Positions 1 through 64,000 of a stretch of DNA of 64,000 nt are shown here, piece after piece. Within the stretch, counting starts at the first letter, position 1. Each line of letters begins with the position of its first letter. Under the pieces are notes generated by a model. It was not told where the DNA came from, searched no databases, and saw only the letters and a list, made by a program, of their open reading frames with translations. The position numbers were made by a program, and so were the translations under genes. The stretch lies in NCBI RefSeq assembly GCF_002563655.1, contig NZ_PDIY01000001.1, forward strand, positions 2,888,001 to 2,952,000. The letters run 5' to 3'. The stretch is from Bacillus sp. es.034. Lineage in GTDB: Bacteria; Bacillota; Bacilli; Bacillales; Bacillaceae_B.

Positions 1-1
1 G

Positions 2-493
2 GGAAGCTCAGTCGGTACTGGCGGCATGAGATCAAAGATCGATGCATTCAAGATTACAATGGCATCAGGCATCCCTGCGTTCCTTGGTAAATCCGGACAT
101 ACGAACATCATTTATGATGCTGTTCAGCATACGGCTAAAGGAACCTATTTCGAATCGACGGAAGATTCGGTCAATCTTGATTCCAAAAAGCAATGGATTG
201 CGTTCAATTCCGGTCCAGAAGGTGAAATCACCATCGATGCAGATGCGAAAGACCGCATCTTAAAGCGGAAAGAAAGTTTGACGATCGATGATATTTATAC
301 TGTGAAAGGCCGTTTTGATAAAGGTGCAGTAGTACGTATCCTGGATAACCGTAACGAGGAAATCGGTCTTGGAATGGTCAACTATCGTTCTGGTCAACTA
401 AAGAACCCTACAGAGATAAAAGCCGATGAAATCGCAGTAGAAATTGATCAGCTCGTATGCCATGTAGAAGTTCCCATTCCATTAGGTGTTTAG
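2..493 (+). CDS. proB: Glutamate 5-kinase, C-terminal part (cut by window edge)
   Basis: Glutamate 5-kinase phosphorylates L-glutamate in the first step of proline synthesis. The reading frame is open from base 2 and begins inside the kinase domain with the GTGGM loop typical of the family, so the true start lies outside the window. The last ~75 residues (for example KGRFDKGAVVRILD, then EIGLGMVNY) form a PUA domain, as in long bacterial ProB proteins. proA follows 66 bases downstream on the same strand, so the two probably form the usual proBA operon. Identity rests on the motif, the PUA tail and the neighbour. Confidence 0.93.
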   Translation, partial: GSSVGTGGMRSKIDAFKITMASGIPAFLGKSGHTNIIYDAVQHTAKGTYFESTEDSVNLDSKKQWIAFNSGPEGEITIDADAKDRILKRKESLTIDDIYTVKGRFDKGAVVRILDNRNEEIGLGMVNYRSGQLKNPTEIKADEIAVEIDQLVCHVEVPIPLGV

Positions 494-559
494 TTGAACA
501 TTATTCTGTAAATGATTCATTTAAGTATATAGCTTTTCAAAATAATCAGGAGGTATTTG

Positions 560-1825
560 ATGAATTTAACTGTAGAAAAAACCGATGTAAAAAAACAGGC
601 GATATTGGCTAAAAAAGCTTCTAAAACCTTAAGCATGCTGACAACGGAACAAAAAAATAAAGCCCTTCATATTCTTGCCGACCATTTAGAGGCAAACTAC
701 GGATCCATTCTAAAACAGAACGAAAAAGACCTTGAAAGAGGCCGGGAGAAAGGATTTGAAGCGGCCTTTATGGATCGCTTATCCCTTACTAAAGAACGGG
801 TTGAAGACTTTGCAAACGGTCTTCGCCAAGTGGCTGACCTGGAAGATCCCACTGGTAAAGTGGTTTCCGATTGGACCTTGGAAAATCAACTGCAAGTTCA
901 GAAAGTGACCGTTCCGCTCGGTGTCATCGGAATGATTTATGAGGCTCGCCCGAACGTGACGGTGGACGCTACAGGTCTTGCATTAAAATCAGGTAATGCC
1001 ATCATCCTGAAAGGTGGATCGAATGCCATAACGTCAAATAAGGCCATTGTGGACGTTATGCATGAGGCGTTGGAACAAACAGATATTCCAAAGGATGCCG
1101 TACAATTCATCAACACAACAGATCGTGAGGCAACAAGTGAATTATTCACAATGAAAGAACATATTGATGTGTTGATTCCCCGTGGTGGAGGTGCATTGAT
1201 CAACGCTGTCGTCAATAACGCAACGGTCCCTGTCCTGGAGACAGGTGTAGGGAACTGTCATATATATATTGATAAAGAAGCTGAACTGGAAAAAGCATTG
1301 AACATCATCATTAATGCCAAAACGGACCGTCCGGCGGTTTGTAATGCGGCTGAAACCGTCATTCTTCATGAGAATTGGTTTGATGAACATAAGGACGCCT
1401 TTGTTGAAAACCTGAAAGATCATCAAGTTTTCATTCATGGGGACGAAAAAGTGGTTGAAGTGATCAAAGATGCAAAACTTGCAGGGGAAGAAGATTGGGC
1501 AAACGAATATTTAAGTCTGGATATTGCCGTTAAAGTGGTTTCTTCACTTGACGAAGCCGTGGATCATATCGAACAATACGGCACCAAACATTCAGAAGCG
1601 ATTGTGACGGAAAACAATGAAACGGCGAAAAAATTCATGATGCTCGTAGATGCCGCTGCCCTATATCATAATGCATCCACACGTTTCACAGATGGGGGAG
1701 CATTAGGATTCGGTGCTGAAATTGGTATTTCAACCCAGAAACTCCATGCAAGAGGTCCTATGGGCCTTCCAGCGTTAACAACTGTGAAGTATATGATGTA
1801 TGGAACTGGACAAATTCGAAAATAA
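560..1825 (+). CDS. proA: Gamma-glutamyl phosphate reductase
   Basis: NADPH-dependent reduction of gamma-glutamyl phosphate to glutamate-5-semialdehyde, the second step of proline synthesis. It is an aldehyde-dehydrogenase-fold protein of about 421 residues, normal length. The catalytic cysteine lies in RPAVCNAAETVI near residue 261, and the IPRGGGALI motif is present. AGGAGG at 548-553 is 6 bases from the ATG at 560, so this ATG is preferred over the in-frame TTG at 557. It follows proB directly, and a strong hairpin terminator comes right after the stop. Confidence 0.97.
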   Translation: MNLTVEKTDVKKQAILAKKASKTLSMLTTEQKNKALHILADHLEANYGSILKQNEKDLERGREKGFEAAFMDRLSLTKERVEDFANGLRQVADLEDPTGKVVSDWTLENQLQVQKVTVPLGVIGMIYEARPNVTVDATGLALKSGNAIILKGGSNAITSNKAIVDVMHEALEQTDIPKDAVQFINTTDREATSELFTMKEHIDVLIPRGGGALINAVVNNATVPVLETGVGNCHIYIDKEAELEKALNIIINAKTDRPAVCNAAETVILHENWFDEHKDAFVENLKDHQVFIHGDEKVVEVIKDAKLAGEEDWANEYLSLDIAVKVVSSLDEAVDHIEQYGTKHSEAIVTENNETAKKFMMLVDAAALYHNASTRFTDGGALGFGAEIGISTQKLHARGPMGLPALTTVKYMMYGTGQIRK

Positions 1826-1830
1826 GTAGA

Positions 1831-1863
1831 AAAACGCATGAGGGAAATCCTCATGCGTTTTTT
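1831..1863 (+). terminator. Rho-independent terminator after proA
   Basis: A 13-bp perfect stem (AAAACGCATGAGG / CCTCATGCGTTTT) with a 5-base loop and a T run. It ends proBA. The A run on the other side lets it also serve the convergent exonuclease gene. Confidence 0.92.
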
Positions 1864-1879
1864 AATATTTCATCGAATG

Positions 1880-2626
1880 TCAGCCCGACTCCTGAAGCAG
1901 GAATTCATGTAATCCACGGATCGTATGAACTTCTTGTTGATAACACAGTTTCAAAAGTCGTTCAAAGATCTCGGCCGTCATGATCGCATCATTTAAAGCA
2001 TGATGGCGGGCACGATCTTGGATATCGAATGTCTTTATGAGAATATCCAAATAGCAGTCATCCCTGCCAAGTAAGCTATTGGCCAGTGAAAAGGAATCGA
2101 CAAATTCAGGATCGAAAGAAGGGAGCTCCCACTTATTGATCCTTTTTTGAAGAAAATTAATGTCGAAGCTTGCGGGATGTGCCACCAGGATCGTCCCCTT
2201 ACTGAATTCCAAAAAACGTTCCAGACCAATGGGGAGCGTCACACCATTTAAAAAATCTTTACGTCGTAATCCCGTAAACCTCTTCGTTTCCCTGGACACC
2301 GTTTGAAGGGGGTCGATCACCTGATAGAATGTATCGTCCCTTTGTACTTTTCCCTCTTCTACCTTTACAGCACCTATCGATATGATTTCATCTCCAACTT
2401 CAGGGAAAAATCCAGTAGTCTCAAGGTCGAAAATCGTAAAGGTGCAATGAAAGAGATGTTTTTTTTGAAGAGTCGGTTTTTCTTCTTCAAATTGTTTAAG
2501 GCCACGGGAAAGTTTATGATAGGAAAGCTTTTCTTTTTCCCGCTTCACTTGATGGCGGAAGATGAATTGCTGCCATAAATAATACTTAAGTATCCGGTAG
2601 CCTACATTAATACCTAAATTGTCCAT
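1880..2626 (-). CDS. DEDDh-type 3'-5' exonuclease (PolC/DnaQ epsilon-like)
   Basis: A protein of 248 residues with a ~60-residue basic N-terminal extension, then a DnaQ-type exonuclease fold. Exo I is FDLETTG (Asp67, Glu69). The terminal HHALND near residue 215 supplies the Exo III histidine and aspartate. Such proteins remove 3' nucleotides from DNA or RNA with two metal ions. The ATG overlaps the stop of the upstream DUF294 gene by one base (TAATG), so the two are translationally coupled. Pairing of a free-standing exonuclease with a cNMP/CBS/DUF294 protein suggests a shared nucleotide-metabolism or signalling role, which is inference. The substrate is unknown. Confidence 0.85.
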   Translation of the reverse strand: MDNLGINVGYRILKYYLWQQFIFRHQVKREKEKLSYHKLSRGLKQFEEEKPTLQKKHLFHCTFTIFDLETTGFFPEVGDEIISIGAVKVEEGKVQRDDTFYQVIDPLQTVSRETKRFTGLRRKDFLNGVTLPIGLERFLEFSKGTILVAHPASFDINFLQKRINKWELPSFDPEFVDSFSLANSLLGRDDCYLDILIKTFDIQDRARHHALNDAIMTAEIFERLLKLCYQQEVHTIRGLHEFLLQESG

Positions 2627-4542
2627 TAAACCACCCGGTTCCTATTGAAACTGATTTCCATCACTTGCTGCAGTCGATTGGCAATCTGGATGGATTCTTT
2701 TAATTTTTGGCGATCCTCTTTCGAGAGGGTGCGGACATCGATGTCATTACTTAAAGGTTTTCCCTCACTAAGTTCACGCAGGTTCTGCTGCGTTCTTAAG
2801 GAAAGGAGGATATGCATGGCCGTTTTTACGTTTTCTGCATCCCTGGGGTGAAAGGCTTGCAACTTTTTCAATGCCTGTACCCTTTTGATGGTGTTCACTT
2901 CTTTTATCCCATACTTCACAGAATGAATCCGGATCATATTGACGATTTGTAAGAGTCCTGATTTTTTGATATTGAATAGATGATTTTTCGGCTTCAGGTT
3001 TACCCGGCCCAGTGGACCAACGGGGAGTTTGAATCGAAGGGCATCTTTTCGTAAGAGTTGCTGCATATTCAAGGATCGTTTCGATTTTTCAGTCAGATAA
3101 TTCCGGATTTCTTCTGCGATGGAATAGTCTCCGTAAATTGGACGGAAGTCATAAAACATCGTAATGTTCTGGATTTCCTGTGCATCCATTTCGTGAAGCC
3201 ACTCATCAATCGCCATTTTCCAGTCCGTATACGATCTCTTCCATTTTTGTTCCTTCGCCATGATCCCGCCTGTACATTCAGGAAAACCACATGCAGCAAG
3301 CTTTAAATTCAGCTTTTCGGTGAAGGCCTGAAAATAGAGATCAACTTTTTTCAGGTCGGATAAATGATTATAATCATCAAGGATGATCCCATTATCCTGA
3401 TCGGTATGGAATCCCTGCTCACTGCGTCCCTGACTGCCCATGACAATGAAACAATAATTGATCGGAGCGGAGCCGAACCCTTCCTGCCTCATTTCCTTTT
3501 CGCTCAATTGAATGATTTTCCGGTGGAGCCGATCGTTGTAGTTGGATATCACTTCACAAATATCGAATCCAAAGCTGTCCTGTGCTAGAAGGTCTTGAAT
3601 GAACTGTTGGAACGTCTCGCTCTTCACCGTAGCCAGTTCGACCAGTTCTGCATTCGTCACGGCCTTTTGAATTTTATAAGAAAGATCCAGATAATTCGAA
3701 TCCTGTATATTGAGAAATGATGTACTGGTTAGAATTCCCACCACTACATTATTGCGAATGATGGGGACGAAATCCACTTCTTCATGTTTAAAGTAGGAGA
3801 GGGCCTCATAAGCGAAGGACTCATCCCTGATCCAGAAAGGCATTTCCTTCATCCAGTCTTTTACCTTATCAGAGATACCTGGATTGGTAATGTAAGACAG
3901 GATTTCCCGCTGGGTAAGGATACCAAGCATCTTTTTATTCTGATCCACCACGACTATCCCATACGTGTCCTGTTCTTTCATCTTTTTGGCTGCGTCCAGG
4001 ATGGTAGCATTTCCATCGATGAAAGTAGGGCTGTCCATGAGAGTATGGACTTTTGTTCGGAACAGATTGATGTTTTCATCATCGGTTTCAGTGGCTGACT
4101 TTACTTTAATTTCATCGTAGAGGGTTTTCATCCGATTTCCGATGCTTTCAAATATAATTTTTGAAAAATCATTGTTTTTGGTCATGATTTCTAAAATCCG
4201 GTCTTTCTGAATCCGGAATACCGTACAATCTTCTATTGCCTGGACTGAAAAAGTCATTTGTCCGCTTGTAAGCATGATCATGATCCCAATCAAGTCACCG
4301 GGGTAATAGAAGCGGAGGGAATATTGCTTTCCACTGGAACGATGGAGGACATTCTTGGCAAGTCCGGAGACAAGGAAGTAAATATCCAATTCTTCAACCG
4401 TTTCATCTTCATGGAAGAGAAATTCCCCTTTCTTAAAAGATGTGTATGTAGAACCGGAAATAATATAATCCAGCTGTTCCGCTGATAGGACATCAAATGG
4501 ATAGTGATCCCGAATAATATGTAGTAATTCCTGCTGGTTCAT
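2626..4542 (-). CDS. cNMP-binding / CBS / DUF294 nucleotidyltransferase-like protein
   Basis: About 638 residues. The order is a cyclic-nucleotide-binding fold (about 10-125), a CBS pair (about 160-280), a DUF294 nucleotidyltransferase-like domain with GSQGRSEQG followed by a DQDNGI acidic motif near residues 367-385, and a DUF294 C-terminal helical domain. The family resembles GlnD/GlnE-type nucleotidyltransferases and is predicted to modify a protein or nucleotide in response to bound ligands. The start is the ATG at 4542 with GGGAGG 7 bases upstream; the extra 27 in-frame codons above it have no ribosome site. It is coupled to the exonuclease gene. Confidence 0.85.
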   Translation of the reverse strand: MNQQELLHIIRDHYPFDVLSAEQLDYIISGSTYTSFKKGEFLFHEDETVEELDIYFLVSGLAKNVLHRSSGKQYSLRFYYPGDLIGIMIMLTSGQMTFSVQAIEDCTVFRIQKDRILEIMTKNNDFSKIIFESIGNRMKTLYDEIKVKSATETDDENINLFRTKVHTLMDSPTFIDGNATILDAAKKMKEQDTYGIVVVDQNKKMLGILTQREILSYITNPGISDKVKDWMKEMPFWIRDESFAYEALSYFKHEEVDFVPIIRNNVVVGILTSTSFLNIQDSNYLDLSYKIQKAVTNAELVELATVKSETFQQFIQDLLAQDSFGFDICEVISNYNDRLHRKIIQLSEKEMRQEGFGSAPINYCFIVMGSQGRSEQGFHTDQDNGIILDDYNHLSDLKKVDLYFQAFTEKLNLKLAACGFPECTGGIMAKEQKWKRSYTDWKMAIDEWLHEMDAQEIQNITMFYDFRPIYGDYSIAEEIRNYLTEKSKRSLNMQQLLRKDALRFKLPVGPLGRVNLKPKNHLFNIKKSGLLQIVNMIRIHSVKYGIKEVNTIKRVQALKKLQAFHPRDAENVKTAMHILLSLRTQQNLRELSEGKPLSNDIDVRTLSKEDRQKLKESIQIANRLQQVMEISFNRNRVV

Positions 4543-4629
4543 CAAATACCTCCCGTTCGTGCTGGTTCCATAGTACTTTACCATAGAATTCCCTATTTTG
4601 AAAACGATAAAACAGGCCGCCACTCATAA

Positions 4630-4658
4630 AAAGACACCCCGATATCAGGGTGTCTTGT
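4630..4658 (-). terminator. Terminator after MMPL gene
   Basis: Stem AAGACACCC / GGGTGTCTT around an 8-base loop, with TTTTT following on the minus strand. It separates the MMPL gene from the DUF294 gene. Confidence 0.85.
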
Positions 4659-4688
4659 TTACCATTCGATTTGGGTTCTCTACCCAGG

Positions 4689-6845
4689 TCAAGAGGCTTT
4701 ATGAGCTTTTACTACCTGCTTTTCCCTCTTTTTGAAAGGCATCCACCAATTCCAGTCTCCAAGGAGCTTCATTAACGAAGGCACCAGAATCATTCTGACG
4801 ATGGTTGCATCAATGAAAATGGCGATGGCAATCCCGACCCCGATCTGTTTGACGGGCATCACACCTGTAAAAGCGAAAGCCCCCGTTATGACAATCATGA
4901 TGAGAGCGGCCGAGGTGATGATCTTACTTGTTGAAGCAAGTCCTTCAATGGTAGAACGCGTGTTGTCACCTGTTTCTTGATAAATTTCATGGATCCTGGA
5001 AATGAGGAATACCTCATAGTCCATGCTAAGGCCGAAAACAAGGCTGAATACCAGTACCGGAAGCACAAGGGCGATATCCGATTCAGGGATTCCAAATTGG
5101 CCTCCCTGGAAAATCCATACCAAGATTCCGAATGTGGATGTCAGACTGATGATATTCATCAAAATGGCCTTCAATGGAATGATGATGGAGCGGAATGCAA
5201 TCATCAGAATCAGATAGGTAGAACCTAGGATGACGAACAGGCATAATCCTACCTTTTGATAAATCTCATCAAATATTTCCTGATTGAATTTCACTTGGCC
5301 ACCAAACTTGAGGGGGTGTGACCATTCTTTGTGACTCCATTCGTTCACCAGATCCTGAGCAGCGGATGATGATGAATCCAATGACAAGTGCACAGGAATC
5401 AGTGCTTTGTCCCCCTGGATAAAACGATTCAGTGCAGGATCAATCTTCTCCTTGGATTCCGGCTGCTGAATGGCCAGGGATAATTTATTCGGCGAGTCGA
5501 TATTGGTGGCTTTGAAGATAGAATCCACTGAAGTCACAGCTGATTCCTGATTGAATTCTGAAAGGAGTTCATTCAAATCCTCCAATCCTTCTTTGGTAGT
5601 CCAGCCATTATCCCGTTTGGCAATCACATAAACCGTACTTCCTTCATCTGTCTTGAACTCCTCCTGAATGGTATCCATCGCCTGACGCGATTCAAATGTA
5701 ACAGGTAATGCCTCCGTATCTGGAATGGCAAGATTCATAGAGCGGACAGGCAAAATGCCGATCACTAATACAATTAGGGCGAGCAGGGCCAGTATAACGG
5801 GCCTTTTCATGATAAACCCGGCAAAGACCCTCCATTTTCCGTGGTCATTTTTCTTCTGTTTGATCAGCGTCCATTTATTTATAGACTTTCCGAGGAGCAG
5901 AAGAACGGAAGGGAGGAGTGATAATGCAGACACCACTGCAAGCATGACGACTACCATGCCTCCGATGGCAATCGTCTGGAATATATCGATTTCAATGAGC
6001 ATCATGGCCCCTAAACCGATGAAAACACATAATGCAGAGAAAATGATTGATTTTCCTGCCGTTTGAATAGTGGTATAGATCGCTTCCGGTATTGACCTCG
6101 AAGCCAGTTCTTCACGGTAGCGGTTAATGAACAACAGAGAGAAGTCAATGCTCAAGGCAAGCCCGATCATTGGGACTACATTCAGCAGGAATACCGATAA
6201 TTCCATGCTGTCGCCAATCAGAGCCAGAATCCCGAATGCCGTAACGACCGTCACCACTCCAATGATAATGGGAACAATGGAAGCAACAACCGAGCCAAAT
6301 GCAAATAACAGGACAAGGAGAGCGAAAGGTAATCCTATCAATTCGGCCCGTTTCAGATCATCCTGACTGGCCTTATTAATATCTGAACTAATAATGGAAG
6401 CCCCGGTCAATGATTGACCTGGATTTTCTTTTACTAGTGCTTTGATTTTTTTTGTTTCGTCGGTGATATCAGAATCATCGAAGGATAAAACGGCGTAAGC
6501 CACGTCGTCTTTCACTAATTTCTCATCTTGTAAGGGGGACTGTATAGAAGAGGTGACACCCAAGTTTTCTATACTCTCAATCGTTTTCTTAATGGATGCC
6601 TGAAACCCTTCTGCAGATTGGGAATCCTGCTTTTCCATAAGCAGCAAAATGGAAGATTCGGGAAAATCAAACGAATTGGTCAATTCATCGTTCACTTTTT
6701 CAAACTGTCCGTCTGTCCTAAAACCATCCCCGCCTAGTATGGTGGGTAAGCCTGTTGCAAAATAAGCGAATATCCCCGCTATCACCACCCAAAGTACAAT
6801 GATCCATTTATACCAACGGGTGATCCCTTTACCGAGCAGGTCCAT
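4689..6845 (-). CDS. MMPL/RND-family membrane transporter (YdfJ-like)
   Basis: About 718 residues with the two-repeat RND/MMPL plan: one N-terminal helix, an extracytoplasmic domain, five or so helices (about 170-325), then a second helix, domain and helical bundle (about 360-690). The repeats carry SIDFSLLFINRYREEL and SMDYEVFLISRIHE, the paired acidic motifs expected for proton-driven transport. Families of this type export lipids, drugs or siderophores; the substrate cannot be read here. The start is the ATG at 6845, 9 bases after AAGGAG. The ends of both lumenal regions are intact, so it looks functional. Confidence 0.9.
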   Translation of the reverse strand: MDLLGKGITRWYKWIIVLWVVIAGIFAYFATGLPTILGGDGFRTDGQFEKVNDELTNSFDFPESSILLLMEKQDSQSAEGFQASIKKTIESIENLGVTSSIQSPLQDEKLVKDDVAYAVLSFDDSDITDETKKIKALVKENPGQSLTGASIISSDINKASQDDLKRAELIGLPFALLVLLFAFGSVVASIVPIIIGVVTVVTAFGILALIGDSMELSVFLLNVVPMIGLALSIDFSLLFINRYREELASRSIPEAIYTTIQTAGKSIIFSALCVFIGLGAMMLIEIDIFQTIAIGGMVVVMLAVVSALSLLPSVLLLLGKSINKWTLIKQKKNDHGKWRVFAGFIMKRPVILALLALIVLVIGILPVRSMNLAIPDTEALPVTFESRQAMDTIQEEFKTDEGSTVYVIAKRDNGWTTKEGLEDLNELLSEFNQESAVTSVDSIFKATNIDSPNKLSLAIQQPESKEKIDPALNRFIQGDKALIPVHLSLDSSSSAAQDLVNEWSHKEWSHPLKFGGQVKFNQEIFDEIYQKVGLCLFVILGSTYLILMIAFRSIIIPLKAILMNIISLTSTFGILVWIFQGGQFGIPESDIALVLPVLVFSLVFGLSMDYEVFLISRIHEIYQETGDNTRSTIEGLASTSKIITSAALIMIVITGAFAFTGVMPVKQIGVGIAIAIFIDATIVRMILVPSLMKLLGDWNWWMPFKKREKQVVKAHKAS

Positions 6846-6995
6846 CTCATCACACTCCTTCAAGTCTTACATCCTGACTCATAGATATTTCCATTATCTT
6901 TTCTTAGCTTAAAAAAGAATCACTCATTCAGTTTAATAGGAGGAGTCAGCAGGTGCAATAACTAAATGCTCGAATAGATGATTTGAGATTGGGCA

Positions 6996-7532
6996 TCAAG
7001 ATCGCTTCATGTTGAGGATGAACGTAGAAGCGCTCAATAAATCAGGAAATATATAATCAGCGTTATACGTTGGGGAAGAGTTGCCATTTAGTAAAATCGT
7101 GGTGCATCCAGCTTTGTTGCCTGCTTCTATGTCTACATCACGATCCCCAATCATGAAGGATCCAGCAAGATCAATGTCGTATTTTTCTGCCAGTTCAAGA
7201 AGCATCCCGGGTTCGGGCTTTCTGCATGAACAACCTGCATGGGGTTTATGAGTGCAGCAGGAAACTTCCTGAATGAAACCGCCTGCTTGTTGGATTTCTT
7301 TGACCATATAATCATGGATGGAGTCCAGCTCATCATGGGAAAGATAGCCTAATCCAACACCACCTTGATTTGTAACGACAAAAAGAAGGAATCCGGATTG
7401 AGATAAATCCTTTATGGCTTCGGGGACTCCTTCCAGGAAATAAAATTGATCCGGTGTGTTCACATAGCCGACTCTATTGGTTTTCACCTCATTGATCACC
7501 CCATCACGGTCAAGAAAAACAGCTTTATTCAT
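6996..7532 (-). CDS. HAD-IIIA phosphatase (GmhB/histidinol-phosphatase-like)
   Basis: About 178 residues. DRDGVIN at the N-terminus holds the nucleophile and acid aspartates; VVTNQGGVG and MIGDRDVDIEAG supply the remaining HAD motifs. A CCTHKPHAGCSC cluster is the zinc-binding loop of the D,D-heptose 1,7-bisphosphatase / histidinol phosphatase group. The substrate in a Gram-positive is uncertain, since no heptose or histidine genes are near. Two adjacent ATGs exist; the one at 7532 lies 7 bases from AAGGAGG and is preferred over 7535. Confidence 0.85.
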   Translation of the reverse strand: MNKAVFLDRDGVINEVKTNRVGYVNTPDQFYFLEGVPEAIKDLSQSGFLLFVVTNQGGVGLGYLSHDELDSIHDYMVKEIQQAGGFIQEVSCCTHKPHAGCSCRKPEPGMLLELAEKYDIDLAGSFMIGDRDVDIEAGNKAGCTTILLNGNSSPTYNADYIFPDLLSASTFILNMKRS

Positions 7533-7644
7533 CATAAATCCTCCTTATTCGATAACTTTCATCAAGAAACACTGTGTATATGTCGCTTCTTGCGGTTTCC
7601 GAGGAAATAATGACAGAGTATTCTGTCATTTATTCTTAATCGAT

Positions 7645-7673
7645 AGGGACGGACCTTTGGAAAGTCCATCCCT
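7645..7673. repeat. GGGACGGACC palindrome, copy 1
   Basis: AGGGACGGAC / GTCCATCCCT arms (one mismatch) around CTTTGGAAA. The same sequence motif recurs at 49726-49763 and 55481-55512. This copy lies just past the 3' end of the minus-strand methyltransferase gene and has no long T tract. Confidence 0.75.
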
Positions 7674-7678
7674 GTCCT

Positions 7679-8872
7679 TTATAGTTTGCGGATAAAAACG
7701 ACTTTTAAGTAGTCGCTCTGCTTGTATTGACTGAGGGTTTTAAAATCTTCTGGAAGAGTGTATTCTTCAAGTATATTATATTTCCCATTGGTTTCCTTGA
7801 ATGCTGTATCAATAAACCCTTTGAACTTTTTCATATTGAAGGTGCTGCAGTTTGTGGATGCCACGATGGTTCCGTTCTTTTCAGTGATGGCAATCGCTTC
7901 TTTCAGCAGATCCTTATAATCTTTAGCGGCACTGAATGTGTGTTTTTTGGAACGGGCAAAGCTTGGTGGATCTAATATCACCATATCGAATGAAAGCTGT
8001 TTTTTAACAGCATATTTAAAGTACTTGAAGACATCTTCCACTATGATGTCTTGAGCCTCATAATCGATCCCGTTTATGCTGAATTGTTCAATCGTTTTGC
8101 TTAAACTGCGATTTGCAAGGTCCACACTGGTGGTGTGAGAGGCACCGCCGAGAGCCGCACATACAGAGAATGCACCGGTGTAAGAAAAGGTATTCAATAC
8201 CCTCTTGCCTTCTGAGTATATGTCACGAATCCTTTTCCTCACCTCGCGTTGATCGAGGAATACCCCCACCATCGCTCCATCATTTAAATAGATGGCAAAT
8301 TGGACGCCGTTTTCTTTCACGAGGAGAGGGAAGGAGGGACGTGTACCTTCGACAAAATCGTCTTCTTCAACGTATTTCCCTTCCTGTGCGAACCTTTTCT
8401 TCTGGTAAATACCTTTATATTCGGTTAATTCCCGTAACGATTCCATCACTTCTTCATAAAAAGAATAAGCACCCTTTGAATACCACTGAATGAGATAATA
8501 TCCATCAAAGTAATCAATGGTCAGCCCTCCGAAACCGTCACCTTCTCCATTAAACACCCTGAATGCCGTCGTATCTTCACTATAGTAGAAGTGTAAACGT
8601 TGATTAATGGCGGCCTGGATCTTTTTATAAATGAACTCCTTATCTATATCTTCATGTTCTTTCCAGCTCAGAAGCCAGCCGATCCCTTTATTCTGGAGTC
8701 CGTAGTACCCTTTTGCAATAAAGCGACCATCGGTATCTACCAGTTTGAGGATGTCACCGTCCTGTGCATCTCCAATCGATGTAGTGACATTTTCTTTATT
8801 TAAAAGAGGAAACCCCTTTAGAAATGGTTGTATGTATTTTGGGCTTGCTTTTACGATTTTTTCTTTAGTCAT
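7679..8872 (-). CDS. Class I SAM-dependent rRNA methyltransferase (RlmI/YwbD-like)
   Basis: About 397 residues. An N-terminal PUA domain (about 1-85) is followed by a Rossmann methyltransferase domain. LNTFSYTGAFSVCAALGGA is the SAM-binding loop, and VILDPPSFARS is the DPPxF catalytic motif of RlmI-type m5C methyltransferases, which modify 23S rRNA in E. coli. B. subtilis has a homologue, YwbD. The ATG at 8872 has an AGG 9 bases upstream, while the in-frame ATG at 8881 abuts that AGG and is less likely. Single gene with its own intergenic regions. Confidence 0.9.
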   Translation of the reverse strand: MTKEKIVKASPKYIQPFLKGFPLLNKENVTTSIGDAQDGDILKLVDTDGRFIAKGYYGLQNKGIGWLLSWKEHEDIDKEFIYKKIQAAINQRLHFYYSEDTTAFRVFNGEGDGFGGLTIDYFDGYYLIQWYSKGAYSFYEEVMESLRELTEYKGIYQKKRFAQEGKYVEEDDFVEGTRPSFPLLVKENGVQFAIYLNDGAMVGVFLDQREVRKRIRDIYSEGKRVLNTFSYTGAFSVCAALGGASHTTSVDLANRSLSKTIEQFSINGIDYEAQDIIVEDVFKYFKYAVKKQLSFDMVILDPPSFARSKKHTFSAAKDYKDLLKEAIAITEKNGTIVASTNCSTFNMKKFKGFIDTAFKETNGKYNILEEYTLPEDFKTLSQYKQSDYLKVVFIRKL

Positions 8873-8942
8873 TCCACTCATCCTAACCTATTGGTTTAGT
8901 CTTGTGTAGTATAGAACGTTACGGGCGTTTACGCAACTGCAT

Positions 8943-8973
8943 AAAAAAATCCCCTCAGGTCTGAAGAGGGGAT
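8943..8973 (-). terminator. Terminator after alpha/beta hydrolase gene
   Basis: Stem ATCCCCTC / GAGGGGAT and a seven-base T run on the minus strand. Confidence 0.9.
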
Positions 8974-8984
8974 AGGTTTTTGAA

Positions 8985-9821
8985 TTATTTACTCCATAGA
9001 TAATCTCCTACAAGACGATCCACTTTCATCGTTTCATGTAATCCGCTATGAGAAATAGTTGGATCATACACTATTTTGGACTGAAAGGGATTTTTTTCGA
9101 AAAATGATCGGCTCTCCAGTGCACTCTGTACATTTACCACGTCGTCACCTGAACCAGCGATGGAAAGCACTTGTATTTCAGAAGGAATCAAATGACGATT
9201 GAGATACATTTTTTTTAATGCGCGTGATCCAGGCTTTAAATCAATCACAGCTGCACCGGTATTGATTTGACCATAGGACTCTTTCGTAACTCCCTGAAAA
9301 GGCGTGGCAATCGTAATGAATTTATGGGTTTTTGGAACAAACGATTCATTACTGGTATTTTCTAAATATTGGGTTGAAGCAAGGCCACCCATAGAGTGGG
9401 CGACAATATTGACAGTAGAAACATTGAATTGGTGATGCAGCAGCTTCATGGCATTTTCAAGCCAAATGGCCTGTTTATCCAAGGAAGCACGATTGTCTTC
9501 AAAAATGACTTGGACAAGTGGGGGAGAACTCGGGTTTTTAGGGAGAGCCCCTTTGTATCTTATACTGCCGGAATCTGATACCGAAATTTCGAGCGTTTTT
9601 TGACCCCACCCATGCCGGTTCTCAAAACGGTCCAACATGGTCCTGAAGGAATTATATGTACCTTTGTATCCGTGCACGAAGACTGTTGGATATTTCTCTT
9701 CGGCGGTTAAAGGTTTTTCACTGGACTGTACATTCGTGGTACGAAAAATAGTATATAAAGTGAAGAAGGCAATGATTAAGAACCCGCTCCAGAAAAATGA
9801 TTGTTTAGACTTTACTGACAA
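8985..9821 (-). CDS. Secreted/anchored alpha/beta hydrolase (DUF915 family)
   Basis: 278 residues with an N-terminal hydrophobic segment (about 10-28) acting as a signal or membrane anchor. TVFVHGYKGTYNS is the oxyanion region. AHSMGGLAS holds the nucleophile serine of the GxSxG elbow. GSGDDVVN and a histidine in ISHSGLHE complete a plausible triad. The family is annotated as extracytoplasmic hydrolases of unknown substrate. The start is TTG at 9821, with AAAGGAG 8 bases upstream and no better ATG. Confidence 0.85.
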   Translation of the reverse strand: MSVKSKQSFFWSGFLIIAFFTLYTIFRTTNVQSSEKPLTAEEKYPTVFVHGYKGTYNSFRTMLDRFENRHGWGQKTLEISVSDSGSIRYKGALPKNPSSPPLVQVIFEDNRASLDKQAIWLENAMKLLHHQFNVSTVNIVAHSMGGLASTQYLENTSNESFVPKTHKFITIATPFQGVTKESYGQINTGAAVIDLKPGSRALKKMYLNRHLIPSEIQVLSIAGSGDDVVNVQSALESRSFFEKNPFQSKIVYDPTISHSGLHETMKVDRLVGDYLWSK

Positions 9822-9985
9822 GAAAATCGCTCCTTTAAAAAGGTATACTTCTATTGTAAGGGATTCGTGAAGTATTGAATATGTTAAAAAAGAAATTTAT
9901 TTGTCATATTATATGTAATTTTTACCTTATATGGTACTATGTTTCTTTTTCTTCAGATCCTCTAGTCCGTAAAAGCAAGGACCAT

Positions 9986-10016
9986 AAGAAAAAGGCTTAA
10001 ATGAACATTTAAGCCT
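9986..10016 (-). terminator. Terminator after aminopeptidase gene
   Basis: A 12-bp perfect stem AAGGCTTAAATG / CATTTAAGCCTT with TTTTT following on the minus strand. Confidence 0.92.
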
Positions 10017-10046
10017 TCAACGTTATTTTGCCAATAATATAGAAAA

Positions 10047-11279
10047 CTAAACCCAATCACCAGCTTTGAAAATCGGTTCAATCGTACCATCCGCCTTTTC
10101 ACCGTCAATGTCCAATTGTGATGAGCCGATCATGAAGTCCACATGAATCATGCTTTCATTGAATCCAATATCCTTTAACTGTTCATTCGTCATCGTCTTA
10201 CCATCCTCTACACATACAGATAAAGCTCTGCCCAATGCAATATGACACGAAGCATTTTCATCAAAAAGGGTGTTGTTGAAGACGATATCTGTATTGGAGA
10301 TAGGGGAATCGTGAGGTACCAATGCAACCTCACCCAAATAAGATGCACCTTCATCTGTTTCGAGTAGGTTCTTTAACGTTTCATAGCCTTCTTCAGCCGT
10401 GTAATTAATTACTTTCCCTTCCCTGAAGGTCAATGAGAAATTCTTGATTAGGGTGCCGCTATAATTCAGAGGCTTTGTACTCGATACAACTCCGTTCACC
10501 CCATATTTATCTGGAATCGAAAACACTTCTTCCGTCGGTAGGTTCGGGACGAAAGGAATCCCTTTATCATTGGTGAATTGGGCACTGATCCATTTTGTGT
10601 TAGGATTGAATTCGATGGTGAGGTCTGTCCCCGGTCCTTTATAATGAAGCTTTTTATACTTCCCTTCGTTTAAACGGTTGGCGTTTTTATTAAGGTTATC
10701 GATATGTGCTTCCCATAATTCGACAGTATTCTCCCGATCCGTTCTGGTTGTATAAAAGATGTTCTCCCACAGTTTGTTAAATGCGTCTTCTTGTGAAAGC
10801 GCGGGGAAAACGGTTTGAGCCCATTCCACTGTTGGTATCGCAGCGATCAACCAGCTGATCTTTCCGCCTCCGATATAAGCCGAAAAGTCTTTCATCGCTT
10901 CTGCTGAGGTTTTGTTCAACATAGCGACACGCGTAGGGTCTGTGTCCCTTAAAAGAGAAGGATTCGGGGCAGCTAAGTTCAATAATGCCACATTGTTCTC
11001 TGCCATCTCAATATATCCTTTTGCTTTCCATTCAGGAAACGCTTTCAATCCATCCTCAGAAGATCTCTCCAGCCGTATTTTCTTCAATTCATCATCATAG
11101 AAATCCGTTAACACATTCAGTGCTCCTGCTTCGTATGCTTTCTCTGTAATCAGACGTACAAATTCGTAAGATGTAATAGGCGCTGATATCATCAGTTCCT
11201 GTCCCTTTTGCAGATTCAATCCGACTTCTACAATCAGATCTGCATATCTTCCTAAGTTTCTCTCAAATGCTTGATTCAT
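10047..11279 (-). CDS. ampS: M29-family aminopeptidase (AmpS/AmpT type)
   Basis: 410 residues, the usual length. Thermophilic aminopeptidase (M29) proteins are cytoplasmic dimetal exopeptidases. Metal-ligand regions are visible: EFNPNTKWISAQF, NIPTEEVFSIPD-like NLPTEEVFSIPDKYG, ALVPHDSPIS, and the C-terminal HIALGRAL and IHVDFMIGS segments. The start is an ATG with GGGGG 7-8 bases upstream. It stands alone between terminators. Confidence 0.92.
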   Translation of the reverse strand: MNQAFERNLGRYADLIVEVGLNLQKGQELMISAPITSYEFVRLITEKAYEAGALNVLTDFYDDELKKIRLERSSEDGLKAFPEWKAKGYIEMAENNVALLNLAAPNPSLLRDTDPTRVAMLNKTSAEAMKDFSAYIGGGKISWLIAAIPTVEWAQTVFPALSQEDAFNKLWENIFYTTRTDRENTVELWEAHIDNLNKNANRLNEGKYKKLHYKGPGTDLTIEFNPNTKWISAQFTNDKGIPFVPNLPTEEVFSIPDKYGVNGVVSSTKPLNYSGTLIKNFSLTFREGKVINYTAEEGYETLKNLLETDEGASYLGEVALVPHDSPISNTDIVFNNTLFDENASCHIALGRALSVCVEDGKTMTNEQLKDIGFNESMIHVDFMIGSSQLDIDGEKADGTIEPIFKAGDWV

Positions 11280-11365
11280 TTGTAAATCCCCCTAATGTAT
11301 GTATTCAATCATAACTATATCTCTTTTTTCGGAAAATTTCATCGATTAAGATTATATTTTAATAT

Positions 11366-11394
11366 AAAAAAGACCGGTCCATAACTGAACCAGT
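11366..11394 (-). terminator. Terminator after pro-peptide gene
   Basis: On the minus strand ACTGGTTC pairs with GGACCGGT (GU pairs included), followed by CTTTTTT. It closes the regulator/pro-peptide transcription unit 12 bases past the peptide stop, supporting that the peptide frame is part of that unit. Confidence 0.75.
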
Positions 11395-11405
11395 GCTGAT
11401 TATGT

Positions 11406-11522
11406 TTATAGTTTAGATGAGAACGGAGGGAATTCTTCTTCATTTGAGTTCATGACGACGACGCCGGCAAGGGCCATAGATGCGAGACTGGTAATGATCA
11501 GTAGCTTTCTCAGCTTTTTCAT
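11406..11522 (-). CDS. Candidate secreted signalling pro-peptide (38 aa)
   Basis: An unlisted short frame of 38 codons. It starts with a charged KKLRK, runs through a hydrophobic stretch (LLIITSLASMALAGVVV) that looks like a Sec signal sequence, and ends in a polar tail NSNEEEFPPFSSKL. AAGGGGGTG, overlapping the stop of the regulator gene, precedes its ATG by 7 bases; only 14 bases separate the two genes, and a terminator follows directly. This layout (HTH-TPR regulator, then tiny exported peptide) is that of RRNPP systems such as NprR-NprX and PlcR-PapR. The mature peptide cannot be defined from sequence; the C-terminal EFPPFSSKL region is the best candidate. Inference, but well supported by context. 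Confidence 0.72.
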   Translation of the reverse strand: MKKLRKLLIITSLASMALAGVVVMNSNEEEFPPFSSKL

Positions 11523-11536
11523 TTGTTATCACCCCC

Positions 11537-12793
11537 TTATAAAGGCAGCATTCCTTCATAAATGGTATTGGCTTCATTTAGATGGAATGCAGCAAGTTTG
11601 TATTTTCTGATTCTTTGATAATATTGGCCAAGGAATTTAGAATACTCAGCATATAATAGAAGAGAGCCGTTTTTCTTAAAGTAAGCCAGTGCATTCTCTT
11701 TCATAAATTTCTCAAAACCATTAGGGAATTCATTCAGTGCAAATTGATAATATGATAATTGATAGTATTTATCGGGATATCTTTCCTTTGAACAAAGCTC
11801 CAATCCTTTTGGTAACCAGAATTGAACTTTTGAACGTTGATTCAATTTGTAATACTCTTTGACAAGGGAGAGAATTGAATAGAGCTTTCCTTCGTCATCC
11901 GAAGTTTTTAATTCAATGCTTTTTTCAAAATGCCGGATGGCTTCATCACTTTTATGCATAAAGGATTTAAGGTATCCGAAATTTTGCTCGATTTTGGAAT
12001 GTAACGACGTATAATGTATGGACTGAGAAATGAAGTTAGCCCATTCATAATGCTTTAAGGCGTCCTCACTATTCCGGATTCTCCGATAGCAGATGCCCAA
12101 CAATAAATGGACCTCAGCGCACCTTTTCTGGTAATAGACCCCCTGAAAAATGGAGAGGGATTTTTCACCGTAGTAAATCGCTAAACGATACATGTGTAAA
12201 CGTGTCAGGACTAAACTGAATAGATAGTATAAATCTGCTCTTTCTTCTTCATTTACAACATTTCCAAGTACAAAGTACGTTTCGGCATCTTTTAATTCAC
12301 CTTTGGCTTTTTCGTATTCCTTCATTAAATAATAGTAATTCCCTTTATACTTGTGAAAGTAAAATTTTAGCTTGTCGGTAAGTTCCTTATAATTCGACTG
12401 AATATGGACCATATGACTGAAAGCTTCCGTGAGATTACCCCTTAGTAATTGAACCCGAAAGCAGAGAATTTTATAAAGAAAATGGGTCGTTGGATCATCG
12501 GTTTGATCAAGATCCCTCTGGATGACCTCGTGAGTGGAGCGTGCTTCATCCTCCTTATTCCAAAGCAATGCATGATTCCACTTTTCGAGAAGCTCATTCA
12601 ATTGGTTCGCGCGATCAACTGGATTATTTAAACCGAGGCGCTCGCATAGCAAATGAACGATATCATCTGAAGGTGTCACTTGGTTATTTTCGAGTTTTGA
12701 TAGATAAGATATAGAAATGATGCCCTTAGATAAATTTTGTTGTGTTAACTTTTGTTTGAGTCTGTGGAAACGGATCTTAGAACCAATCTTCAT
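11537..12793 (-). CDS. HTH-TPR regulator, RRNPP type (NprR/PlcR-like)
   Basis: 418 residues. An N-terminal XRE-type helix-turn-helix (about 5-57, LTQQNLSKGIISISYLSKLE) is followed by helical TPR-like repeats over the rest of the protein (for example KFYFHKYKGNYYYLMKEYEKA and AIYYGEKSLSIFQG). The length is closer to NprR (about 420) than to PlcR (about 285). Proteins of this architecture bind a re-imported oligopeptide with the TPRs and DNA with the HTH. The adjacent 38-aa exported peptide is the obvious partner. A threonine aldolase gene diverges from it. Target genes are not visible beyond its own promoter region. Confidence 0.85.
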   Translation of the reverse strand: MKIGSKIRFHRLKQKLTQQNLSKGIISISYLSKLENNQVTPSDDIVHLLCERLGLNNPVDRANQLNELLEKWNHALLWNKEDEARSTHEVIQRDLDQTDDPTTHFLYKILCFRVQLLRGNLTEAFSHMVHIQSNYKELTDKLKFYFHKYKGNYYYLMKEYEKAKGELKDAETYFVLGNVVNEEERADLYYLFSLVLTRLHMYRLAIYYGEKSLSIFQGVYYQKRCAEVHLLLGICYRRIRNSEDALKHYEWANFISQSIHYTSLHSKIEQNFGYLKSFMHKSDEAIRHFEKSIELKTSDDEGKLYSILSLVKEYYKLNQRSKVQFWLPKGLELCSKERYPDKYYQLSYYQFALNEFPNGFEKFMKENALAYFKKNGSLLLYAEYSKFLGQYYQRIRKYKLAAFHLNEANTIYEGMLPL

Positions 12794-12873
12794 ATGATTC
12801 TTCTCCTCTTAAAGGATATAAAATTCCGACCTAAGGACCAGAATATTTAACATAATAACATAAAAGAGGCTGT

Positions 12874-12898
12874 TAATTTTAGAATATTCCTAAAATTA
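12874..12898. promoter_or_regulatory. Inverted repeat, possible operator of the RRNPP regulator
   Basis: TAATTTTAG and CTAAAATTA are 9-bp perfect arms 7 bases apart, in the 228-base divergent gap between the regulator and the threonine aldolase gene. AT-rich, so chance is possible; position makes it a candidate site for autoregulation. Confidence 0.4.
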
Positions 12899-13021
12899 TA
12901 ATTTTAATGGGTAGAAAGAAGGTATTTTGGTTATTTGAATGGTTTTATTTCACCATGATTCATCTATCAATATCCTTTGTTATAATGGATCTAGGGAAAG
13001 TTATAGAGGAGGATTGTCATT

Positions 13022-14041
13022 GTGATTGATTTACGAAGTGATACGGTAACAAAACCGACGGAGGAAATGAGAAGGGCAGCTTATGAAGCTGAAGTGGGTG
13101 ATGATGTGTATGGTGAAGACCCTACTATCCTAAGGCTTGAAAAGGAAGCAGCCAATATTCTTGGGAAAGAGGAAGCATTATTCGTCACAAGTGGTACCCA
13201 GGGGAACCAAATTGCCGTATTGACCCATACCAGACCGGGAAATGAAATTCTATTAGAAACGAATTCGCATATCTTTTACTACGAATCAGGGGCAGTTGCA
13301 GCTTTCGCAGGCGTTCAAACCCGGACGATTACAGGAACCAATGGAGAAATGGACCCAGTTGAAATAGAAGCTGCCATTCGTACGGAGGATCAGCATTTTC
13401 CGGAAACGGGTTTGATTTGTCTGGAAAATACCCATAACCGTGCGGGAGGGGCAATCGTTTCACCGGAAAACATGCAAGCCATTCATACCATTGCCAGGAA
13501 GCACTCCATTCCGGTGCATGTTGACGGAGCCAGGCTCTTTAATGCCGTTGCCGCAAGTGGCCGTGACGTAAAGGAGTTTACGGATCACTGTGATACCGTT
13601 CAAATATGTTTATCGAAAGGCTTGGGCGCACCGGTAGGTTCAATCATTGCAGGTGACCGGAACTTTATTAAAAAGGCTCGAAAGTGGAGAAAACGTTTGG
13701 GCGGGGGACTGAGACAAGCCGGGGTGATTGCGGCTCCAGGATTGGTCGCCTTGAACAAGATGAGAGGACGTTTGTCAGAGGATCATGAGAAAGCAAGAAT
13801 CCTCAAAGAAACCTTTCAAACATGTAATGGGATTGAAGTCATCAATGGAGTGGATACTAATATTGTAGTGGCTGACGTATCCGGCACAGGGATGACAGCA
13901 GCACAGTTTGTAGAAGAATTAGAGAGAAAAGGTATATTGGCCGTGACGTTTGGACCGACCCTGGTCCGTTTCACGACTCATTATGATGTGTCTTTGGAGG
14001 ACATTGAGGTAGTTTCCCGCATCCTTAAGGCCGAGTTCTAG
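13022..14041 (+). CDS. ltaE: Low-specificity L-threonine aldolase
   Basis: 339-residue PLP enzyme of fold type I. It cleaves L-threonine and allo-threonine to glycine and acetaldehyde. MIDLRSDTVTKPT, GDDVYGEDP and LFVTSGTQGNQIA are family signatures. HVDGARLFNA has the PLP-ring aspartate, and QICLSKGLGAPVGS holds the Schiff-base lysine. The start is GTG at 13022 with AGGAGG 9 bases upstream. It is divergent from the RRNPP regulator, so their promoters share one intergenic region. Confidence 0.95.
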   Translation: MIDLRSDTVTKPTEEMRRAAYEAEVGDDVYGEDPTILRLEKEAANILGKEEALFVTSGTQGNQIAVLTHTRPGNEILLETNSHIFYYESGAVAAFAGVQTRTITGTNGEMDPVEIEAAIRTEDQHFPETGLICLENTHNRAGGAIVSPENMQAIHTIARKHSIPVHVDGARLFNAVAASGRDVKEFTDHCDTVQICLSKGLGAPVGSIIAGDRNFIKKARKWRKRLGGGLRQAGVIAAPGLVALNKMRGRLSEDHEKARILKETFQTCNGIEVINGVDTNIVVADVSGTGMTAAQFVEELERKGILAVTFGPTLVRFTTHYDVSLEDIEVVSRILKAEF

Positions 14042-14064
14042 CCAATCGATTCCTGTGGAAAAGG

Positions 14065-14088
14065 AATAGGGCAGAATTTGCCCTATTT
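14065..14088. terminator. Bidirectional terminator between convergent genes
   Basis: AATAGGGCA / TGCCCTATT with a short loop; T-rich on one side. Separates the aldolase gene from the convergent YckD-like gene. Confidence 0.65.
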
Positions 14089-14094
14089 CTACCT

Positions 14095-14430
14095 TTATTC
14101 TTTGTGATCAAGTTGCTTTCCATGATGAGGATGTGGGTGCCATCTCATCATATAACCGTTTTCTTTCAGCTTTTGATGTTTTGCTTCCATCATGGTCAGC
14201 ACTTTATCGCCTTGTTCTTTGGTAAAGACACCGTACTCGACGTATTTCTTCACAAGCTCTTTTTTCGTTGAATACATCTGTTCGTGCAATTTGCCAATCT
14301 CAGCTTTTTGGTCTTCTGTCAGATTCACCTTTTGTCCCGGCGCCTGACCTTGACCTTCTGCAGAGACGATGGAACTGAATCCAAGGCTGATGATGAGGGC
14401 AGCTGCAATTGATACCACTATTTTTTTCAT
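14095..14430 (-). CDS. Small secreted DUF2680 (YckD-like) protein
   Basis: 111 residues. The N-terminal signal peptide (KKIVVSIAAALIISLGF, cleavage near VSA-EG) is followed by a helical domain with LTEDQKAEIGKLHEQM, and a histidine-rich tail (WHPHPHHGKQ). The size and pattern match the YckD/DUF2680 family of Bacillus exported proteins, of unknown function. The histidines could bind metal, which is inference. AAGGAGG stands at a normal distance from the ATG. Confidence 0.8.
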   Translation of the reverse strand: MKKIVVSIAAALIISLGFSSIVSAEGQGQAPGQKVNLTEDQKAEIGKLHEQMYSTKKELVKKYVEYGVFTKEQGDKVLTMMEAKHQKLKENGYMMRWHPHPHHGKQLDHKE

Positions 14431-14563
14431 TATTATTTCCTCCTTCCTGAAAAATTCTCTTATATTCTTTGCAGAGTATTAGAAGAATATGTAAGAGTGG
14501 ACGAATCGGTGGGGGAATTGCTAGTATAACAAGGAGTAGAAACAGGATGAGGGGGTTTGATCA

Positions 14564-14968
14564 ATGTTAAATAAGTTTTTGTCAAGTATCGGTATAGGTC
14601 ATGTGAAGGTGGATACAATCGTGCACACGACAGAGATTTCACCTGGCGACCAAATCAAGGGGGATGTCGTCTTAAAGGGGGGAATGGCCGATCAACCGGT
14701 GAATGAAGTTCGACTATTACTTCTCCTAAAGTATGAACAAGATAAACAGGATAGTGATTTTTCTTTTCATGAGAAGGATTTAAATACGCTCACACTAGAC
14801 AGTATAGGGACGATTAAGGCTGGGGAGGAAAAAAGGATTCCATTTGAATTCCCTACAGATGCCCGTCACCCTAAGACGACTGATACGGAACAAACCATTT
14901 TAAGGACAACGGTGGATATACCCCAAGCCGTGGACCCCACAGATGAGGACAGTATATTTGTCCGGTGA
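14564..14968 (+). CDS. Spo0M-like protein, N-terminal arrestin-like half only
   Basis: 134 residues that match the first half of sporulation-control protein Spo0M: FLSSIGIGHVKVDT at the start, EISPGDQIKGDVVLKGG, and a VDPTDEDSIFV end of the first arrestin-like beta-sandwich. Full Spo0M proteins are about 250 residues with a second sandwich. Here the stop comes exactly at the domain boundary and a strong terminator starts 6 bases later, so the C-terminal half is absent rather than frameshifted. It may be a functional single-domain paralogue or a deletion product. Confidence 0.8.
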   Translation: MLNKFLSSIGIGHVKVDTIVHTTEISPGDQIKGDVVLKGGMADQPVNEVRLLLLLKYEQDKQDSDFSFHEKDLNTLTLDSIGTIKAGEEKRIPFEFPTDARHPKTTDTEQTILRTTVDIPQAVDPTDEDSIFVR

Positions 14969-14974
14969 TTACAG

Positions 14975-15013
14975 AAAAAAGGGCCGATTCCCAAAGTGAA
15001 TCGGCCCTTTTTT
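14975..15013 (+). terminator. Terminator after Spo0M-like gene
   Basis: A perfect AAGGGCCGATTC / GAATCGGCCCTT stem extended by A and T runs. Very strong. Confidence 0.95.
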
Positions 15014-15170
15014 GAATGTTTTATAGATACAGGAGTGATGAATGGAGAAGGAAAGAGTACTAAGTTCTTATTGAAATCCATAAAAACCCAAGTTAAAATG
15101 TAGTAAGCGCATACATTCAAAAAATTCAGAATTTAATGTATGTAAAATCATTGGAAAAGGGAGGAATTTG

Positions 15171-16910
15171 ATGGGTGGAATATGGTTAGCAGTCATAGGG
15201 GGTATCGTGTTTCTAATAGGGTATAGATATTATTCGACTCTTATTGCGGAGAGAGTGTACAGGCTCGATCCGAATTACGTGACACCCTCTCACCAGTATA
15301 AAGACGGAGTGGACTTCGTACCGACGAATAAATTTGTCCTTTGGGGGCATCATTTCACTTCGGTTGCAGGTGCTGCTCCTATTGTAGGACCGGCTATAGC
15401 CGTGTATTGGGGATGGCTTCCTGCTTTTCTTTGGGTGATATTCGGTACTGTGTTTGCAGCGGGAGTGCATGATTTCGGTACCCTTGTGCTGTCAGTTCGA
15501 AATAAAGGACAGTCTGTTGGTTCATTAGCCAATAAGTTGATAGGAAAGAGGGCTAAGGTACTTTTTTTATTCATTATTTTAATTCTTGTATTAATGGTTA
15601 ATGCGGTTTTTGCCTGGGTCATTGCGAATTTATTCATTACGTTCCCGGCAAGTGTATTATCTGTATTCATTCAAATTCCGCTGGCTGTATGGATCGGGTA
15701 CTCCGTCTACAAACGTAACGGAAGCATGTTATTACCTTCCATCGTGGCTCTCGGTGTCATGTACGCATCAGCGGTGATCGCAAGCCGGGTAGATTTCCTG
15801 CAAATTGATCTGGTCCGATATTTCGGTGGGCAGGAAGCGACTTCATTATTTGGTTTAAGTTCCACGAGCATGGCTTTCCTTGTGTGGATCGTTATTCTGA
15901 TGATTTATGTGTACATCGCTTCCATCCTCCCCGTATGGAAACTATTACAGCCTCGAGATTATATTAATTCACATCAGCTGATCGTGGGTCTTGGATTGCT
16001 GTATCTCGGTCTCCTATTTACTAACCCAGAGATCACTGCTCCGATGACAAATGGATCTGCAGATGTTTCTTGGTTTCCATTATTATTTATTACGATTGCG
16101 TGCGGTGCGATTTCAGGTTTCCACGGACTGGTGTCATCCGGGACCTCTTCAAAGCAGCTGAACAAGGAAACGGATGCCCGATTCGTCGGTTATTTAGGAG
16201 CGGTAGGGGAAGGGGCACTTGCCCTGATTGCCATCATTGCCTGTATTACATTTTTTCCTAACGTAGAAGAATTCCAAGCGACCTACAGTGGATTTGCTGC
16301 AGCCAGTGGAGCGGGATTGGGTGTCTTCATTCAAGGGGCAGGACAACTTGCGACAGGTGTGGGGATTCCCGCAGATATTGCCGCAACGATCGTTTCAGTC
16401 ATCATTGTAAGCTTCGCGGCCACCACCCTGGATTCATCTGTTCGTCTGATGCGATATATCATTTCTGAATTGGGAGAGGAGTACAAAGTACTCTCATTAA
16501 CTAATGCACACGTTGCGACTACGATTGCTGTCGTATCAAGTGCGGCTCTGACATTATTGCCTCAGGGCCCTAAAGGATTCGGATCAGGTGGATATCTCCT
16601 TTGGCCTTTGTTTGGAACATCGAATCAGTTGTTGGCAGGGATCAGTTTACTTCTGATTACTATTTGGCTCAAGAGACAGGGGAGGAATTATCTGGCTACA
16701 CTGATCCCGATGTTGTTCCTCATGTTTATGACCCTTTGGGCAATGATCAATCAGGTGGTCTTTGAATGGTCAGGAGCCGGGGAATCGGAAGGGAATATGC
16801 TTCTTTTCATCTTTGGAAGCATCATCTTGATCTTTACTCTGTGGATCCTCATCACAGCAGCTTCTTCCCTGTCTAAAAAAGGGGATGAGCCTTCTCAGTT
16901 CTCTGTGTAA
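15171..16910 (+). CDS. cstA: Carbon-starvation protein A, peptide/pyruvate transporter
   Basis: About 579 residues with some 15 membrane segments. The signature FVLWGHHFTSVAGAAPIVGPAIA and the later SGFHGLVSSGTSSKQ are CstA hallmarks. CstA-family proteins import peptides or pyruvate under carbon limitation. The ATG at 15171, 6 bases after GGGAGG, is preferred over the TTG at 15168. Downstream are a cory-CC-star gene and an ArsA-type ATPase gene; a terminator stands between cstA and these two. Confidence 0.95.
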   Translation: MGGIWLAVIGGIVFLIGYRYYSTLIAERVYRLDPNYVTPSHQYKDGVDFVPTNKFVLWGHHFTSVAGAAPIVGPAIAVYWGWLPAFLWVIFGTVFAAGVHDFGTLVLSVRNKGQSVGSLANKLIGKRAKVLFLFIILILVLMVNAVFAWVIANLFITFPASVLSVFIQIPLAVWIGYSVYKRNGSMLLPSIVALGVMYASAVIASRVDFLQIDLVRYFGGQEATSLFGLSSTSMAFLVWIVILMIYVYIASILPVWKLLQPRDYINSHQLIVGLGLLYLGLLFTNPEITAPMTNGSADVSWFPLLFITIACGAISGFHGLVSSGTSSKQLNKETDARFVGYLGAVGEGALALIAIIACITFFPNVEEFQATYSGFAAASGAGLGVFIQGAGQLATGVGIPADIAATIVSVIIVSFAATTLDSSVRLMRYIISELGEEYKVLSLTNAHVATTIAVVSSAALTLLPQGPKGFGSGGYLLWPLFGTSNQLLAGISLLLITIWLKRQGRNYLATLIPMLFLMFMTLWAMINQVVFEWSGAGESEGNMLLFIFGSIILIFTLWILITAASSLSKKGDEPSQFSV

Positions 16911-16920
16911 GCATTAAAGC

Positions 16921-16949
16921 AGGGGGACTCACATCGGGTCCCCTTTTTT
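16921..16949 (+). terminator. Terminator after cstA
   Basis: GGGGAC / GTCCCC stem followed by TTTTTT. Confidence 0.85.
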
Positions 16950-16968
16950 ATTAGGGAGGAGTGATCAC

Positions 16969-17238
16969 TTGGATACAACCATGATAGATAAATTCAAAAG
17001 GGCAATGAAATTATATGATGATATGATCCGGCTTCCTCATAAAACAGAAATAGCAAGGGAGTTGAGGGACGAAGAGGATTTATTTTTATTACTGCTTTAT
17101 TCAGATATGCTTGGAATACCTAACCCTGTTTTTTTTTACACGTTGGAACTCTATCCATATATGATAGAAAAGTTTCATGATTGGCACTTAAGAATGGGGA
17201 TGGAACACTCGCCACTGGATGGAATCAGATGTTGTTAA
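16969..17238 (+). CDS. Cory-CC-star family small protein
   Basis: 89 residues beginning at TTG (GGGAGGAG 7 bases upstream). It is mostly helical, has no membrane segment, and ends in Arg-Cys-Cys immediately before the stop, the mark of the small Firmicute family named cory-CC-star. Such proteins are typically encoded next to CstA and an ArsA-like ATPase, as here. The ATPase start lies 19 bases past this stop. Function unknown; the terminal cysteine pair suggests metal or thiol chemistry, or a client tail for the ATPase (inference). Confidence 0.8.
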   Translation: MDTTMIDKFKRAMKLYDDMIRLPHKTEIARELRDEEDLFLLLLYSDMLGIPNPVFFYTLELYPYMIEKFHDWHLRMGMEHSPLDGIRCC

Positions 17239-17257
17239 AATGAAAGGAAGGGAATAT

Positions 17258-18217
17258 ATGGATGATTTACTGAATCAGTCTATTATCTTTGTGGGGGGAA
17301 AAGGAGGAGTAGGAAAATCGACTACGGCATCTGCACTGGCCGTCATGTTTGCAAAAATGGGCAAGAAGACGCTGATTGTCTCAACAGATCCGGCTCATAA
17401 TCTTGGAGATATCTTCCACCATGAAATAAATGGGCATCCAACCCCGCTAACGAAACATTTATGGGGGATCGAAATAGATCCAGAAGCAGAAACGCGTCAA
17501 TACATCAATGGAGTGAAAAGGAATCTCAAAGGGATGGTAAAGTCCAATATGGTGAGTGAAGTCCATCGGCAAATCGATATGGCTGCCTCAGCACCGGGGG
17601 CGGAAGAGGCTGCCTTGTTTGACCGGATTGTTTCGATCATTCTGGAAGAAGGAAATGGATATGACAAAATCATTTTTGACACAGCTCCAACAGGACACAC
17701 GATTCGCCTATTGTCTCTTCCGGAATTAATGGGAGTTTGGATGGATGGTATGCTTGAGAGAAGGAAGAAAACAAATAAGAATTATTCCCAGCTTTTGAAT
17801 GATGGTGAACCTGTTGAGGATCCCATATTCGATGTCCTTCAACAACGCCGTGAAAAGTTTTCAAAAGTCAGAGATATACTGCTTAATCGGCAAAAGACAG
17901 GTTTTATTTTCGTCCTGATCCCAGAAAGGCTACCGATTCTCGAAACGGAGAAAGCGATTGAATTGATGTCCTCGCATTCACTTGATATTGGAGGTCTGGT
18001 TGTGAATAAAATCCTGCCCAATCAGGCGGATGGGGAGTTTTTGGAGAAAAGAAGAGAACAGGAAAAAGTATACTTGCGTATGATGCAAGAAAGATTCACC
18101 GAACAATCGTTATATGAAATCCCTCTATTAGAAGAAGATATCTGCACCCTTTCTCATCTGGAAGGATTTGCATCCCATCTTCAAAAAGCGATTTTCAAAG
18201 AAGAGGGAATCTACTAA
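17258..18217 (+). CDS. ArsA/Get3-type ATPase
   Basis: About 319 residues. A deviant Walker A FVGGKGGVGKST (about 11-22) with the intradimer lysine, STDPAHNLGD (switch I), and DTAPTGHTIRLLSLPELM (switch II) place it in the ArsA/Get3 group of SIMIBI ATPases. It is a single-domain form. No arsB, arsR or other arsenic gene is nearby, so arsenite export is unlikely; a targeting or metal-handling role with the cory-CC-star protein is more plausible (inference). The ATG at 17258 follows GGAAGG, while the in-frame ATG at 17219 inside the previous gene has no ribosome site. Confidence 0.88.
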   Translation: MDDLLNQSIIFVGGKGGVGKSTTASALAVMFAKMGKKTLIVSTDPAHNLGDIFHHEINGHPTPLTKHLWGIEIDPEAETRQYINGVKRNLKGMVKSNMVSEVHRQIDMAASAPGAEEAALFDRIVSIILEEGNGYDKIIFDTAPTGHTIRLLSLPELMGVWMDGMLERRKKTNKNYSQLLNDGEPVEDPIFDVLQQRREKFSKVRDILLNRQKTGFIFVLIPERLPILETEKAIELMSSHSLDIGGLVVNKILPNQADGEFLEKRREQEKVYLRMMQERFTEQSLYEIPLLEEDICTLSHLEGFASHLQKAIFKEEGIY

Positions 18218-18245
18218 TTGAGGAGGTATACATAAATAGTGAGAG

Positions 18246-18279
18246 TGACCATAGGGGAAATTCTTCAATGGTCATTTTT
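18246..18279 (+). terminator. Terminator after ArsA-type ATPase
   Basis: TGACCAT / ATGGTCA stem followed by TTTTT. Confidence 0.7.
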
Positions 18280-18348
18280 GCGTTGGGAAGGGGAAATAGA
18301 TGATTTTGTCGAAAGTGTAATGATCAATAAAACAAGGGAGTCGTTCAC

Positions 18349-19602
18349 ATGAAAAGTGAGAATGAATATCTATCTGCCATTCTCCCCTTAAAAAAGAGGG
18401 AAGAAACCCAAAATCGCTGGCTGTTTCATCGCCTGAATACCCTGTTACCTGATTTAATGAAAAAACACAAGGTAGACATGTGGATCACGGCAGGGAGGGA
18501 ATACAATGAAGATCCTGTCCTGAAGAGTCTTTACCCGACCTCAGTTGACGGTTCGAGAAGATTGACCATCCTCATATTTTATTTGGAAGATGGCCAGCAC
18601 CTGAAAAAATGGGTTTTGCACCCCAATCCGAATTTTGAACCATTTTACGAAAGAGCATGGAACCCGGAAGAGTGTGATCAATGGGATTGCCTTAAACGTC
18701 TTGTGGATGAGTACAACCCTGATACGATCGCATTGAATTATTCATCGACATTTGCCGCAGCGGATGGTTTGAGTCATTCCTGTTATCAGCAGCTTAGCAT
18801 GCTGTTAGATGAACACTCACATAAATTTGTGACTGCTCAACATATCATTGTGGATTGGCTATCCATCAGAACCACCAAGGAATTAGTGGCATACCCTTCG
18901 ATAGCAGAGCTTGGGAGGATGATTGCGGAAGAAGCGTTATCCCGGAAAGTGATTCATCCTGGAATCACCACTACCGAAGATGTTAATGAATGGATACGCC
19001 AGCGGGTCTTAGACGCAGGAATGGAAACCTCCTTTTATCCTACGGTTGATCTGCAAAGAAAGGGTTCTGTGATGGATCGATTAGAGGGAGAGATCATTCG
19101 CTTTGGCGATATCGTGCATTTGGATTTTGGTATTCGATATCTGGGCCTGGCAACGGACACCCAGCAGTTGGCTTATGTCCTTTACCCAGGTGAGGAGGAA
19201 GCTCCTGAAGGACTTCAATCTGCATTACAAACCGCCTTAAGGTTCGAGGACATCATAACCGGGGAAATGAAAGTCGGAAGAACGGGGAATGAAGTGTTTC
19301 AAAGATCGATGAAAAAGGCAAGAGAGGAAGAAATCGAGGCGATGCTGTATTCTCATCCACTCGGCCATCATTGTCATGAAGCCGGCGCTTTGATCGGGTT
19401 ATACGATCAACAGAGGGAGATTCCCATTAAGGGCGATCTGCCTCTTACGGCCAATACATGTTATGCAATGGAGTTCAACATACAACAATATATACCTGAG
19501 TGGGATCAGAGCGTGCCCATTTATCTGGAAGAACCGGTTGCTTTCATCGAGAATCGTCTTGAATATATGGCGAAAAGGCAAATCACTTTCTATCTGATCT
19601 AA
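18349..19602 (+). CDS. M24-family metallopeptidase (Xaa-Pro peptidase-like)
   Basis: 417 residues: an N-terminal creatinase/prolidase-like domain (about 1-175), then a pita-bread domain. Metal ligands appear in order: HLDFGI, ATDTQQ, SHPLGHHCHEAGA, MEFN and LEEPVAF, so the dinuclear centre looks complete. The family cleaves X-Pro bonds or related compounds; substrate not known. AAGGGAG lies 8 bases from the ATG. A 12-bp hairpin follows the gene. Confidence 0.88.
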   Translation: MKSENEYLSAILPLKKREETQNRWLFHRLNTLLPDLMKKHKVDMWITAGREYNEDPVLKSLYPTSVDGSRRLTILIFYLEDGQHLKKWVLHPNPNFEPFYERAWNPEECDQWDCLKRLVDEYNPDTIALNYSSTFAAADGLSHSCYQQLSMLLDEHSHKFVTAQHIIVDWLSIRTTKELVAYPSIAELGRMIAEEALSRKVIHPGITTTEDVNEWIRQRVLDAGMETSFYPTVDLQRKGSVMDRLEGEIIRFGDIVHLDFGIRYLGLATDTQQLAYVLYPGEEEAPEGLQSALQTALRFEDIITGEMKVGRTGNEVFQRSMKKAREEEIEAMLYSHPLGHHCHEAGALIGLYDQQREIPIKGDLPLTANTCYAMEFNIQQYIPEWDQSVPIYLEEPVAFIENRLEYMAKRQITFYLI

Positions 19603-19626
19603 TCATTATTCCTTACTGGGTATCAT

Positions 19627-19659
19627 AGACTGATTACACTCATTGTTTGTAATCAGTCT
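19627..19659 (+). terminator. Hairpin after M24 peptidase gene, probable terminator
   Basis: Perfect 12-bp stem AGACTGATTACA / TGTAATCAGTCT, 9-base loop. The T tail is weak. Confidence 0.6.
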
Positions 19660-19712
19660 TATATGCCTCTGCCTAATAATGATCATTCTGAAAAAAATGC
19701 GATTCTCCCCCC

Positions 19713-19741
19713 TTGACTTAATACCTAGTAGGGTATATTAT
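19713..19741 (+). promoter_or_regulatory. Promoter of the first sulfur operon with CstR-type operator
   Basis: TTGACT and TATTAT are 17 bases apart. ATACCTAGTAGGGTAT (19721-19736) fills the spacer as an ATACC-N-GGTAT inverted repeat, the form known for CstR/CsoR-family sites. Binding would block RNA polymerase. The same geometry recurs at 27478-27506 and 46264-46292. Confidence 0.82.
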
Positions 19742-19785
19742 AGTGGATGTAGCAAGAAAAGAACAAGCCAACAGGAGGTGTCTTG

Positions 19786-20046
19786 ATGGAATACAATGCA
19801 CAAATTATAAATCGGATAAAACGTGTGGAAGGGCAGCTCCGTGGGGTTGTAAGAATGATGGAGCAAGGGGAAGATTGTAAAGACGTCATCACGCAACTTT
19901 CCGCAGCGAAAACAGCTCTTGATCGTTCAGTAGGTTTAATTGTTAGTATGAATCTTGTTGAGTGCGTCAGGGACTCACATGAAACAGGTGAAAGTACAGA
20001 AGAACTTGTGAAAGAGGCAGTGAATTTGTTAGTGAAAAGTCGATAA
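19786..20046 (+). CDS. CstR-type persulfide-sensing repressor (YrkD-like)
   Basis: 86 residues, CsoR/RcnR four-helix family. Counting from the ATG at 19786 (7 bases after AGGAGGTG; the TTG at 19783 is less likely), the cysteines are Cys31 and Cys60. Position 56 is Asn where copper-sensing CsoR has its histidine ligand. That pattern is the CstR persulfide sensor, which forms Cys-Sn-Cys links and releases DNA when reactive sulfur rises. It heads the TusA, DsrE, rhodanese, dioxygenase and TauE genes, and matching operator sites stand in front of several of them, including its own. The gene order resembles B. subtilis yrkD-J. Confidence 0.9.
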   Translation: MEYNAQIINRIKRVEGQLRGVVRMMEQGEDCKDVITQLSAAKTALDRSVGLIVSMNLVECVRDSHETGESTEELVKEAVNLLVKSR

Positions 20047-20055
20047 CAAAAAAGG

Positions 20056-20098
20056 TTGACATCTTTTTTTATATCATATAGTATACCCTTATGGGTAT
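20056..20098 (+). promoter_or_regulatory. Second CstR-type promoter/operator
   Basis: TTGACA (20056), 17-base spacer, TAGTAT (20079). The perfect 6-4-6 inverted repeat ATACCCTTATGGGTAT at 20083-20098 overlaps the -10 and start region. Gives the tusA-like gene its own repressible promoter. Confidence 0.82.
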
Positions 20099-20121
20099 TG
20101 AAAAACGAGGAGGAAACACAC

Positions 20122-20349
20122 ATGAACGCAGATAAAGTATTAGATGCAAAGGGACTTGCTTGTCCAATGCCAATCGTAAAAACCCGAAAGGCTATTAAAG
20201 AAATTGAATCCGGTCAAATCCTGGAGATTCAAACAACAGATAAAGGCGCAAAAAGTGATCTTACAGCATGGGCTAAATCGACAGGACATGAATTACTCGA
20301 TTCGAATGAAGAAAATGATGTATTTACATTCTGGATTAAAAAAGGCTAA
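20122..20349 (+). CDS. TusA-family sulfur carrier (YrkI-like)
   Basis: 75 residues. GLACPMPIVKT carries the CPxP cysteine that holds persulfide sulfur in TusA proteins; the rest is the two-layer alpha/beta SirA/TusA fold, of normal length. It should pass sulfane sulfur between rhodaneses and other acceptors in the cytoplasm. The ATG at 20122 follows GAGGAGG. It is very similar to the N-terminal domain of the fusion encoded at 20927, suggesting local duplication. Confidence 0.92.
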   Translation: MNADKVLDAKGLACPMPIVKTRKAIKEIESGQILEIQTTDKGAKSDLTAWAKSTGHELLDSNEENDVFTFWIKKG

Positions 20350-20359
20350 ATTTTTTTGA

Positions 20360-20375
20360 GGGGGTATATACCCCC
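20360..20375. promoter_or_regulatory. Perfect 16-bp palindrome before the DsrE gene
   Basis: GGGGGTATATACCCCC. It contains GGTAT/ATACC half-sites in inverted order relative to the other operators. It could be an extra repressor site or a small RNA hairpin after the TusA gene. Confidence 0.5.
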
Positions 20376-20398
20376 TGTAGTAAACAGGAGGGAACACA

Positions 20399-20878
20399 AT
20401 GTCAGAGAGAAAAACAACCAATATCATTCTATTTAGTGGAGATTACGATAAAGCGATGGCAGCCTATATTATTGCCAACGGTGCTGCAGCATATGATCAT
20501 GAAGTAACGATCTTCCATACGTTCTGGGGATTGAATGCTTTGAGAAAAGAAGAAATGGTACCCGTTAAAAAAGGGTTCATGGAAAAAATGTTTGGGAAAA
20601 TGATGCCTCGTGGAGCAGATAAAATGGGGTTATCAAACATGAACTTTATGGGCATGGGTCCAAAAATGATCAAAGGTGTCATGAAAAAGCATAATGCCAT
20701 GCCTCTGCCTGATTTGATCGACATGGCAAGAGAACAGGAAATCAAATTGGTTGCATGTACCATGACCATGGATCTACTGGGACTACACAAAGACGAACTG
20801 TTGGAAGAAATCGAATACGCTGGAGTAGCAGCTTATTTAGCAGATGCTGAGGACGGAAATGTGAACTTATTTATCTAA
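20399..20878 (+). CDS. DsrE/DsrF/DrsH-like sulfur-relay protein (YrkE-like)
   Basis: 159 residues. The N-terminal IILFSGDYDKAMAAYIIANGA and the C-terminal LVACTMTMDLLGL (candidate sulfur-carrying Cys) are typical of the DsrE-like peroxiredoxin-family proteins found in thiosulfate/persulfide clusters. A methionine- and lysine-rich middle (about 55-105) is an insertion usual for this subgroup. AGGAGGG precedes the ATG. A truncated relative remains at 46296-46524. Role: sulfur transfer with TusA and rhodaneses (family inference). Confidence 0.9.
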   Translation: MSERKTTNIILFSGDYDKAMAAYIIANGAAAYDHEVTIFHTFWGLNALRKEEMVPVKKGFMEKMFGKMMPRGADKMGLSNMNFMGMGPKMIKGVMKKHNAMPLPDLIDMAREQEIKLVACTMTMDLLGLHKDELLEEIEYAGVAAYLADAEDGNVNLFI

Positions 20879-20896
20879 ATTTTTTTGAAAACAAAT

Positions 20897-20912
20897 ATAC
20901 CCTACGTGGTAA
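20897..20912 (+). promoter_or_regulatory. Weak CstR-like site before the TusA-rhodanese gene
   Basis: ATACCCTACGTGGTAA, an imperfect ATACCC-TACG-TGGTAA repeat 14 bases upstream of the ATG. Confidence 0.45.
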
Positions 20913-20926
20913 TTGGAGGTCTTTAT

Positions 20927-21499
20927 ATGAACACCATTGAATCAAACTTTGTATTAGACGCAAAGGGACTTGCTTGTCCCATGCCGATTGTAAAAACAAA
21001 GAAAGCAATGAATGGTCTGGAAGCGGGGCAGGTAATTGAAATTCAAGCCACAGACAAGGGGTCCAAGGCGGATCTTCAAGCTTGGGCAAAAAGCACAGGA
21101 CATGATTATTTAGGAACAATTGAAGAAGGGGACGTCCTCAAGCATTTCGTCCGTAAATCAAGCGGTGAAGAGACAGTTGAACGTAAACACGAGGCTGTTA
21201 CTGACAACGCCACATTAGCTGGCAAACTAACCGATGAAAATGTGATTGTGCTGGATGTCCGGGAAAAAGCGGAATATGCCTTCAATCATATTCCAGGGGC
21301 TATTTCGATCCCGCTTGGGGAACTTGAAGCCCGTATAGCTGAATTGAATAAAGACAAAGAGATCTATGTTGTCTGCCGTACTGGAAATAGAAGTGACATG
21401 GCGGCTCAACTATTAGGTGAAAAAGGATTCGCGAATGTAATCAATGTGGTTCCAGGTATGAGCGATTGGTCTGGAGACTTAGAATCGGATATTAAATAA
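20927..21499 (+). CDS. TusA-rhodanese fusion sulfurtransferase (YrkF-like)
   Basis: 190 residues. An N-terminal TusA domain (GLACPMPIVKT, about 1-75) is joined by a short charged linker to a rhodanese domain (about 90-188) with active-site loop VVCRTGNRSD. The fusion links a persulfide carrier with a sulfurtransferase in one chain. The ATG at 20927 follows GGAGG; in-frame codons upstream lack a ribosome site. The next gene begins 23 bases downstream. Confidence 0.92.
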   Translation: MNTIESNFVLDAKGLACPMPIVKTKKAMNGLEAGQVIEIQATDKGSKADLQAWAKSTGHDYLGTIEEGDVLKHFVRKSSGEETVERKHEAVTDNATLAGKLTDENVIVLDVREKAEYAFNHIPGAISIPLGELEARIAELNKDKEIYVVCRTGNRSDMAAQLLGEKGFANVINVVPGMSDWSGDLESDIK

Positions 21500-21522
21500 T
21501 TCATTTTCAGGAGGGTTAATTA

Positions 21523-22650
21523 ATGGCGGTAAAACCAATGAATTCAAAAGAAGTAGCACAAAAAGTAATGAAAAAAGAAGAATTATTCATCTTAGACGTT
21601 CGTAATGTAGATGCATTTGAAGACTGGAAAATCGAAGGGAAATCATTCGATTATTTGAATATCCCTTACTTCGATCTTTTAGATGGAGTGGAAGAGATCA
21701 TGGATCAATTGCCGGAAGATAAAGAGATCCTTGTCGTTTGTGCAAAAGAAGGTTCTTCCGTCATGGTAGCTGAAATGCTGTCTGAAGAAGGAAGAGATGT
21801 TTCCTATCTTGAAGGCGGTATGAAGGCTTGGAGTGAACATTTAGAGCCTGTTAAAGTAGGGGATCTATCAAATGGGGGAGAACTTTATCAATTTGTACGC
21901 TTAGGAAAAGGCTGTCTTTCCTATATGGTCGTATCAAATGGTGAAGCCGCGATTGTGGACGCCACCCGTATGGCAGATGTGTTCATCGAATTTGCTGAAA
22001 CAAAAAATGTAAAAATCACAAATGTATTCGATACTCACTTACATGCGGATCACATTTCTGGTGGGCGTACCATTGCAGAAAGAACCGGAGCAACGTATTG
22101 GTTACCATCCAAAGATGCTGAAGAGGTTACATTTGAATATGCGGCACTGGAAGATGGAAATAAAGTACAGATCGGGAACACAACCATCGATATCAATGCC
22201 CTATACTCACCAGGTCATACAATTGGTTCTACATCATTTGTGGTTGATGCGAAATATCTATTTTCAGGTGACATTTTATTTATTGATAGTATCGGGCGAC
22301 CTGATCTTGCAGGAAAAGCTGAAGATTGGGTAGGGGACTTGAGAGAAAGTCTGTACAAACGCTACAAAGATCTTTCCAGGGATCTGACCGTTTTACCCGC
22401 TCACTTCATGATTATTGATGAATTAAATGAAGACGGTTCTGTAGGTGAGAAACTTGGCACCTTATATGCCAAGAATCATGGTCTGAACATTGAGAGCGAA
22501 GATGAATTCAGAAGTCTTGTTTCTGAAAATCTGCCTCCACAACCGAATGCTTATCAGGAAATACGTGAAACCAATATGGGAAAAGTGACACCGAATGAGG
22601 AAAAGCAGCGTGAGATGGAAATCGGACCAAATCGCTGTGCTGTTCGATAA
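21523..22650 (+). CDS. Rhodanese-persulfide dioxygenase fusion (CstB/YrkH-like)
   Basis: 375 residues. An N-terminal rhodanese domain (about 5-115, loop VVCAKEGSS) is followed by an ETHE1-type metallo-beta-lactamase domain. [11 protein letters not shown] near residue 171 and SPGHTIGS plus [13 protein letters not shown] give the iron ligands. ETHE1/CstB enzymes oxidise thiol persulfides to sulfite. Domain order is reversed relative to S. aureus CstB, whose rhodanese is C-terminal. The chain ends in a conserved NRCAVR, also present in the paralogue at 28385. The TauE exporter downstream fits removal of the sulfite produced. Confidence 0.92.
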
Positions 22651-22674
22651 TAACGACTAGAATTAATTATTTTC

Positions 22675-22703
22675 AATGGGAACTTGCATGAGCGGTTCCC
22701 ATT
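22675..22703 (+). other. Intergenic hairpin between dioxygenase and exporter genes
   Basis: AATGGGAAC and GTTCCCATT, 9-bp perfect arms with an 11-base loop and no T tract, located 24 bases upstream of the exporter ATG. May stabilise or attenuate the operon message. Confidence 0.5.
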
Positions 22704-22726
22704 CTACTGGAAGAGGAGGGCTCACA

Positions 22727-23503
22727 ATGGATTTGGCATTTATTTTAACTATATTTCTAATCGGCTTCGTCGGTTCTTATATATCAGGAATGGTGGGAAT
22801 CGGAGGAAGTATCATTAAATATCCAATGCTCTTATATATTCCGCCTTTGTTGGGAGTAGCGACATTTTCCGCTCATGAAGTTTCTGGCATCAGTGCCGTT
22901 CAAGTATTCTTTGCAACGCTTGGCGGAGTATGGGCATACCGTAAAGGGGGCTACCTGAATAAATCACTCATTACGTATATGGGGGTAAGTATCTTAATCG
23001 GTAGTTTCATTGGTGGGTATGGCTCAAAATTCATGAGTGAAGCAGGTATTAACATCGTTTACGGAATTCTGGCTCTTATTGCAGCCATCATGATGTTCAT
23101 TCCAAAAAAAGGGATAGATGATGTGAAGCTGGAAGATGTTTCTTTTAACAAATGGCTCGCTGCCATTCTTGCCCTCATCGTGGGAGTGGGTGCAGGTATT
23201 GTTGGTGCAGCAGGAGCGTTTCTATTAGTTCCGATCATGCTTGTCGTGCTGAAAATACCGACGAGGATGACGATTGCTTCCTCCCTTGCCATTACGTTGA
23301 TTTCTTCCATCGGGTCGACTGTTGGGAAAATCACCACCGGGCAAGTGGATTACCTGCCAGCCATGATCATGGTAGTGGCAAGTCTGATTGCCTCTCCACT
23401 CGGAGCGATGGCAGGAAAGAAAATGAACACCAAGATCCTTCAAATGATATTGGCACTATTGATTTTAGGAACGGCAATCAAGATCTGGATTGATATCCTT
23501 TAG
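22727..23503 (+). CDS. TauE/SafE-family sulfite/anion exporter (YrkJ-like)
   Basis: 258 residues with about eight membrane segments in the two-repeat TauE/SafE arrangement; [15 protein letters not shown] and [18 protein letters not shown] are the paired glycine-rich repeat starts. In persulfide-oxidising clusters these proteins are thought to export sulfite or related sulfur oxyanions. The ATG at 22727 follows GAGGAGGG; upstream in-frame codons to 22676 run through the hairpin. Last gene of the operon. Confidence 0.9.
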
Positions 23504-23509
23504 AATGCT

Positions 23510-23579
23510 GCTTAGCACTGTATACCTTGACTCTTCTTGCAGAAGAAGAATCGTGGTACATGGAGCTAAGCTTTTTTTT
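23510..23579 (+). terminator. Long structured terminator of the sulfur operon
   Basis: GCTTAGC / GCTAAGC base followed by eight T, with an inner CTTCT / AGAAG hairpin and a TACC / GGTA pairing between. Unusually long for a simple terminator. Confidence 0.7.
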
Positions 23580-23744
23580 GTGTTAATGTATCAATGGGCC
23601 TTGTAACTTTCTGAAGGTCTCTTTCGTCTAATGAATAGATAGAAATAAGACTCTGGGTGGATGAACATATCCATGAGTACCGGTACAATGGAAGAATGGA
23701 TGTGTTCTAGGATTTTATCCATCATGAAAAAAGGGAGAATACAC

Positions 23745-24665
23745 ATGAAAAAGCTTATTGGAATCATCTTACTTTGTTCATTAATGGTTAGCGGACTTCA
23801 ACCGGCATCGGCCGCAGATAATGATAAAGCAAGCATTAATGAAAAATTCGGACTGCCCATCGTTGTATATGGGGAAACACTCACCAGCCAGCAAAAAAAA
23901 GAGGTACAAAAGCAATTGGGTATGGATGAGGGAACAGAAGTGGAAGAGTTTACGGCTACTGGTGAAGATCTAGTGAAATATATTGAAGGAGAAAACAGGA
24001 ATGCCCGCATGTTCTCTTCAGCCATGATCACTCGTAAAGAAAAGGGTGAAGGATTGAAGGTTAATATTGTGACACCGGAGAATATTACCGAAGTGACAAA
24101 TTCAATGTATTCCAATGCACTTTTAACAGCGGGTGTCGAAAATGCAGTAGTGGATGTTGCTTCACCGGTTAAGGTGAGCGGTCATTCTGCATTAGTGGGT
24201 ATTTATAAAGCGTATGACGTGAGTGGGGAGAAGCTTGATACGGTTCGGATGGAAGTGGCCAATGAAGAATTATCCGTTGCCACGGAACTTGCGAAAGAGT
24301 CAGGAATCGATAAGGAAGAAGTCAGTAAACTGTTAACCGAAATCAAGAAGGAAATTGCTGAACAAGATCCTGCTACGAAAGAGGAAGTCGAGAAGATCGT
24401 CGAAGACAAACTCCAATCATTGAACATTGAATTAAGTCCAGAGGATCGTCAGCTGTTGATTGATTTATTTGAAAAGATGAGATCCCTTGATATAAATTTT
24501 GATAATGTTCAACAGCAGCTGGATGACTTGACGAAGGATATCCAAACAACTATCAAGGATATTGTGAACGATAAAGGGTTTGGACAGAAAGTGTCGGATT
24601 TCTTTACCGGATTATTAGAAGCAATTAAAAATTTCTTTAATTCAATTAAAAATTTATTTGGATAA
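23745..24665 (+). CDS. Secreted DUF1002 (YpuA-like) protein
   Basis: 306 residues. A signal peptide (KKLIGIILLCSLMVSGL, cleavage near ASA-AD) is followed by the DUF1002 domain (GTEVEEFTATGEDL, SSAMITRKEKGEGL), then a helical C-terminal part. The length and order match B. subtilis YpuA, an exported protein of unknown function. The ATG at 23745 has GGGAG upstream; the longer in-frame extension is unlikely because it precedes a perfect signal sequence. Confidence 0.88.
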   Translation: MKKLIGIILLCSLMVSGLQPASAADNDKASINEKFGLPIVVYGETLTSQQKKEVQKQLGMDEGTEVEEFTATGEDLVKYIEGENRNARMFSSAMITRKEKGEGLKVNIVTPENITEVTNSMYSNALLTAGVENAVVDVASPVKVSGHSALVGIYKAYDVSGEKLDTVRMEVANEELSVATELAKESGIDKEEVSKLLTEIKKEIAEQDPATKEEVEKIVEDKLQSLNIELSPEDRQLLIDLFEKMRSLDINFDNVQQQLDDLTKDIQTTIKDIVNDKGFGQKVSDFFTGLLEAIKNFFNSIKNLFG

Positions 24666-24674
24666 TACAACGAT

Positions 24675-24704
24675 AAAAGACTGAGTCGTCCGACTCAGTC
24701 TTTT
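24675..24704. terminator. Bidirectional terminator
   Basis: AAAAGACTGAGTC / GACTCAGTCTTTT stem, between convergent DUF1002 and histidine-kinase genes. Confidence 0.92.
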
Positions 24705-26106
24705 ATAATTCCAGCAATGGAAACGTTAGATATACCGTCGTACCTTTGCCTTCTTCACTCTCAATGAAAAAGGAACCTTTATGCTTATGCATGATTTCCT
24801 TGGCGATGGATAAACCAAGTCCATATCCACCGGTGTTCCTTGTCCTAGACAGATCAGATCTATAGAATCGTTCACCTATTTGTGATAGTGAGTCTCCGGG
24901 GATCCCAATCCCATGATCTTTAATCTTCACAACCGCCTTACCATCTTTCTCATAGGAGTGGATGGTGATAGAGGTTTTTTCCGTGGAATATTTCAGGGCA
25001 TTGTCCAAAATATTGTAGAAGACCTGCATCACCCGGTTTGGATCTCCGTTTATGATGGATTCCTCATTTAAAGTATGTTTAATATCCATATGCTTTAATT
25101 CTGCTTGGGGACGGATCAGTGTTAAGGAGTCCATAATGAATTGGGACAGCACCATCGGTTCAATATCCAATGAAAATGCAGCGTCTTCCAATTTATTCAA
25201 TTCAAGGAGTTCCGTAATTAATTTCTGCATCCGCACCGACTCTTTTTGAATCAGGTGTAAGCTTTTTTCTATTTCCTCCGGGTTTGTTTGAACCCGGTCG
25301 GTCAAAGCTTTTGCATACCCCCCGATGTACGTGAGGGGGGTCCTCAGTTCATGGGCGACATTTGAAAGGAATTGCCGTTTCCGATCCTCCTGGTGCTGCA
25401 AAGAGTCTACCATACTGTTGAAGGTCAGGGCCAATTCAGCCATTTCATCTTTAGTGGTGACCTCCAGACGCTCCGTAAAGTTTCCGCTGGCCACTTGATT
25501 AGAGAACCTTTGCATTTCCCTGACAGGTTTGAACAAGGAGTCCAATGAAGACTGAATGATCAAAAATAGCACGAAATAAAACATGACCCCTGCCAATATT
25601 AAGATGGGGATTCCTTTGCTGAAGACTTCTGTCATTTCAGCAAGAGGGATATAGATAAACAAATATCCCATTAATTTATCTCCATTCATAAGCGGAAAGA
25701 CGGCTCCTATCACTTTCCGATCGAACTCGTCGACATATCCTTCTTTCATGACATGATTGCCCTTCGCCAATTCTTTTTTGTCTGTTGCATTGATGAGGGG
25801 CTTTCGATCAATTAGAAAAGGGAAGCTCTTACCTAATTCATCAAGGTTTTCCACAACGGATACTTCATAGGGAGAGATGACGTTATACCAGAGGATTTTG
25901 TCCTTGATATTTCCGCTTACATCCCCATAATGGTAGTGGGCTGCGGTCCTCTGTCCCTGATAAAGAAGTGAATCCTTCACGGTCCCTATATATAGGTCTT
26001 TGTAGAGATAATGAATGAACAGGAACGAAAAGACAATCGTTAAAAATAAGCTGCTCAACAACAGAATAGAGACTTTTTTATTGAGGGTAAGGTTTATGTT
26101 TCTCAA
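24703..26106 (-). CDS. Membrane sensor histidine kinase
   Basis: 467 residues: TM1 (about 12-32), extracytoplasmic sensor (about 33-163), TM2 (about 165-187), HAMP, HisKA with phospho-acceptor in NVAHELRTPLTYIGG (about His252), and HATPase with N-box, DHGIGIP and GYGLGLSIAKEI. The start is a TTG overlapping the response-regulator stop (TTTGA), with GAGGG upstream, so the pair is translationally coupled. It sits between the two sulfur clusters, as the yrkPQ system lies near the yrk genes of B. subtilis, but the signal is unknown. Confidence 0.93.
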   Translation of the reverse strand: MRNINLTLNKKVSILLLSSLFLTIVFSFLFIHYLYKDLYIGTVKDSLLYQGQRTAAHYHYGDVSGNIKDKILWYNVISPYEVSVVENLDELGKSFPFLIDRKPLINATDKKELAKGNHVMKEGYVDEFDRKVIGAVFPLMNGDKLMGYLFIYIPLAEMTEVFSKGIPILILAGVMFYFVLFLIIQSSLDSLFKPVREMQRFSNQVASGNFTERLEVTTKDEMAELALTFNSMVDSLQHQEDRKRQFLSNVAHELRTPLTYIGGYAKALTDRVQTNPEEIEKSLHLIQKESVRMQKLITELLELNKLEDAAFSLDIEPMVLSQFIMDSLTLIRPQAELKHMDIKHTLNEESIINGDPNRVMQVFYNILDNALKYSTEKTSITIHSYEKDGKAVVKIKDHGIGIPGDSLSQIGERFYRSDLSRTRNTGGYGLGLSIAKEIMHKHKGSFFIESEEGKGTTVYLTFPLLEL

Positions 26107-26792
26107 AGAGATCCCTCAAATTTATAACCAAGTCCCCATACGGTCTCGATCAACGACCCGTAATTTTTTAATTTCAGCCGCAACGTTTTTATATGGGTAT
26201 CAACGGTTCGATCACTTCCTTCGTAGTCTCTTCCCCATACTTGATCCAGAAGTTGATCCCTTTTATATACTCGTCCTTGATTGCGTGCGAGAAATAAGAA
26301 AAGTTCATATTCTTTTAAAGTCAAACGGGGAGAATGATCACCGACGGACACGGTCCTGGATGCCAAATTAAATGAAACAGGTCCAAACCTTTCTACCATG
26401 GAACGTGTCTGGACACCATATGATCTTCTTAGAATGGTTTCAATGCGAGCCACAAGCTCATCAGCGTTGAAGGGTTTAACCATATAATCATCACTGCCAA
26501 GCTTTAAACCCTTTACCTTGTCCAGGTCATCGCCCTTGGCAGATAGGAATATAAAGGGAATTTGACTGTTCTCCCTTACTTCTTCAAGTAGTTGGAAACC
26601 ATCCATGAATGGCATCATAATATCCACGATCATCAGGTCGACTTGTGTTTTATTCAATTGATCAAGAGCTGCCAAACCGTTTTCGGCTTCAATACAGAAA
26701 TAATTCTCCCTGTTTAAATACAATGTGATCAGCTGTCTCATTTCCGGTTCATCATCTACAATCAGTACATTCCATTTTTTCATCATCTTCAC
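26103..26792 (-). CDS. OmpR-family response regulator
   Basis: 229 residues. A receiver domain with the phospho-acceptor in LMIVDIMMPFMDG, a conserved FLSAKGDD and MVKPFN, then an OmpR/PhoB winged helix (LTLKEYELFLFLARNQGRVYKRDQLLDQVWG). Partner of the overlapping kinase gene. Starts at GTG 26792 (AAGG 6 bases upstream) or the ATGs at 26786/26783. Confidence 0.93.
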   Translation of the reverse strand: MKMMKKWNVLIVDDEPEMRQLITLYLNRENYFCIEAENGLAALDQLNKTQVDLMIVDIMMPFMDGFQLLEEVRENSQIPFIFLSAKGDDLDKVKGLKLGSDDYMVKPFNADELVARIETILRRSYGVQTRSMVERFGPVSFNLASRTVSVGDHSPRLTLKEYELFLFLARNQGRVYKRDQLLDQVWGRDYEGSDRTVDTHIKTLRLKLKNYGSLIETVWGLGYKFEGSL

Positions 26793-27018
26793 ACCCAGCC
26801 TTATAACGTAGAAATTACATCAATTTTATTATAGATAAAAATAGTGAATTATTTGTGAGGTTCTAGGTTTATTCGATTTAATTATCTTTCATCATTTTAA
26901 CATGGAAAACAGAGGGATTGAACTTATGCCGTTTTGTCCTATACTTTTACGAAAACAGGGACATTTGCCCTTCCCGTTTTTCCTTTTCATAATAGGCTAA
27001 TAAAGAGGAGTGACGAAC

Positions 27019-27390
27019 ATGTATGAGAGGAGTTCCATATACAGAAAGAATTTAATGCCCTTCCTAAATTCAGGCTATTTCCCTAACCTTGGTAACGGAG
27101 GGGATTATCTTAGCGGGGCACAGGGATACGGTCCTGTGGGAGCCCAAAACACACCCTATCTTCAAGGACCTTATGCCACACCGCAAGTTTACGGTCCACA
27201 GGGCTATCCGCCACCAGGATACCCGCAGGCAGGCTTTGGTCCTGGCGCCTATGGTCCGGCAGGTGGTTATGGGTATGGTATAAACCCCATCGGAGCAGGA
27301 TTGATTGGACTTGGCTTAGGCTTTCTAGGAGGTCAGCTCGTGAACACCCCGTTTAAAGGGCCACATAAACGCTACTATAATTATTGGTAA
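27019..27390 (+). CDS. Gly/Tyr/Pro-rich small protein, possibly spore-coat or surface
   Basis: About 123 residues. The middle (about 40-85) is a low-complexity run of GYP, GPQGYPPPGYPQ and GPGAYGP units. A glycine-rich hydrophobic stretch (GAGLIGLGLGFLGGQL) follows, then a basic-aromatic tail ending RYYNYW. This composition recalls Bacillus spore-coat and surface proteins, but no family is recognised. GAGGAG lies 8 bases from the ATG at 27019. Own terminator. Confidence 0.75.
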   Translation: MYERSSIYRKNLMPFLNSGYFPNLGNGGDYLSGAQGYGPVGAQNTPYLQGPYATPQVYGPQGYPPPGYPQAGFGPGAYGPAGGYGYGINPIGAGLIGLGLGFLGGQLVNTPFKGPHKRYYNYW

Positions 27391-27397
27391 AGTGATC

Positions 27398-27430
27398 AAA
27401 CCGACTCGTCTTATTGAGCCGGTTTTTTTT
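27398..27430 (+). terminator. Terminator after Gly/Tyr-rich gene
   Basis: AAACCGACTC / GAGCCGGTTT (one mismatch) then an eight-T run. Confidence 0.88.
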
Positions 27431-27477
27431 AATGTCGTCGTTCAAGTTTATTCCGTAAATAACAATAGATATCTTTC

Positions 27478-27506
27478 TTGACAATATACCTATAGGGGTA
27501 TAATAT
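27478..27506 (+). promoter_or_regulatory. Promoter of second sulfur cluster with CstR-type operator
   Basis: TTGACA, 17 bases, TAATAT. ATACCTATAGGGGTAT at 27486-27501 fills the spacer in the same register as at 19721-19736, so the same repressor should control both clusters. Confidence 0.85.
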
Positions 27507-27559
27507 GGACGTAGAAAGTAATTGGACAATGTTCCTGCTTATCAAGAAATGAGGTGCTT

Positions 27560-27925
27560 ATGTTGGAATTTTTCGGATTAATCATGTTAGTCATACTTAT
27601 TTATGTGTATGTATTGATCAAGAAACCAGGTAAGAATATCAAGCAAATGTCTGCAAGTGAATTGAAAACGACTTTAGGAGATATGAAAAGGCAATTCATT
27701 GATGTCCGTTCACCAGGGGAATTCAATCATGGTCATATTAAACAATTTAAAAATATGCCGTTACAATCGTTACATCAAACCGCTGACACTCTAAACAAAG
27801 ACAAAGAAATCATTGTCATTTGTCAAAGTGGTATGAGAAGTGCCAATGCATGCAAAATTCTTAAAAAGATAGGATTTACCTCTGTAACGAACTTTAAGGG
27901 AGGAATGAATTCCTGGTCCCATTAG
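27560..27925 (+). CDS. Membrane-anchored rhodanese-like protein
   Basis: About 121 residues. One N-terminal hydrophobic helix (MLEFFGLIMLVILIYVYVLI) is followed by a single rhodanese domain with QFIDVRSPGEFNHGH and active loop VICQSGMRSA. The cysteine is present, so it should be active, with the domain on the cytoplasmic side if the helix is a signal anchor of N-out type (inference). First gene after the operator-bearing promoter. The start could be ATG 27560 or TTG 27563. Confidence 0.88.
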   Translation: MLEFFGLIMLVILIYVYVLIKKPGKNIKQMSASELKTTLGDMKRQFIDVRSPGEFNHGHIKQFKNMPLQSLHQTADTLNKDKEIIVICQSGMRSANACKILKKIGFTSVTNFKGGMNSWSH

Positions 27926-27963
27926 TGTGATGAAAACCATTATTTGAAAGAGAGGAATCTTCT

Positions 27964-28260
27964 ATGAAAACGATCCTGAGCAATGAAGTAAACCGGAGAT
28001 TAGCGAACGGGGAACAAGTGAATATCATCGATGTACGTGAGCCGGCTGAAGTGCTGAATGGGAAAATCCCTACCAGTACCAATATTCCTTTAGGGCTGCT
28101 GGAATTTCGTATGAATGAATTGGATAAGAAAAATGATTACATCGTAGTCTGTCAATCAGGGGGCCGAAGCAGCCGTGCCGTGAAGTTTCTTGCTTATCAT
28201 GGCTATGAGGTCACCAACATGGAAGGCGGCATGCTTGCATGGGAAGGGGATGTTGAGTAA
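27964..28260 (+). CDS. Single-domain rhodanese
   Basis: 98 residues, soluble. NIIDVREPAEVLNGKIP and catalytic loop VVCQSGGRSSRA define a compact GlpE-like rhodanese. It follows the anchored rhodanese by 38 bases, with AGAGGA before the ATG. Likely moves sulfane sulfur to the dioxygenase fusion encoded next. Confidence 0.9.
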   Translation: MKTILSNEVNRRLANGEQVNIIDVREPAEVLNGKIPTSTNIPLGLLEFRMNELDKKNDYIVVCQSGGRSSRAVKFLAYHGYEVTNMEGGMLAWEGDVE

Positions 28261-28302
28261 GCCTCTTCCTCCATTCCTTATCGTACAATTTTTTGAAGAT
28301 GA

Positions 28303-28318
28303 ATACCCCTATAGGTTT
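28303..28318 (+). promoter_or_regulatory. Imperfect CstR-like site before the second dioxygenase gene
   Basis: ATACCCCTATAGGTTT: one half-site perfect, the other changed (GGTTT for GGTAT). Placed 67 bases upstream of the ATG. Confidence 0.5.
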
Positions 28319-28384
28319 ATAGGTTGGATATTAGGATAATGTAAATACGAAGAGAAAATAATAAATATAAGGGAGGAATAAGAT

Positions 28385-29512
28385 ATGACAACGACAGTGA
28401 AGAATTTGACGGCAGGGGAACTTACCAAAAAAATCATGAATGGAGACAGGATGTTTATTTTGGATGTTCGTCCCAAAGACGCATTTGACGATTGGAAAGT
28501 GGAAGGGAAAAACGTCAAGATCATCAACAAACCCTTTTCAGAGTTGAAGGATAATCTTGAGTCGGTTCAATCCATTTTACCAGACAATGAATCCATTTAT
28601 GTCATCTGCGCAAAAGGAAATTCTTCGACTAAAACGGCTGAGATGCTTGCTGATGCAGGAATGAATCATATCTATTCCGTTGAAGGCGGTATGCAGGCAT
28701 GGAGCGAATACCTTGAGCCTGTAAAAATCGGTGATGTGTCTGGGGGCGTCCTTTATCAATTCATACGGATTGGGAAAGGGTGCTTATCTTATGCGATTGT
28801 CTCCAAAGACGAGGTTGCTTTCATTGATCCGAGTCGCCTGCTCGCACCTTATAAGAAGTTCATCCAAAATCACGATTTATCTGTAAAAGCAGTACTTGAC
28901 ACTCATCTCCATGCAGATCACATTTCAGGTGGACGATTCTTGAGTGACGAATTTGATGCACCTTATTATTTGCCATCGAAAGATGCCGAAGAAGTCCAGT
29001 ACGCCTATAAAGAAGTCAAAGATGAAACTGGTATCAAGGTGGGGGATACAATGATCGAAGCAGTATACTCGCCGGGTCATACAATTGGAAGTACTTCTTT
29101 TATTGTCGATCGGCATTATTTACTCACTGGGGACATTCTCTTTATTGATTCCATTGGGAGACCTGACTTAGCCGGTAAAGCAGAAGATTGGGTAGGGGAC
29201 CTGCGGGAAACATTGTATACAAGGTATAAAAACCTTAACGATGACTTGATTGTCCTGCCGGCTCACTATATGACGATAGATGAAATGAATGATGACGGGT
29301 CAATCTCACACCGTCTGAGTGACTTGTATGAAGAGAATCATGGTTTGAACATTGAGGATGAAGAGGAATTCAGAAAAACAGTTACAGAAAACCTTCCTCC
29401 ACAACCAAACAGCTATGAGAAAATCCGTGAAACGAATATGGGTAAAATCGATCCTGATGAAGATGAAAAACGTGAAATGGAAACAGGCCCAAATAGATGT
29501 GCTGTGCGCTGA
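28385..29512 (+). CDS. Rhodanese-persulfide dioxygenase fusion, second paralogue
   Basis: 375 residues, exactly the length and domain order of the protein encoded at 21523: rhodanese (loop VICAKGNSS) then ETHE1-like MBL domain ([37 protein letters not shown]), with the same NRCAVR end. The N-terminal halves differ more than the C-terminal halves. Expected to oxidise persulfide to sulfite. AGGGAGG precedes the ATG. Retention of two copies under similar operators suggests different sulfur donors or dosage needs (inference). Confidence 0.92.
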   Translation: MTTTVKNLTAGELTKKIMNGDRMFILDVRPKDAFDDWKVEGKNVKIINKPFSELKDNLESVQSILPDNESIYVICAKGNSSTKTAEMLADAGMNHIYSVEGGMQAWSEYLEPVKIGDVSGGVLYQFIRIGKGCLSYAIVSKDEVAFIDPSRLLAPYKKFIQNHDLSVKAVLDTHLHADHISGGRFLSDEFDAPYYLPSKDAEEVQYAYKEVKDETGIKVGDTMIEAVYSPGHTIGSTSFIVDRHYLLTGDILFIDSIGRPDLAGKAEDWVGDLRETLYTRYKNLNDDLIVLPAHYMTIDEMNDDGSISHRLSDLYEENHGLNIEDEEEFRKTVTENLPPQPNSYEKIRETNMGKIDPDEDEKREMETGPNRCAVR

Positions 29513-29537
29513 TCTGATTGATACGTCACAGGTGAAA

Positions 29538-29571
29538 AAGGCAAGCATCCCGACAAAATGGGATGTTTGCC
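29538..29571 (+). other. Hairpin after second dioxygenase gene
   Basis: AGGCAAGCATCC / GGGATGTTTGCCT stem with a 9-base loop, no T tract; possible transcript end or processing element. Confidence 0.55.
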
Positions 29572-29601
29572 TGCAATGGTAGAATTGAGGAAGTGAACAA
29601 C

Positions 29602-29958
29602 ATGAAAGAAATAAATGAATCAAAATATATACAGCAGCACCTGGCTAATGAACGGACGTTCTTGGCTTGGATCCGTACGGCCATTGCCATAATCGGAATT
29701 GGGTTTTTAACGACAAGTTTACATTTTAATTCCCTTCAGGGGAACCCTGTTCAAGACCGGATTGCCGCCGGAATAAGTGTGATTTCGATTTTCATCGGGT
29801 TTGCCATCATCATTGGCTCTACCATCAATTATTACAGAACCAGAAGACATATCAATACACAAACATTCGTGTCTGCAGATGTCTTTATCAAAATGATGAC
29901 AGTAGTGGCTACCATCGTTCTGTTACTTGTGACTATTTATTTCTTTTCATTAAATTAA
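29602..29958 (+). CDS. DUF202 (YidH-like) small membrane protein
   Basis: 118 residues with three membrane helices. ANERTFLAWIRTAIAIIGIG is the DUF202 signature. Function unknown. The ATG at 29602 has GGAAG upstream; the longer in-frame start lies within the preceding hairpin. Confidence 0.88.
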   Translation: MKEINESKYIQQHLANERTFLAWIRTAIAIIGIGFLTTSLHFNSLQGNPVQDRIAAGISVISIFIGFAIIIGSTINYYRTRRHINTQTFVSADVFIKMMTVVATIVLLLVTIYFFSLN

Positions 29959-29960
29959 AA

Positions 29961-30006
29961 AAAGCTGAACGCAAAAGGATTAAATCCCTGCGTTCAGCTT
30001 TTTTTA
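29961..30006. terminator. Bidirectional terminator
   Basis: AAAGCTGAACGCA / TGCGTTCAGCTTT stem with A and T runs, between convergent genes. Confidence 0.93.
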
Positions 30007-30264
30007 ATCTTGTTTTTGTTCATTATAGTATTGAACGGATGTCATGGCTCCTTCACTTACCATGGAGTTGTCTTCTATATTTGAAGGGTCCGGATTTCCG
30101 CCTTTTTCAATGGGTAGATCTTCTTTTCTTTTCTTTTTAAATTTCGTAACCAATCCTTCTTTCACATTGTGCAGCTGATTACGTTTTTCTTTCGATGATA
30201 GTATCCATCCAAGTGAACCAGCCGTAACGGTTGCACCAACAAGTAACGTTTTTTTTACTTTCAT
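30004..30264 (-). CDS. Small membrane-anchored protein, unknown
   Basis: About 86 residues. One N-terminal hydrophobic helix (TLLVGATVTAGSLGWIL), then a basic KFKKKRKED stretch and an acidic/polar tail ending SVQYYNEQKQD. Not recognised beyond resemblance to YtxH-like small proteins. GGAGG lies 9 bases from the ATG at 30264; the ATG at 30270 is too close. Confidence 0.7.
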   Translation of the reverse strand: MKVKKTLLVGATVTAGSLGWILSSKEKRNQLHNVKEGLVTKFKKKRKEDLPIEKGGNPDPSNIEDNSMVSEGAMTSVQYYNEQKQD

Positions 30265-30433
30265 ATTCATTCTCCTCCATTCAAGTGATTCGTTTATTTA
30301 GTATGTTCTTTGTATTCCCGACGCACATGAATTTAAACATGGGGGAGAGGTACCGAAATAATGAAGGAGTGGACAATCTTCTCCATATGGATGAAAATAA
30401 ACATGGATGGTAGACAAGGAGAGGGTGGATGGA

Positions 30434-31315
30434 ATGAAAAGATTGACGAAAGAGACTGTCATTGGATTTATTGGAACAGGAGTAATGGGGAAAAGTATGG
30501 CTGGTCATATTCTGGAGGCAGGTTTTCCTCTGGTTATCTATAACCGCACAAAACATAAAGCCTCGGATCTCATAGATCGTGGTGCGAAATGGGCTGACAC
30601 ACCAAAGGAGCTTGCTAAAGCTTCGGATCTCGTTATTACGATTGTAGGGTATCCTTCAGATGTTGAAGAACTATACCTTGGTAAGGACGGCATACTGAAC
30701 CATTTAAGAAGGGGATCGATTGCGATTGATATGACCACTTCTTCACCGGCTCTCGCAGATGCAATCTTTAAATCCGGGAAGGAGAAGGGCTTATCGACAT
30801 TGGATGCTCCCGTTTCGGGAGGGGATATCGGAGCTAAAGAGGCCAGGCTTTCCATTATGGTGGGAGGAGAAGAAAACACGTTCAATTTGGCAAAACCACT
30901 TTTGGAACTCCTGGGGTCGAATGTTGTCTATCAAGGAAAATCAGGAGCGGGTCAGCATACAAAGATGTGTAACCAAATCACCATTGCTTCGAACATGATG
31001 GGAGTCAGTGAAGCATTACTTTACGCAAAGAAATCCGGTTTGGACCCAGACACTGTACTGGAAAGCATTACATCAGGGGCAGCGGGCAGCTGGTCCCTCA
31101 GTAACCTGGTTCCCCGCATGATCGAGCAGGATTATGCTCCAGGGTTTTACGTTAAACATTTTATCAAGGACCTTAAGATTGCCCTGCATTCAGCTAAAGA
31201 GATGGAACTCCGAACGCCCGGTCTGGAACTTGCCCTCTCATTATACGAGCAGCTCGCCGCAGAAGGCGAAGAAAACAGTGGCACTCAAGCATTGATTAAA
31301 TTATTGGAAGACTAG
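30434..31315 (+). CDS. 3-hydroxyisobutyrate-dehydrogenase-family oxidoreductase (YkwC-like)
   Basis: About 293 residues. FIGTGVMGKSMAGHI binds NAD(P). DAPVSGGDIGAKEARLSIMVGG is the substrate loop, and SGAGQHTKMCNQI holds the catalytic lysine. The C-terminal helical domain is complete. Family members oxidise beta-hydroxy acids; substrate not assigned. The ATG at 30434 follows GAGGGTGG. Confidence 0.92.
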   Translation: MKRLTKETVIGFIGTGVMGKSMAGHILEAGFPLVIYNRTKHKASDLIDRGAKWADTPKELAKASDLVITIVGYPSDVEELYLGKDGILNHLRRGSIAIDMTTSSPALADAIFKSGKEKGLSTLDAPVSGGDIGAKEARLSIMVGGEENTFNLAKPLLELLGSNVVYQGKSGAGQHTKMCNQITIASNMMGVSEALLYAKKSGLDPDTVLESITSGAAGSWSLSNLVPRMIEQDYAPGFYVKHFIKDLKIALHSAKEMELRTPGLELALSLYEQLAAEGEENSGTQALIKLLED

Positions 31316-31316
31316 T

Positions 31317-31347
31317 AAAAAACGTCCCAGGGAACGGGACGTTTTTT
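31317..31347 (+). terminator. Terminator after YkwC-like gene
   Basis: AAAACGTCCC / GGGACGTTTT stem followed by a T run. Confidence 0.93.
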
Positions 31348-31436
31348 ACATTCACCGATTAAATCAGGATTCTATGGTCGGAAAATAGCCTCATTGCCAT
31401 TCATATTTGGATTCAATATGGGAATAATAGGTGAGG

Positions 31437-31610
31437 ATGTCTAAATTTACTGAAAGTATGGTGAATCTCTTGAAAAAAAATTCATTCAGGCAATTTTCCA
31501 GGTTGATATACATATTTGGTACCATGATGACCGTGGTTGCCTTCTTTGTCTCCTACTTCCAAACGAAAACCATCATTAAAGCAATAAAGAAATATAGTCC
31601 ATACAATTAA
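31437..31610 (+). CDS. Possible 57-aa small membrane protein
   Basis: A short frame in the otherwise empty 364-base gap between the YkwC-like and DJ-1-like genes. It has a basic N-terminal part (LLKKNSFRQFSR), one clear membrane helix (LIYIFGTMMTVVAFFVSYF), and a basic tail ending KKYSPYN. AGGTGAGG abuts the ATG with no spacing, so the true start is unclear. No family recognised. Confidence 0.4.
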   Translation: MSKFTESMVNLLKKNSFRQFSRLIYIFGTMMTVVAFFVSYFQTKTIIKAIKKYSPYN

Positions 31611-31678
31611 GGTTATCGGTTGCAATATGTGCTGATTCCTTAGACAATAATCGTGTACATAATAGAGGAGGGATTCAA

Positions 31679-32200
31679 ATGAAGTTAGTCGGAAGAAAAA
31701 TCATACAGTTGGTCAGTGCCGACTTCGAGGACCTGGAACTATGGTATCCTGTCCTGCGTTTGCGGGAAGAGGGGGCGACGGTTCATATTGTCGGAGAAAA
31801 GGCCAATGAGGAGTATATCGGGAAATATGGAGTGCCGATTGTTTCTGAATATGCATTTAAAGACATAAATCCGGACGACTATGATGCCATTCTAGTTCCG
31901 GGAGGCTGGTCCCCCGATAAGCTTCGTCGGTATGAAGAGGTCATTGCCATGGTGAAATCCATGGATGAACGTAAGAAACCGATCGGTCAAATCTGCCATG
32001 CTGGATGGGTCTTGATTTCAGCCAAGATCCTTCAAGGTGTAAAAGTCACAAGCACACCTGGAATAAAGGACGACATGGAAAATGCAGGGGCTATCTGGAT
32101 GAATGAACCAGTCGTGACAGACGGCCATATCGTTTCCAGTCGAAGACCACCGGATCTGCCTGATTACATGAGAGAATTCATCGACACGCTCGCTAAATGA
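31679..32200 (+). CDS. DJ-1/PfpI-family protein (protein deglycase-like)
   Basis: 173 residues. AILVPGGWSPDKLR and QICHAGWVL (nucleophile Cys, about 105, with the adjacent His) place it in the PfpI/YhbO/YfkM subgroup, associated with stress and glyoxal adduct repair. FEDLEL near the N-terminus holds the conserved glutamate. GGAGGG precedes the ATG. Single gene with a strong terminator. Confidence 0.92.
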   Translation: MKLVGRKIIQLVSADFEDLELWYPVLRLREEGATVHIVGEKANEEYIGKYGVPIVSEYAFKDINPDDYDAILVPGGWSPDKLRRYEEVIAMVKSMDERKKPIGQICHAGWVLISAKILQGVKVTSTPGIKDDMENAGAIWMNEPVVTDGHIVSSRRPPDLPDYMREFIDTLAK

Positions 32201-32201
32201 T

Positions 32202-32256
32202 AAAAACGGACTGGCCAAGGGAACTCGGATCGTTACCTTGGACCAGTCCGTTTTTC
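32202..32256. terminator. Bidirectional terminator
   Basis: AAAAACGGACTGG / CCAGTCCGTTTTT with inner CCAAGG / CCTTGG pairs; between convergent DJ-1 and holin-like genes. Confidence 0.93.
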
Positions 32257-32257
32257 T

Positions 32258-32554
32258 TTATTTCTTCTTGTCTCTCTTATTTCGATCATTCACCCGTTCG
32301 AAAAAGGTCTGTTTGACTGATTGATGAGTGGTGATGGCAGCCCCTGTTGCGATAAATCCGTTGGCGATCCCGTTAAAGTCAAACCCGAGCGTCCATCCGC
32401 TCGCTCCAACACCCACCAGTAAAAGAATCCAGATGATGAGCCAGTCCGGGATATGAGGGGTCCGCTTCAAAGCATACCCAAGTACCCATAACACGGGAAC
32501 GAGCACGGTGACTTGTGGATCGATGGAAATGCCGCTTAATAAGTTTTCAATCAT
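32258..32554 (-). CDS. Phage-holin-family small membrane protein
   Basis: About 98 residues. Two or three membrane segments (VTVLVPVLWVLGYAL, WLIIWILLLVGVGASGW, and a weaker GIANGFIATGAAI), then a basic tail NDRNKRDKKK. Length, topology and charged end are those of small class II holins (BhlA/TcdE-like group). No endolysin or phage gene is nearby. The ATG at 32554 lies 8 bases from GGGAG; GTG 32563 is an alternative. Confidence 0.65.
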   Translation of the reverse strand: MIENLLSGISIDPQVTVLVPVLWVLGYALKRTPHIPDWLIIWILLLVGVGASGWTLGFDFNGIANGFIATGAAITTHQSVKQTFFERVNDRNKRDKKK

Positions 32555-32743
32555 ATGGTCCACTCCCTATAATGATAAATGACTTCTATATAGCTTATTC
32601 ACACCCCCGGGAGCTTCATGACAACCAGTTACGCTGTACGAAAAAATAAAAACGATAGGGTTCAGGCCAACCTTTAAAGTGACATGAGAAATGTTCAATG
32701 ATATTATATTGATTGACCTATAATAAAAAAGGAGCTGTTTAAA

Positions 32744-33181
32744 ATGGCGAAAAAAGGATACATACAATTCCAAACAGGTGAAAAAATTGAATTTGATTTA
32801 TTTCCAAATGAAGCACCTGTAACAGTGGCGAACTTTGAAAAATTGGCAAACGAAGGTTTTTACAACGGTTTAAGCTTTCATCGTGTCATCCCTGGTTTCG
32901 TAAGCCAAGGAGGATGCCCTAACGGTAACGGTATGGGTGGCCCTGGTTACACAATCAAATGTGAAACAGAAGGGAATCCGCATAAGCATGAAGAAGGTTC
33001 TTTATCTATGGCCCATGCCGGTAAAGATACAGGAGGCAGCCAATTCTTCATCGTACATGAGCCACAGCCTCACCTAAACGGCGTTCATACTGTCTTCGGA
33101 AAAGTGACTTCAGGGATCGACATTGCCAAATCAATGAAAAACGGCGACGTAATGGAGAAAGTCGAAGTATTTGATGCATAA
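32744..33181 (+). CDS. ppiB: Peptidyl-prolyl cis-trans isomerase, cyclophilin type
   Basis: 145 residues, the length of B. subtilis Ppi[16 protein letters not shown] (catalytic arginine), [24 protein letters not shown] and the SMAHAG motif are cyclophilin hallmarks. Cytoplasmic folding catalyst. AAGGAG lies well placed before the ATG. The 890 bases that follow carry a candidate RNA gene and the 5' part of a group II intron. Confidence 0.97.
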
Positions 33182-33253
33182 TTGTTGAGGAGCGGACCTC
33201 GCTAAGTTCGCATCACTCTGAATCACCTGTATCAACTAGAAGAAAAACAACGG

Positions 33254-33282
33254 TTGAAATAATTCAATTGATGTTGTATCAT
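33254..33282 (+). promoter_or_regulatory. Predicted promoter of candidate ncRNA
   Basis: TTGAAA, 17-base spacer, TATCAT. No coding frame of note follows for some 790 bases, so it would serve a non-coding transcript starting near 33289. Confidence 0.5.
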
Positions 33283-33288
33283 ACTAAT

Positions 33289-33518
33289 ACAGGCTGCGTT
33301 GTTCGTAATCATAACGAAGTTTTAACCTTTAAACTGTAATAGGGAGTTTTACATCGAAGTTGGAATGTCAAGCCTCCACGACTGAGGACGACAGGAAACC
33401 TTCTGCAAACACCCACTTTGAGGAGTGGTGGTTTAAAACTTTCTTATATCAAATTACGGCAACTGTGGCTCAAACCTTAGTATCTCAAGTCAGTTCCCAA
33501 TCGGGGGCTGGCTTTTTT
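33289..33518 (+). ncRNA. Candidate structured non-coding RNA (6S-like rod)
   Basis: Between the promoter above and an intrinsic terminator lies about 230 bases with no credible protein. It folds by eye into a long rod: CTGTAAT (33334) pairs with ATTACGG (33453), and AGGGAGTTTTA (33341) with TAAAACTTTCTT (33434), leaving a one-sided ATATCAA bubble. Inside are nested TGTC/GACA and CCTC/GAGG pairs and a CCACT/AGTGG hairpin. A long stem with an asymmetric bubble and this size resembles 6S RNA, but identity is not established. The class C intron is inserted at its terminator. Confidence 0.45.
33488..33518 (+). terminator. Intrinsic terminator, target site of the group II intron
   Basis: 11-bp stem AGTCAGTTCCC / GGGGGCTGGCT (with GU pairs), AATC loop, then TTTTTT. 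The intron begins 3 bases past the T run. Confidence 0.85.
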
Positions 33519-33521
33519 ATT

Positions 33522-35411
33522 GTGCGCCCGGCATGGGTGTGATCTATAGGGTGAGAGTCCCGAGCCGTGAAGACAGTTGTAGCGGTTAGCTTAACGCAAG
33601 GGTGTCCGGGGCGACCCGGAATCTGAAGGAAGCGGGCGGCAAACCTCCGGTCCGAGGAACACGAATCTCATATAAGGCTTGTTGCACTGGATAAGTCTGC
33701 AATACAAGATGAAGTCCGAACTGTCGAAGGTGCAGAAAGTAAATGAGGCGGATAGATGGAGGGAAAGATTGCACTCTTACCCGGGGAGATCTGGCGGATA
33801 CGCCTTGAATACTTGGTAACCGGAGAAGCGATTCTCTGCTGAACCGCCAGAAGTCAGCCGAGGTCATAGTACCGGCTTTTCTCGAGGAAGTCGGGAAGGA
33901 CTGAACAATCAAGAGAGTGCCACGACCTGGCTCATGGTAACTGAGAGACTCACAGACAATCTGAAAAGAGCTGTCCATTTAGAGGTAACGGTGAATTCCG
34001 TGAGGGCTGGTGGAAGTGTGAGGCAGGGCCATCGAAAGAGGAAACGTGACACACGAAGGAAAGGAATATCAGTGATGTTGATGAATATGATTCTGTCTAA
34101 ACCGAATATGCTTGAAGCACTGAAACGTGTAGAGCGTAATAAGGGAAGCCATGGCGTGGATCTTATGCCCGTACAAAACCTGCGATCGCATATCATGCAC
34201 GAATGGCAATCGATTCGAAAGGATCTTCTTGGGGGAACCTACAAGCCGGACCCGGTACGTCGGATCGAAATCCCGAAACCAGACGGCGGCGTCCGGCTGT
34301 TAGGTATCCCAACGGTGACAGACCGTATGATTCAACAATCAATTGCCCAGATACTCTCTCAGATATACAATCCAACCTTCTCTGATCATAGTTATGGGTT
34401 CCGACCAAATCGGAGTGCCCATGACGCCGTCAGAAAAGCGAAAACGTATATCCAGGAAGGATATCGCTGGGTTATCGATATTGACTTAGAGAAATTCTTT
34501 GACAGAGTGAATCATGATAAGGTCATGGGTCTTCTTGCGAAGAGAATAAAGGACAAAGCACTTCTGAAACTGATTCGTTCTTACCTCAATGCCGGAATTA
34601 TGATAGAAGGTGTAAAGGTGAAAAGTGAGGAAGGTACGCCACAGGGCGGACCTCTCAGTCCATTGCTTTCTAACATCATTTTGAATGAACTGGACCAAGA
34701 ATTAGAGAAACGAGGGCTCCGCTTTATACGGTACGCAGATGATTGTAATATCTATGTCCGTTCGCCTAAAGCCGGTAACCGGGTGATGAATTCAGTGACA
34801 ACGTTTCTTGAGAAGAAACTTAAACTGAGGGTAAACCGAAAGAAATCTGCGGTGGACCGACCTTGGAGAAGAACGTTCCTTGGCTTTAGTTTTACATCAA
34901 ATCGCAAACCAAAAGTCAGAGTTGCCTCCAAAAGTATAAAACGGTTGAAACAGAAAATCCGTTCTCTAACTTCCAGATCTTCAGGGTGGTCGATGGAGGG
35001 TCGAATCAGAAAGCTGAACCAATATTTAATGGGATGGATCGGCTATTTTCAGCTCGCTGATACACCCAGCTTCCTAAAATACCTGGATGCATGGATCAGA
35101 AGAAGATTACGAATGTGTCTGTGGAAGCAGTGGAAACTGCCGAAAACGAAGGTCCGCAACCTCATTGCGCTCGGCGTTCCAAAATGGAAGGCATATGAGT
35201 GGGGTAATACCCGAAAGGGTTACTGGAGGATCGCACAAAGTCCAATACTACACAAAACCCTTGGCAATTCCTTCTGGAATCGCCAAGGGCTCCTAAGTCT
35301 TATCGTTAGGTATGAAAGTCTTCGTCAATCATCTTGATTGAACCGCCGTATACCGATCGGTACGTACGGTGGTGTGAGAGGTCGGGGATTAATCATCCCC
35401 TCCTACTCGAT
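33522..35411 (+). mobile_element. Group II intron, class C, with its maturase
   Basis: The 5' end is GTGCGCCC. Domain V is readable at about 35340-35374 (ACCGCCGTA / TACGGTGGT stem with TACC-GATC-GGTA tip). Domain VI follows (GGGG / CCCC stem), and the 3' end is ...CTACTCGAT at about 35411. The exon bases TTTATT directly before the intron can pair with AGTAAA at 33738-33743, a candidate EBS1. Insertion just after a terminator stem is the target preference of class C introns. Total about 1.9 kb, with a ~421-aa reverse transcriptase lacking an endonuclease extension, as usual for this class. It appears intact. Exact ends are inferred. Confidence 0.88.
34072..35337 (+). CDS. ltrA: Group II intron reverse transcriptase/maturase
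   Basis: About 421 residues. Reverse-transcriptase blocks in order: IEIPKPDGGVRLLGIPTV, YGFRPNRSAHDAV, VIDIDLEKFFDRVNHD, GTPQGGPLSPLLSNI, and the catalytic FIRYADDCNIYV. Then LGFSF and a maturase X/thumb region with LNQYLMGWIGYFQ. No HNH endonuclease domain follows, as in class C introns, which use terminator or replication-fork DNA. GTG at 34072 lies 7 bases from AAGG and is chosen over ATG 34075 and the long upstream extension, which runs through intron structural domains. Confidence 0.93.
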   Translation: MMLMNMILSKPNMLEALKRVERNKGSHGVDLMPVQNLRSHIMHEWQSIRKDLLGGTYKPDPVRRIEIPKPDGGVRLLGIPTVTDRMIQQSIAQILSQIYNPTFSDHSYGFRPNRSAHDAVRKAKTYIQEGYRWVIDIDLEKFFDRVNHDKVMGLLAKRIKDKALLKLIRSYLNAGIMIEGVKVKSEEGTPQGGPLSPLLSNIILNELDQELEKRGLRFIRYADDCNIYVRSPKAGNRVMNSVTTFLEKKLKLRVNRKKSAVDRPWRRTFLGFSFTSNRKPKVRVASKSIKRLKQKIRSLTSRSSGWSMEGRIRKLNQYLMGWIGYFQLADTPSFLKYLDAWIRRRLRMCLWKQWKLPKTKVRNLIALGVPKWKAYEWGNTRKGYWRIAQSPILHKTLGNSFWNRQGLLSLIVRYESLRQSS

Positions 35412-35449
35412 TATTTCATTAAATGTCTTATAAGAAGGTCATGCAAACT

Positions 35450-35482
35450 AAAAAAACTGAATCCAAAAATGATGGATTCAGT
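35450..35482 (-). terminator. Terminator for the minus-strand HAD phosphatase
   Basis: ACTGAATCC / GGATTCAGT stem, with a seven-T run on the minus strand. Confidence 0.85.
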
Positions 35483-35502
35483 CTCTATATGGTTATATCG
35501 AG

Positions 35503-35560
35503 GCCCCTCCCGTCCGTACATGGTTAAGTGTCCCGCAACAAGCGAATGTCCGGGAGAGGC
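35503..35560. other. Unexplained hairpin in 3' region of the HAD gene
   Basis: GCC-CTCCCG pairs with CGGGAG-GGC (one C-A mismatch) across a 38-base loop that itself contains GTCCG and CCCGC runs. It lies between the gene stop and its terminator. Confidence 0.4.
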
Positions 35561-35601
35561 AGATTAAGTGTATCATGAACGAAATAAATGTGCAAAGTGG
35601 C

Positions 35602-36252
35602 TTACTTTAATACCCCAGTGTCTGTTAAGTAACGGTCTATGTCATAGAAATCATTCACTTTCATAAAAGGGGTCCCGCGTTCCTCAAGGATGCTCTGTAA
35701 TGCATCCAACGCAAAGGTGATATCCGCCACTTCAGCGGGGTGGCTATCAGGCTCGCTATCACCGGCAAAGTAAATCGTCTCATACTCTTTCTTTAGCTCA
35801 GCAATCACTTTGGACTTGTCAATCCCATAACGCTCTGAGTAATGGGGATGAGCAGGGTCGATCTTCATATGTACATTCTTTTCCTTATAATAGCCTTCAT
35901 TTGAGAATACTTTCACATCCGCGATTCCGTATTTTTGAAGAATATGATGGATATAATAATCCGTTCCCGCACTGAGGATATAGAAATCCCCTCCTTGAGC
36001 CTGGACTTTACGGATGAAGGCAGTGACATGTTCATCGATTTCTAATGAATGGATATCCTCAATGATTTGAGTTTCGTCTTGATGAATCGATGAAAAGACG
36101 GTTGACAAAAACTCGATATCCTTCATTTCGCCAGCCTTCCATTTGGTAAATAAGGAAGTTCCTTCATGAAAATATTTCTCCATGACGAGATGGTAGAAAT
36201 CTTTTTTTGAAATGGTTCCATCGAAGTCTGATACAAATGCCCATTTTTTCAC
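35602..36252 (-). CDS. MtnX-like HAD-IB phosphatase
   Basis: 216 residues. FVSDFDGTISKKDFY holds the nucleophile pair, FYILSAGTDYYI motif II, and YFAGDSEPDSHPAEVAD motif IV. The pattern is that of the MtnX branch (2-hydroxy-3-keto-5-methylthiopentenyl-1-phosphate phosphatase of methionine salvage). No other mtn gene is in the window, so the substrate is unproved. The start is GTG with GAGGAGG upstream. Confidence 0.85.
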   Translation of the reverse strand: MKKWAFVSDFDGTISKKDFYHLVMEKYFHEGTSLFTKWKAGEMKDIEFLSTVFSSIHQDETQIIEDIHSLEIDEHVTAFIRKVQAQGGDFYILSAGTDYYIHHILQKYGIADVKVFSNEGYYKEKNVHMKIDPAHPHYSERYGIDKSKVIAELKKEYETIYFAGDSEPDSHPAEVADITFALDALQSILEERGTPFMKVNDFYDIDRYLTDTGVLK

Positions 36253-36356
36253 AGCTTTTCCTCCTCGAATCTAATGTAGACGATTTTATCATGAATAAGT
36301 GGGGGAAGAAAGGAATGAAATGAATCATAATAACATTATGTAAACCAAAATAAAGG

Positions 36357-36388
36357 AATAAAAATCACCCTGCATCAAGCAAGGTGAC
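36357..36388 (-). terminator. Terminator after DUF948-like gene
   Basis: TCACCCTGC / GCAAGGTGA stem (one mismatch), TTTTT on the minus strand. Confidence 0.8.
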
Positions 36389-36394
36389 AGAATA

Positions 36395-36691
36395 CTACTT
36401 TTTCATACTCTTTACAAATTCTTTTAATACTTCAGGCGTACGTTTCACCTCTTGGATGGTATCTGTAAAAGTGGACTTTTTATATTCGATATCATGTTGA
36501 ATCTCTCCCTGGGTTTCCTGAAGCTGAGTTGCTTCTGAAGAGATTTTATCCATCCTCGATTGAATAGTGGCTACCGTTTGATTCATTTCATTCACAATGG
36601 GACGTGTGGTCTTGATGGTCCTCATCAAAGCGACACCCAGCATAATCAGGGAAATGACAAATAAGGCAATGCTTGCATATACGATCCACAT
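36395..36691 (-). CDS. DUF948-like small membrane protein
   Basis: 98 residues. An N-terminal membrane helix (WIVYASIALFVISLIMLGVAL) is followed by a long amphipathic/coiled-coil region (about 30-80). Resembles DUF948/YtxG-like general-stress-associated proteins. Function unknown. Own terminator; it lies between two HAD phosphatase genes on opposite strands. Confidence 0.7.
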   Translation of the reverse strand: MWIVYASIALFVISLIMLGVALMRTIKTTRPIVNEMNQTVATIQSRMDKISSEATQLQETQGEIQHDIEYKKSTFTDTIQEVKRTPEVLKEFVKSMKK

Positions 36692-36842
36692 ATTGATTTC
36701 ACCTCGTTTTAATCTGTTTTTAGTTATATTCCCTAATAGTGTTGAAAATAACGCAATAAATTATTTTATCCTTCTGGTTTACTATTTCACATATAGCTAG
36801 TAATCTAAACTATAAGCTGAATACTTAAAGGGAGAGATGAGA

Positions 36843-37634
36843 GTGATTAAAGCCATCCTGTTTGATTTAGATGACACTTTATTATGGGACTCGAAAAGCA
36901 TTGAAGAAGCATTCAAAGCAACATGCCACTATGCACACCAGAAGGCGGGGACCGATCCGCAAGCACTTGAGTCAAGCGTCAGGGAAGCTGCCAGGGAACT
37001 TTATGCAACATATGATACATATGAGTTCACACAGAATATCGGAATCAATCCTTTTGAAGGCCTTTGGGGAGATTTCCTGGATGAACATGATGAGAATTTT
37101 CTGAAGATGAAAGAAACCGTTCCTTCCTACCGCAAAGACTCATGGACCAGGGGCTTGAAATCTTTGGGCATAACGGATTCCGTACTTGGTGAAGAATTAT
37201 CCGAGACATTTCGTCAGGAACGAAACCAAAGACCATATGTATATGAAGATACATTCCATGTTTTAAATGAAATAAAGGAAAACTACCAACTGTTATTATT
37301 AACGAATGGTTCCCCTCATTTACAAAATACGAAGCTGGATAAAACTCCTGAACTCCTCCCTTATTTCAAAGAAATCATCATTTCCGGGGATATTGGTAAA
37401 GGAAAACCGGATCCTGCCATGTTCCATCATGCATTAGAGAGGCTGAAGCTACATAAAGATGAAGTGATCATGGTTGGAGATAACTTAAATACAGATATCC
37501 TGGGGGCTTCAAGGATGGGTATCAAAACGATATGGATTAATCGGCGGGGGCAAACACCCCAAAAGGTTGTCCCGGATTATGAAGTGAAGGAATTGAGAGA
37601 AGTGCCTCACATCGTAAAGAACTTCATCAACTAA
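36843..37634 (+). CDS. HAD-superfamily hydrolase, subfamily IA
   Basis: About 263 residues. ILFDLDDTLLWDS (nucleophile motif), LLLTNGSPHLQ (motif II), GKGKPDPAMF lysine (motif III) and MVGDNLNTDILGA (motif IV) are all present, with an alpha-helical cap between. The cap type matches pyrimidine-nucleotidase/YsaA-like phosphatases; substrate unknown. GTG 36843 lies 8 bases from GGGAG, better placed than the ATG at 36837. Confidence 0.9.
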   Translation: MIKAILFDLDDTLLWDSKSIEEAFKATCHYAHQKAGTDPQALESSVREAARELYATYDTYEFTQNIGINPFEGLWGDFLDEHDENFLKMKETVPSYRKDSWTRGLKSLGITDSVLGEELSETFRQERNQRPYVYEDTFHVLNEIKENYQLLLLTNGSPHLQNTKLDKTPELLPYFKEIIISGDIGKGKPDPAMFHHALERLKLHKDEVIMVGDNLNTDILGASRMGIKTIWINRRGQTPQKVVPDYEVKELREVPHIVKNFIN

Positions 37635-37784
37635 CAGTGAGCAGGGCTGCCTTTATTTTTATCAGGTTCATCAGTCATAATGATCCATTCCCTTTCATAC
37701 TATTCATCGAAGTCCCGGCAACATATATGGGAGAAATCAGGTGAATGAGGAGATGATCTCATTCTCAAAGAGGAGGAAATTCTT

Positions 37785-38231
37785 ATGGGGAATGGAATAC
37801 ATCAAGTGAATGTCCATGCATCGCGATCAGATGTATGGACTTTTATTCGTGATATGAACACTTGGGCCCCCCTTGTGCCCGGATACAAGGAGCATACTAT
37901 TTATTCAGATAATCAATCAACGTGGAAATTCACCGTTCATTATGGGATGGTGACAAAAAAAATCTATGTGAAAGTGAGAATTACAGATTGGAAGGAACCA
38001 TCTGAAGTGAAGTTCACATTAAATGGTATAAATCAAAGGTTCACGGGTTCAGGATTTTTCAAAGCGGAGGAAGTAGACACCTTTGTAACAAGCATGACAG
38101 GAAGCTTAGCCATCGTATCCTCAAGCCCTGTGGCAAAAGTGCTTCAACATGCATTCGATAAAATGGTTGCCGAACTTACCAGGGACCTGACAATTGCCGT
38201 AGGAAAGGCCATTGAAAGAAGTGAAATCTGA
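37785..38231 (+). CDS. SRPBCC/CoxG-family protein
   Basis: 148 residues with a START-like helix-grip fold: VNVHASRSDVWTFIRDMNTWAPLVPGY at the N-terminus and a long C-terminal helix. Members bind hydrophobic ligands or, as CoxG, associate with the membrane; no CO dehydrogenase genes are nearby. GAGGAGG precedes the ATG. Confidence 0.83.
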   Translation: MGNGIHQVNVHASRSDVWTFIRDMNTWAPLVPGYKEHTIYSDNQSTWKFTVHYGMVTKKIYVKVRITDWKEPSEVKFTLNGINQRFTGSGFFKAEEVDTFVTSMTGSLAIVSSSPVAKVLQHAFDKMVAELTRDLTIAVGKAIERSEI

Positions 38232-38395
38232 ATTGCCTCAATCTACACCGGAACTCCCAAATAGTAATGATAGAAGATTTGCATGTGTGATATAATGACT
38301 TATTTGAGCAAGTGAATTGTTAGATGGAGAAGAAATACATACACTATAAAGTAAATAGTAGAGGAATCTGTATCACGATAAAAAGGGGTCTTACC

Positions 38396-40975
38396 ATGCA
38401 AAAGCTTCACATACTTCGAGAAGAAGCAATAGAGGAAACGAAACGGAAAATTGAGGAAGATATGACACTTTTCCTGGAGGAACACGAAAAATGTCCTTCA
38501 TTTCAGGATTATTTGAAGGATAGGAGTGCTTTCTTTCATCAAATATGGCTGAATAGTTGGCTTAATAAAGTAACCAATGATGTCTTGAGGAGTCATAAAA
38601 AAGCATTTTTACGAGAGAAAGGTTACGATATTGAAGGTACGGATAAAAAATTGATCAACAAATTGTTCCGAAATGAAATCAGGGAGTATCAACCTTTCCA
38701 TATCTTAAACTGGATACAGGATAACCCTATATCCGAAAAAGATTGGACAGAACGACATCGTGAAGTCCGAAAGACATTTGTAAAGAATCAAGAAGAAAAA
38801 AAGAAGGCTGTTCTTCAAAAAGAGAGTCAAAAGAAGATTCTTTCTTTCATCAGCCAACAAATGGATAAGTTAGAGACTCACTGGTATGTGGAGCTGCGAT
38901 TCTTATTCGCTAATAAATGGATGAGCGATATCCGGACCAAAACCAAATTCCGGTCGGTTGAACCGCATATGCTGGAAGTGAAATTAGAAGAAGAAGGACG
39001 CTATACAAAGGACTCCTTTGCCACCGTTTCCGATTTTCTTTCGGAATTCACAGGTTCGATTCACAAAAAGAGTGAGCATTGGGATGGTCATGTGTGGGAA
39101 TATGAAACCTATTTCTATCCATATGAACGCTTTGTCTTTTATCACACAGAGCAGGTGGTCTATCGGTCTTTATCCGAGCATATGCCCGAAGAATTGAGGA
39201 AGGGATATGAGACGGTGTACGGCCAGGAACTTACAGAAGAAAGGCTGAGCAGACTCAGTCACCATTTTCTTCTGACGCTGAAATCCAACTTTTTCAGCAT
39301 GATTCAAGAGGAGTATATGGATGATTTATACAGACTTACAGACATTCCTTTTGATGCTGATGTTCACCTTTCATTATATGAAAGTGATCTCAAGAAGCGC
39401 GAGGAAAGAAAAGCAGCTGAACTGGCTGAATTAAAACGGAAACAAGAGGAAGAGGAACGAATACTGGAAGAAATCTTCGGTCGGGAATATAGCCTTTCGT
39501 TCAGAGGTGATATCCATTATATCCTCCATATCGGTGAAACCAATACAGGGAAAACACATCATGCAATCAGCCGGATGAAAGAAGCCCGAAGCGGTATGTA
39601 TTTAGCTCCCCTCCGTTTACTCGCTCTGGAAGTATTCGATACATTAAATGCAGACGGCGTCCCGTGTAACCTGAAAACAGGCGAAGAAGAAAAAGAAGTT
39701 CTTTCTGCACACCATGTTTCATCTACAGTTGAAATGTTTCGTGAAAAAGATGAATATGAAGTGATCGTGATCGATGAGGCCCAAATGCTTGCCGACCAGG
39801 ATAGAGGCTTCTCCTGGTATCGTGCCATAACAAAGGCAAAAGCCAAAGAGGTCCATATCATCGGGAGTGAAAACGTCCGGGATCTATTGATGGGATTGGT
39901 CGGAGAAGGCCACGTCGAGATCCATCATTACAAAAGAGACATCCCCCTTGAAGTTGAATCAAAAGAATTTCAATTGAGACATGCTAAAAAAGGGGACGCG
40001 GTCGTTTGTTTTTCAAGGAAAAAAGTATTGGATACCGCTTCAAGATTACAAAATAATGGACATAAAGTCAGCATGATCTACGGAAGCATGCCTCCTGAAA
40101 CGAGGAAGAGACAGATGATGCAGTTCATTAAAGGGAAAACGGATATGATCGTTGCGACCGATGCAATCGGGATGGGATTGAACCTCCCGATACGCAGGAT
40201 CGTTTTCCTGGAAACGGATAAATTTGATGGAACGAGGAGGAGAAGGCTGACTTCACAGGAAGTGAAGCAAATTGCCGGCCGCGCAGGAAGAAAAGGAATT
40301 TACAATGAGGGGAAAGTGGCTTTCTCAAAGGATATTATGGTGATGAAGCAGCTCCTCGAAAAGCCTGATCAAGCCCTCGAAACGTTTGCCATCGCCCCCA
40401 CAAGTGGTGTATTTGAACGTTTTCAAAGATATTACCATGACCTGGACACGTTCTTCTTTTTATGGGACAAGTTCAAAAGTCCATTCGGTACCGAAAAAGC
40501 GACCCTTTTTGAAGAAAGGGAACTGTATGAATTAATCCGGGGAACCCAAATCGAAGCTAAACTTTCATTAAATGACCTGTACGGATTTCTCCATCTTCCT
40601 TTCTCCAAGAAAGAAACGCAGTTAACAGAGCAGTGGCTCCAATGCATGCAAGCGATTGTAGATGGTGAAGAACTGCCTGAACCACAGTTGAAGAGTACGA
40701 ACCTGGAGCAAAAAGAAGTTTCGTATAAAGCTGTCGGGCTTCATCTTTTGTTTTTATACCGATTGGGCAGGCAGACGGAGGCTTACTATTGGGAACGAAT
40801 CAGGAGTGAAATTGCCGATGGCGTTCACGAAAGCCTGCGGACAGAAGTCACAAGTTTAACACAGTCGTGCAGGCAATGCGGAAAAAAACTTCCTCCGAAC
40901 TTCGGCTTTCCTATCTGTGATCGCTGTCATTCCGTGAGGGTTAAAAGAAGGACGAAGGGGAAACCTCGATATTAG
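38396..40975 (+). CDS. SUV3-like DExH RNA helicase with C-terminal zinc ribbon
   Basis: About 859 residues. A ~370-residue charged N-terminal region with a coiled coil (KKREERKAAELAELKRKQEE) precedes the helicase. Walker A is GETNTGKTHHA (about 379), motif Ia YLAPLRLLALEVFD, and motif II DEAQM (about 459). Motif VI is QIAGRAGRKG. These forms (TNTGKT, DEAQM) belong to the SUV3 degradosome helicases rather than to common DEAD proteins. The end has CRQCGKK...CDRC, a four-cysteine zinc ribbon, then a basic tail. The ATG at 38396 with GGGG upstream removes 24 unlikely codons. Likely RNA turnover (family inference). Confidence 0.87.
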   Translation: MQKLHILREEAIEETKRKIEEDMTLFLEEHEKCPSFQDYLKDRSAFFHQIWLNSWLNKVTNDVLRSHKKAFLREKGYDIEGTDKKLINKLFRNEIREYQPFHILNWIQDNPISEKDWTERHREVRKTFVKNQEEKKKAVLQKESQKKILSFISQQMDKLETHWYVELRFLFANKWMSDIRTKTKFRSVEPHMLEVKLEEEGRYTKDSFATVSDFLSEFTGSIHKKSEHWDGHVWEYETYFYPYERFVFYHTEQVVYRSLSEHMPEELRKGYETVYGQELTEERLSRLSHHFLLTLKSNFFSMIQEEYMDDLYRLTDIPFDADVHLSLYESDLKKREERKAAELAELKRKQEEEERILEEIFGREYSLSFRGDIHYILHIGETNTGKTHHAISRMKEARSGMYLAPLRLLALEVFDTLNADGVPCNLKTGEEEKEVLSAHHVSSTVEMFREKDEYEVIVIDEAQMLADQDRGFSWYRAITKAKAKEVHIIGSENVRDLLMGLVGEGHVEIHHYKRDIPLEVESKEFQLRHAKKGDAVVCFSRKKVLDTASRLQNNGHKVSMIYGSMPPETRKRQMMQFIKGKTDMIVATDAIGMGLNLPIRRIVFLETDKFDGTRRRRLTSQEVKQIAGRAGRKGIYNEGKVAFSKDIMVMKQLLEKPDQALETFAIAPTSGVFERFQRYYHDLDTFFFLWDKFKSPFGTEKATLFEERELYELIRGTQIEAKLSLNDLYGFLHLPFSKKETQLTEQWLQCMQAIVDGEELPEPQLKSTNLEQKEVSYKAVGLHLLFLYRLGRQTEAYYWERIRSEIADGVHESLRTEVTSLTQSCRQCGKKLPPNFGFPICDRCHSVRVKRRTKGKPRY

Positions 40976-41060
40976 TGAATCGTGAGCAAATCTTATGTAA
41001 GATGAAAGGTAATATGATACGATCTAGTACGAACTGAAAACGATGATTGAGGTGGTAAGA

Positions 41061-41780
41061 TTGAAAATTGAAGTATGGTCAGATTATGTATGTCCATTCT
41101 GCTATATAGGAAAACGTCATTTAGAGAAGGCACTGGAGCAGTTCCCTCAGAGGGATACTGTTGAAGTTGAATTTAAAAGCTTTGAACTCGATCCCGGCGC
41201 TCCGGTCAACACAGAATATAGTATTCAAGAACTCCTTTCCAAAAAATACGGAACATCTCTTGAGGAAGCTAAAAATATGACCAATGGCATGAGCCGGCAA
41301 GCAGCCTCTGTAGGACTTGATTTCCGGTTTGACACAAGCATACCGACTAATACGTTTAATGCCCACCGCCTGACTAAATATGCGAAAACAGCAGGGAAAG
41401 AAGCAGAGATGACTGAAATCCTCTTGCATGCACACTTTACCCTATCTAAGCATATTGGTGACAGGGACACTCTTGTGGAATTAGCGAAACAGGCTGGACT
41501 CGATGAAGCGGAGACGGTCTCCATCCTTGAAGGCAGTGATTTCTCGGAAGAGGTTCGCCGGGATGAGGAAGAAGCGAGGCAGATTGGTGTCCAAGGTGTG
41601 CCGTTCTTTGTTATCAATCGTAAGTATGCCATTTCAGGAGCTCAACCAAGTGATGTATTTTTGAGTTCCATGCAAAAGGTGTGGGAAGAGGAAAATGAAC
41701 CTTCAGCTCTTCAGCCCCTTGGTATGGACGGATTGGCCTGTGATGAAAACGGATGTGAGATCCCTCCAGCCAAGTCATGA
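41061..41780 (+). CDS. FrnE-like DsbA-family thiol oxidoreductase
   Basis: About 239 residues. The thioredoxin-fold CPFC lies at residues 11-14 (SDYVCPFCYIGK), followed by a helical insertion and the cis-Pro loop GVQGVPFFVI. No signal peptide, so cytoplasmic, as for FrnE/YwbO-like proteins, which have 2-hydroxychromene isomerase-like DsbA folds. The C-terminal CDENGCEIP adds two extra cysteines, as seen in FrnE. The start is TTG 41061 with GAGGTGG 5 bases upstream. Confidence 0.9.
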   Translation: MKIEVWSDYVCPFCYIGKRHLEKALEQFPQRDTVEVEFKSFELDPGAPVNTEYSIQELLSKKYGTSLEEAKNMTNGMSRQAASVGLDFRFDTSIPTNTFNAHRLTKYAKTAGKEAEMTEILLHAHFTLSKHIGDRDTLVELAKQAGLDEAETVSILEGSDFSEEVRRDEEEARQIGVQGVPFFVINRKYAISGAQPSDVFLSSMQKVWEEENEPSALQPLGMDGLACDENGCEIPPAKS

Positions 41781-41803
41781 TCTTTATACATTTTAAAAAG
41801 ACC

Positions 41804-41842
41804 AAAAAACAAGCGGGAGCATTTTCTCCCGCTTGTTTTTTT
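41804..41842. terminator. Bidirectional terminator
   Basis: ACAAGCGGGAG / CTCCCGCTTGT stem with A and T runs, between convergent genes. Confidence 0.93.
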
Positions 41843-41892
41843 AGGTTCATGGAATTCCGGTGCCCTGATGTGACAAACTGCTCACGATATTA

Positions 41893-43023
41893 TCAGTTAC
41901 TATAAAAATTCTCTGTATAATATGGCTGGGACTTTTCGTTAAAGGCTACCCCTATACCTAAATGTTCGTAGTGTGGCTGGAGGATGTTTTCTCTATGACC
42001 TTTAGAATTCATCAGTCCTTCGTGGGCGAAAATCGAACTTAACTGACCGTAGGCCAGGTTTTCCCCAGCGGTGCGAAAGGCTACCTGATCTTCTTCCATG
42101 CGGTCAAATGGTGACTGACCATCAAGATTCGTGTGACTGAAATAATCCTGTTCCGCCATATCCAGACTATGTTTACGTGCTGTATCCCTCACTAGACTGT
42201 CCCATGATAGGACGTTCAGCCCTTTCTCTACGCGGGTGGCATTCGTAAGGTCGAACAGTTGGAATTCAAACCCTTCTTTTAATTCAGAGCTTCCCTCTGT
42301 ATAGAAGTTTTTCTTATTTGCTTCCAAGTTCCCGTCGATGATCTGGATGGCGGTGACGGTATCATTTTCATGCTTATCATAAAAGATGGTCACATAGCTT
42401 CCATCGATCTGGTAGACATCCTGTTCTCCGTTATTTTGCAACTGATATAATGTCAGTCCCTTCCGGATGTTGGTCAATGGCTCACCCAGTTCATTCTGTA
42501 CCATCTCTTTGGAAACGCCCATCTTGATCCCTGAATCAGAGGAGAGAAGATCTTGATTCGTGAACAGTCCATTCACCTGTTGGTTTTGATCATAGGAGAC
42601 CATGAAGAAGTTCCGATAATTTTCATGATAGGCATACCATGATACCCCGTATTCATTGCTGGATTTTCTCTTAGCTTCGCCGACTTCTTCCTCGACGCTT
42701 TCTTTGGAATCCCCGAGTTCAATATTATAGATAGAAAACGTTTGATCGCTTGGGACTGTTAAAGCAGGCTTCTCCACAGGGTCTTCTTTCTTCGTATCAG
42801 AGGTGTTCTCGAGGTCACGGAATGACTCGTCCAGCTTTACAAGGAGCAGGTTCACTTCCTGATAGATTTGATCAAAGGCATCCTGAACTTTAGGGTTGTT
42901 CTTCATTTCTTCGATTTTGGAGAGGACGGTGTCAAAACCTGACGCTTCCACTTTCTCTTCCCAGGCGGGTTTTGATATATAGGCAACCACAATAATCATG
43001 ATAAGAATAAATAATCGTCTCAA
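41893..43023 (-). CDS. Secreted CAP-domain protein (YlbC-like)
   Basis: 376 residues. An N-terminal hydrophobic segment (FILIMIIVVAYI) serves as signal or anchor. The CAP-associated N-terminal domain (about 95-235; YNIELGDSKESVEEEVG) precedes a C-terminal CAP/SCP domain with LFDLTNATRVEKGLNVLSW, HSLDMAEQDYFSHTNLDG and GENLAYG. Order and size match B. subtilis YlbC. The start is TTG at 43023 with GGAGTG upstream; no better ATG. Confidence 0.88.
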   Translation of the reverse strand: MRRLFILIMIIVVAYISKPAWEEKVEASGFDTVLSKIEEMKNNPKVQDAFDQIYQEVNLLLVKLDESFRDLENTSDTKKEDPVEKPALTVPSDQTFSIYNIELGDSKESVEEEVGEAKRKSSNEYGVSWYAYHENYRNFFMVSYDQNQQVNGLFTNQDLLSSDSGIKMGVSKEMVQNELGEPLTNIRKGLTLYQLQNNGEQDVYQIDGSYVTIFYDKHENDTVTAIQIIDGNLEANKKNFYTEGSSELKEGFEFQLFDLTNATRVEKGLNVLSWDSLVRDTARKHSLDMAEQDYFSHTNLDGQSPFDRMEEDQVAFRTAGENLAYGQLSSIFAHEGLMNSKGHRENILQPHYEHLGIGVAFNEKSQPYYTENFYSN

Positions 43024-43212
43024 ATGCTAACACTCCATTCTACCTTCCATTGTATCCAAAATAATATAGAAGTAAAAAGAGAAAGGTACTCTCTTTGCTC
43101 AGTACCCATTCTACACCATTTTCAATCAGGTCTGCCTGTTTTAGTTTGGATGGCTCTGGGTAAGATAATTAAATAGGGCAGCTTCAACATTTACATAAGG
43201 GGGAAAAACGCA

Positions 43213-44025
43213 ATGAAATTATCTCATGAAGAACGGATTCAACTGCATGAATTCAATAACTTAACGAAGTCGTTGAGTTTTAATATGTATGATATCTGTT
43301 ATACAAAGACCCGTGAAGAACGGGAAGCCTATATTGAATACATTGATGAACAGTACAACGCCGATAGACTGACGAAAATCCTTACCCACGTTTCGGATAT
43401 TATCGGGGCACATGTCCTGAACGTATCCAAACAGGACTATGTTCCTCAGGGGGCTAGTGTCACCATCCTGGTATCGGAAGGGCCGATCGTCGAAGTGCCG
43501 ACGGAGCATTTTGATGAATCCCCCGGTCCATTGCCTTCAACGGTGACGATGCATCTTGATAAGAGTCATATTACGGTCCATACCTACCCGGAATATCATC
43601 CACATGAAGGGATCTCTACATTCAGGGCAGATATCGATGTTTCTACATGCGGGGAAATTTCTCCCCTGAAGGCATTGAATTATTTAATTCACTCCTTCGA
43701 CACCGATATCATGACAATGGATTATCGCGTGAGAGGATTCACCAGGGATATTAATGGAAACAAACTATTCATCGACCATGACATCAATTCCATTCAGAAT
43801 TACATTCCGGAAGAAATTAAGGATGAATATGACATGATCGATGTGAATGTCTATCCTCAAAACATTTTCCACACAAAATGCAAGTTGAAAGAATTCGATT
43901 TGAACAATTACTTATTTGGTTATACAAAGGACAGACTGGAAGAGGAAGAGGTGGATGAGATTACAGACAAACTAAAAATGGAAATGGATGAAATTTTTTA
44001 CGGTAAGAATATTCCCCGACCGTAA
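43213..44025 (+). CDS. speD: S-adenosylmethionine decarboxylase proenzyme, long (class 1A) form
   Basis: 270 residues. The enzyme supplies the aminopropyl donor for spermidine. The autocleavage site is [13 protein letters not shown] with Ser118, which becomes the pyruvoyl group; [18 protein letters not shown] carries the catalytic cysteine. This is the E. coli-like single-chain length (about 264) and not the ~126-residue class 1B form of B. subtilis. AAGGGGG precedes the ATG. No speE is visible here. Confidence 0.93.
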
Positions 44026-44040
44026 AAATGATCATAGACA

Positions 44041-44072
44041 CCCCTTTGCGATCATTTGCGCAAAGGGGTTTT
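44041..44072 (+). terminator. Terminator after speD
   Basis: CCCCTTTGCG / CGCAAAGGGG stem then TTTT. Confidence 0.9.
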
Positions 44073-44173
44073 GGGCGTGATTTCTAATTATTATGAAAAT
44101 GGGATTTGAGAAGGGAAATCCCTTCCTCTTGAAGAATAGGTAAATATGCACGTTTATAGAGGAGGAAAAGGGA

Positions 44174-44971
44174 ATGAATTCACATGAAATAGAATACAAA
44201 TTGCACGGGGATGATATGCAGTTTGTCGAGATAGAATTAGATCCGGGAGAAAGTGCAGTCGCCGAAGCTGGTGGCATGATGATGATGGAAGATGGTATCG
44301 GTATGGAAACGATCTTTGGAGATGGCTCCCAAGGAGGCGGGACTGGAGGTTTTCTCGGGAAGCTCGTGGGGGCAGGAAAACGTATATTGACAGGGGAAAG
44401 CTTATTCATGACCGTCTTCACCAATGAGGGAATGGGAAAAAAGCATGTATCTTTCGCCGCTCCTTATCCGGGGAAAATCATTCCGGTCGATTTAAGTGAA
44501 TTAGGCGGTAAAGTGATTTGTCAAAAGGATGCCTTTCTTTGTGCGGCTAAAGGAGTGTCTGTCGGAATCGATTTTCAAAAGAAATTGGGAACCGGCTTCT
44601 TTGGTGGCGAAGGTTTCATTATGCAGAAACTTGAAGGGGACGGTTTAGCCTTTCTTCATGCAGGGGGAACGATTTATAGAAAAGAGCTTCAGCCGGGGGA
44701 AGTGCTGCGGGTGGATACGGGTTGTCTGGTAGCCATGACAAAAGAAGTGGACTACAACATCGAATACGTTGGTAAGATTAAATCGGCTTTCCTTGGTGGA
44801 GAAGGATTATTTTTTGCCACCGTTCGTGGACCGGGGACAGTATGGATACAGTCTCTTCCGTTCAGCCGGTTAGCGGAGCGGATCTATGCAAATGCTCCAG
44901 GTGGAGGCCGTTCGACGGGTGAAGGAAGTATACTTGGTGGAATCGGGGATTTTCTAAACGGAGATGATTGA
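44174..44971 (+). CDS. AIM24-family (TIGR00266) protein
   Basis: 265 residues, beta-rich. [21 protein letters not shown] at the start, a glycine-rich [15 protein letters not shown] loop, [15 protein letters not shown] and [21 protein letters not shown] are signatures of the TIGR00266/AIM24 family. Function unsettled. GAGGAGG precedes the ATG; own terminator. Confidence 0.9.
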
Positions 44972-44988
44972 TTCACCGATAAACATAT

Positions 44989-45022
44989 AAAAGGGCATTT
45001 CCATTCGTGGAAGTGCTTTTTT
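44989..45022 (+). terminator. Terminator after AIM24-like gene
   Basis: GCATTTCC / GGAAGTGC stem and a T run. Confidence 0.88.
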
Positions 45023-45113
45023 ATGTCCAAGCCGCTTCCGCTTTAGATATGGGTATTCACCTATTTAGTTCCCGCATCATATGTTTAAATAAATGATGTG
45101 AAAGGGTGATTTC

Positions 45114-46208
45114 ATGACAGGGAAGATTCGTCATTATTATGCTGGAGGGAATACGGCAAAAGGATTCTACAGTCTATATGATTCAGTACTGGATGGATTA
45201 GAACGGGTTTATATCTTAAAGGGTGGTCCTGGAACAGGGAAGTCCTCGTTAATGAAAACAATTGGAAAGCGTTTTGAAGAAAATGGGTTAAACGTGGACT
45301 ATTTACATTGTGCTTCCGATAATCAATCCATCGACGGTGTACTCTTCCCAGAATTCGGTGTAGGGATTGTAGATGGGACAGCTCCTCATATTATTGAACC
45401 AAAGGCACCCGGTGTAATTGAAGAGTATGTAAATTTAGGAGTGGCATGGGATCGTGATGCACTGAACGGGCACAAGGAAGAAATCCTTGCTTTAAATGAC
45501 AACATTGCCTCACTCTTTCAGAAAGCTTATCATACCTTTGCGTCATCCCTGAGTGCACATGATGACATTGAAGAAATCTACATTGCGAACATGGACTTCG
45601 TAAAAGCCAATGAATTGACAAATGAGTTAATTTCACTCTTTTTTGAAGAAAACTGCCTTCCTAAATCCTCGATAGTCAAACATCGGTTCTTGGGTGCCGC
45701 TACTCCTGATGGGGCAGTTGACTACATTCAGAATTTAACGGAGGATGTCGGGAAGCGCTACTTCATCAAAGGGCGTGCAGGTTCCGGAAAGTCAACGATG
45801 TTAAAGAAAATTGCTTCTGCTGCAGAAGTGAAAGGATATGACGTAGAAGTTTATCATTGCGGATTTGACCCGAATAGTCTTGATATGTTGATCATCAGAG
45901 AAAAAGGGATCGCTATATTTGACAGCACAGCACCACATGAATATTTTCCTGATCGGGAATCAGACGAAATCATCGATATGTATGAAAGATGCATTACCGA
46001 GGGGACAGATGAAAAATATGCTGTGGATATCGAACGGACGACAAAAGCCTATAAGGATAAAATGAATGAAGCAATCTCATATCTTAGAGATGCTAAGAAG
46101 CTTCGTGAACAACTTGAATCCATCTATATAGAGGCCATGGACTTTGCAAAAGTGAATATGATTAGAGAAGGAATCTTTCAGGAAATAACTGAGTTTATAA
46201 AGAAGTAG
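45114..46208 (+). CDS. Duplicated P-loop ATPase (PRK06851-type)
   Basis: 364 residues made of two tandem P-loop units. Unit 1 has ILKGGPGTGKSS at about 37-45 and unit 2 IKGRAGSGKST at about 220-228. Each P-loop is followed by a matching pattern (YLHCASDNQSIDGVLFPEFG versus VYHCGFDPNSLDMLIIREKG) and GIVDGTAPH versus AIFDSTAPH. The internal repeat is therefore clear. Each half ends with a long helix. Conserved in Firmicutes, function unknown. AAAGGGTG precedes the ATG. Confidence 0.85.
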   Translation: MTGKIRHYYAGGNTAKGFYSLYDSVLDGLERVYILKGGPGTGKSSLMKTIGKRFEENGLNVDYLHCASDNQSIDGVLFPEFGVGIVDGTAPHIIEPKAPGVIEEYVNLGVAWDRDALNGHKEEILALNDNIASLFQKAYHTFASSLSAHDDIEEIYIANMDFVKANELTNELISLFFEENCLPKSSIVKHRFLGAATPDGAVDYIQNLTEDVGKRYFIKGRAGSGKSTMLKKIASAAEVKGYDVEVYHCGFDPNSLDMLIIREKGIAIFDSTAPHEYFPDRESDEIIDMYERCITEGTDEKYAVDIERTTKAYKDKMNEAISYLRDAKKLREQLESIYIEAMDFAKVNMIREGIFQEITEFIKK

Positions 46209-46263
46209 TGTATAGAGACAAGAGCCATGCGTGGTGATCGTTATATCACCACGCTTTATTGGG

Positions 46264-46292
46264 TTAACAAAATACCCATGCAGGTATATTAT
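46264..46292 (+). promoter_or_regulatory. CstR-type promoter/operator left beside a decayed DsrE gene
   Basis: TTAACA, 17 bases, TATTAT, with ATACCCATGCAGGTAT at 46272-46287 in the spacer: the same register as the operators at 19721 and 27486. Confidence 0.8.
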
Positions 46293-46295
46293 ATG

Positions 46296-46524
46296 GCCTG
46301 AAGGAAAAGAACACTTCCAAGAAGGATTTGCCAAGGCAAATGTACCCGGCATTCCTGAGTTAGTGGAAATGGCGCAGGAGATGGGGGTTTCCTTTATTGG
46401 CTGCCAAATGACGATGGATGTAATGGGCTTGGATAAAGAAGCATTTGTGGATGGAATCGAAGTGGGTGGAGCAGTCACATTCCTTGAATTCGCGAAAGAC
46501 GCAGATGTCACATTAACTTTTTAA
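46296..46524 (+). pseudogene. DsrE-like gene remnant, N-terminal half deleted
   Basis: The frame encodes only the C-terminal half of a DsrE-like protein: KANVPGIPELVEMAQEMG, FIGCQMTMDVMGL (with the sulfur-site Cys) and a normal C-terminus. No start codon with a ribosome site lies between the promoter above and this coding part, and the expected FSGDYDKA-type N-terminal half is missing. The simplest reading is an internal deletion that fused promoter to gene body. Its own terminator follows. Paralogue of the intact gene at 20399. Confidence 0.8.
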
Positions 46525-46552
46525 TTCATTTAAACATATCAAAATAAACGAT

Positions 46553-46580
46553 AAAAACCATGCTTCCGCATGGTTTTTAT
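46553..46580 (+). terminator. Terminator after DsrE remnant
   Basis: AAAAACCATGC / GCATGGTTTTT stem with T-rich tail. Confidence 0.9.
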
Positions 46581-46731
46581 TATGCAAAAATTTCAATGAA
46601 AGGTCATAGTTATATTAAAATAGCAATGCGTACAATAGTATACTATATCAGTATAATTAATTGCGTTTGTTGATTTTATGGTAGGATAATAAGGGATGAA
46701 CGTTAAGAATAAAGGAGTTAAATAGATTACT

Positions 46732-47484
46732 ATGAAATTGGTATCATGGAATGTAAACGGAATTAGAGCATGTGTGAAAAAAGGGTTTTTAGATTATTTC
46801 AACAGCATAGATGCAGATATTTTCTGTCTTCAGGAAACCAAGCTTCAAGAAGGGCAAATTTCCTTGGATTTAAAGGGTTACCACCAATATTGGAATTACG
46901 CAATGAGGAAGGGGTATTCAGGAACCGCGGTCTTCACTAAACAGAAGCCACTAGCCGTCTCTTTTGGGTTTCGTGATGAGGAAATGGAACCAGAAGGGAG
47001 AATCATAACATGTGAATATGATTCTTTTTACTTGGTGAATGTCTATACGCCTAATTCGAAAAGAGATCTTTCGAGGATCGATGAACGACTTGAATGGGAG
47101 GATGCCTTAAGGGAATATCTAGTTGAATTGAATTTTCATAAATCGGTCATTCTATGCGGGGACTTAAATGTTGCCCATACGGAAATTGACCTGAAAAATG
47201 ATAAGTCAAACCGTGGGAATTCAGGTTTCACCGTAGAAGAAAGGGGGAAAATGAGTTTGCTGCTCCAGGAGGGCTTCGTCGATAGTTTTCGTTATCTATA
47301 CCCTGATAAGGATGACGCCTTTAGTTGGTGGTCTTATATGAGTAAAGTACGTGAACGGAATATCGGGTGGAGGATTGATTACTTTATCGTCTCCGAACAA
47401 TTAGCGCCTTCCATAGCAAAAGCTGAAATACACTCGGATATTCACGGCAGTGATCATTGTCCTGTATACTTGGAGTTAGAGTAG
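46732..47484 (+). CDS. exoA: Exodeoxyribonuclease III / AP endonuclease
   Basis: 250 residues. WNVNGIRAC, FCLQETKLQ (metal-binding Glu), GDLNVAHTEIDL and HGSDHCPV (catalytic Asp-His) are the class II AP endonuclease motifs. Repairs abasic sites and trims 3' blocks. The size equals B. subtilis ExoA (252). Confidence 0.97.
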   Translation: MKLVSWNVNGIRACVKKGFLDYFNSIDADIFCLQETKLQEGQISLDLKGYHQYWNYAMRKGYSGTAVFTKQKPLAVSFGFRDEEMEPEGRIITCEYDSFYLVNVYTPNSKRDLSRIDERLEWEDALREYLVELNFHKSVILCGDLNVAHTEIDLKNDKSNRGNSGFTVEERGKMSLLLQEGFVDSFRYLYPDKDDAFSWWSYMSKVRERNIGWRIDYFIVSEQLAPSIAKAEIHSDIHGSDHCPVYLELE

Positions 47485-47527
47485 TACATAAAGAAAGTAT
47501 AGAAACAATCCATGTGGAGGGAATACA

Positions 47528-48115
47528 ATGTTACAGAAAAAAGTACAGCAATATATTGATGAAACGAAAGGATCGGGGGTCCCTGTTCCTTTGTTTAAAC
47601 AAGAGAGAGACTATGTGTTAAATCACGGTTTACTGGATGCTGACGAAGTTGTCACCCCGGAAGCAGATTCACGCTTCAAGGGTGCATATATTGAACGTTG
47701 TGATAAAGAAACCGAAGAACTGATCGGGGAGGAATCTGACGACTTTCTGGATCAGCCAATCACTTATTTGAAACAACATAAAAACGAGTTCGTTTTTCTT
47801 GAATCCAAATGGTTCGCTCTGATTGGAGTGGATGCTGTTTCCGTGGAAGTGGACGACGTATTTGGTACTTATGATGCGATGCTTGGGTTAAAACTGCAAA
47901 AGAAGTATCGGAGTCAGATAGAGGATTATTTAGACGAGTTCCTTGAAGGTGTATCTTCTTATGATTTGTTGTTCAATGGGGAAGATGGGTTGTGGGACTT
48001 GAATTTCACGTTGAATGATCACCGTGGTTTTGAGGAAAGCCAAACCATGCTTACGGTTTACGAGCTTATTTATGATTTTCTCTTCCGCCTTCTACAAACT
48101 GTGGAAGAGTCCTAA
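47528..48115 (+). CDS. Conserved hypothetical protein
   Basis: 195 residues, acidic, soluble, no signal peptide. It shows a VPVPLFKQERDYVLNHGLL N-terminal segment and a predominantly helical C-terminus (TVYELIYDFLFRLLQTV). I do not recognise a functional family. GGAGGG precedes the ATG 43 bases after exoA, so the two may be cotranscribed. A terminator follows. Confidence 0.75.
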   Translation: MLQKKVQQYIDETKGSGVPVPLFKQERDYVLNHGLLDADEVVTPEADSRFKGAYIERCDKETEELIGEESDDFLDQPITYLKQHKNEFVFLESKWFALIGVDAVSVEVDDVFGTYDAMLGLKLQKKYRSQIEDYLDEFLEGVSSYDLLFNGEDGLWDLNFTLNDHRGFEESQTMLTVYELIYDFLFRLLQTVEES

Positions 48116-48122
48116 AAGAACG

Positions 48123-48158
48123 ATCCCTCTCGAACGAATCCGAGGGGGATTTTATTTT
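48123..48158. terminator. Bidirectional terminator
   Basis: ATCCCTCTCG / CGAGGGGGAT stem (one GU), T-rich tail, between convergent genes; overlaps the end of the next gene slightly. Confidence 0.8.
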
Positions 48159-48706
48159 GCCCTTTTTTGTTTGACCGGCTCGTAATCGAACAACTTACCT
48201 TCATAGACCAGGTGGAAATGGGGGTGCTTTCTGAAATCTTCCGGAGTGATCAGCGCAGGAAGCTTATCCCACAGTTTGATACCGGAACGCTGAAGAACTT
48301 CTGCTACGAACTGGGAACAAAAGTAGGAGTTGCTGAATTCGATAGGTTCATTCATGGATACGCCGAATACCCCGAGAATGTTATAGAGGAATTTTTTGCG
48401 GCTCCTTTTAAAGACGTTTAATACCCGCTTCATTTTATCAATGTCCCTATCCGTTACCTCCAATTGATAAATGACGCAAGTGGTATGAGGGTATTTGCTG
48501 TACGTTCCATGAAAGATATCCTCTTTGACAAAACCGCCATTTATGGGGTTGTTAGGATGTTTGCGACCAAAGCTGTATAACTCAGTCAGTTCACGGTCGA
48601 AGGAAATGGACGCATGATTGTATGGGGCTTTCGTGTACTTTTTGATGGACTTTGTAAACAGGGTTCCTGTATCCGTCAATAAAATAAAAATATATTTACT
48701 CTCCAT
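48152..48706 (-). CDS. Permuted NlpC/P60-like (YiiX/YebB-type) protein
   Basis: 184 residues. The catalytic elements appear in permuted order: His in APYNHASISFD (about 31), Cys in NSYFCSQFVAEVLQRSG (about 129). This is typical of the YiiX/YebB branch of papain-like NlpC/P60 proteins. No signal peptide is evident. Substrate unknown; possibly an amidase or lipid acylase (family inference). Confidence 0.8.
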   Translation of the reverse strand: MESKYIFILLTDTGTLFTKSIKKYTKAPYNHASISFDRELTELYSFGRKHPNNPINGGFVKEDIFHGTYSKYPHTTCVIYQLEVTDRDIDKMKRVLNVFKRSRKKFLYNILGVFGVSMNEPIEFSNSYFCSQFVAEVLQRSGIKLWDKLPALITPEDFRKHPHFHLVYEGKLFDYEPVKQKRAK

Positions 48707-48803
48707 AGCTCATTCCCTCTTTTAAAGTAGTAGAATTTCCCATATGCTTAATTATACAATAAATGCACCGTTTGAATACGTTCATTTGAGGAGGGGCATG
48801 AAA

Positions 48804-49718
48804 ATGGATTCGGCCATTTGGACTTTATTTATTATCTTTATAGGATTGGTCGTTGTCAACGTCTTGTTTTTACAGATCAAAAGAAACCAGAGGGGAAAAG
48901 ACTTCTCAGGGATTTCCCTAAGAGTGAAAACATGGTGGGGGATGTTCGTGGTATTTTGTTTAGCGACTTTATTTAATCCTGTTATATCCATGTTTTCGTT
49001 AATGGTTCTATGTTTCTTTTCCCTCAAAGAGTATTTCTCGATGATGAAGACACGGAAAGCCGACAGGCGGATATTCTTATGGGCTTATATATCGATCCCG
49101 CTTCAGTTTTACTGGATCTATATAGGATGGTATGGCATGTTCATAGTATTTATTCCCGTTTACGTATTTCTACTGCTTCCCCTGCCCCGGCTTTTAGGAA
49201 AAGGGACACTGGGATTCCTTCGCTCCGTCAGCTCTACTCAATGGGGGATCATGCTGATGGTGTTTGGTTTAAGTCACCTTGCATATTACCAGATTGCGAG
49301 TCCTGAATATGGTGCTAATCTTGTTCTTTTCCTGGTCGTGCTGACCCAGGTGAGCGATATCGTTCAATTTGTTGTCTCTATGTACATCGGGAATAGGAAG
49401 GTGGTTCCGACTTCCAATCCTTTTATTACATGGGAAGGGTTTCTGTCGGCGATGGTGGTTACAACTGGAGTGTCGTATTTCTTGTATCCTTTTTTAACCC
49501 CCTTGGACATTCGATTCGGCATTCTGTCAGGACTCATCATCAGCATCAGTGGTTTTGTCGGAAGCTTGACTATATCTGTATTGAAGCGCGACCTTCTCAT
49601 CGGTAATCAAGAAAGAATGGCTGAGTTAAAAGAGAGCTACCTCAATCGTGTAGACAGCCTTGCTTATACTTCGCCCATCTTCTTCCACATCATTCGTTAT
49701 TACTTTGATTTTATGTGA
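48804..49718 (+). CDS. CdsA-like phosphatidate cytidylyltransferase family protein
   Basis: About 304 residues with eight or so membrane helices. The C-terminal pattern (VSDIVQFVVSMYIGNRKVVPTSNP ... SGFVGSLTISVLKRDLLIGN in shorter pieces) fits the CTP-transferase signature region, in which Asp and Lys residues bind CDP-diacylglycerol. It is a divergent paralogue; the housekeeping cdsA lies elsewhere in related genomes. GAGGAGGGG lies 9 bases from ATG 48804; ATG 48798 is the alternative. A 17-bp palindrome follows. Confidence 0.78.
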   Translation: MDSAIWTLFIIFIGLVVVNVLFLQIKRNQRGKDFSGISLRVKTWWGMFVVFCLATLFNPVISMFSLMVLCFFSLKEYFSMMKTRKADRRIFLWAYISIPLQFYWIYIGWYGMFIVFIPVYVFLLLPLPRLLGKGTLGFLRSVSSTQWGIMLMVFGLSHLAYYQIASPEYGANLVLFLVVLTQVSDIVQFVVSMYIGNRKVVPTSNPFITWEGFLSAMVVTTGVSYFLYPFLTPLDIRFGILSGLIISISGFVGSLTISVLKRDLLIGNQERMAELKESYLNRVDSLAYTSPIFFHIIRYYFDFM

Positions 49719-49725
49719 AGAAATA

Positions 49726-49763
49726 ATAGAGGGACGGACCTTTAACAAGGTCCGTCCCTCTAT
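49726..49763. repeat. GGGACGGACC palindrome, copy 2
   Basis: A perfect 17-bp stem beginning ATAGAGGGACGGACCTT with a 4-base loop TAAC. It lies between convergent genes and probably also stops transcription both ways. Confidence 0.85.
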
Positions 49764-49769
49764 GGATAG

Positions 49770-50078
49770 TTATCTTTTTTCCTTGGTCCGTTTATTGATT
49801 TCTTCTGTAACGACATGAGCCAGGTCGTCATTCCCGAATAGGGATAGGACGCCTAGTATAGTGGTGTCTGGAATTTCTTCGGATTCTTCTTTGGACACGG
49901 TCAATTCGATTCCCTGCTGGAGGGCAGGATTATCTCCTTGTTGGGGATAGGCCCTTTGATAAAGTTCAGCGGGATCGAGATCGTGATTCACACACCATTG
50001 TGCGAATACAAGGATCATCATATGCTCGTCCTTCTGGTAATTTTGAATGATTTTCTCCTGCATTTCTTTAGAGTTCAC
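49770..50078 (-). CDS. Small acidic hypothetical protein
   Basis: About 102 residues, soluble and mostly helical (KIIQNYQKDEHMMILVFAQWC then NHDLDPAELYQRAYP). Not recognised. The start is GTG 50078 with AAGGAGAG 7 bases upstream; the in-frame codons up to 50111 place that ribosome site inside the frame and are unlikely. Confidence 0.65.
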   Translation of the reverse strand: MNSKEMQEKIIQNYQKDEHMMILVFAQWCVNHDLDPAELYQRAYPQQGDNPALQQGIELTVSKEESEEIPDTTILGVLSLFGNDDLAHVVTEEINKRTKEKR

Positions 50079-50251
50079 TTCAAATCTCTCCTTAAACAGT
50101 AAATCTACCATTATTATAGCGAAGTTTGGGAAGGAAGCCTATTCAAATCCTTTAGTCGTCAGAGGGGGAATACATTTTTAAATGGGGGATGGAACGTGTA
50201 TAATAGGAGGATAAGCAGAAACTTGTTTGATATTGAAAGGAAGATAGATAA

Positions 50252-50533
50252 ATGAATATTACTAGTCATCATGTGGAAGAACTTAAAGACCCAACAGGTA
50301 TATTAAGCGGTGATCGTTATGAAGTGATGCTTGATGTTGAAGTACCCGAAGACGATGAACTGTATTCGGAACAGGGTATTTACATAAAAGCCATTTTTGT
50401 CAGGGACGAAAATGGAGCAAGGCTGGTACAATCTGCGATCATTGAAAGAAACACGGAGTCCTTCCTGGACTTTGAATTGGAAGAAGACGAAGAGAAGCTT
50501 CTTCTTGCCTATTGCGAAGAGCATATTGCGTAA
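50252..50533 (+). CDS. Small conserved protein (DUF6509-like)
   Basis: 93 residues, acidic. VEELKDPTGILSGDRYEVMLDVEV and a C-terminal FELEEDEEKLLLAYCEEHI resemble the DUF6509 group of Bacillus proteins, of unknown function. AAAGGAAG precedes the ATG. Own strong terminator. Confidence 0.7.
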   Translation: MNITSHHVEELKDPTGILSGDRYEVMLDVEVPEDDELYSEQGIYIKAIFVRDENGARLVQSAIIERNTESFLDFELEEDEEKLLLAYCEEHIA

Positions 50534-50543
50534 AATGTATCGA

Positions 50544-50592
50544 AAGCATCATCCCCTTCATTTCTGAAGAAAAGGGGATGATGCTTATTTTA
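50544..50592 (+). terminator. Terminator after DUF6509-like gene
   Basis: AAGCATCATCCCCTT / AAGGGGATGATGCTT stem and T-rich tail. Confidence 0.92.
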
Positions 50593-50735
50593 TTATTGGG
50601 TGAAAATGTGGGTGGCCAGAAAGGTCCAATTAGAACCCATTCTTACATTTGTGACTGATAATTCAGAGATTTAAGAGTTGGCATGGAATTTGCATGTTAC
50701 TCCTATGAAAGAATGAATGGAAGGGAGAATGGTAG

Positions 50736-53264
50736 ATGCTTGGTTATTGGGGAAAAGTGAAAAGAGGAATCGTTGTATTGACTGTTTTGGCAGTGATTGG
50801 CAGTATGGCCACTACCGGAATCACGGCCAAAAAGAATGAAAAGAACATTAAGGGGAACCTGGTGATTGTCGGAGGGGCATTAGGGAGCAGTAACTCGGAT
50901 GTGTATGAAAAGTTCATTGAGTTATCCGGAGGAAAGAAGGAAGCAAAAATAGGAATCATTCCATCCGCTTCCAGTTCTTTTAAATCTTCCTTTCAATTCA
51001 AAGAAGATTTAATATCCTATGGAGTAGATGAAAAATCCATTGAAATCCTTCCTTTCTCTTCTCATGACTTCAAAGAAACAGAAGAGGATGAAAGTAAATG
51101 GAAGAAAAACGCTGAAAATCATCACATCACCAAAAGGATAAAAAAACTCACAGGCATTTGGTTTGTCGGTGGTGACCAGCTGAAAATCACCGATACATTG
51201 ATGAAAGAAAATGGGGAAAGGACGAAAGCTCTGGAAGAAATATGGGGTATTTACCGGAAAGGTGCCGTACTTGGCGGGACAAGCGCCGGAGCCGCCATCA
51301 TGAGTGACGTGATGATTTCGGGGGGAGACAGCTTAGGAGGCCTTCGTCAGGAATTTACAACAGAGGACGTATCAAACCCGGAAGATGAATATGCACCAGT
51401 TTATATTGAGAAAGGGCTGGGATTCTTTCAATGGGGGATAGTCGATCAACATTTCAATGAACGCTCCCGCCTCGGCAGGCTAGCTGCCACAGCCTTACGT
51501 TACAAAACAGCTGATGATTTAGCTTATGGCATCGATGAGGATACGGCGATGGTTGTGAACAACCAGGAAGGGACCATTTCCGTATTGGGTAGAACCAATG
51601 TGACCATTGTAGATACTTCAGGCTCAACTTCTAACGGAAACGGGATTCATGATCTTGATATCAGTTATCTCTCCCCGGGTGATGAGCTACAGGTAAAAAC
51701 GAAAGAATTCACCATAGCTGAGGATAAGCTTGAAACAAAGGACTATGAATATTACAACTTTACACCTCTGCGGGCCACCGGGGTCTTATCGTCTTATGGG
51801 ACGTTGCCGCACTATCTTTCATATTCATTGGTAGACAATGAAGCGGTAGAAGAAGTATCCAGCTATCTATATGATAGTAAAGGAAATGGTTTTGAGCTTA
51901 TATTCAAACAAACGGATGAAACGAATGGCTACTGGAGTTATCAGGATGGTCAAAAGGATTCCTACTCCATCCTGCATGTGAAAATGGATGTGTCTCCTGT
52001 AAACATTAACTTTAGCGGGAAAGATCGGCTGCAACAAGACTTTAAGGAATCTCCAATCGACATTCCCGAGAGTTCATTTGATCCTGAAACAAAAGGAAGC
52101 TTGGTGATCGTCGGTGGGGCATTAGGCAGCAGCAATGAAGAGGTTTATAACGAATTCATTAAACGTGCCGGTGAAAATGGGAAGATCGGGATCGTCCCGG
52201 CAGCAAGCTCCAGCTTGAAGTCCTCACAAGCCTTTAAAGAGGATCTGACCTCCTATGGCGTACCGGCGGAAAACATCGATATCCTTCCTATCTCCAATCA
52301 TGACTTTAAAGGAACGGAAGAAAATGAAGAAGATTGGATGGCCAACAAGAATGACCCTGATCTTGCAAAGCGTATCCTGGAGTATGATGGGATCTGGTTT
52401 GTGGGAGGCGACCAAACGAATATCACACAATCATTATTAAACGATGATGGAGCGAAATCACAGGCGCTCGCTAGCATGTGGGAAATTTACCGAAATGGAG
52501 CGGTCCTTGGTGGTACAAGTGCAGGAGCCGCCATCATGAGTGATGTGATGATTGCAGGCGGTGGAAGCTACGACACACTATCAAAGGGGTTTACGGAAAA
52601 CTATGATGGTATGTCCCAGCAAGAAGGAGGAGCCGGGTACATTGAGAAGGGACTTGGATTTTTCCCATATGGCATCGTTGACCAGCACTTTGATAAAAAA
52701 GCACGATTGGGCCGTCTGATTGCAACGACAGCAGTCTATGGAAACGAAAATGAGTTATCATATGGAATCGATGAGGACACTGCATTGGTCGTGGATAACG
52801 CATCCAAGACGGTTGAAGTAAAAGGAAGAGGCGGTGTATCGCTGGTGGATTTAAGTCAGTCAGATCTGTCACCATCCACTCATACGTATAAAGATATCCG
52901 TTTATCGTGGATCACATCAGGTGATCAATACAATGTAGAATCGAAAGAATTCTCTATCAGCGACCACAAAATGTCGACAAAAGACTATGAATACTACAAA
53001 TTTAACGCCGCACCACATACGGGAGTATTGACTCCGCACCCGACACTTGCAAACTACCTAAGCTATAGCCTCCTTGATAACGATGGTCAGGATGTAGTGA
53101 AAAGCTTTAGCTTTTCTCAAGGTGAAGGATTTCAGCTTACCTTCAGAAAAGGAAATCAGACAGAAGGTTTCTGGGGGTACCGGGACGGGAACAAGGATGA
53201 TTATTCATTCCTCGAGGTTGAGATGGATATCGATCCAGTATCAGTCATGATTGAATACAACTAA
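50736..53264 (+). CDS. Secreted tandem cyanophycinase-like (S51) protein
   Basis: 842 residues. A signal peptide (GIVVLTVLAVIGSMATTGITA) is followed by two copies of a type-1 glutamine-amidotransferase-like S51 domain, each trailed by a beta-rich module. Repeat 1 begins LVIVGGALGSSNSDVYE and repeat 2 LVIVGGALGSSNEEVYN. The nucleophile elbow is GTSAGAAIMSDVMI at about 181 and again at about 592. Each domain keeps WFVGGDQ and IDEDTA. Cyanophycinases cleave beta-Asp-Arg dipeptides from cyanophycin; most are single-domain. The organism may use it to scavenge external polymer (inference). Confidence 0.9.
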   Translation: MLGYWGKVKRGIVVLTVLAVIGSMATTGITAKKNEKNIKGNLVIVGGALGSSNSDVYEKFIELSGGKKEAKIGIIPSASSSFKSSFQFKEDLISYGVDEKSIEILPFSSHDFKETEEDESKWKKNAENHHITKRIKKLTGIWFVGGDQLKITDTLMKENGERTKALEEIWGIYRKGAVLGGTSAGAAIMSDVMISGGDSLGGLRQEFTTEDVSNPEDEYAPVYIEKGLGFFQWGIVDQHFNERSRLGRLAATALRYKTADDLAYGIDEDTAMVVNNQEGTISVLGRTNVTIVDTSGSTSNGNGIHDLDISYLSPGDELQVKTKEFTIAEDKLETKDYEYYNFTPLRATGVLSSYGTLPHYLSYSLVDNEAVEEVSSYLYDSKGNGFELIFKQTDETNGYWSYQDGQKDSYSILHVKMDVSPVNINFSGKDRLQQDFKESPIDIPESSFDPETKGSLVIVGGALGSSNEEVYNEFIKRAGENGKIGIVPAASSSLKSSQAFKEDLTSYGVPAENIDILPISNHDFKGTEENEEDWMANKNDPDLAKRILEYDGIWFVGGDQTNITQSLLNDDGAKSQALASMWEIYRNGAVLGGTSAGAAIMSDVMIAGGGSYDTLSKGFTENYDGMSQQEGGAGYIEKGLGFFPYGIVDQHFDKKARLGRLIATTAVYGNENELSYGIDEDTALVVDNASKTVEVKGRGGVSLVDLSQSDLSPSTHTYKDIRLSWITSGDQYNVESKEFSISDHKMSTKDYEYYKFNAAPHTGVLTPHPTLANYLSYSLLDNDGQDVVKSFSFSQGEGFQLTFRKGNQTEGFWGYRDGNKDDYSFLEVEMDIDPVSVMIEYN

Positions 53265-53275
53265 AATGGGAAAAC

Positions 53276-53304
53276 AGCCTGGGTGAAGTTTGCCCGGGCT
53301 TTTT
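53276..53304 (+). terminator. Terminator after cyanophycinase-like gene
   Basis: AGCCTGGG / CCCGGGCT stem followed by TTTTT. Confidence 0.88.
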
Positions 53305-53422
53305 CGTTATTCCAACATTAATATGACATTTGAACTGTATTTATGTGCAATAGCATCTGATATACTTATGATAACAAAGTGCTAGCATTCGATATCATAT
53401 TGATAGAATAGGAGGGCGAACC

Positions 53423-53620
53423 TTGTCAGATCAAGCAAGAATGCAACTTAATGTAAGGGTAGATAAAGAAACGTACGAGAAATTGGATGAAATTGTAGAA
53501 TACTATCAGCAGAACACAAAAATTGGTAGGGTCTATAAAGGTGACGTATTAACAGACATCATTCACAAATCCTATGAGATCATGGAGAAGCAAAAAAGGA
53601 TTCAAAACCGAAAATACTAG
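53423..53620 (+). CDS. Small RHH-like protein
   Basis: 65 residues starting at TTG (GGAGGG upstream). MQLNVRVDKETYEKLDEIVEYYQ is a beta-strand plus helix pattern like ribbon-helix-helix DNA-binding proteins, and the remaining helix is basic. Could be a small regulator; no toxin partner is seen beside it. Moderate certainty that it is a real gene. Confidence 0.65.
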   Translation: MSDQARMQLNVRVDKETYEKLDEIVEYYQQNTKIGRVYKGDVLTDIIHKSYEIMEKQKRIQNRKY

Positions 53621-53738
53621 TATTTATACACTCCTGAAGATCAATAAATTCTCATAGGCAACATGTGAAAATCAGGGGCATGTATGTCATAATATAGGAG
53701 AGATATTCAAAACATTGAAAACAAAAGAGGTATTCAGC

Positions 53739-54881
53739 GTGCAAATGCCGAAAAAATTAATCAACATTCAAAGAGGTTCAGGTATTTCCCCATACATATG
53801 GAGTATTATCAGCATTCTGCCATTTTACTTTATCTTTCAATCTTCTTCTACGATTGAAATTGCGATGGGGATTTTCTTGACCGTTACATTTTTTATTTCT
53901 TTACGATTTGCTTTTATCTCGAAGGATTGGCCGGTTTATTTATGGACATCGATATTGATTGCGATCTCCATCACCATGACCATCCAGTTTAATTTTATTT
54001 ATTTTGCCTTTTACATTGCTTACTATAACGGTAATATAAAAAACCGGGTTGCATTCTTGACCCTATACATCGTTCATCTTGTCCTGACGACGGCATCGAT
54101 CAATTATAACTTTGTGCTGCAGGATGAATTATTCCTTTCCCAGTTTCCTTTCATTCTGATTATCTGGATCAGCGTCATCCTGCTTCCGTTCAATATTTAT
54201 AATCGGAATAAACAGGTTCAGCTGGAAGACCAATTGGAGGATGCAAATCAGCGGATATCGGACCTTGTCAAACAGGAAGAGCGTCAGAGAATTGCCAGGG
54301 ACCTGCACGATACACTTGGTCAAAAGCTTTCATTGATCGGACTGAAAAGTGACCTTGCGAGAAAATTGGTGTACAAAGATCCGGAGCAGGCCAGAAGTGA
54401 ATTACAGGACGTCCAGCAAACCGCTAGAACCGCATTAAGTGAGGTCCGGACGATGGTCTCCCAGATGCGGGGGATTCGATTGAAAGATGAAATCGTCAGG
54501 ATCAAGCAGCTCCTGAAGGCGGCTGAGATCGAATTTCTCATGACTGATGACATCACCCTTCCTCAAACCTCACTCTTTTTGGAAAACATCTTGAGCATGT
54601 GCTTGAAAGAGGCCGTGACCAATGTGGTGAAACACAGCAAGGCTTCCTCCTGTGAATTGATCATTGAAGAATCGGATAAGGAGATGACCATTGTGGTGAA
54701 GGATGATGGTGTGGGGATCGGGAGCGATTACACACAGTCCAAAGGCAGTGGTCTCATCGGGATGAGGGAGCGGTTGGAATTTGTCAACGGAAGCCTTGAC
54801 ATTGTATCGGTGGATGGTACCACCTTGATCATGAGGGTTCCGAAAGTAATCAAGCAGACAGACAGGGAGGGAATGGAATGA
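53739..54881 (+). CDS. DesK/LiaS-type sensor histidine kinase
   Basis: About 380 residues. Four or five N-terminal membrane helices (about 15-160), a coiled-coil linker, HisKA_3 with phospho-acceptor RDLHDTLGQKLSLIGLK (His about 190), and a HATPase with VVKDDGVGIG and GSGLIGMRERL. The many-helix sensor resembles DesK, which monitors membrane fluidity. No desaturase gene is nearby, so the target is unknown. GTG 53739, 8 bases from AGAGG, is chosen over TTG 53715. It overlaps the regulator gene by 4 bases (ATGA). Confidence 0.9.
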   Translation: MQMPKKLINIQRGSGISPYIWSIISILPFYFIFQSSSTIEIAMGIFLTVTFFISLRFAFISKDWPVYLWTSILIAISITMTIQFNFIYFAFYIAYYNGNIKNRVAFLTLYIVHLVLTTASINYNFVLQDELFLSQFPFILIIWISVILLPFNIYNRNKQVQLEDQLEDANQRISDLVKQEERQRIARDLHDTLGQKLSLIGLKSDLARKLVYKDPEQARSELQDVQQTARTALSEVRTMVSQMRGIRLKDEIVRIKQLLKAAEIEFLMTDDITLPQTSLFLENILSMCLKEAVTNVVKHSKASSCELIIEESDKEMTIVVKDDGVGIGSDYTQSKGSGLIGMRERLEFVNGSLDIVSVDGTTLIMRVPKVIKQTDREGME

Positions 54882-55477
54882 TTCGAATTGTGATTGCGGA
54901 AGATCAGCGTATGCTGTTGGGCGCATTGGGGTCCCTATTGAGCCTTGAGGATGATATGGAAGTGGTAGGAAAAGCAGGCAATGGAGAAGAAGCCATTGCC
55001 CTCGTACATGAACTGAAGCCGGATATTTGTATCATGGATATTGAAATGCCAGAGAAGACGGGACTTGAAGCAGCAGAGGAATTAAAAGGGGACGAGTGTA
55101 AGGTGATCATCCTTACAACCTTCGCCAGATCAGGCTACTTTCAGCGGGCACTAAAGGGTGGAGTGAAAGGGTATTTGTTGAAGGACAGTCCCAGTGAGGA
55201 ACTGGCGAACTCTATCCGGCTTGTGATGGATGGTAAACGTATCTATGCACCGGAGCTGATGGATGATGTTTACAGCGAAGAAAATCCCCTCACAGACCGT
55301 GAAAAAGAAGTACTCGAGCTCGTTGCCGACGGGAAGAACACAAAGGAAATCGCCGATGAACTTAAGCTTAAAACGGGTACTGTCAGAAACTACATCTCCA
55401 CCATACTTGATAAGCTTGAAGTGAAAAATCGAATCGAAGCCATCACACAATCCAAAGAAAAAGGATGGTTTAAATAA
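54878..55477 (+). CDS. NarL/LuxR-family response regulator (DesR-like)
   Basis: 199 residues. A receiver domain with phospho-acceptor in CIMDIEMPEKTG (about Asp54), LKGGVKGYLLKD, and a C-terminal LuxR helix-turn-helix (LTDREKEVLELVADGKNTKEIA). Partner of the overlapping kinase gene. Confidence 0.93.
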   Translation: MIRIVIAEDQRMLLGALGSLLSLEDDMEVVGKAGNGEEAIALVHELKPDICIMDIEMPEKTGLEAAEELKGDECKVIILTTFARSGYFQRALKGGVKGYLLKDSPSEELANSIRLVMDGKRIYAPELMDDVYSEENPLTDREKEVLELVADGKNTKEIADELKLKTGTVRNYISTILDKLEVKNRIEAITQSKEKGWFK

Positions 55478-55480
55478 ACC

Positions 55481-55512
55481 GAGGGACGGACCTTCTTATA
55501 GGTCCGTCCCTC
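55481..55512. repeat. GGGACGGACC palindrome, copy 3
   Basis: GAGGGACGGACC / GGTCCGTCCCTC, 12-bp perfect arms with an 8-base loop, 4 bases after the response-regulator stop. Confidence 0.82.
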
Positions 55513-55680
55513 ATTATGTTTATAATAATTCATTGTATTGAATGTTTATTTTTGATTGCTTTAACGAAATCTTTCTTAAAAAATTTTTTCTGTAGAATGA
55601 ATCATGCTGGACCTTTGGCTGTCATTGAGTCCGACAGCCAATTTGGAAGCGTGATTGAATCGTGATTTATTTTTTTTATG

Positions 55681-55708
55681 TTGACAACTATTCCAATCAT
55701 GATACGAT
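55681..55708 (+). promoter_or_regulatory. Predicted thiamin operon promoter
   Basis: TTGACA, 16-base spacer, TACGAT, 31 bases before the riboswitch. Confidence 0.6.
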
Positions 55709-55738
55709 AACATCGAAAACAAAATTTCATAAGACGAT

Positions 55739-55829
55739 CCACTAGGGGTGCCTTCTAAAAGGCTGAGATTAAAGTGCGACTTTAAGACCCTTTGAACCTG
55801 ATCTGGTTGAGACCAGCGTAGGGAAGTGG
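55739..55829 (+). promoter_or_regulatory. TPP riboswitch (THI element)
   Basis: The core is complete: GGGGTGCCTTC, GGCTGAGA, ACCCTTTGAACCTGATCTGG and ACCAGCGTAGGGAA, closed by P1 CCACT (55739-55743) / AGTGG (55825-55829). The P1 3' strand (AAGTGG) can instead pair with CCACTT inside the terminator at 55874, which gives a direct antiterminator. Ligand binding should free the terminator and switch the operon off. Confidence 0.97.
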
Positions 55830-55873
55830 TGTTTGACGGTCGCAAAGAATACTAGTCTATCATTCTGATCTCA

Positions 55874-55919
55874 AGCCACTTTCTGTATGCTGTATGCATA
55901 ATGGAAAGTGGCTTTTTTT
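55874..55919 (+). terminator. Riboswitch-controlled terminator
   Basis: AGCCACTTTC / GAAAGTGGCT stem with a 20-base loop and a seven-T run. Located between the TPP riboswitch and tenA. Confidence 0.93.
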
Positions 55920-55959
55920 GTTGCCCATTTCGGGTCGTCTGGAAAAGGAGAAATATGTT

Positions 55960-56667
55960 ATGACATTTTCAACGTATTTACGTAACGAAGTGAAGGAAAT
56001 TTGGGACGCGAGCTTTCATCACCCTTTCGTTAAAGGGATCGGGGATGGAACGCTCCCCATCGAGAAGTTCAAGTACTACCTCTTGCAAGATGCCTATTAT
56101 CTTTCACATTTTTCGAAGGTGCAGGCACTTGGTGCTGCAAAAGCATTGGACTTACATACCACATCACGAATGGCATCGCACGCAGTAGGGACCAATGAAG
56201 CAGAGCTTTCCCTTCATGAAAATTTCTCAAAACGATTAGGAATCACGGATGAAGAAAGAAAGAATTTCAAACCGGCTCCTACAGCGTACGCTTATACGTC
56301 CCATATGTATCGTTCCGCGCGGTATGGAGGTTTAGCTGATATCCTGGCGGCAATCCTCCCCTGCTACTGGCTTTATTATGAGATCGGGGAACGCTTGAAA
56401 CCATGTACTCCGGAAGAACCGGTTTATCAGGAATGGATTGAGGCCTATGGTGGGGAATGGTTCAAAGGGTTAGTGGAAGAACAAATCAATCGCCTTGATG
56501 AATTGGCAGAAACCATGACCCCATGTGATAAAGAGAGAATGAAAGAAAATTTCATTCTGAGCAGCATCTATGAATGGCAGTTTTGGGAGATGGCATACAC
56601 CCTTGAAAAATGGCCTTTTCAGCATACACTGGATGCCGGGAAAGAAATGAGTGAACATCATGTCTAA
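55960..56667 (+). CDS. tenA: Aminopyrimidine aminohydrolase (thiaminase II)
   Basis: 235 residues, all-helical TenA fold. IWDASFHHPFVKGIGDGTLP, FKYYLLQDAYYLSHF and the cysteine in ILPCYWLYYEIG (catalytic Cys) are signatures. It converts formyl- or aminomethyl-pyrimidine breakdown products to HMP for salvage. AAGGAG stands 9-10 bases from ATG 55960; upstream in-frame codons would begin inside the terminator. First gene of the operon. Confidence 0.95.
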   Translation: MTFSTYLRNEVKEIWDASFHHPFVKGIGDGTLPIEKFKYYLLQDAYYLSHFSKVQALGAAKALDLHTTSRMASHAVGTNEAELSLHENFSKRLGITDEERKNFKPAPTAYAYTSHMYRSARYGGLADILAAILPCYWLYYEIGERLKPCTPEEPVYQEWIEAYGGEWFKGLVEEQINRLDELAETMTPCDKERMKENFILSSIYEWQFWEMAYTLEKWPFQHTLDAGKEMSEHHV

Positions 56668-57238
56668 ATTAAAACTGACCGACATTTTAGTGACGGTGGT
56701 CATTTCCATCATGTTCGGCGTCATTTATAAGCTTTGGGGGCCACTTTATAACGTGTTGAAGCCGATTGGGTTGCATGCAGATCAATTCATCTATGGAATG
56801 TGGTTCATGGCGGCCACCGTTGCTTTCTTGATCATCCGTAAACCCGGTGTCGCTCTTTTAGCCGAAATCGCCGCTTCTTCAGGGGAATTTCTCATGGGTT
56901 CTGAATGGGGACTCGAGGTGCTTTTATTCGGAGTCATTCAAGGGTTAATGGCAGAATTGGTTTTCTTCCTAACGAAATATAGACGCTATGATCTTTCGAT
57001 TATGAGTTTTGCAGCCGTCGGGTCTGCATGTGGTTCCATCTTCATGGATTACATGAAAGGGTATATGGGGGATTTGGTCCTTTGGAATCTGTCATTGTTT
57101 ATCTTTGCAAGATTACTGGGCTCGATTGTCATCGCAGGGGCAGGATCATTTTATTTGGTCAGGGCCCTCGAGAAAACCGGAGTCACAAGTCTGGTCAGAC
57201 GTGCTAGTCAGGATGATTACGATGTATTGAACCAGTAA
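56660..57238 (+). CDS. ykoE: ECF transporter S component for thiamin precursor (YkoE)
   Basis: About 192 residues with five or six membrane helices. ILVTVVISIMFGVIYKLWGPLY and the later MDYMKGYM segment match YkoE, substrate-binding unit of the YkoEDC importer for an HMP-type thiamin precursor. It overlaps the tenA end by 8 bases. A GTG at 56651 is an alternative start. Confidence 0.9.
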   Translation: MSKLKLTDILVTVVISIMFGVIYKLWGPLYNVLKPIGLHADQFIYGMWFMAATVAFLIIRKPGVALLAEIAASSGEFLMGSEWGLEVLLFGVIQGLMAELVFFLTKYRRYDLSIMSFAAVGSACGSIFMDYMKGYMGDLVLWNLSLFIFARLLGSIVIAGAGSFYLVRALEKTGVTSLVRRASQDDYDVLNQ

Positions 57239-57250
57239 GGGGTGATGCTT

Positions 57251-58678
57251 ATGCAAGTCGAAAACCTTCGACTTACATTTCCCGGATCAGGGAAACGGAT
57301 GTTTAATGATGTCAGTCTGTCAATCAATGAAGGGGAAAGAGTATTGCTATTGGGTCCATCAGGATGTGGGAAGTCTACACTATTACATGTTTTAGCAGGT
57401 GTGATCCCCCGGTCCGTGGATGTTCCAATGAGAGCTGCAAAATTGGAGGTATCTGATTCTTATGGTTATGTATTCCAAAATCCTGATACGCAATTTTGTA
57501 TGCCATTTGTGGATGAAGAATTAGCCTTCGTACTGGAGAATTTAAGGACTCCCAGTGAAGAGATGAAAGGTGAAATACGAAGGCTGCTGTCGGAGGTTGG
57601 AATGGAACTTGAGGATCCCCATACGAAAATCTCAACATTATCAGGAGGCATGAAGCAGAAATTGGCCATTGCTTCTGCGCTTGCCTCAAGACCCGACACT
57701 ATGTTCCTGGACGAACCGACTTCCTTCTTGGATGAGGAAAGTACCAAGTCTGTCTGGAAAACAATCGAAGAGAGCTGTTTAGATAAAACACTGGTGATCG
57801 TAGAGCATAAACTTGATCACGTTCTGGACATGATCGATCGAATCATTCTTTTCGATGCAGATGGAGCCATTATAGCGGATGGAGCAAAAGAATGGGTCCT
57901 GAATCACTACAAAGATACATTGAAGACATTAGGTGTCTGGTATCCTGGCGCATGGGAGGAATATCTGTCATCCCGACAAATGAGGGAGAGTCCATCATTC
58001 GGACCTGTGATTTCAAGAATGAAGGAATTTAAAGGCTATATTCAAAAGAAAGAGAAGATTCACCTGTCGTATTCCGAGATACGTAAAGGGGAATGGATTG
58101 CCATTACAGGCAGGAATGGTGCAGGAAAGTCAACGTTACTGCACAGTCTGATGAAATTCATTTATACAAGCGGGACGTACGAATTAAACGGAAGACAGTT
58201 GAAAGGGAAAAAGATTCCCCAAGAGTGTGCGTTCGTTTTTCAAAATCCCGAATTACAGTTTGTCACTCATTCCGTTTTTGACGAAGTTGCCTATAGTTAC
58301 CGGTTAAAGAATTTAAATGAAGAGAGTGTGGAGAGAATTGTTTATGAGCTACTCGAGCGATTCAAGCTTCGTTCATTTAAGGATCATCACCCTTATTCTT
58401 TATCTCTGGGTCAAAAACGCAGATTGAGTGTTGCAGCATCCCTCTTTCCGGGTAAGGAGATTCTGTTATTAGATGAGCCAACCTTCGGACAGGACGCTCA
58501 TAACACTTTCGAACTGATCGAAGTGCTTCTGGAGTTACAGCGTGAAGGAGCAACCATATTGATGGTGACTCACGATAATAGAATCATCCAACACTATGCC
58601 ACCAGGATATGGACCATTGAAAATGGAAGACTGGTTCAGGATGTGGATGTAGAAGCTGCGAGGAGTGAAGCATTATGA
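57251..58678 (+). CDS. ykoD: ECF transporter double ATP-binding protein (YkoD)
   Basis: About 475 residues with two ABC cassettes. Cassette 1 has LLGPSGCGKSTLL, LSGGMKQKLAIA and MFLDEPT; cassette 2 has ITGRNGAGKSTLL, LSLGQKRRLSVA and LLLDEPTFGQD. It drives the YkoEDC importer. GGGGTG precedes ATG 57251 by 6 bases. It overlaps ykoC by 4 bases (ATGA). Confidence 0.93.
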   Translation: MQVENLRLTFPGSGKRMFNDVSLSINEGERVLLLGPSGCGKSTLLHVLAGVIPRSVDVPMRAAKLEVSDSYGYVFQNPDTQFCMPFVDEELAFVLENLRTPSEEMKGEIRRLLSEVGMELEDPHTKISTLSGGMKQKLAIASALASRPDTMFLDEPTSFLDEESTKSVWKTIEESCLDKTLVIVEHKLDHVLDMIDRIILFDADGAIIADGAKEWVLNHYKDTLKTLGVWYPGAWEEYLSSRQMRESPSFGPVISRMKEFKGYIQKKEKIHLSYSEIRKGEWIAITGRNGAGKSTLLHSLMKFIYTSGTYELNGRQLKGKKIPQECAFVFQNPELQFVTHSVFDEVAYSYRLKNLNEESVERIVYELLERFKLRSFKDHHPYSLSLGQKRRLSVAASLFPGKEILLLDEPTFGQDAHNTFELIEVLLELQREGATILMVTHDNRIIQHYATRIWTIENGRLVQDVDVEAARSEAL

Positions 58679-59478
58679 ATATGGAAATCGTTCATAAACA
58701 CACCTGGCTCCATCACATTAACCCGAGTATGAAACTGATCGTGATGATCACACTTTTTCTATTTTTACTATTTATTCATTACCTGAACTGGATTTTGTAT
58801 TTGACCTTGTTCACTTTTTTCTTATTGTGGTCATTCTCTGGATATTCAAGGAGGTTAGTGCTGCTGATGGCCCTCCCATTTTTTCTTGTCTTTCTCTCTA
58901 CGGCATCCTCGATGATCATGTTTGGGAAAGGAGAGACGACGTGGATTACTTGGGGGATGATCCAAGTGACAGAGGAAAGTTTTTATAGGGGGGTTCACAT
59001 TGGATTGAGGGCATTCCTATTCGCTGTTTTAGGCCTCTTATTTGCTCTGACGACGAGACCTGTCCTCCTGTTTTATTCACTTATGCAGCAATTGGGCCTG
59101 AAGCCGAAGTATGCTTATAGTTTTATGGCTGGGATAAGGCTGATCCCCATCATGCTGGAAGAATTCACTACCATTCGGAATGCACTGAAAGTCAGAGGCA
59201 CCCGTGAACGAAAGGGCTTTAAGAAACTTTTCCATACCATACAGTCTTATTCCATCCCCTTACTGGCACAGAGTATCAGGAGGGCTCACAGAATTGCAGT
59301 TGCCATGGAAACAAAAGGATTTGAGGGTGATGGGGAGAGAACCTATTTCTACAAAGTCGGATTTTCGAAATTTGATGGCTATTTTATCGGGAGCATCATA
59401 CTCATGGTTTCCATAAGTTACGTTCTTTCTATTTATCTACCATTATTTCCAACAGGAGATGTTCGCTATGGAAATTGA
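58675..59478 (+). CDS. ykoC: ECF transporter T component (YkoC)
   Basis: 267 residues. Four N-terminal membrane helices are followed by the coupling helices: AGIRLIPIMLEEFTTIRNALKVRG and AHRIAVAMETKGF contain the Ala-Arg-Gly-like motifs that contact the ATPases. Completes the ykoEDC set. It overlaps tenI by 11 bases. Confidence 0.92.
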   Translation: MNMEIVHKHTWLHHINPSMKLIVMITLFLFLLFIHYLNWILYLTLFTFFLLWSFSGYSRRLVLLMALPFFLVFLSTASSMIMFGKGETTWITWGMIQVTEESFYRGVHIGLRAFLFAVLGLLFALTTRPVLLFYSLMQQLGLKPKYAYSFMAGIRLIPIMLEEFTTIRNALKVRGTRERKGFKKLFHTIQSYSIPLLAQSIRRAHRIAVAMETKGFEGDGERTYFYKVGFSKFDGYFIGSIILMVSISYVLSIYLPLFPTGDVRYGN

Positions 59479-60109
59479 AAACAGAAGACGACTACATGTG
59501 ATTTCCACTGGTCGGCAATCAAGGGGAGAATTGGTCGAAATTTCAAAAACCATTCACCCCTATATCGATATGCTTCATATTCGTGAAAAAAACTGGACAG
59601 GAGCAGAGTTGATTGAAACCGTTGATGAATTATCAGCTGCTGGAATTCCATTAAGGAAGCTATCCATCAATGATCTTGCAGACATCGCTTGTATGAAACA
59701 CGTGAGAGGAGTCCAGCTGGGACATCATAGTGCACCTGTTGGTCTTGTGAAGGAACATTTTCCATCTTTGAAAATCGGGTCATCAGTGCACAGCATGCAA
59801 GAAGCACGATTGGCATGTGACGAAGGAGCAGATTTCCTTCTATATGGGAATGTTTATGAAACAACATCGAAACCCGGGAAACAAGGCACAGGGATTGCTA
59901 ATTTGGAAGACATCGTTTTGAACATTCCCCTTCCCGTTATCGCCATCGGGGGTATTACACCGGGGAGAGTTGCAGATATTGTGAGAACCGGTGCAAAGGG
60001 TGTAGCAGTATTGTCAGGTATCTTCCTTTCTGAAGACCCTCTTGAAGCAGCAAGGGCTTATTATAAGGCAATCCATAAGGAGGTGAAACAGCTTGGTGAA
60101 ACTATATGA
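59468..60109 (+). CDS. tenI: Thiazole tautomerase TenI
   Basis: 213 residues, ThiE-like TIM barrel. LHVISTGRQS, LHIREKNWTG, GVQLGHHSAPV, LYGNVYETTSKPG and VIAIGGITPGRV are present. TenI aromatises the thiazole made by ThiG. In TenI the ThiE catalytic pattern is altered; LGHHS in place of the ThiE LGQxD supports TenI over ThiE, and the operon context agrees. AGGAG lies 9 bases from ATG 59468. Confidence 0.9.
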   Translation: MEIENRRRLHVISTGRQSRGELVEISKTIHPYIDMLHIREKNWTGAELIETVDELSAAGIPLRKLSINDLADIACMKHVRGVQLGHHSAPVGLVKEHFPSLKIGSSVHSMQEARLACDEGADFLLYGNVYETTSKPGKQGTGIANLEDIVLNIPLPVIAIGGITPGRVADIVRTGAKGVAVLSGIFLSEDPLEAARAYYKAIHKEVKQLGETI

Positions 60110-61190
60110 TGCGTTGATAGTAGGGGGAGGTGTGATCGGCGGCTCCATTTTGTATCAGCTTTCCAAACGAGGAAAAAAAGTGTTGCTGATTGAGAAGAAT
60201 CAATTGGCATCCAGGGCCTCAAAAGCTGCAGCGGGAATGCTCGGGGTCCATACGGAGCTAAACGGGGGAAGCCCCCTCTATCACCTGGCTCAGAACAGCC
60301 GGAATATGTACCCTGGTCTTGCACAGGAACTAAAAGAATTAACCGGTATGGATATAGAGTATGTAGAAAATGGAATGATCAAACTGGCAAGGACAGAGGA
60401 AGAGGCACAGACTTTAGTAAGTTCTGCTTTGGAAATGGATCTGGATGAAGGGGGTGAATGGCTATCTTCTCCTAAACTTTCAACCTTCGAACCTTCCCTT
60501 TCTAAGCAGCTGATAGGCGGATTGTTCATTCCACGTGATGGGAACGTGTCGGCCCCAAAGCTGACAGAAGCGTTAGGCCTTGCGTCAGTCAGATTAGGGG
60601 CTGATATCAAGGAGTATACGGATGTCCATGACTTTATTGTGGAAGGAAGCAGGATAGCGGGAGTCCAAACGTCGATCGGCCCCTGTTATGCATCTGAAAT
60701 CATCGTTGCAGGCGGGGCGTGGAGTCAATCACTACTGGAGAGAGTCGACTTGACGCTTGACTCCTTTCCAGTTAAAGGTGAATGCTTTTCGGTGAAATAC
60801 TCCGGGAAATTGGTGGAAAGAACCATTTTTACTGAGGGATGCTATATTGTACCTAAGATTGGCGGTCGATTTTTAGTAGGAGCAACTGAACACGCTCATA
60901 CCTTTGACGAATCAATTTCAGTAAGTGGAATGATGAATTTGATGAAAAAAGCTACAGATATTGTTCCTGACCTGATCCATGCCGATTGGGAAAAAGCCTG
61001 GTCTGGTATTCGGCCTCAAACACAAGGAGGAGTTCCTGTCATCGGAAGGAGCGAAAGATGGGAAGGGCTCTCCATTGCAACGGGGCACTACCGGAATGGC
61101 ATTCTCCTTGCTCCCATAACGGGAGTCATGATGGCAGACCTGATGGAAGGCAAAGAGAAGCCATTACTACATTCACATATGGGGAGTTGA
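60093..61190 (+). CDS. thiO: Glycine oxidase ThiO
   Basis: 365 residues. The FAD-binding ALIVGGGVIGGSILYQL N-terminus and a C-terminal WSGIRPQTQGGVPVIG and ATGHYRNGILLAPITG identify a DAO-family enzyme. It oxidises glycine to iminoacetate (dehydroglycine) for ThiG in aerobes. The start is TTG 60093, 7 bases from AGGAGGTG, overlapping tenI by 17 bases. Confidence 0.94.
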   Translation: MVKLYDALIVGGGVIGGSILYQLSKRGKKVLLIEKNQLASRASKAAAGMLGVHTELNGGSPLYHLAQNSRNMYPGLAQELKELTGMDIEYVENGMIKLARTEEEAQTLVSSALEMDLDEGGEWLSSPKLSTFEPSLSKQLIGGLFIPRDGNVSAPKLTEALGLASVRLGADIKEYTDVHDFIVEGSRIAGVQTSIGPCYASEIIVAGGAWSQSLLERVDLTLDSFPVKGECFSVKYSGKLVERTIFTEGCYIVPKIGGRFLVGATEHAHTFDESISVSGMMNLMKKATDIVPDLIHADWEKAWSGIRPQTQGGVPVIGRSERWEGLSIATGHYRNGILLAPITGVMMADLMEGKEKPLLHSHMGS

Positions 61191-61194
61191 GAGA

Positions 61195-61398
61195 ATGGAA
61201 TTAAGGATAAATGGACAGCCGGTGACCGTGCCAGACACAGTCACGACGATAGACGATCTTATACACCATTATAAATTGAGGAATCGCACAATCATGGTCG
61301 AAAAGAATCACATCATATTACGGGCATACGAGCATGAAGAGGCAACAGTTGAAAATGGAGATACCATTGAACTGGTCGAATTTGTAGGAGGCGGTTAA
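61195..61398 (+). CDS. thiS: Sulfur carrier protein ThiS
   Basis: 67 residues, ubiquitin-like fold, ending VEFVGGG: the C-terminal Gly-Gly becomes adenylated, then thiocarboxylated. GGGGAG precedes the ATG by 8 bases; only 4 bases follow thiO. Confidence 0.95.
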
Positions 61399-61399
61399 T

Positions 61400-62164
61400 A
61401 TGTTGAAAATCGGAAATTATTCATTTCATTCGAGATTATTGTTAGGGACAGGGAAATATCCTGATTTTGATAGTCAGAAGAAAGCGGTAGAGGTTTCTGG
61501 AGCAGAGATTCTTACTTTCACGGTAAGGAGAATGAATATATTCGAGCCCAGTCAACCAAACTTCTTGGATAAACTCGACTTGGAGAGTTACTCATTATTA
61601 CCGAACACGGCTGGCGCAAAAACTGCGGATGAAGCGGTGCGGCATGCACAGTTAGCCAGGGCATCAGGACTTTGTGACATGATAAAGGTGGAGGTAATCG
61701 GATGTGATAAAACATTATTGCCCGATCCTGTTGAAACACTGAAGGCAACGGAGGAATTGATCAAAGAAGGATTTACGGTCCTCCCATATACTTCAGATGA
61801 TGTGGTTCTTGCGAGAAAATTGGAAGAGTTGGGTGCTCATGCCATTATGCCAGGTGCATCACCGATCGGATCGGGGCAGGGAATTGTGAATCCCGTAAAC
61901 CTACGTTTCATTATTGAGCAGGCAAATGTACCGGTGATCGTTGATGCTGGAATCGGTTCTCCTGCTGATGCCGCTTATGCTATGGAACTTGGTGCAGATG
62001 CTGTGTTGCTGAACACGGCGGTATCACAGGCAAAAGATCCAGTTAAAATGGCCAATGCCATGAGGCTTGCGATCGAAGGTGGCCGATTTGGATACGAAGC
62101 CGGAAGAATCCCCCGAAAGCGCTATGCTTCAGCGAGCAGCCCGATGGAGGGGATGAGTGTTTGA
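61400..62164 (+). CDS. thiG: Thiazole synthase ThiG
   Basis: 254 residues, TIM barrel. [37 protein letters not shown] (Schiff-base lysine), [18 protein letters not shown] and [18 protein letters not shown] are signatures. Joins dehydroglycine, DXP and ThiS thiocarboxylate to make the thiazole. The stop overlaps the thiF TTG. Confidence 0.97.
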
Positions 62165-63183
62165 ATGAGGAGAGATATTCAAGACAAATCTTATTTTCAC
62201 CCATTGGAAGTGAAGGTCAGGAAAGAATAAGGGATAAGCATGTACTGGTCATCGGGGCGGGAGCTTTGGGCACGGGGAACGCAGAAGTCCTCGTTCGTGC
62301 CGGCATTGGAAAGCTGACGATTGTGGACCGTGATTACGTCGAATGGAGCAATCTGCAACGGCAGCAGCTTTACAATGAGCAAGATGCAAAAAGTCGACTA
62401 CCCAAAGCGATAGCTGCCAAAAAAAGGCTGGAGGAAATCAATTCTACGGTTGAGATCGAAGCACATATTCTTGATGTAATACCTGAAGAGTTAGTGAACT
62501 TGGCCATGGGTGTGAACCTGATCATCGATGCTACAGACAACTTTGAAACGAGGATGATCATAAATGATGTTTCCCAAAAATGTTCCATACCCTGGATCTA
62601 TGGAGCATGCGTGGGGAGCTATGGTATTTCATTCAGTATTCTTCCCGGCGTCACACCGTGTCTTCACTGTTTAATCGATGAAGTTCCGATAGGGGGCTTA
62701 ACCTGTGATACAGCAGGAATCATCAGTCCTGCCGTCTCACAGGTGGTCGCCCATCAAACGACAGAGGCACTCAAGATTCTAGTGGAAGACCATGAATCTC
62801 TTAGCCATAATGTCGTCTCTTTCGATTTATGGAAAAATGAACATACCTCACTGGATGTAAGAAAGTTGAAAAGAGAAGAGTGTCCTTCATGTGGTGTCCA
62901 TCGAACGTACCCATGTCTTCGATATGAAAATCAAACCAAAACCGCCGTCCTGTGTGGAAGGGATTCCGTGCAAATCCGGCCAGCATCAAGGCACCCCGTA
63001 AATCTCTTGGACATTTCAAGAACACTTGAGAACCAAGGCATGCAGGTGGAAAGGAATCCTTATTTGATTCGGTTCAAGGTCGATTCCCTCAAAATAGTCT
63101 TATTTTATGATGGACGGGCGCTTGTTCATGGAACGAAAGAAATCAAGGAAGCCAAAACAATTTATCATCGTTATTTTGGTTGA
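62161..63183 (+). CDS. thiF: ThiS adenylyltransferase ThiF (MoeB-like)
   Basis: 340 residues, E1-like. [16 protein letters not shown] binds [23 protein letters not shown] and [10 protein letters not shown] follow. Cys pairs CLHC and CPSC form the structural zinc site. It adenylates the ThiS C-terminus. The start is TTG 62161, 8 bases after GGAGGGG, within the thiG stop. The last ~75 residues form an extra C-terminal segment after the zinc motif. Confidence 0.93.
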
Positions 63184-63200
63184 AAGGGGAGTGAAGATAG

Positions 63201-63998
63201 ATGGTGAATAAAGCATTGACGATTGCAGGGTCGGATAGCGGTGGCGGCGCCGGCATTCAAGCGGATCTCAAAACATTTCAAGAGTGTCATGTCTATGGGA
63301 TGTCTGCCATTACAGCCGTTACAGCTCAAAATACAAAAGGAGTGCAGGGTGTATATCCACTGTCGACATCAGTAGTCTTGGAGCAATTGATTTCCATCAA
63401 TGAAGATTTGCCGCCACAAGCCGTAAAAACCGGAATGTTAGTGAATGATGAGATCATTGCTTCTGTTGCGGATTTCGCAAGCTCCTCTAGATGGGAAAAG
63501 CTTATAGTGGATCCTGTTATGATCGCGAAAGGGGGAGCTTCTTTATTGGGAGAAAAATCCATTGAAACATTAATCCATCATTTAATTCCGATTGCTTACG
63601 TTATCACTCCCAATATTCCTGAAGCAGAAGCATTAACCGGAAGAGAGATACTGGATGTTGATGATTGCAGGAGAGCTGCGGAGGAACTATGTAAGATGGG
63701 GGCGAAACATGTTGTCATTAAAGGGGGTCACCAGCCTGATCCTTTATATGCCACTGACACCCTTTATGACGGCAAAAGATTTTATGAGTTTACGAGTCCA
63801 AGAGTCTCTACACCCCATACGCACGGAACAGGCTGTACGTTCTCTGCTGTCATCACCGCAGAATTGGCGAAAGGGAAAAGCGTATATGATTCAGTCCAGA
63901 CTGCCAAGAAATTTATCACAGCTGCCATCTCACATTCACTCGGGATTGGGAGTGGACACGGGCCAACGAATCATTGGGCTTACTATGAAAAGGTGTAA
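63201..63998 (+). CDS. thiD: HMP/HMP-phosphate kinase ThiD
   Basis: 265 residues, ribokinase-like. TIAGSDSGGGAGIQADLKTF at the N-terminus and HTHGTGCTFSAVITAELAKG (catalytic Cys/Asp-loop region) at the C-terminus mark ThiD/PdxK. In this operon ThiD is expected. The stop falls at the window edge, so later operon genes, such as thiE, cannot be seen. Confidence 0.95.
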   Translation: MVNKALTIAGSDSGGGAGIQADLKTFQECHVYGMSAITAVTAQNTKGVQGVYPLSTSVVLEQLISINEDLPPQAVKTGMLVNDEIIASVADFASSSRWEKLIVDPVMIAKGGASLLGEKSIETLIHHLIPIAYVITPNIPEAEALTGREILDVDDCRRAAEELCKMGAKHVVIKGGHQPDPLYATDTLYDGKRFYEFTSPRVSTPHTHGTGCTFSAVITAELAKGKSVYDSVQTAKKFITAAISHSLGIGSGHGPTNHWAYYEKV

Positions 63999-64000
63999 AT

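Follow-up and report, generated by a model that had tools for sequence, protein, structure and literature searches.

The locus raised the question of whether a DNA-binding regulator and the very small reading frame directly behind it act together as a receptor and its exported signal. An earlier note on this DNA had described a 418-aa HTH-TPR regulator whose stop codon overlaps the ribosome site of a 38-codon frame, with a terminator behind it, and had read the two genes as an RRNPP-type pair of receptor and pro-peptide. All of these elements were seen on the minus strand of the window, i.e., the whole stretch of 64,000 nucleotides analyzed here, and the gene pair is present as described (Table 1). 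The host genome belongs to Rossellomorea (Bacillaceae; 4.5 Mb, single contig), as do its named close relatives, part of which are still filed as Bacillus sp. With a TPR receptor and an adjacent frame of the exportable type, the RRNPP assignment is supported, and the pair is most probably a quorum-sensing system of the NprR-NprX type.

Table 1. Positions in the window of the receptor gene, the pro-peptide gene and the associated elements.
Feature	Position	Strand	Basis
Regulator (receptor) gene, 418 aa, HTH-TPR, NprR-like	11537..12793	-	Pfam HTH_3 and TPR_12; PDB phmmer
Pro-peptide gene, 38 aa: KK start, hydrophobic core, acidic-aromatic-PP tail	11406..11522	-	Frame conservation, pN/pS
Predicted pheromone core EEEFPPFS, residues 28-35	11418..11441	-	Strongest constraint in the peptide
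Predicted signal peptidase I site after Ala19 (A-L-A before G)	11466..11468	-	Pattern of residues 17-20
Shine-Dalgarno stretch overlapping the receptor stop codon	11529..11538	-	Sequence; arrangement conserved
Terminator-like hairpin 3' of the peptide gene	11373..11394	-	Hairpin scan; hairpin in 32/35 loci
Conserved operator TATAATTTTAGGAATATTC, genus form TATAATTATAGGAATATTC	12882..12900	-	Pattern search, 36 genomes
Conserved -10-like stretch TATGTTATTATG, downstream of the operator	12851..12862	-	Alignment of 12 promoters, by eye
Receptor codons 381-418, where synonymous constraint is raised; a second promoter of the peptide gene or an RNA element may lie here	11540..11653	-	

The peptide frame, which encodes MKKLRKLLIITSLASMALAGVVVMNSNEEEFPPFSSKL, starts 14 nt past the receptor stop. 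The junction between both genes reads TAAGGGGGTGATAACAAATG in the window, where the Shine-Dalgarno stretch AAGGGGGTGA includes the final two bases of the receptor stop; the commonest junction among the genus loci was TAGGAGGTGA (15 of 35). The hairpins counted behind the peptide stop carry a T-rich tail and were scored with a loose home-made test, some of them being weak, and the window region holds three terminator-like sites in 1.9 kb, compared with a shuffle mean of 1.0. An M29 aminopeptidase gene lies downstream in 34 of the 35 loci, the exception (L007) being a sequence that ends too early, and the LtaE gene lies upstream in 29. Elsewhere in the window, on the plus strand, a Spo0M-like frame of 134 aa that covers part of the Pfam model (14564-14968) is followed by the carbon starvation protein CstA (15168-16910).

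Comparison of the receptor with Pfam placed HTH_3 at residues 9-55 (E 2e-7) and recognized TPR_12 (E 9.6e-12), while RNPP_C gave no match in the window receptor up to E 0.1. In a single-sequence phmmer search of the PDB, the nearest solved structures were NprR (4gpk, E 5.8e-7), with a match spanning receptor residues 67-398, and then RapH (3q15, E 7.7e-7). Kinship of the receptor with NprR/Rap is therefore evident at the sequence level, and the combination of HTH and TPR domains with these two solved relatives favors the NprR-type pair. Against it count an identity with NprR of only 23-28% and the fact that the PDB search leaves NprR and RapH unseparated. In a quick tree of 76 rows, both were basal on long branches, and their join may be false.

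The alignment of 130 receptors with NprR and RapH fragments showed that 96% of them retain Asn271, which corresponds to NprR Asn275, and that Tyr220, the counterpart of NprR Tyr223, is present in 34/34 receptors of the genus and in 91/96 from outside it, which also argues for an NprR-type pair. In NprR, Tyr223 has a role in the tetramer and in Spo0F binding alike, and Phe225 in the tetramer alone (PMC4970707). Partial loss of the tetramer residues speaks against the NprR-type pair: the Phe225 position is occupied in the genus by Gln (27) or Asn (7), that of Tyr165 lacks conservation, and at that of Trp167, 33 of the 34 genus receptors have an aromatic residue (Tyr 30, Phe 3) and one has His. 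The HTH core is among the best-kept regions; for example, Ser27, Tyr30, Ser32 and Glu35 are found in 100% of the 130 receptors and Arg11 in 99%.

The earlier note had named two findings that would refute its reading, the absence of a conserved short frame after orthologous regulators and a lack of coding constraint in the frame, and the reading passed both tests. The receptor is encoded in 34 of 36 genus genomes (identity 47-100%; cut by a contig end in G010), and a frame of 37-44 aa lies 11-15 nt behind its stop in all 34. A small frame that is basic and hydrophobic and has a ribosome site was recognized behind 34/34 genus orthologues, on the opposite strand in 0/34 and in shuffled DNA in 0/340, with filter thresholds that were fixed once the genus loci had been inspected for the first time. 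Three of the ten diverged receptor paralogues in the genus passed this filter, and the two own-genome paralogues examined had no small frame with this layout; these paralogue results count against the NprR-type pair. Downstream of a receptor paralogue in G004 (L059), a frame with four copies of [SG]DEDYPDILGVV[ND]PL has the look of a multi-copy signal precursor.

Two genomes depart from this pattern. G014 has only a 27% paralogue of the receptor, and its LtaE and M29 genes are still neighbors that enclose an unrelated reading frame. The receptor gene of G028 has lost its middle part and retains 75 C-terminal codons; in this genome, paralogues are also present, the peptide frame and both neighbor genes are whole, and the operator has decayed to three mismatches, as judged by eye. 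The receptor remnant and the peptide of this single draft genome lie on the minus strand of L054 (G028:C22:98500-102500) at ~1660-2010, and G028 is a possible sender without a receiver.

Over 27 copies of 38 codons, pN/pS was 0.32 for codons 2-27, which make up the signal part, and 0.175 for the tail (codons 28-38), and the two other frames of the peptide region gave values above 1 (1.22 and 2.44; 27 equal-length copies). The peptide frame is thus under purifying selection, which is strongest in the tail. In the main clade, EE[ED]FPP[FY]S is followed in the tail by two or three variable residues (ends SSKL, STKL, SGKL, SSTL, SVKQ and SVK), and in the deep clade, with receptor identities of 47-48%, the tail consists of EEDLPP or DEDLPP plus a different end. 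The proposal that a tail ending in EFPPFSSKL gives the signal was adjusted with regard to its last residues. Since these vary and EE[ED]FPP[FY]S is the most constrained stretch, the signal may differ from the extreme C-terminus of the pro-peptide, and the pheromone core is predicted near EEEFPPFS.

Export potential was judged by charge, hydrophobicity and a cleavage-like site. Residues 17-20 read ALSG, ALAG, ALGG, ALTA, AFAG, TLAG or AIAG in 28/28 copies tallied, the small-x-small type preferred by signal peptidase I. The window pro-peptide starts with KK and has a Gly behind its hydrophobic stretch, as do NprR and PlcR pro-peptides (PMC9765709); together with the selection acting on the tail, these traits favor the NprR-type pair.

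A further constrained stretch lies just upstream of the peptide gene. Synonymous codon identity in receptor codons 381-418 was 0.688 among 26 orthologues, whereas other 38-codon windows averaged 0.515 (sd 0.037, maximum 0.580), and fourfold sites gave 0.65-0.66 versus a mean of 0.42. An internal promoter or RNA element is a possible explanation; nprX of B. thuringiensis has extra SigH and SigE promoters (PMC4147580). Inspection of these codons by eye yielded no convincing match to a SigH or SigE promoter and, because no clear promoter sequence was found, only the constraint is claimed.

A profile search of 397 genomes of the order revealed strong receptor relatives (E up to 1e-60) in 140, to which Rossellomorea itself contributes 16, and in 46 of 135 genera. 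The 96 receptors compared from outside the genus comprise 16 loci returned by this search and 80 hand-picked among the matches listed, a non-random sample to whose hand-picked part two genomes contribute two loci each. A signal-peptide-like small frame, defined by a basic start, a hydrophobic stretch and a ribosome site, was present behind 74/96 of them, on the opposite strand in 0/96 and in shuffled DNA in 7/960; the value of 74 may be low because frames above 80 aa fell outside the filter. Along with the peptide behind every genus receptor, this favors the NprR-type pair. One such long frame, of 137 aa with repeated DEE[FL]PPPLAP units, was seen behind a 31% identical receptor on the Mesobacillus foraminis plasmid NZ_CP033045 (L171, 2763-3176).

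Twelve pro-peptides of the relatives repeat the tail core within one chain, and tandem core repeats are known in NprR, Rap, PlcR and AimR pro-peptides (PMC9765709). An acidic-x-P core was found in 59 of 69 different outside tails and in at most 23 shuffled ones, using a pattern (an acidic residue, one or two residues, Pro, then D/E/P/R/K/S/Q) that was written after seeing the tails. The comparison across the 130 receptors suggests that such a core is common to these signals. Tails of this kind are in keeping with NprX SKPDIVG, similar in build though without the acidic residue, and with PapR ADLPFEF, and this again favors the NprR-type pair. In phage records, no match was found. The replicon NZ_CP089998.1, named a Cytobacillus spongiae plasmid (L169; 689,878 bp), contains the whole chromosomal neighborhood of the locus, and its peptide recurs unchanged in two Rossellomorea genomes (L020, L021); the replicon is perhaps mislabelled or misassembled.

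With regard to novelty, the label "uncatalogued" given to the pair is unsupported, because NprR-type systems from many genera have already been covered by published surveys: Felipe-Ruiz et al. 2022 report NprR in 21 genera (PMC9765709), and the library of Bernard et al. 2023, which includes unannotated pro-peptides, has an NprR cluster (PMC10075063). The expectation that the peptide would be missing from most annotations was borne out by a single record only, C. spongiae NZ_CP089998, whose gene table is known to be incomplete. Literature searches with core and tail motifs returned only unrelated papers, none on signalling by title, and those on Rossellomorea quorum sensing gave none on this system, judged by title; no paper at all came up on RRNPP in Bacillus vietnamensis or on an NprX propeptide in Geobacillus.

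When set beside known systems, the locus has the TPR receptor and the adjacent small gene for a pro-peptide of predicted export that characterize RRNPP(A) systems. It resembles NprR-NprX in its N-terminal HTH and NprR/Rap-type core of ~420 aa, as seen by Pfam and the PDB search, in the co-oriented small pro-peptide with a Sec-like signal, and in the kept Tyr223 and Asn275 counterparts. The PlcR-box-like operator before the receptor and the synonymous constraint before the peptide likewise recall the activation of nprR by PlcR and the extra nprX promoters (PMC4147580). It differs from NprR-NprX in the low receptor identity, in its core (EEEFPPFS instead of SKPDIVG), in the M29 aminopeptidase downstream in place of the protease gene nprA, and in the absence of Phe225 and Tyr165. 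PlcR-PapR is also an HTH-TPR activator with a peptide, its PapR core resembles the acidic-x-P core and the PlcR box resembles the operator described below; however, PlcR is shorter (~290 aa, five TPR, RNPP_C), whereas the window receptor has 418 aa and leaves RNPP_C unmatched. Rap-Phr shares the TPR receptor and the exported peptide downstream, although Rap, in contrast to the window receptor, has no DNA-binding HTH domain (PMC9765709).

Two systems on a plasmid of Priestia koreensis FS-1 are named NprR-NprX in PMC10075063. One of them (L170) has a receptor 28% identical to that of the window, followed by a 42-aa frame ending in SEEEFPEPTVAQVLI, and receptor L163 very probably represents the other. 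In the quick tree, both receptors share one large group with the window receptor; the two systems differ from the present one in being plasmid-borne and distant within that group.

For export, processing, re-import, binding, the direction of the switch and its targets, we infer the following course. The peptide would be made from the transcript of the receptor, perhaps also from its own promoter, and the pro-peptide would be exported through Sec and cut after Ala19. Trimming to a short form around EEEFPPFS would be followed by re-import through an oligopeptide permease; the own genome encodes four oligopeptide-binding proteins of the Pfam family of permease substrate-binding proteins, a further point in favor of the NprR-type pair. 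The mature peptide would be bound in the groove of the TPR domain, and binding would switch the receptor between a peptide-free form, possibly acting on Spo0F, and a DNA-binding form.

Three other explanations were weighed against this one. The region has many frames of similar size, so that a chance reading frame behind a TPR regulator might be considered, but the conservation in 34/34 genomes, the frame-specific coding constraint and the near-zero opposite-strand and shuffle controls refute it, and its probability is negligible. The single predicted hydrophobic segment in 38 aa would fit a small membrane protein or toxin without signal function, co-transcribed with its regulator. This we consider very unlikely in view of a polar tail under tighter constraint than the hydrophobic part, the retention of a signal peptidase site with small residues, and a tail core that is tandemly repeated in 12 relatives, as in the NprR, Rap, PlcR and AimR pro-peptides described in PMC9765709.

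A Rap-Phr-like function, in which the main effect of the peptide would be to release Spo0F or some other partner of the receptor, with DNA binding as a secondary activity, carries more weight: the PDB search puts Rap nearly level with NprR, and the Tyr223 counterpart is kept while the tetramer residue Phe225 is not. Nevertheless, the HTH domain, which Rap proteins do not have in the account given by PMC9765709, is among the best-conserved parts of the receptor, and we regard this alternative as unlikely compared with an NprR-NprX-type pair.

The receptor gene is preceded by a conserved operator, kept as a block in an alignment of 12 promoters while its flanks diverge. All 34 receptor-bearing genomes, that of the window included, contain the 19-mer TATAATTATAGGAATATTC, 31 of them exactly and 3 with a single mismatch; it adjoins the receptor in 33 and in G010 lies on another contig than the cut receptor. 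Allowing up to two mismatches, it was found in neither of the receptor-less genomes G014 and G028. The operator pattern gave 78 matches in the 36 genomes versus 16 for the reversed control. It is an imperfect dyad (12/18 self-matches) that shares its length and TAT...ATA ends with the PlcR box TATGNANNNNANCATA as printed in PMC4147580. Among the 96 relatives outside the genus, none scored above 15/18, and 15 is within the shuffled range; the operator is therefore a genus feature. Promoter scans near the -10-like stretch performed no better than chance, and interpretations of the operator as a SigH -35 element, PerR box or CodY box were dropped after comparison by eye with the consensus sequences.

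Related boxes lie 32-39 nt before the starts of PlcR-like genes, in 29/30 loci with at most five mismatches and in 27/30 with at most four. The products of these genes match Pfam RNPP_C, with PlcR as the best PDB hit (E 2.4e-15), and the family has five matches in the own genome and up to eight in others, with two to eight in many genomes. One such regulator (L183:2893-3771, plus strand; G000:C1:1068892-1069770) has a near-identical operator 38 nt before its start, and a similar box, also present in G030, lies ~130 nt upstream (2018-2037) of a 108-aa protein without a Pfam match (L183:1564-1890, minus strand). Reverse-oriented boxes were further found at -227 to -234 upstream of a secreted S8 protease in 27/30 genomes. 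They show up to four mismatches to a two-fold degenerate form, a level that shuffles reach in 24/600, and the box-bearing PlcR-like and protease loci are related, which makes the counts non-independent. At L180:1728-3017 (plus strand), two opposed boxes lie 200-420 nt upstream (G000:C1:2526723-2526917) of such a protease of ~1,450 codons, one of them at a constant place in 27/30 genomes. As evidence for this receptor, the protease boxes were dropped, since they are kept in the receptor-less G028.

Two modes of control of the receptor gene are suggested by these patterns. Its operator stays TATAATTATAGGAATATTC while the boxes of PlcR-like genes vary between genomes, which favors autoregulation; the resemblance of the operator to those boxes favors a PlcR-like protein as the regulator. 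The nprR gene of B. thuringiensis has PlcR as its activator and is not autoregulated (PMC4147580), and PlcR-like control in the present case would be parallel. Tentatively, a two-tier cascade might extend beyond the B. cereus group, in which a PlcR-like tier would switch on an NprR-like tier, and this hierarchy, along with the acidic-x-Pro core common to NprX, PapR and these peptides, might be ancestral to Bacillaceae; we hold this to be possible, though rather doubtful. As part of such a cascade in Rossellomorea, ATATAAYTNNAGGMATAT would stand for an 18-bp operator family common to the PlcR-like regulators, the NprR-like pair and, at a third site in the own genome, the S8 protease.

Altogether, the pair belongs to a known kind of signalling system and adds to it a well-conserved signal and a testable regulatory link. 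A receptor-peptide pair with a near-constant signal across most of the genus is suited to tests with synthetic peptides, and the acidic-x-Pro core would help to predict mature peptides. G028, in which the receptor is lost yet the peptide kept, would offer a natural case of a sender unable to listen, and the candidate operator lets the place of the pair in a regulatory cascade be tested.
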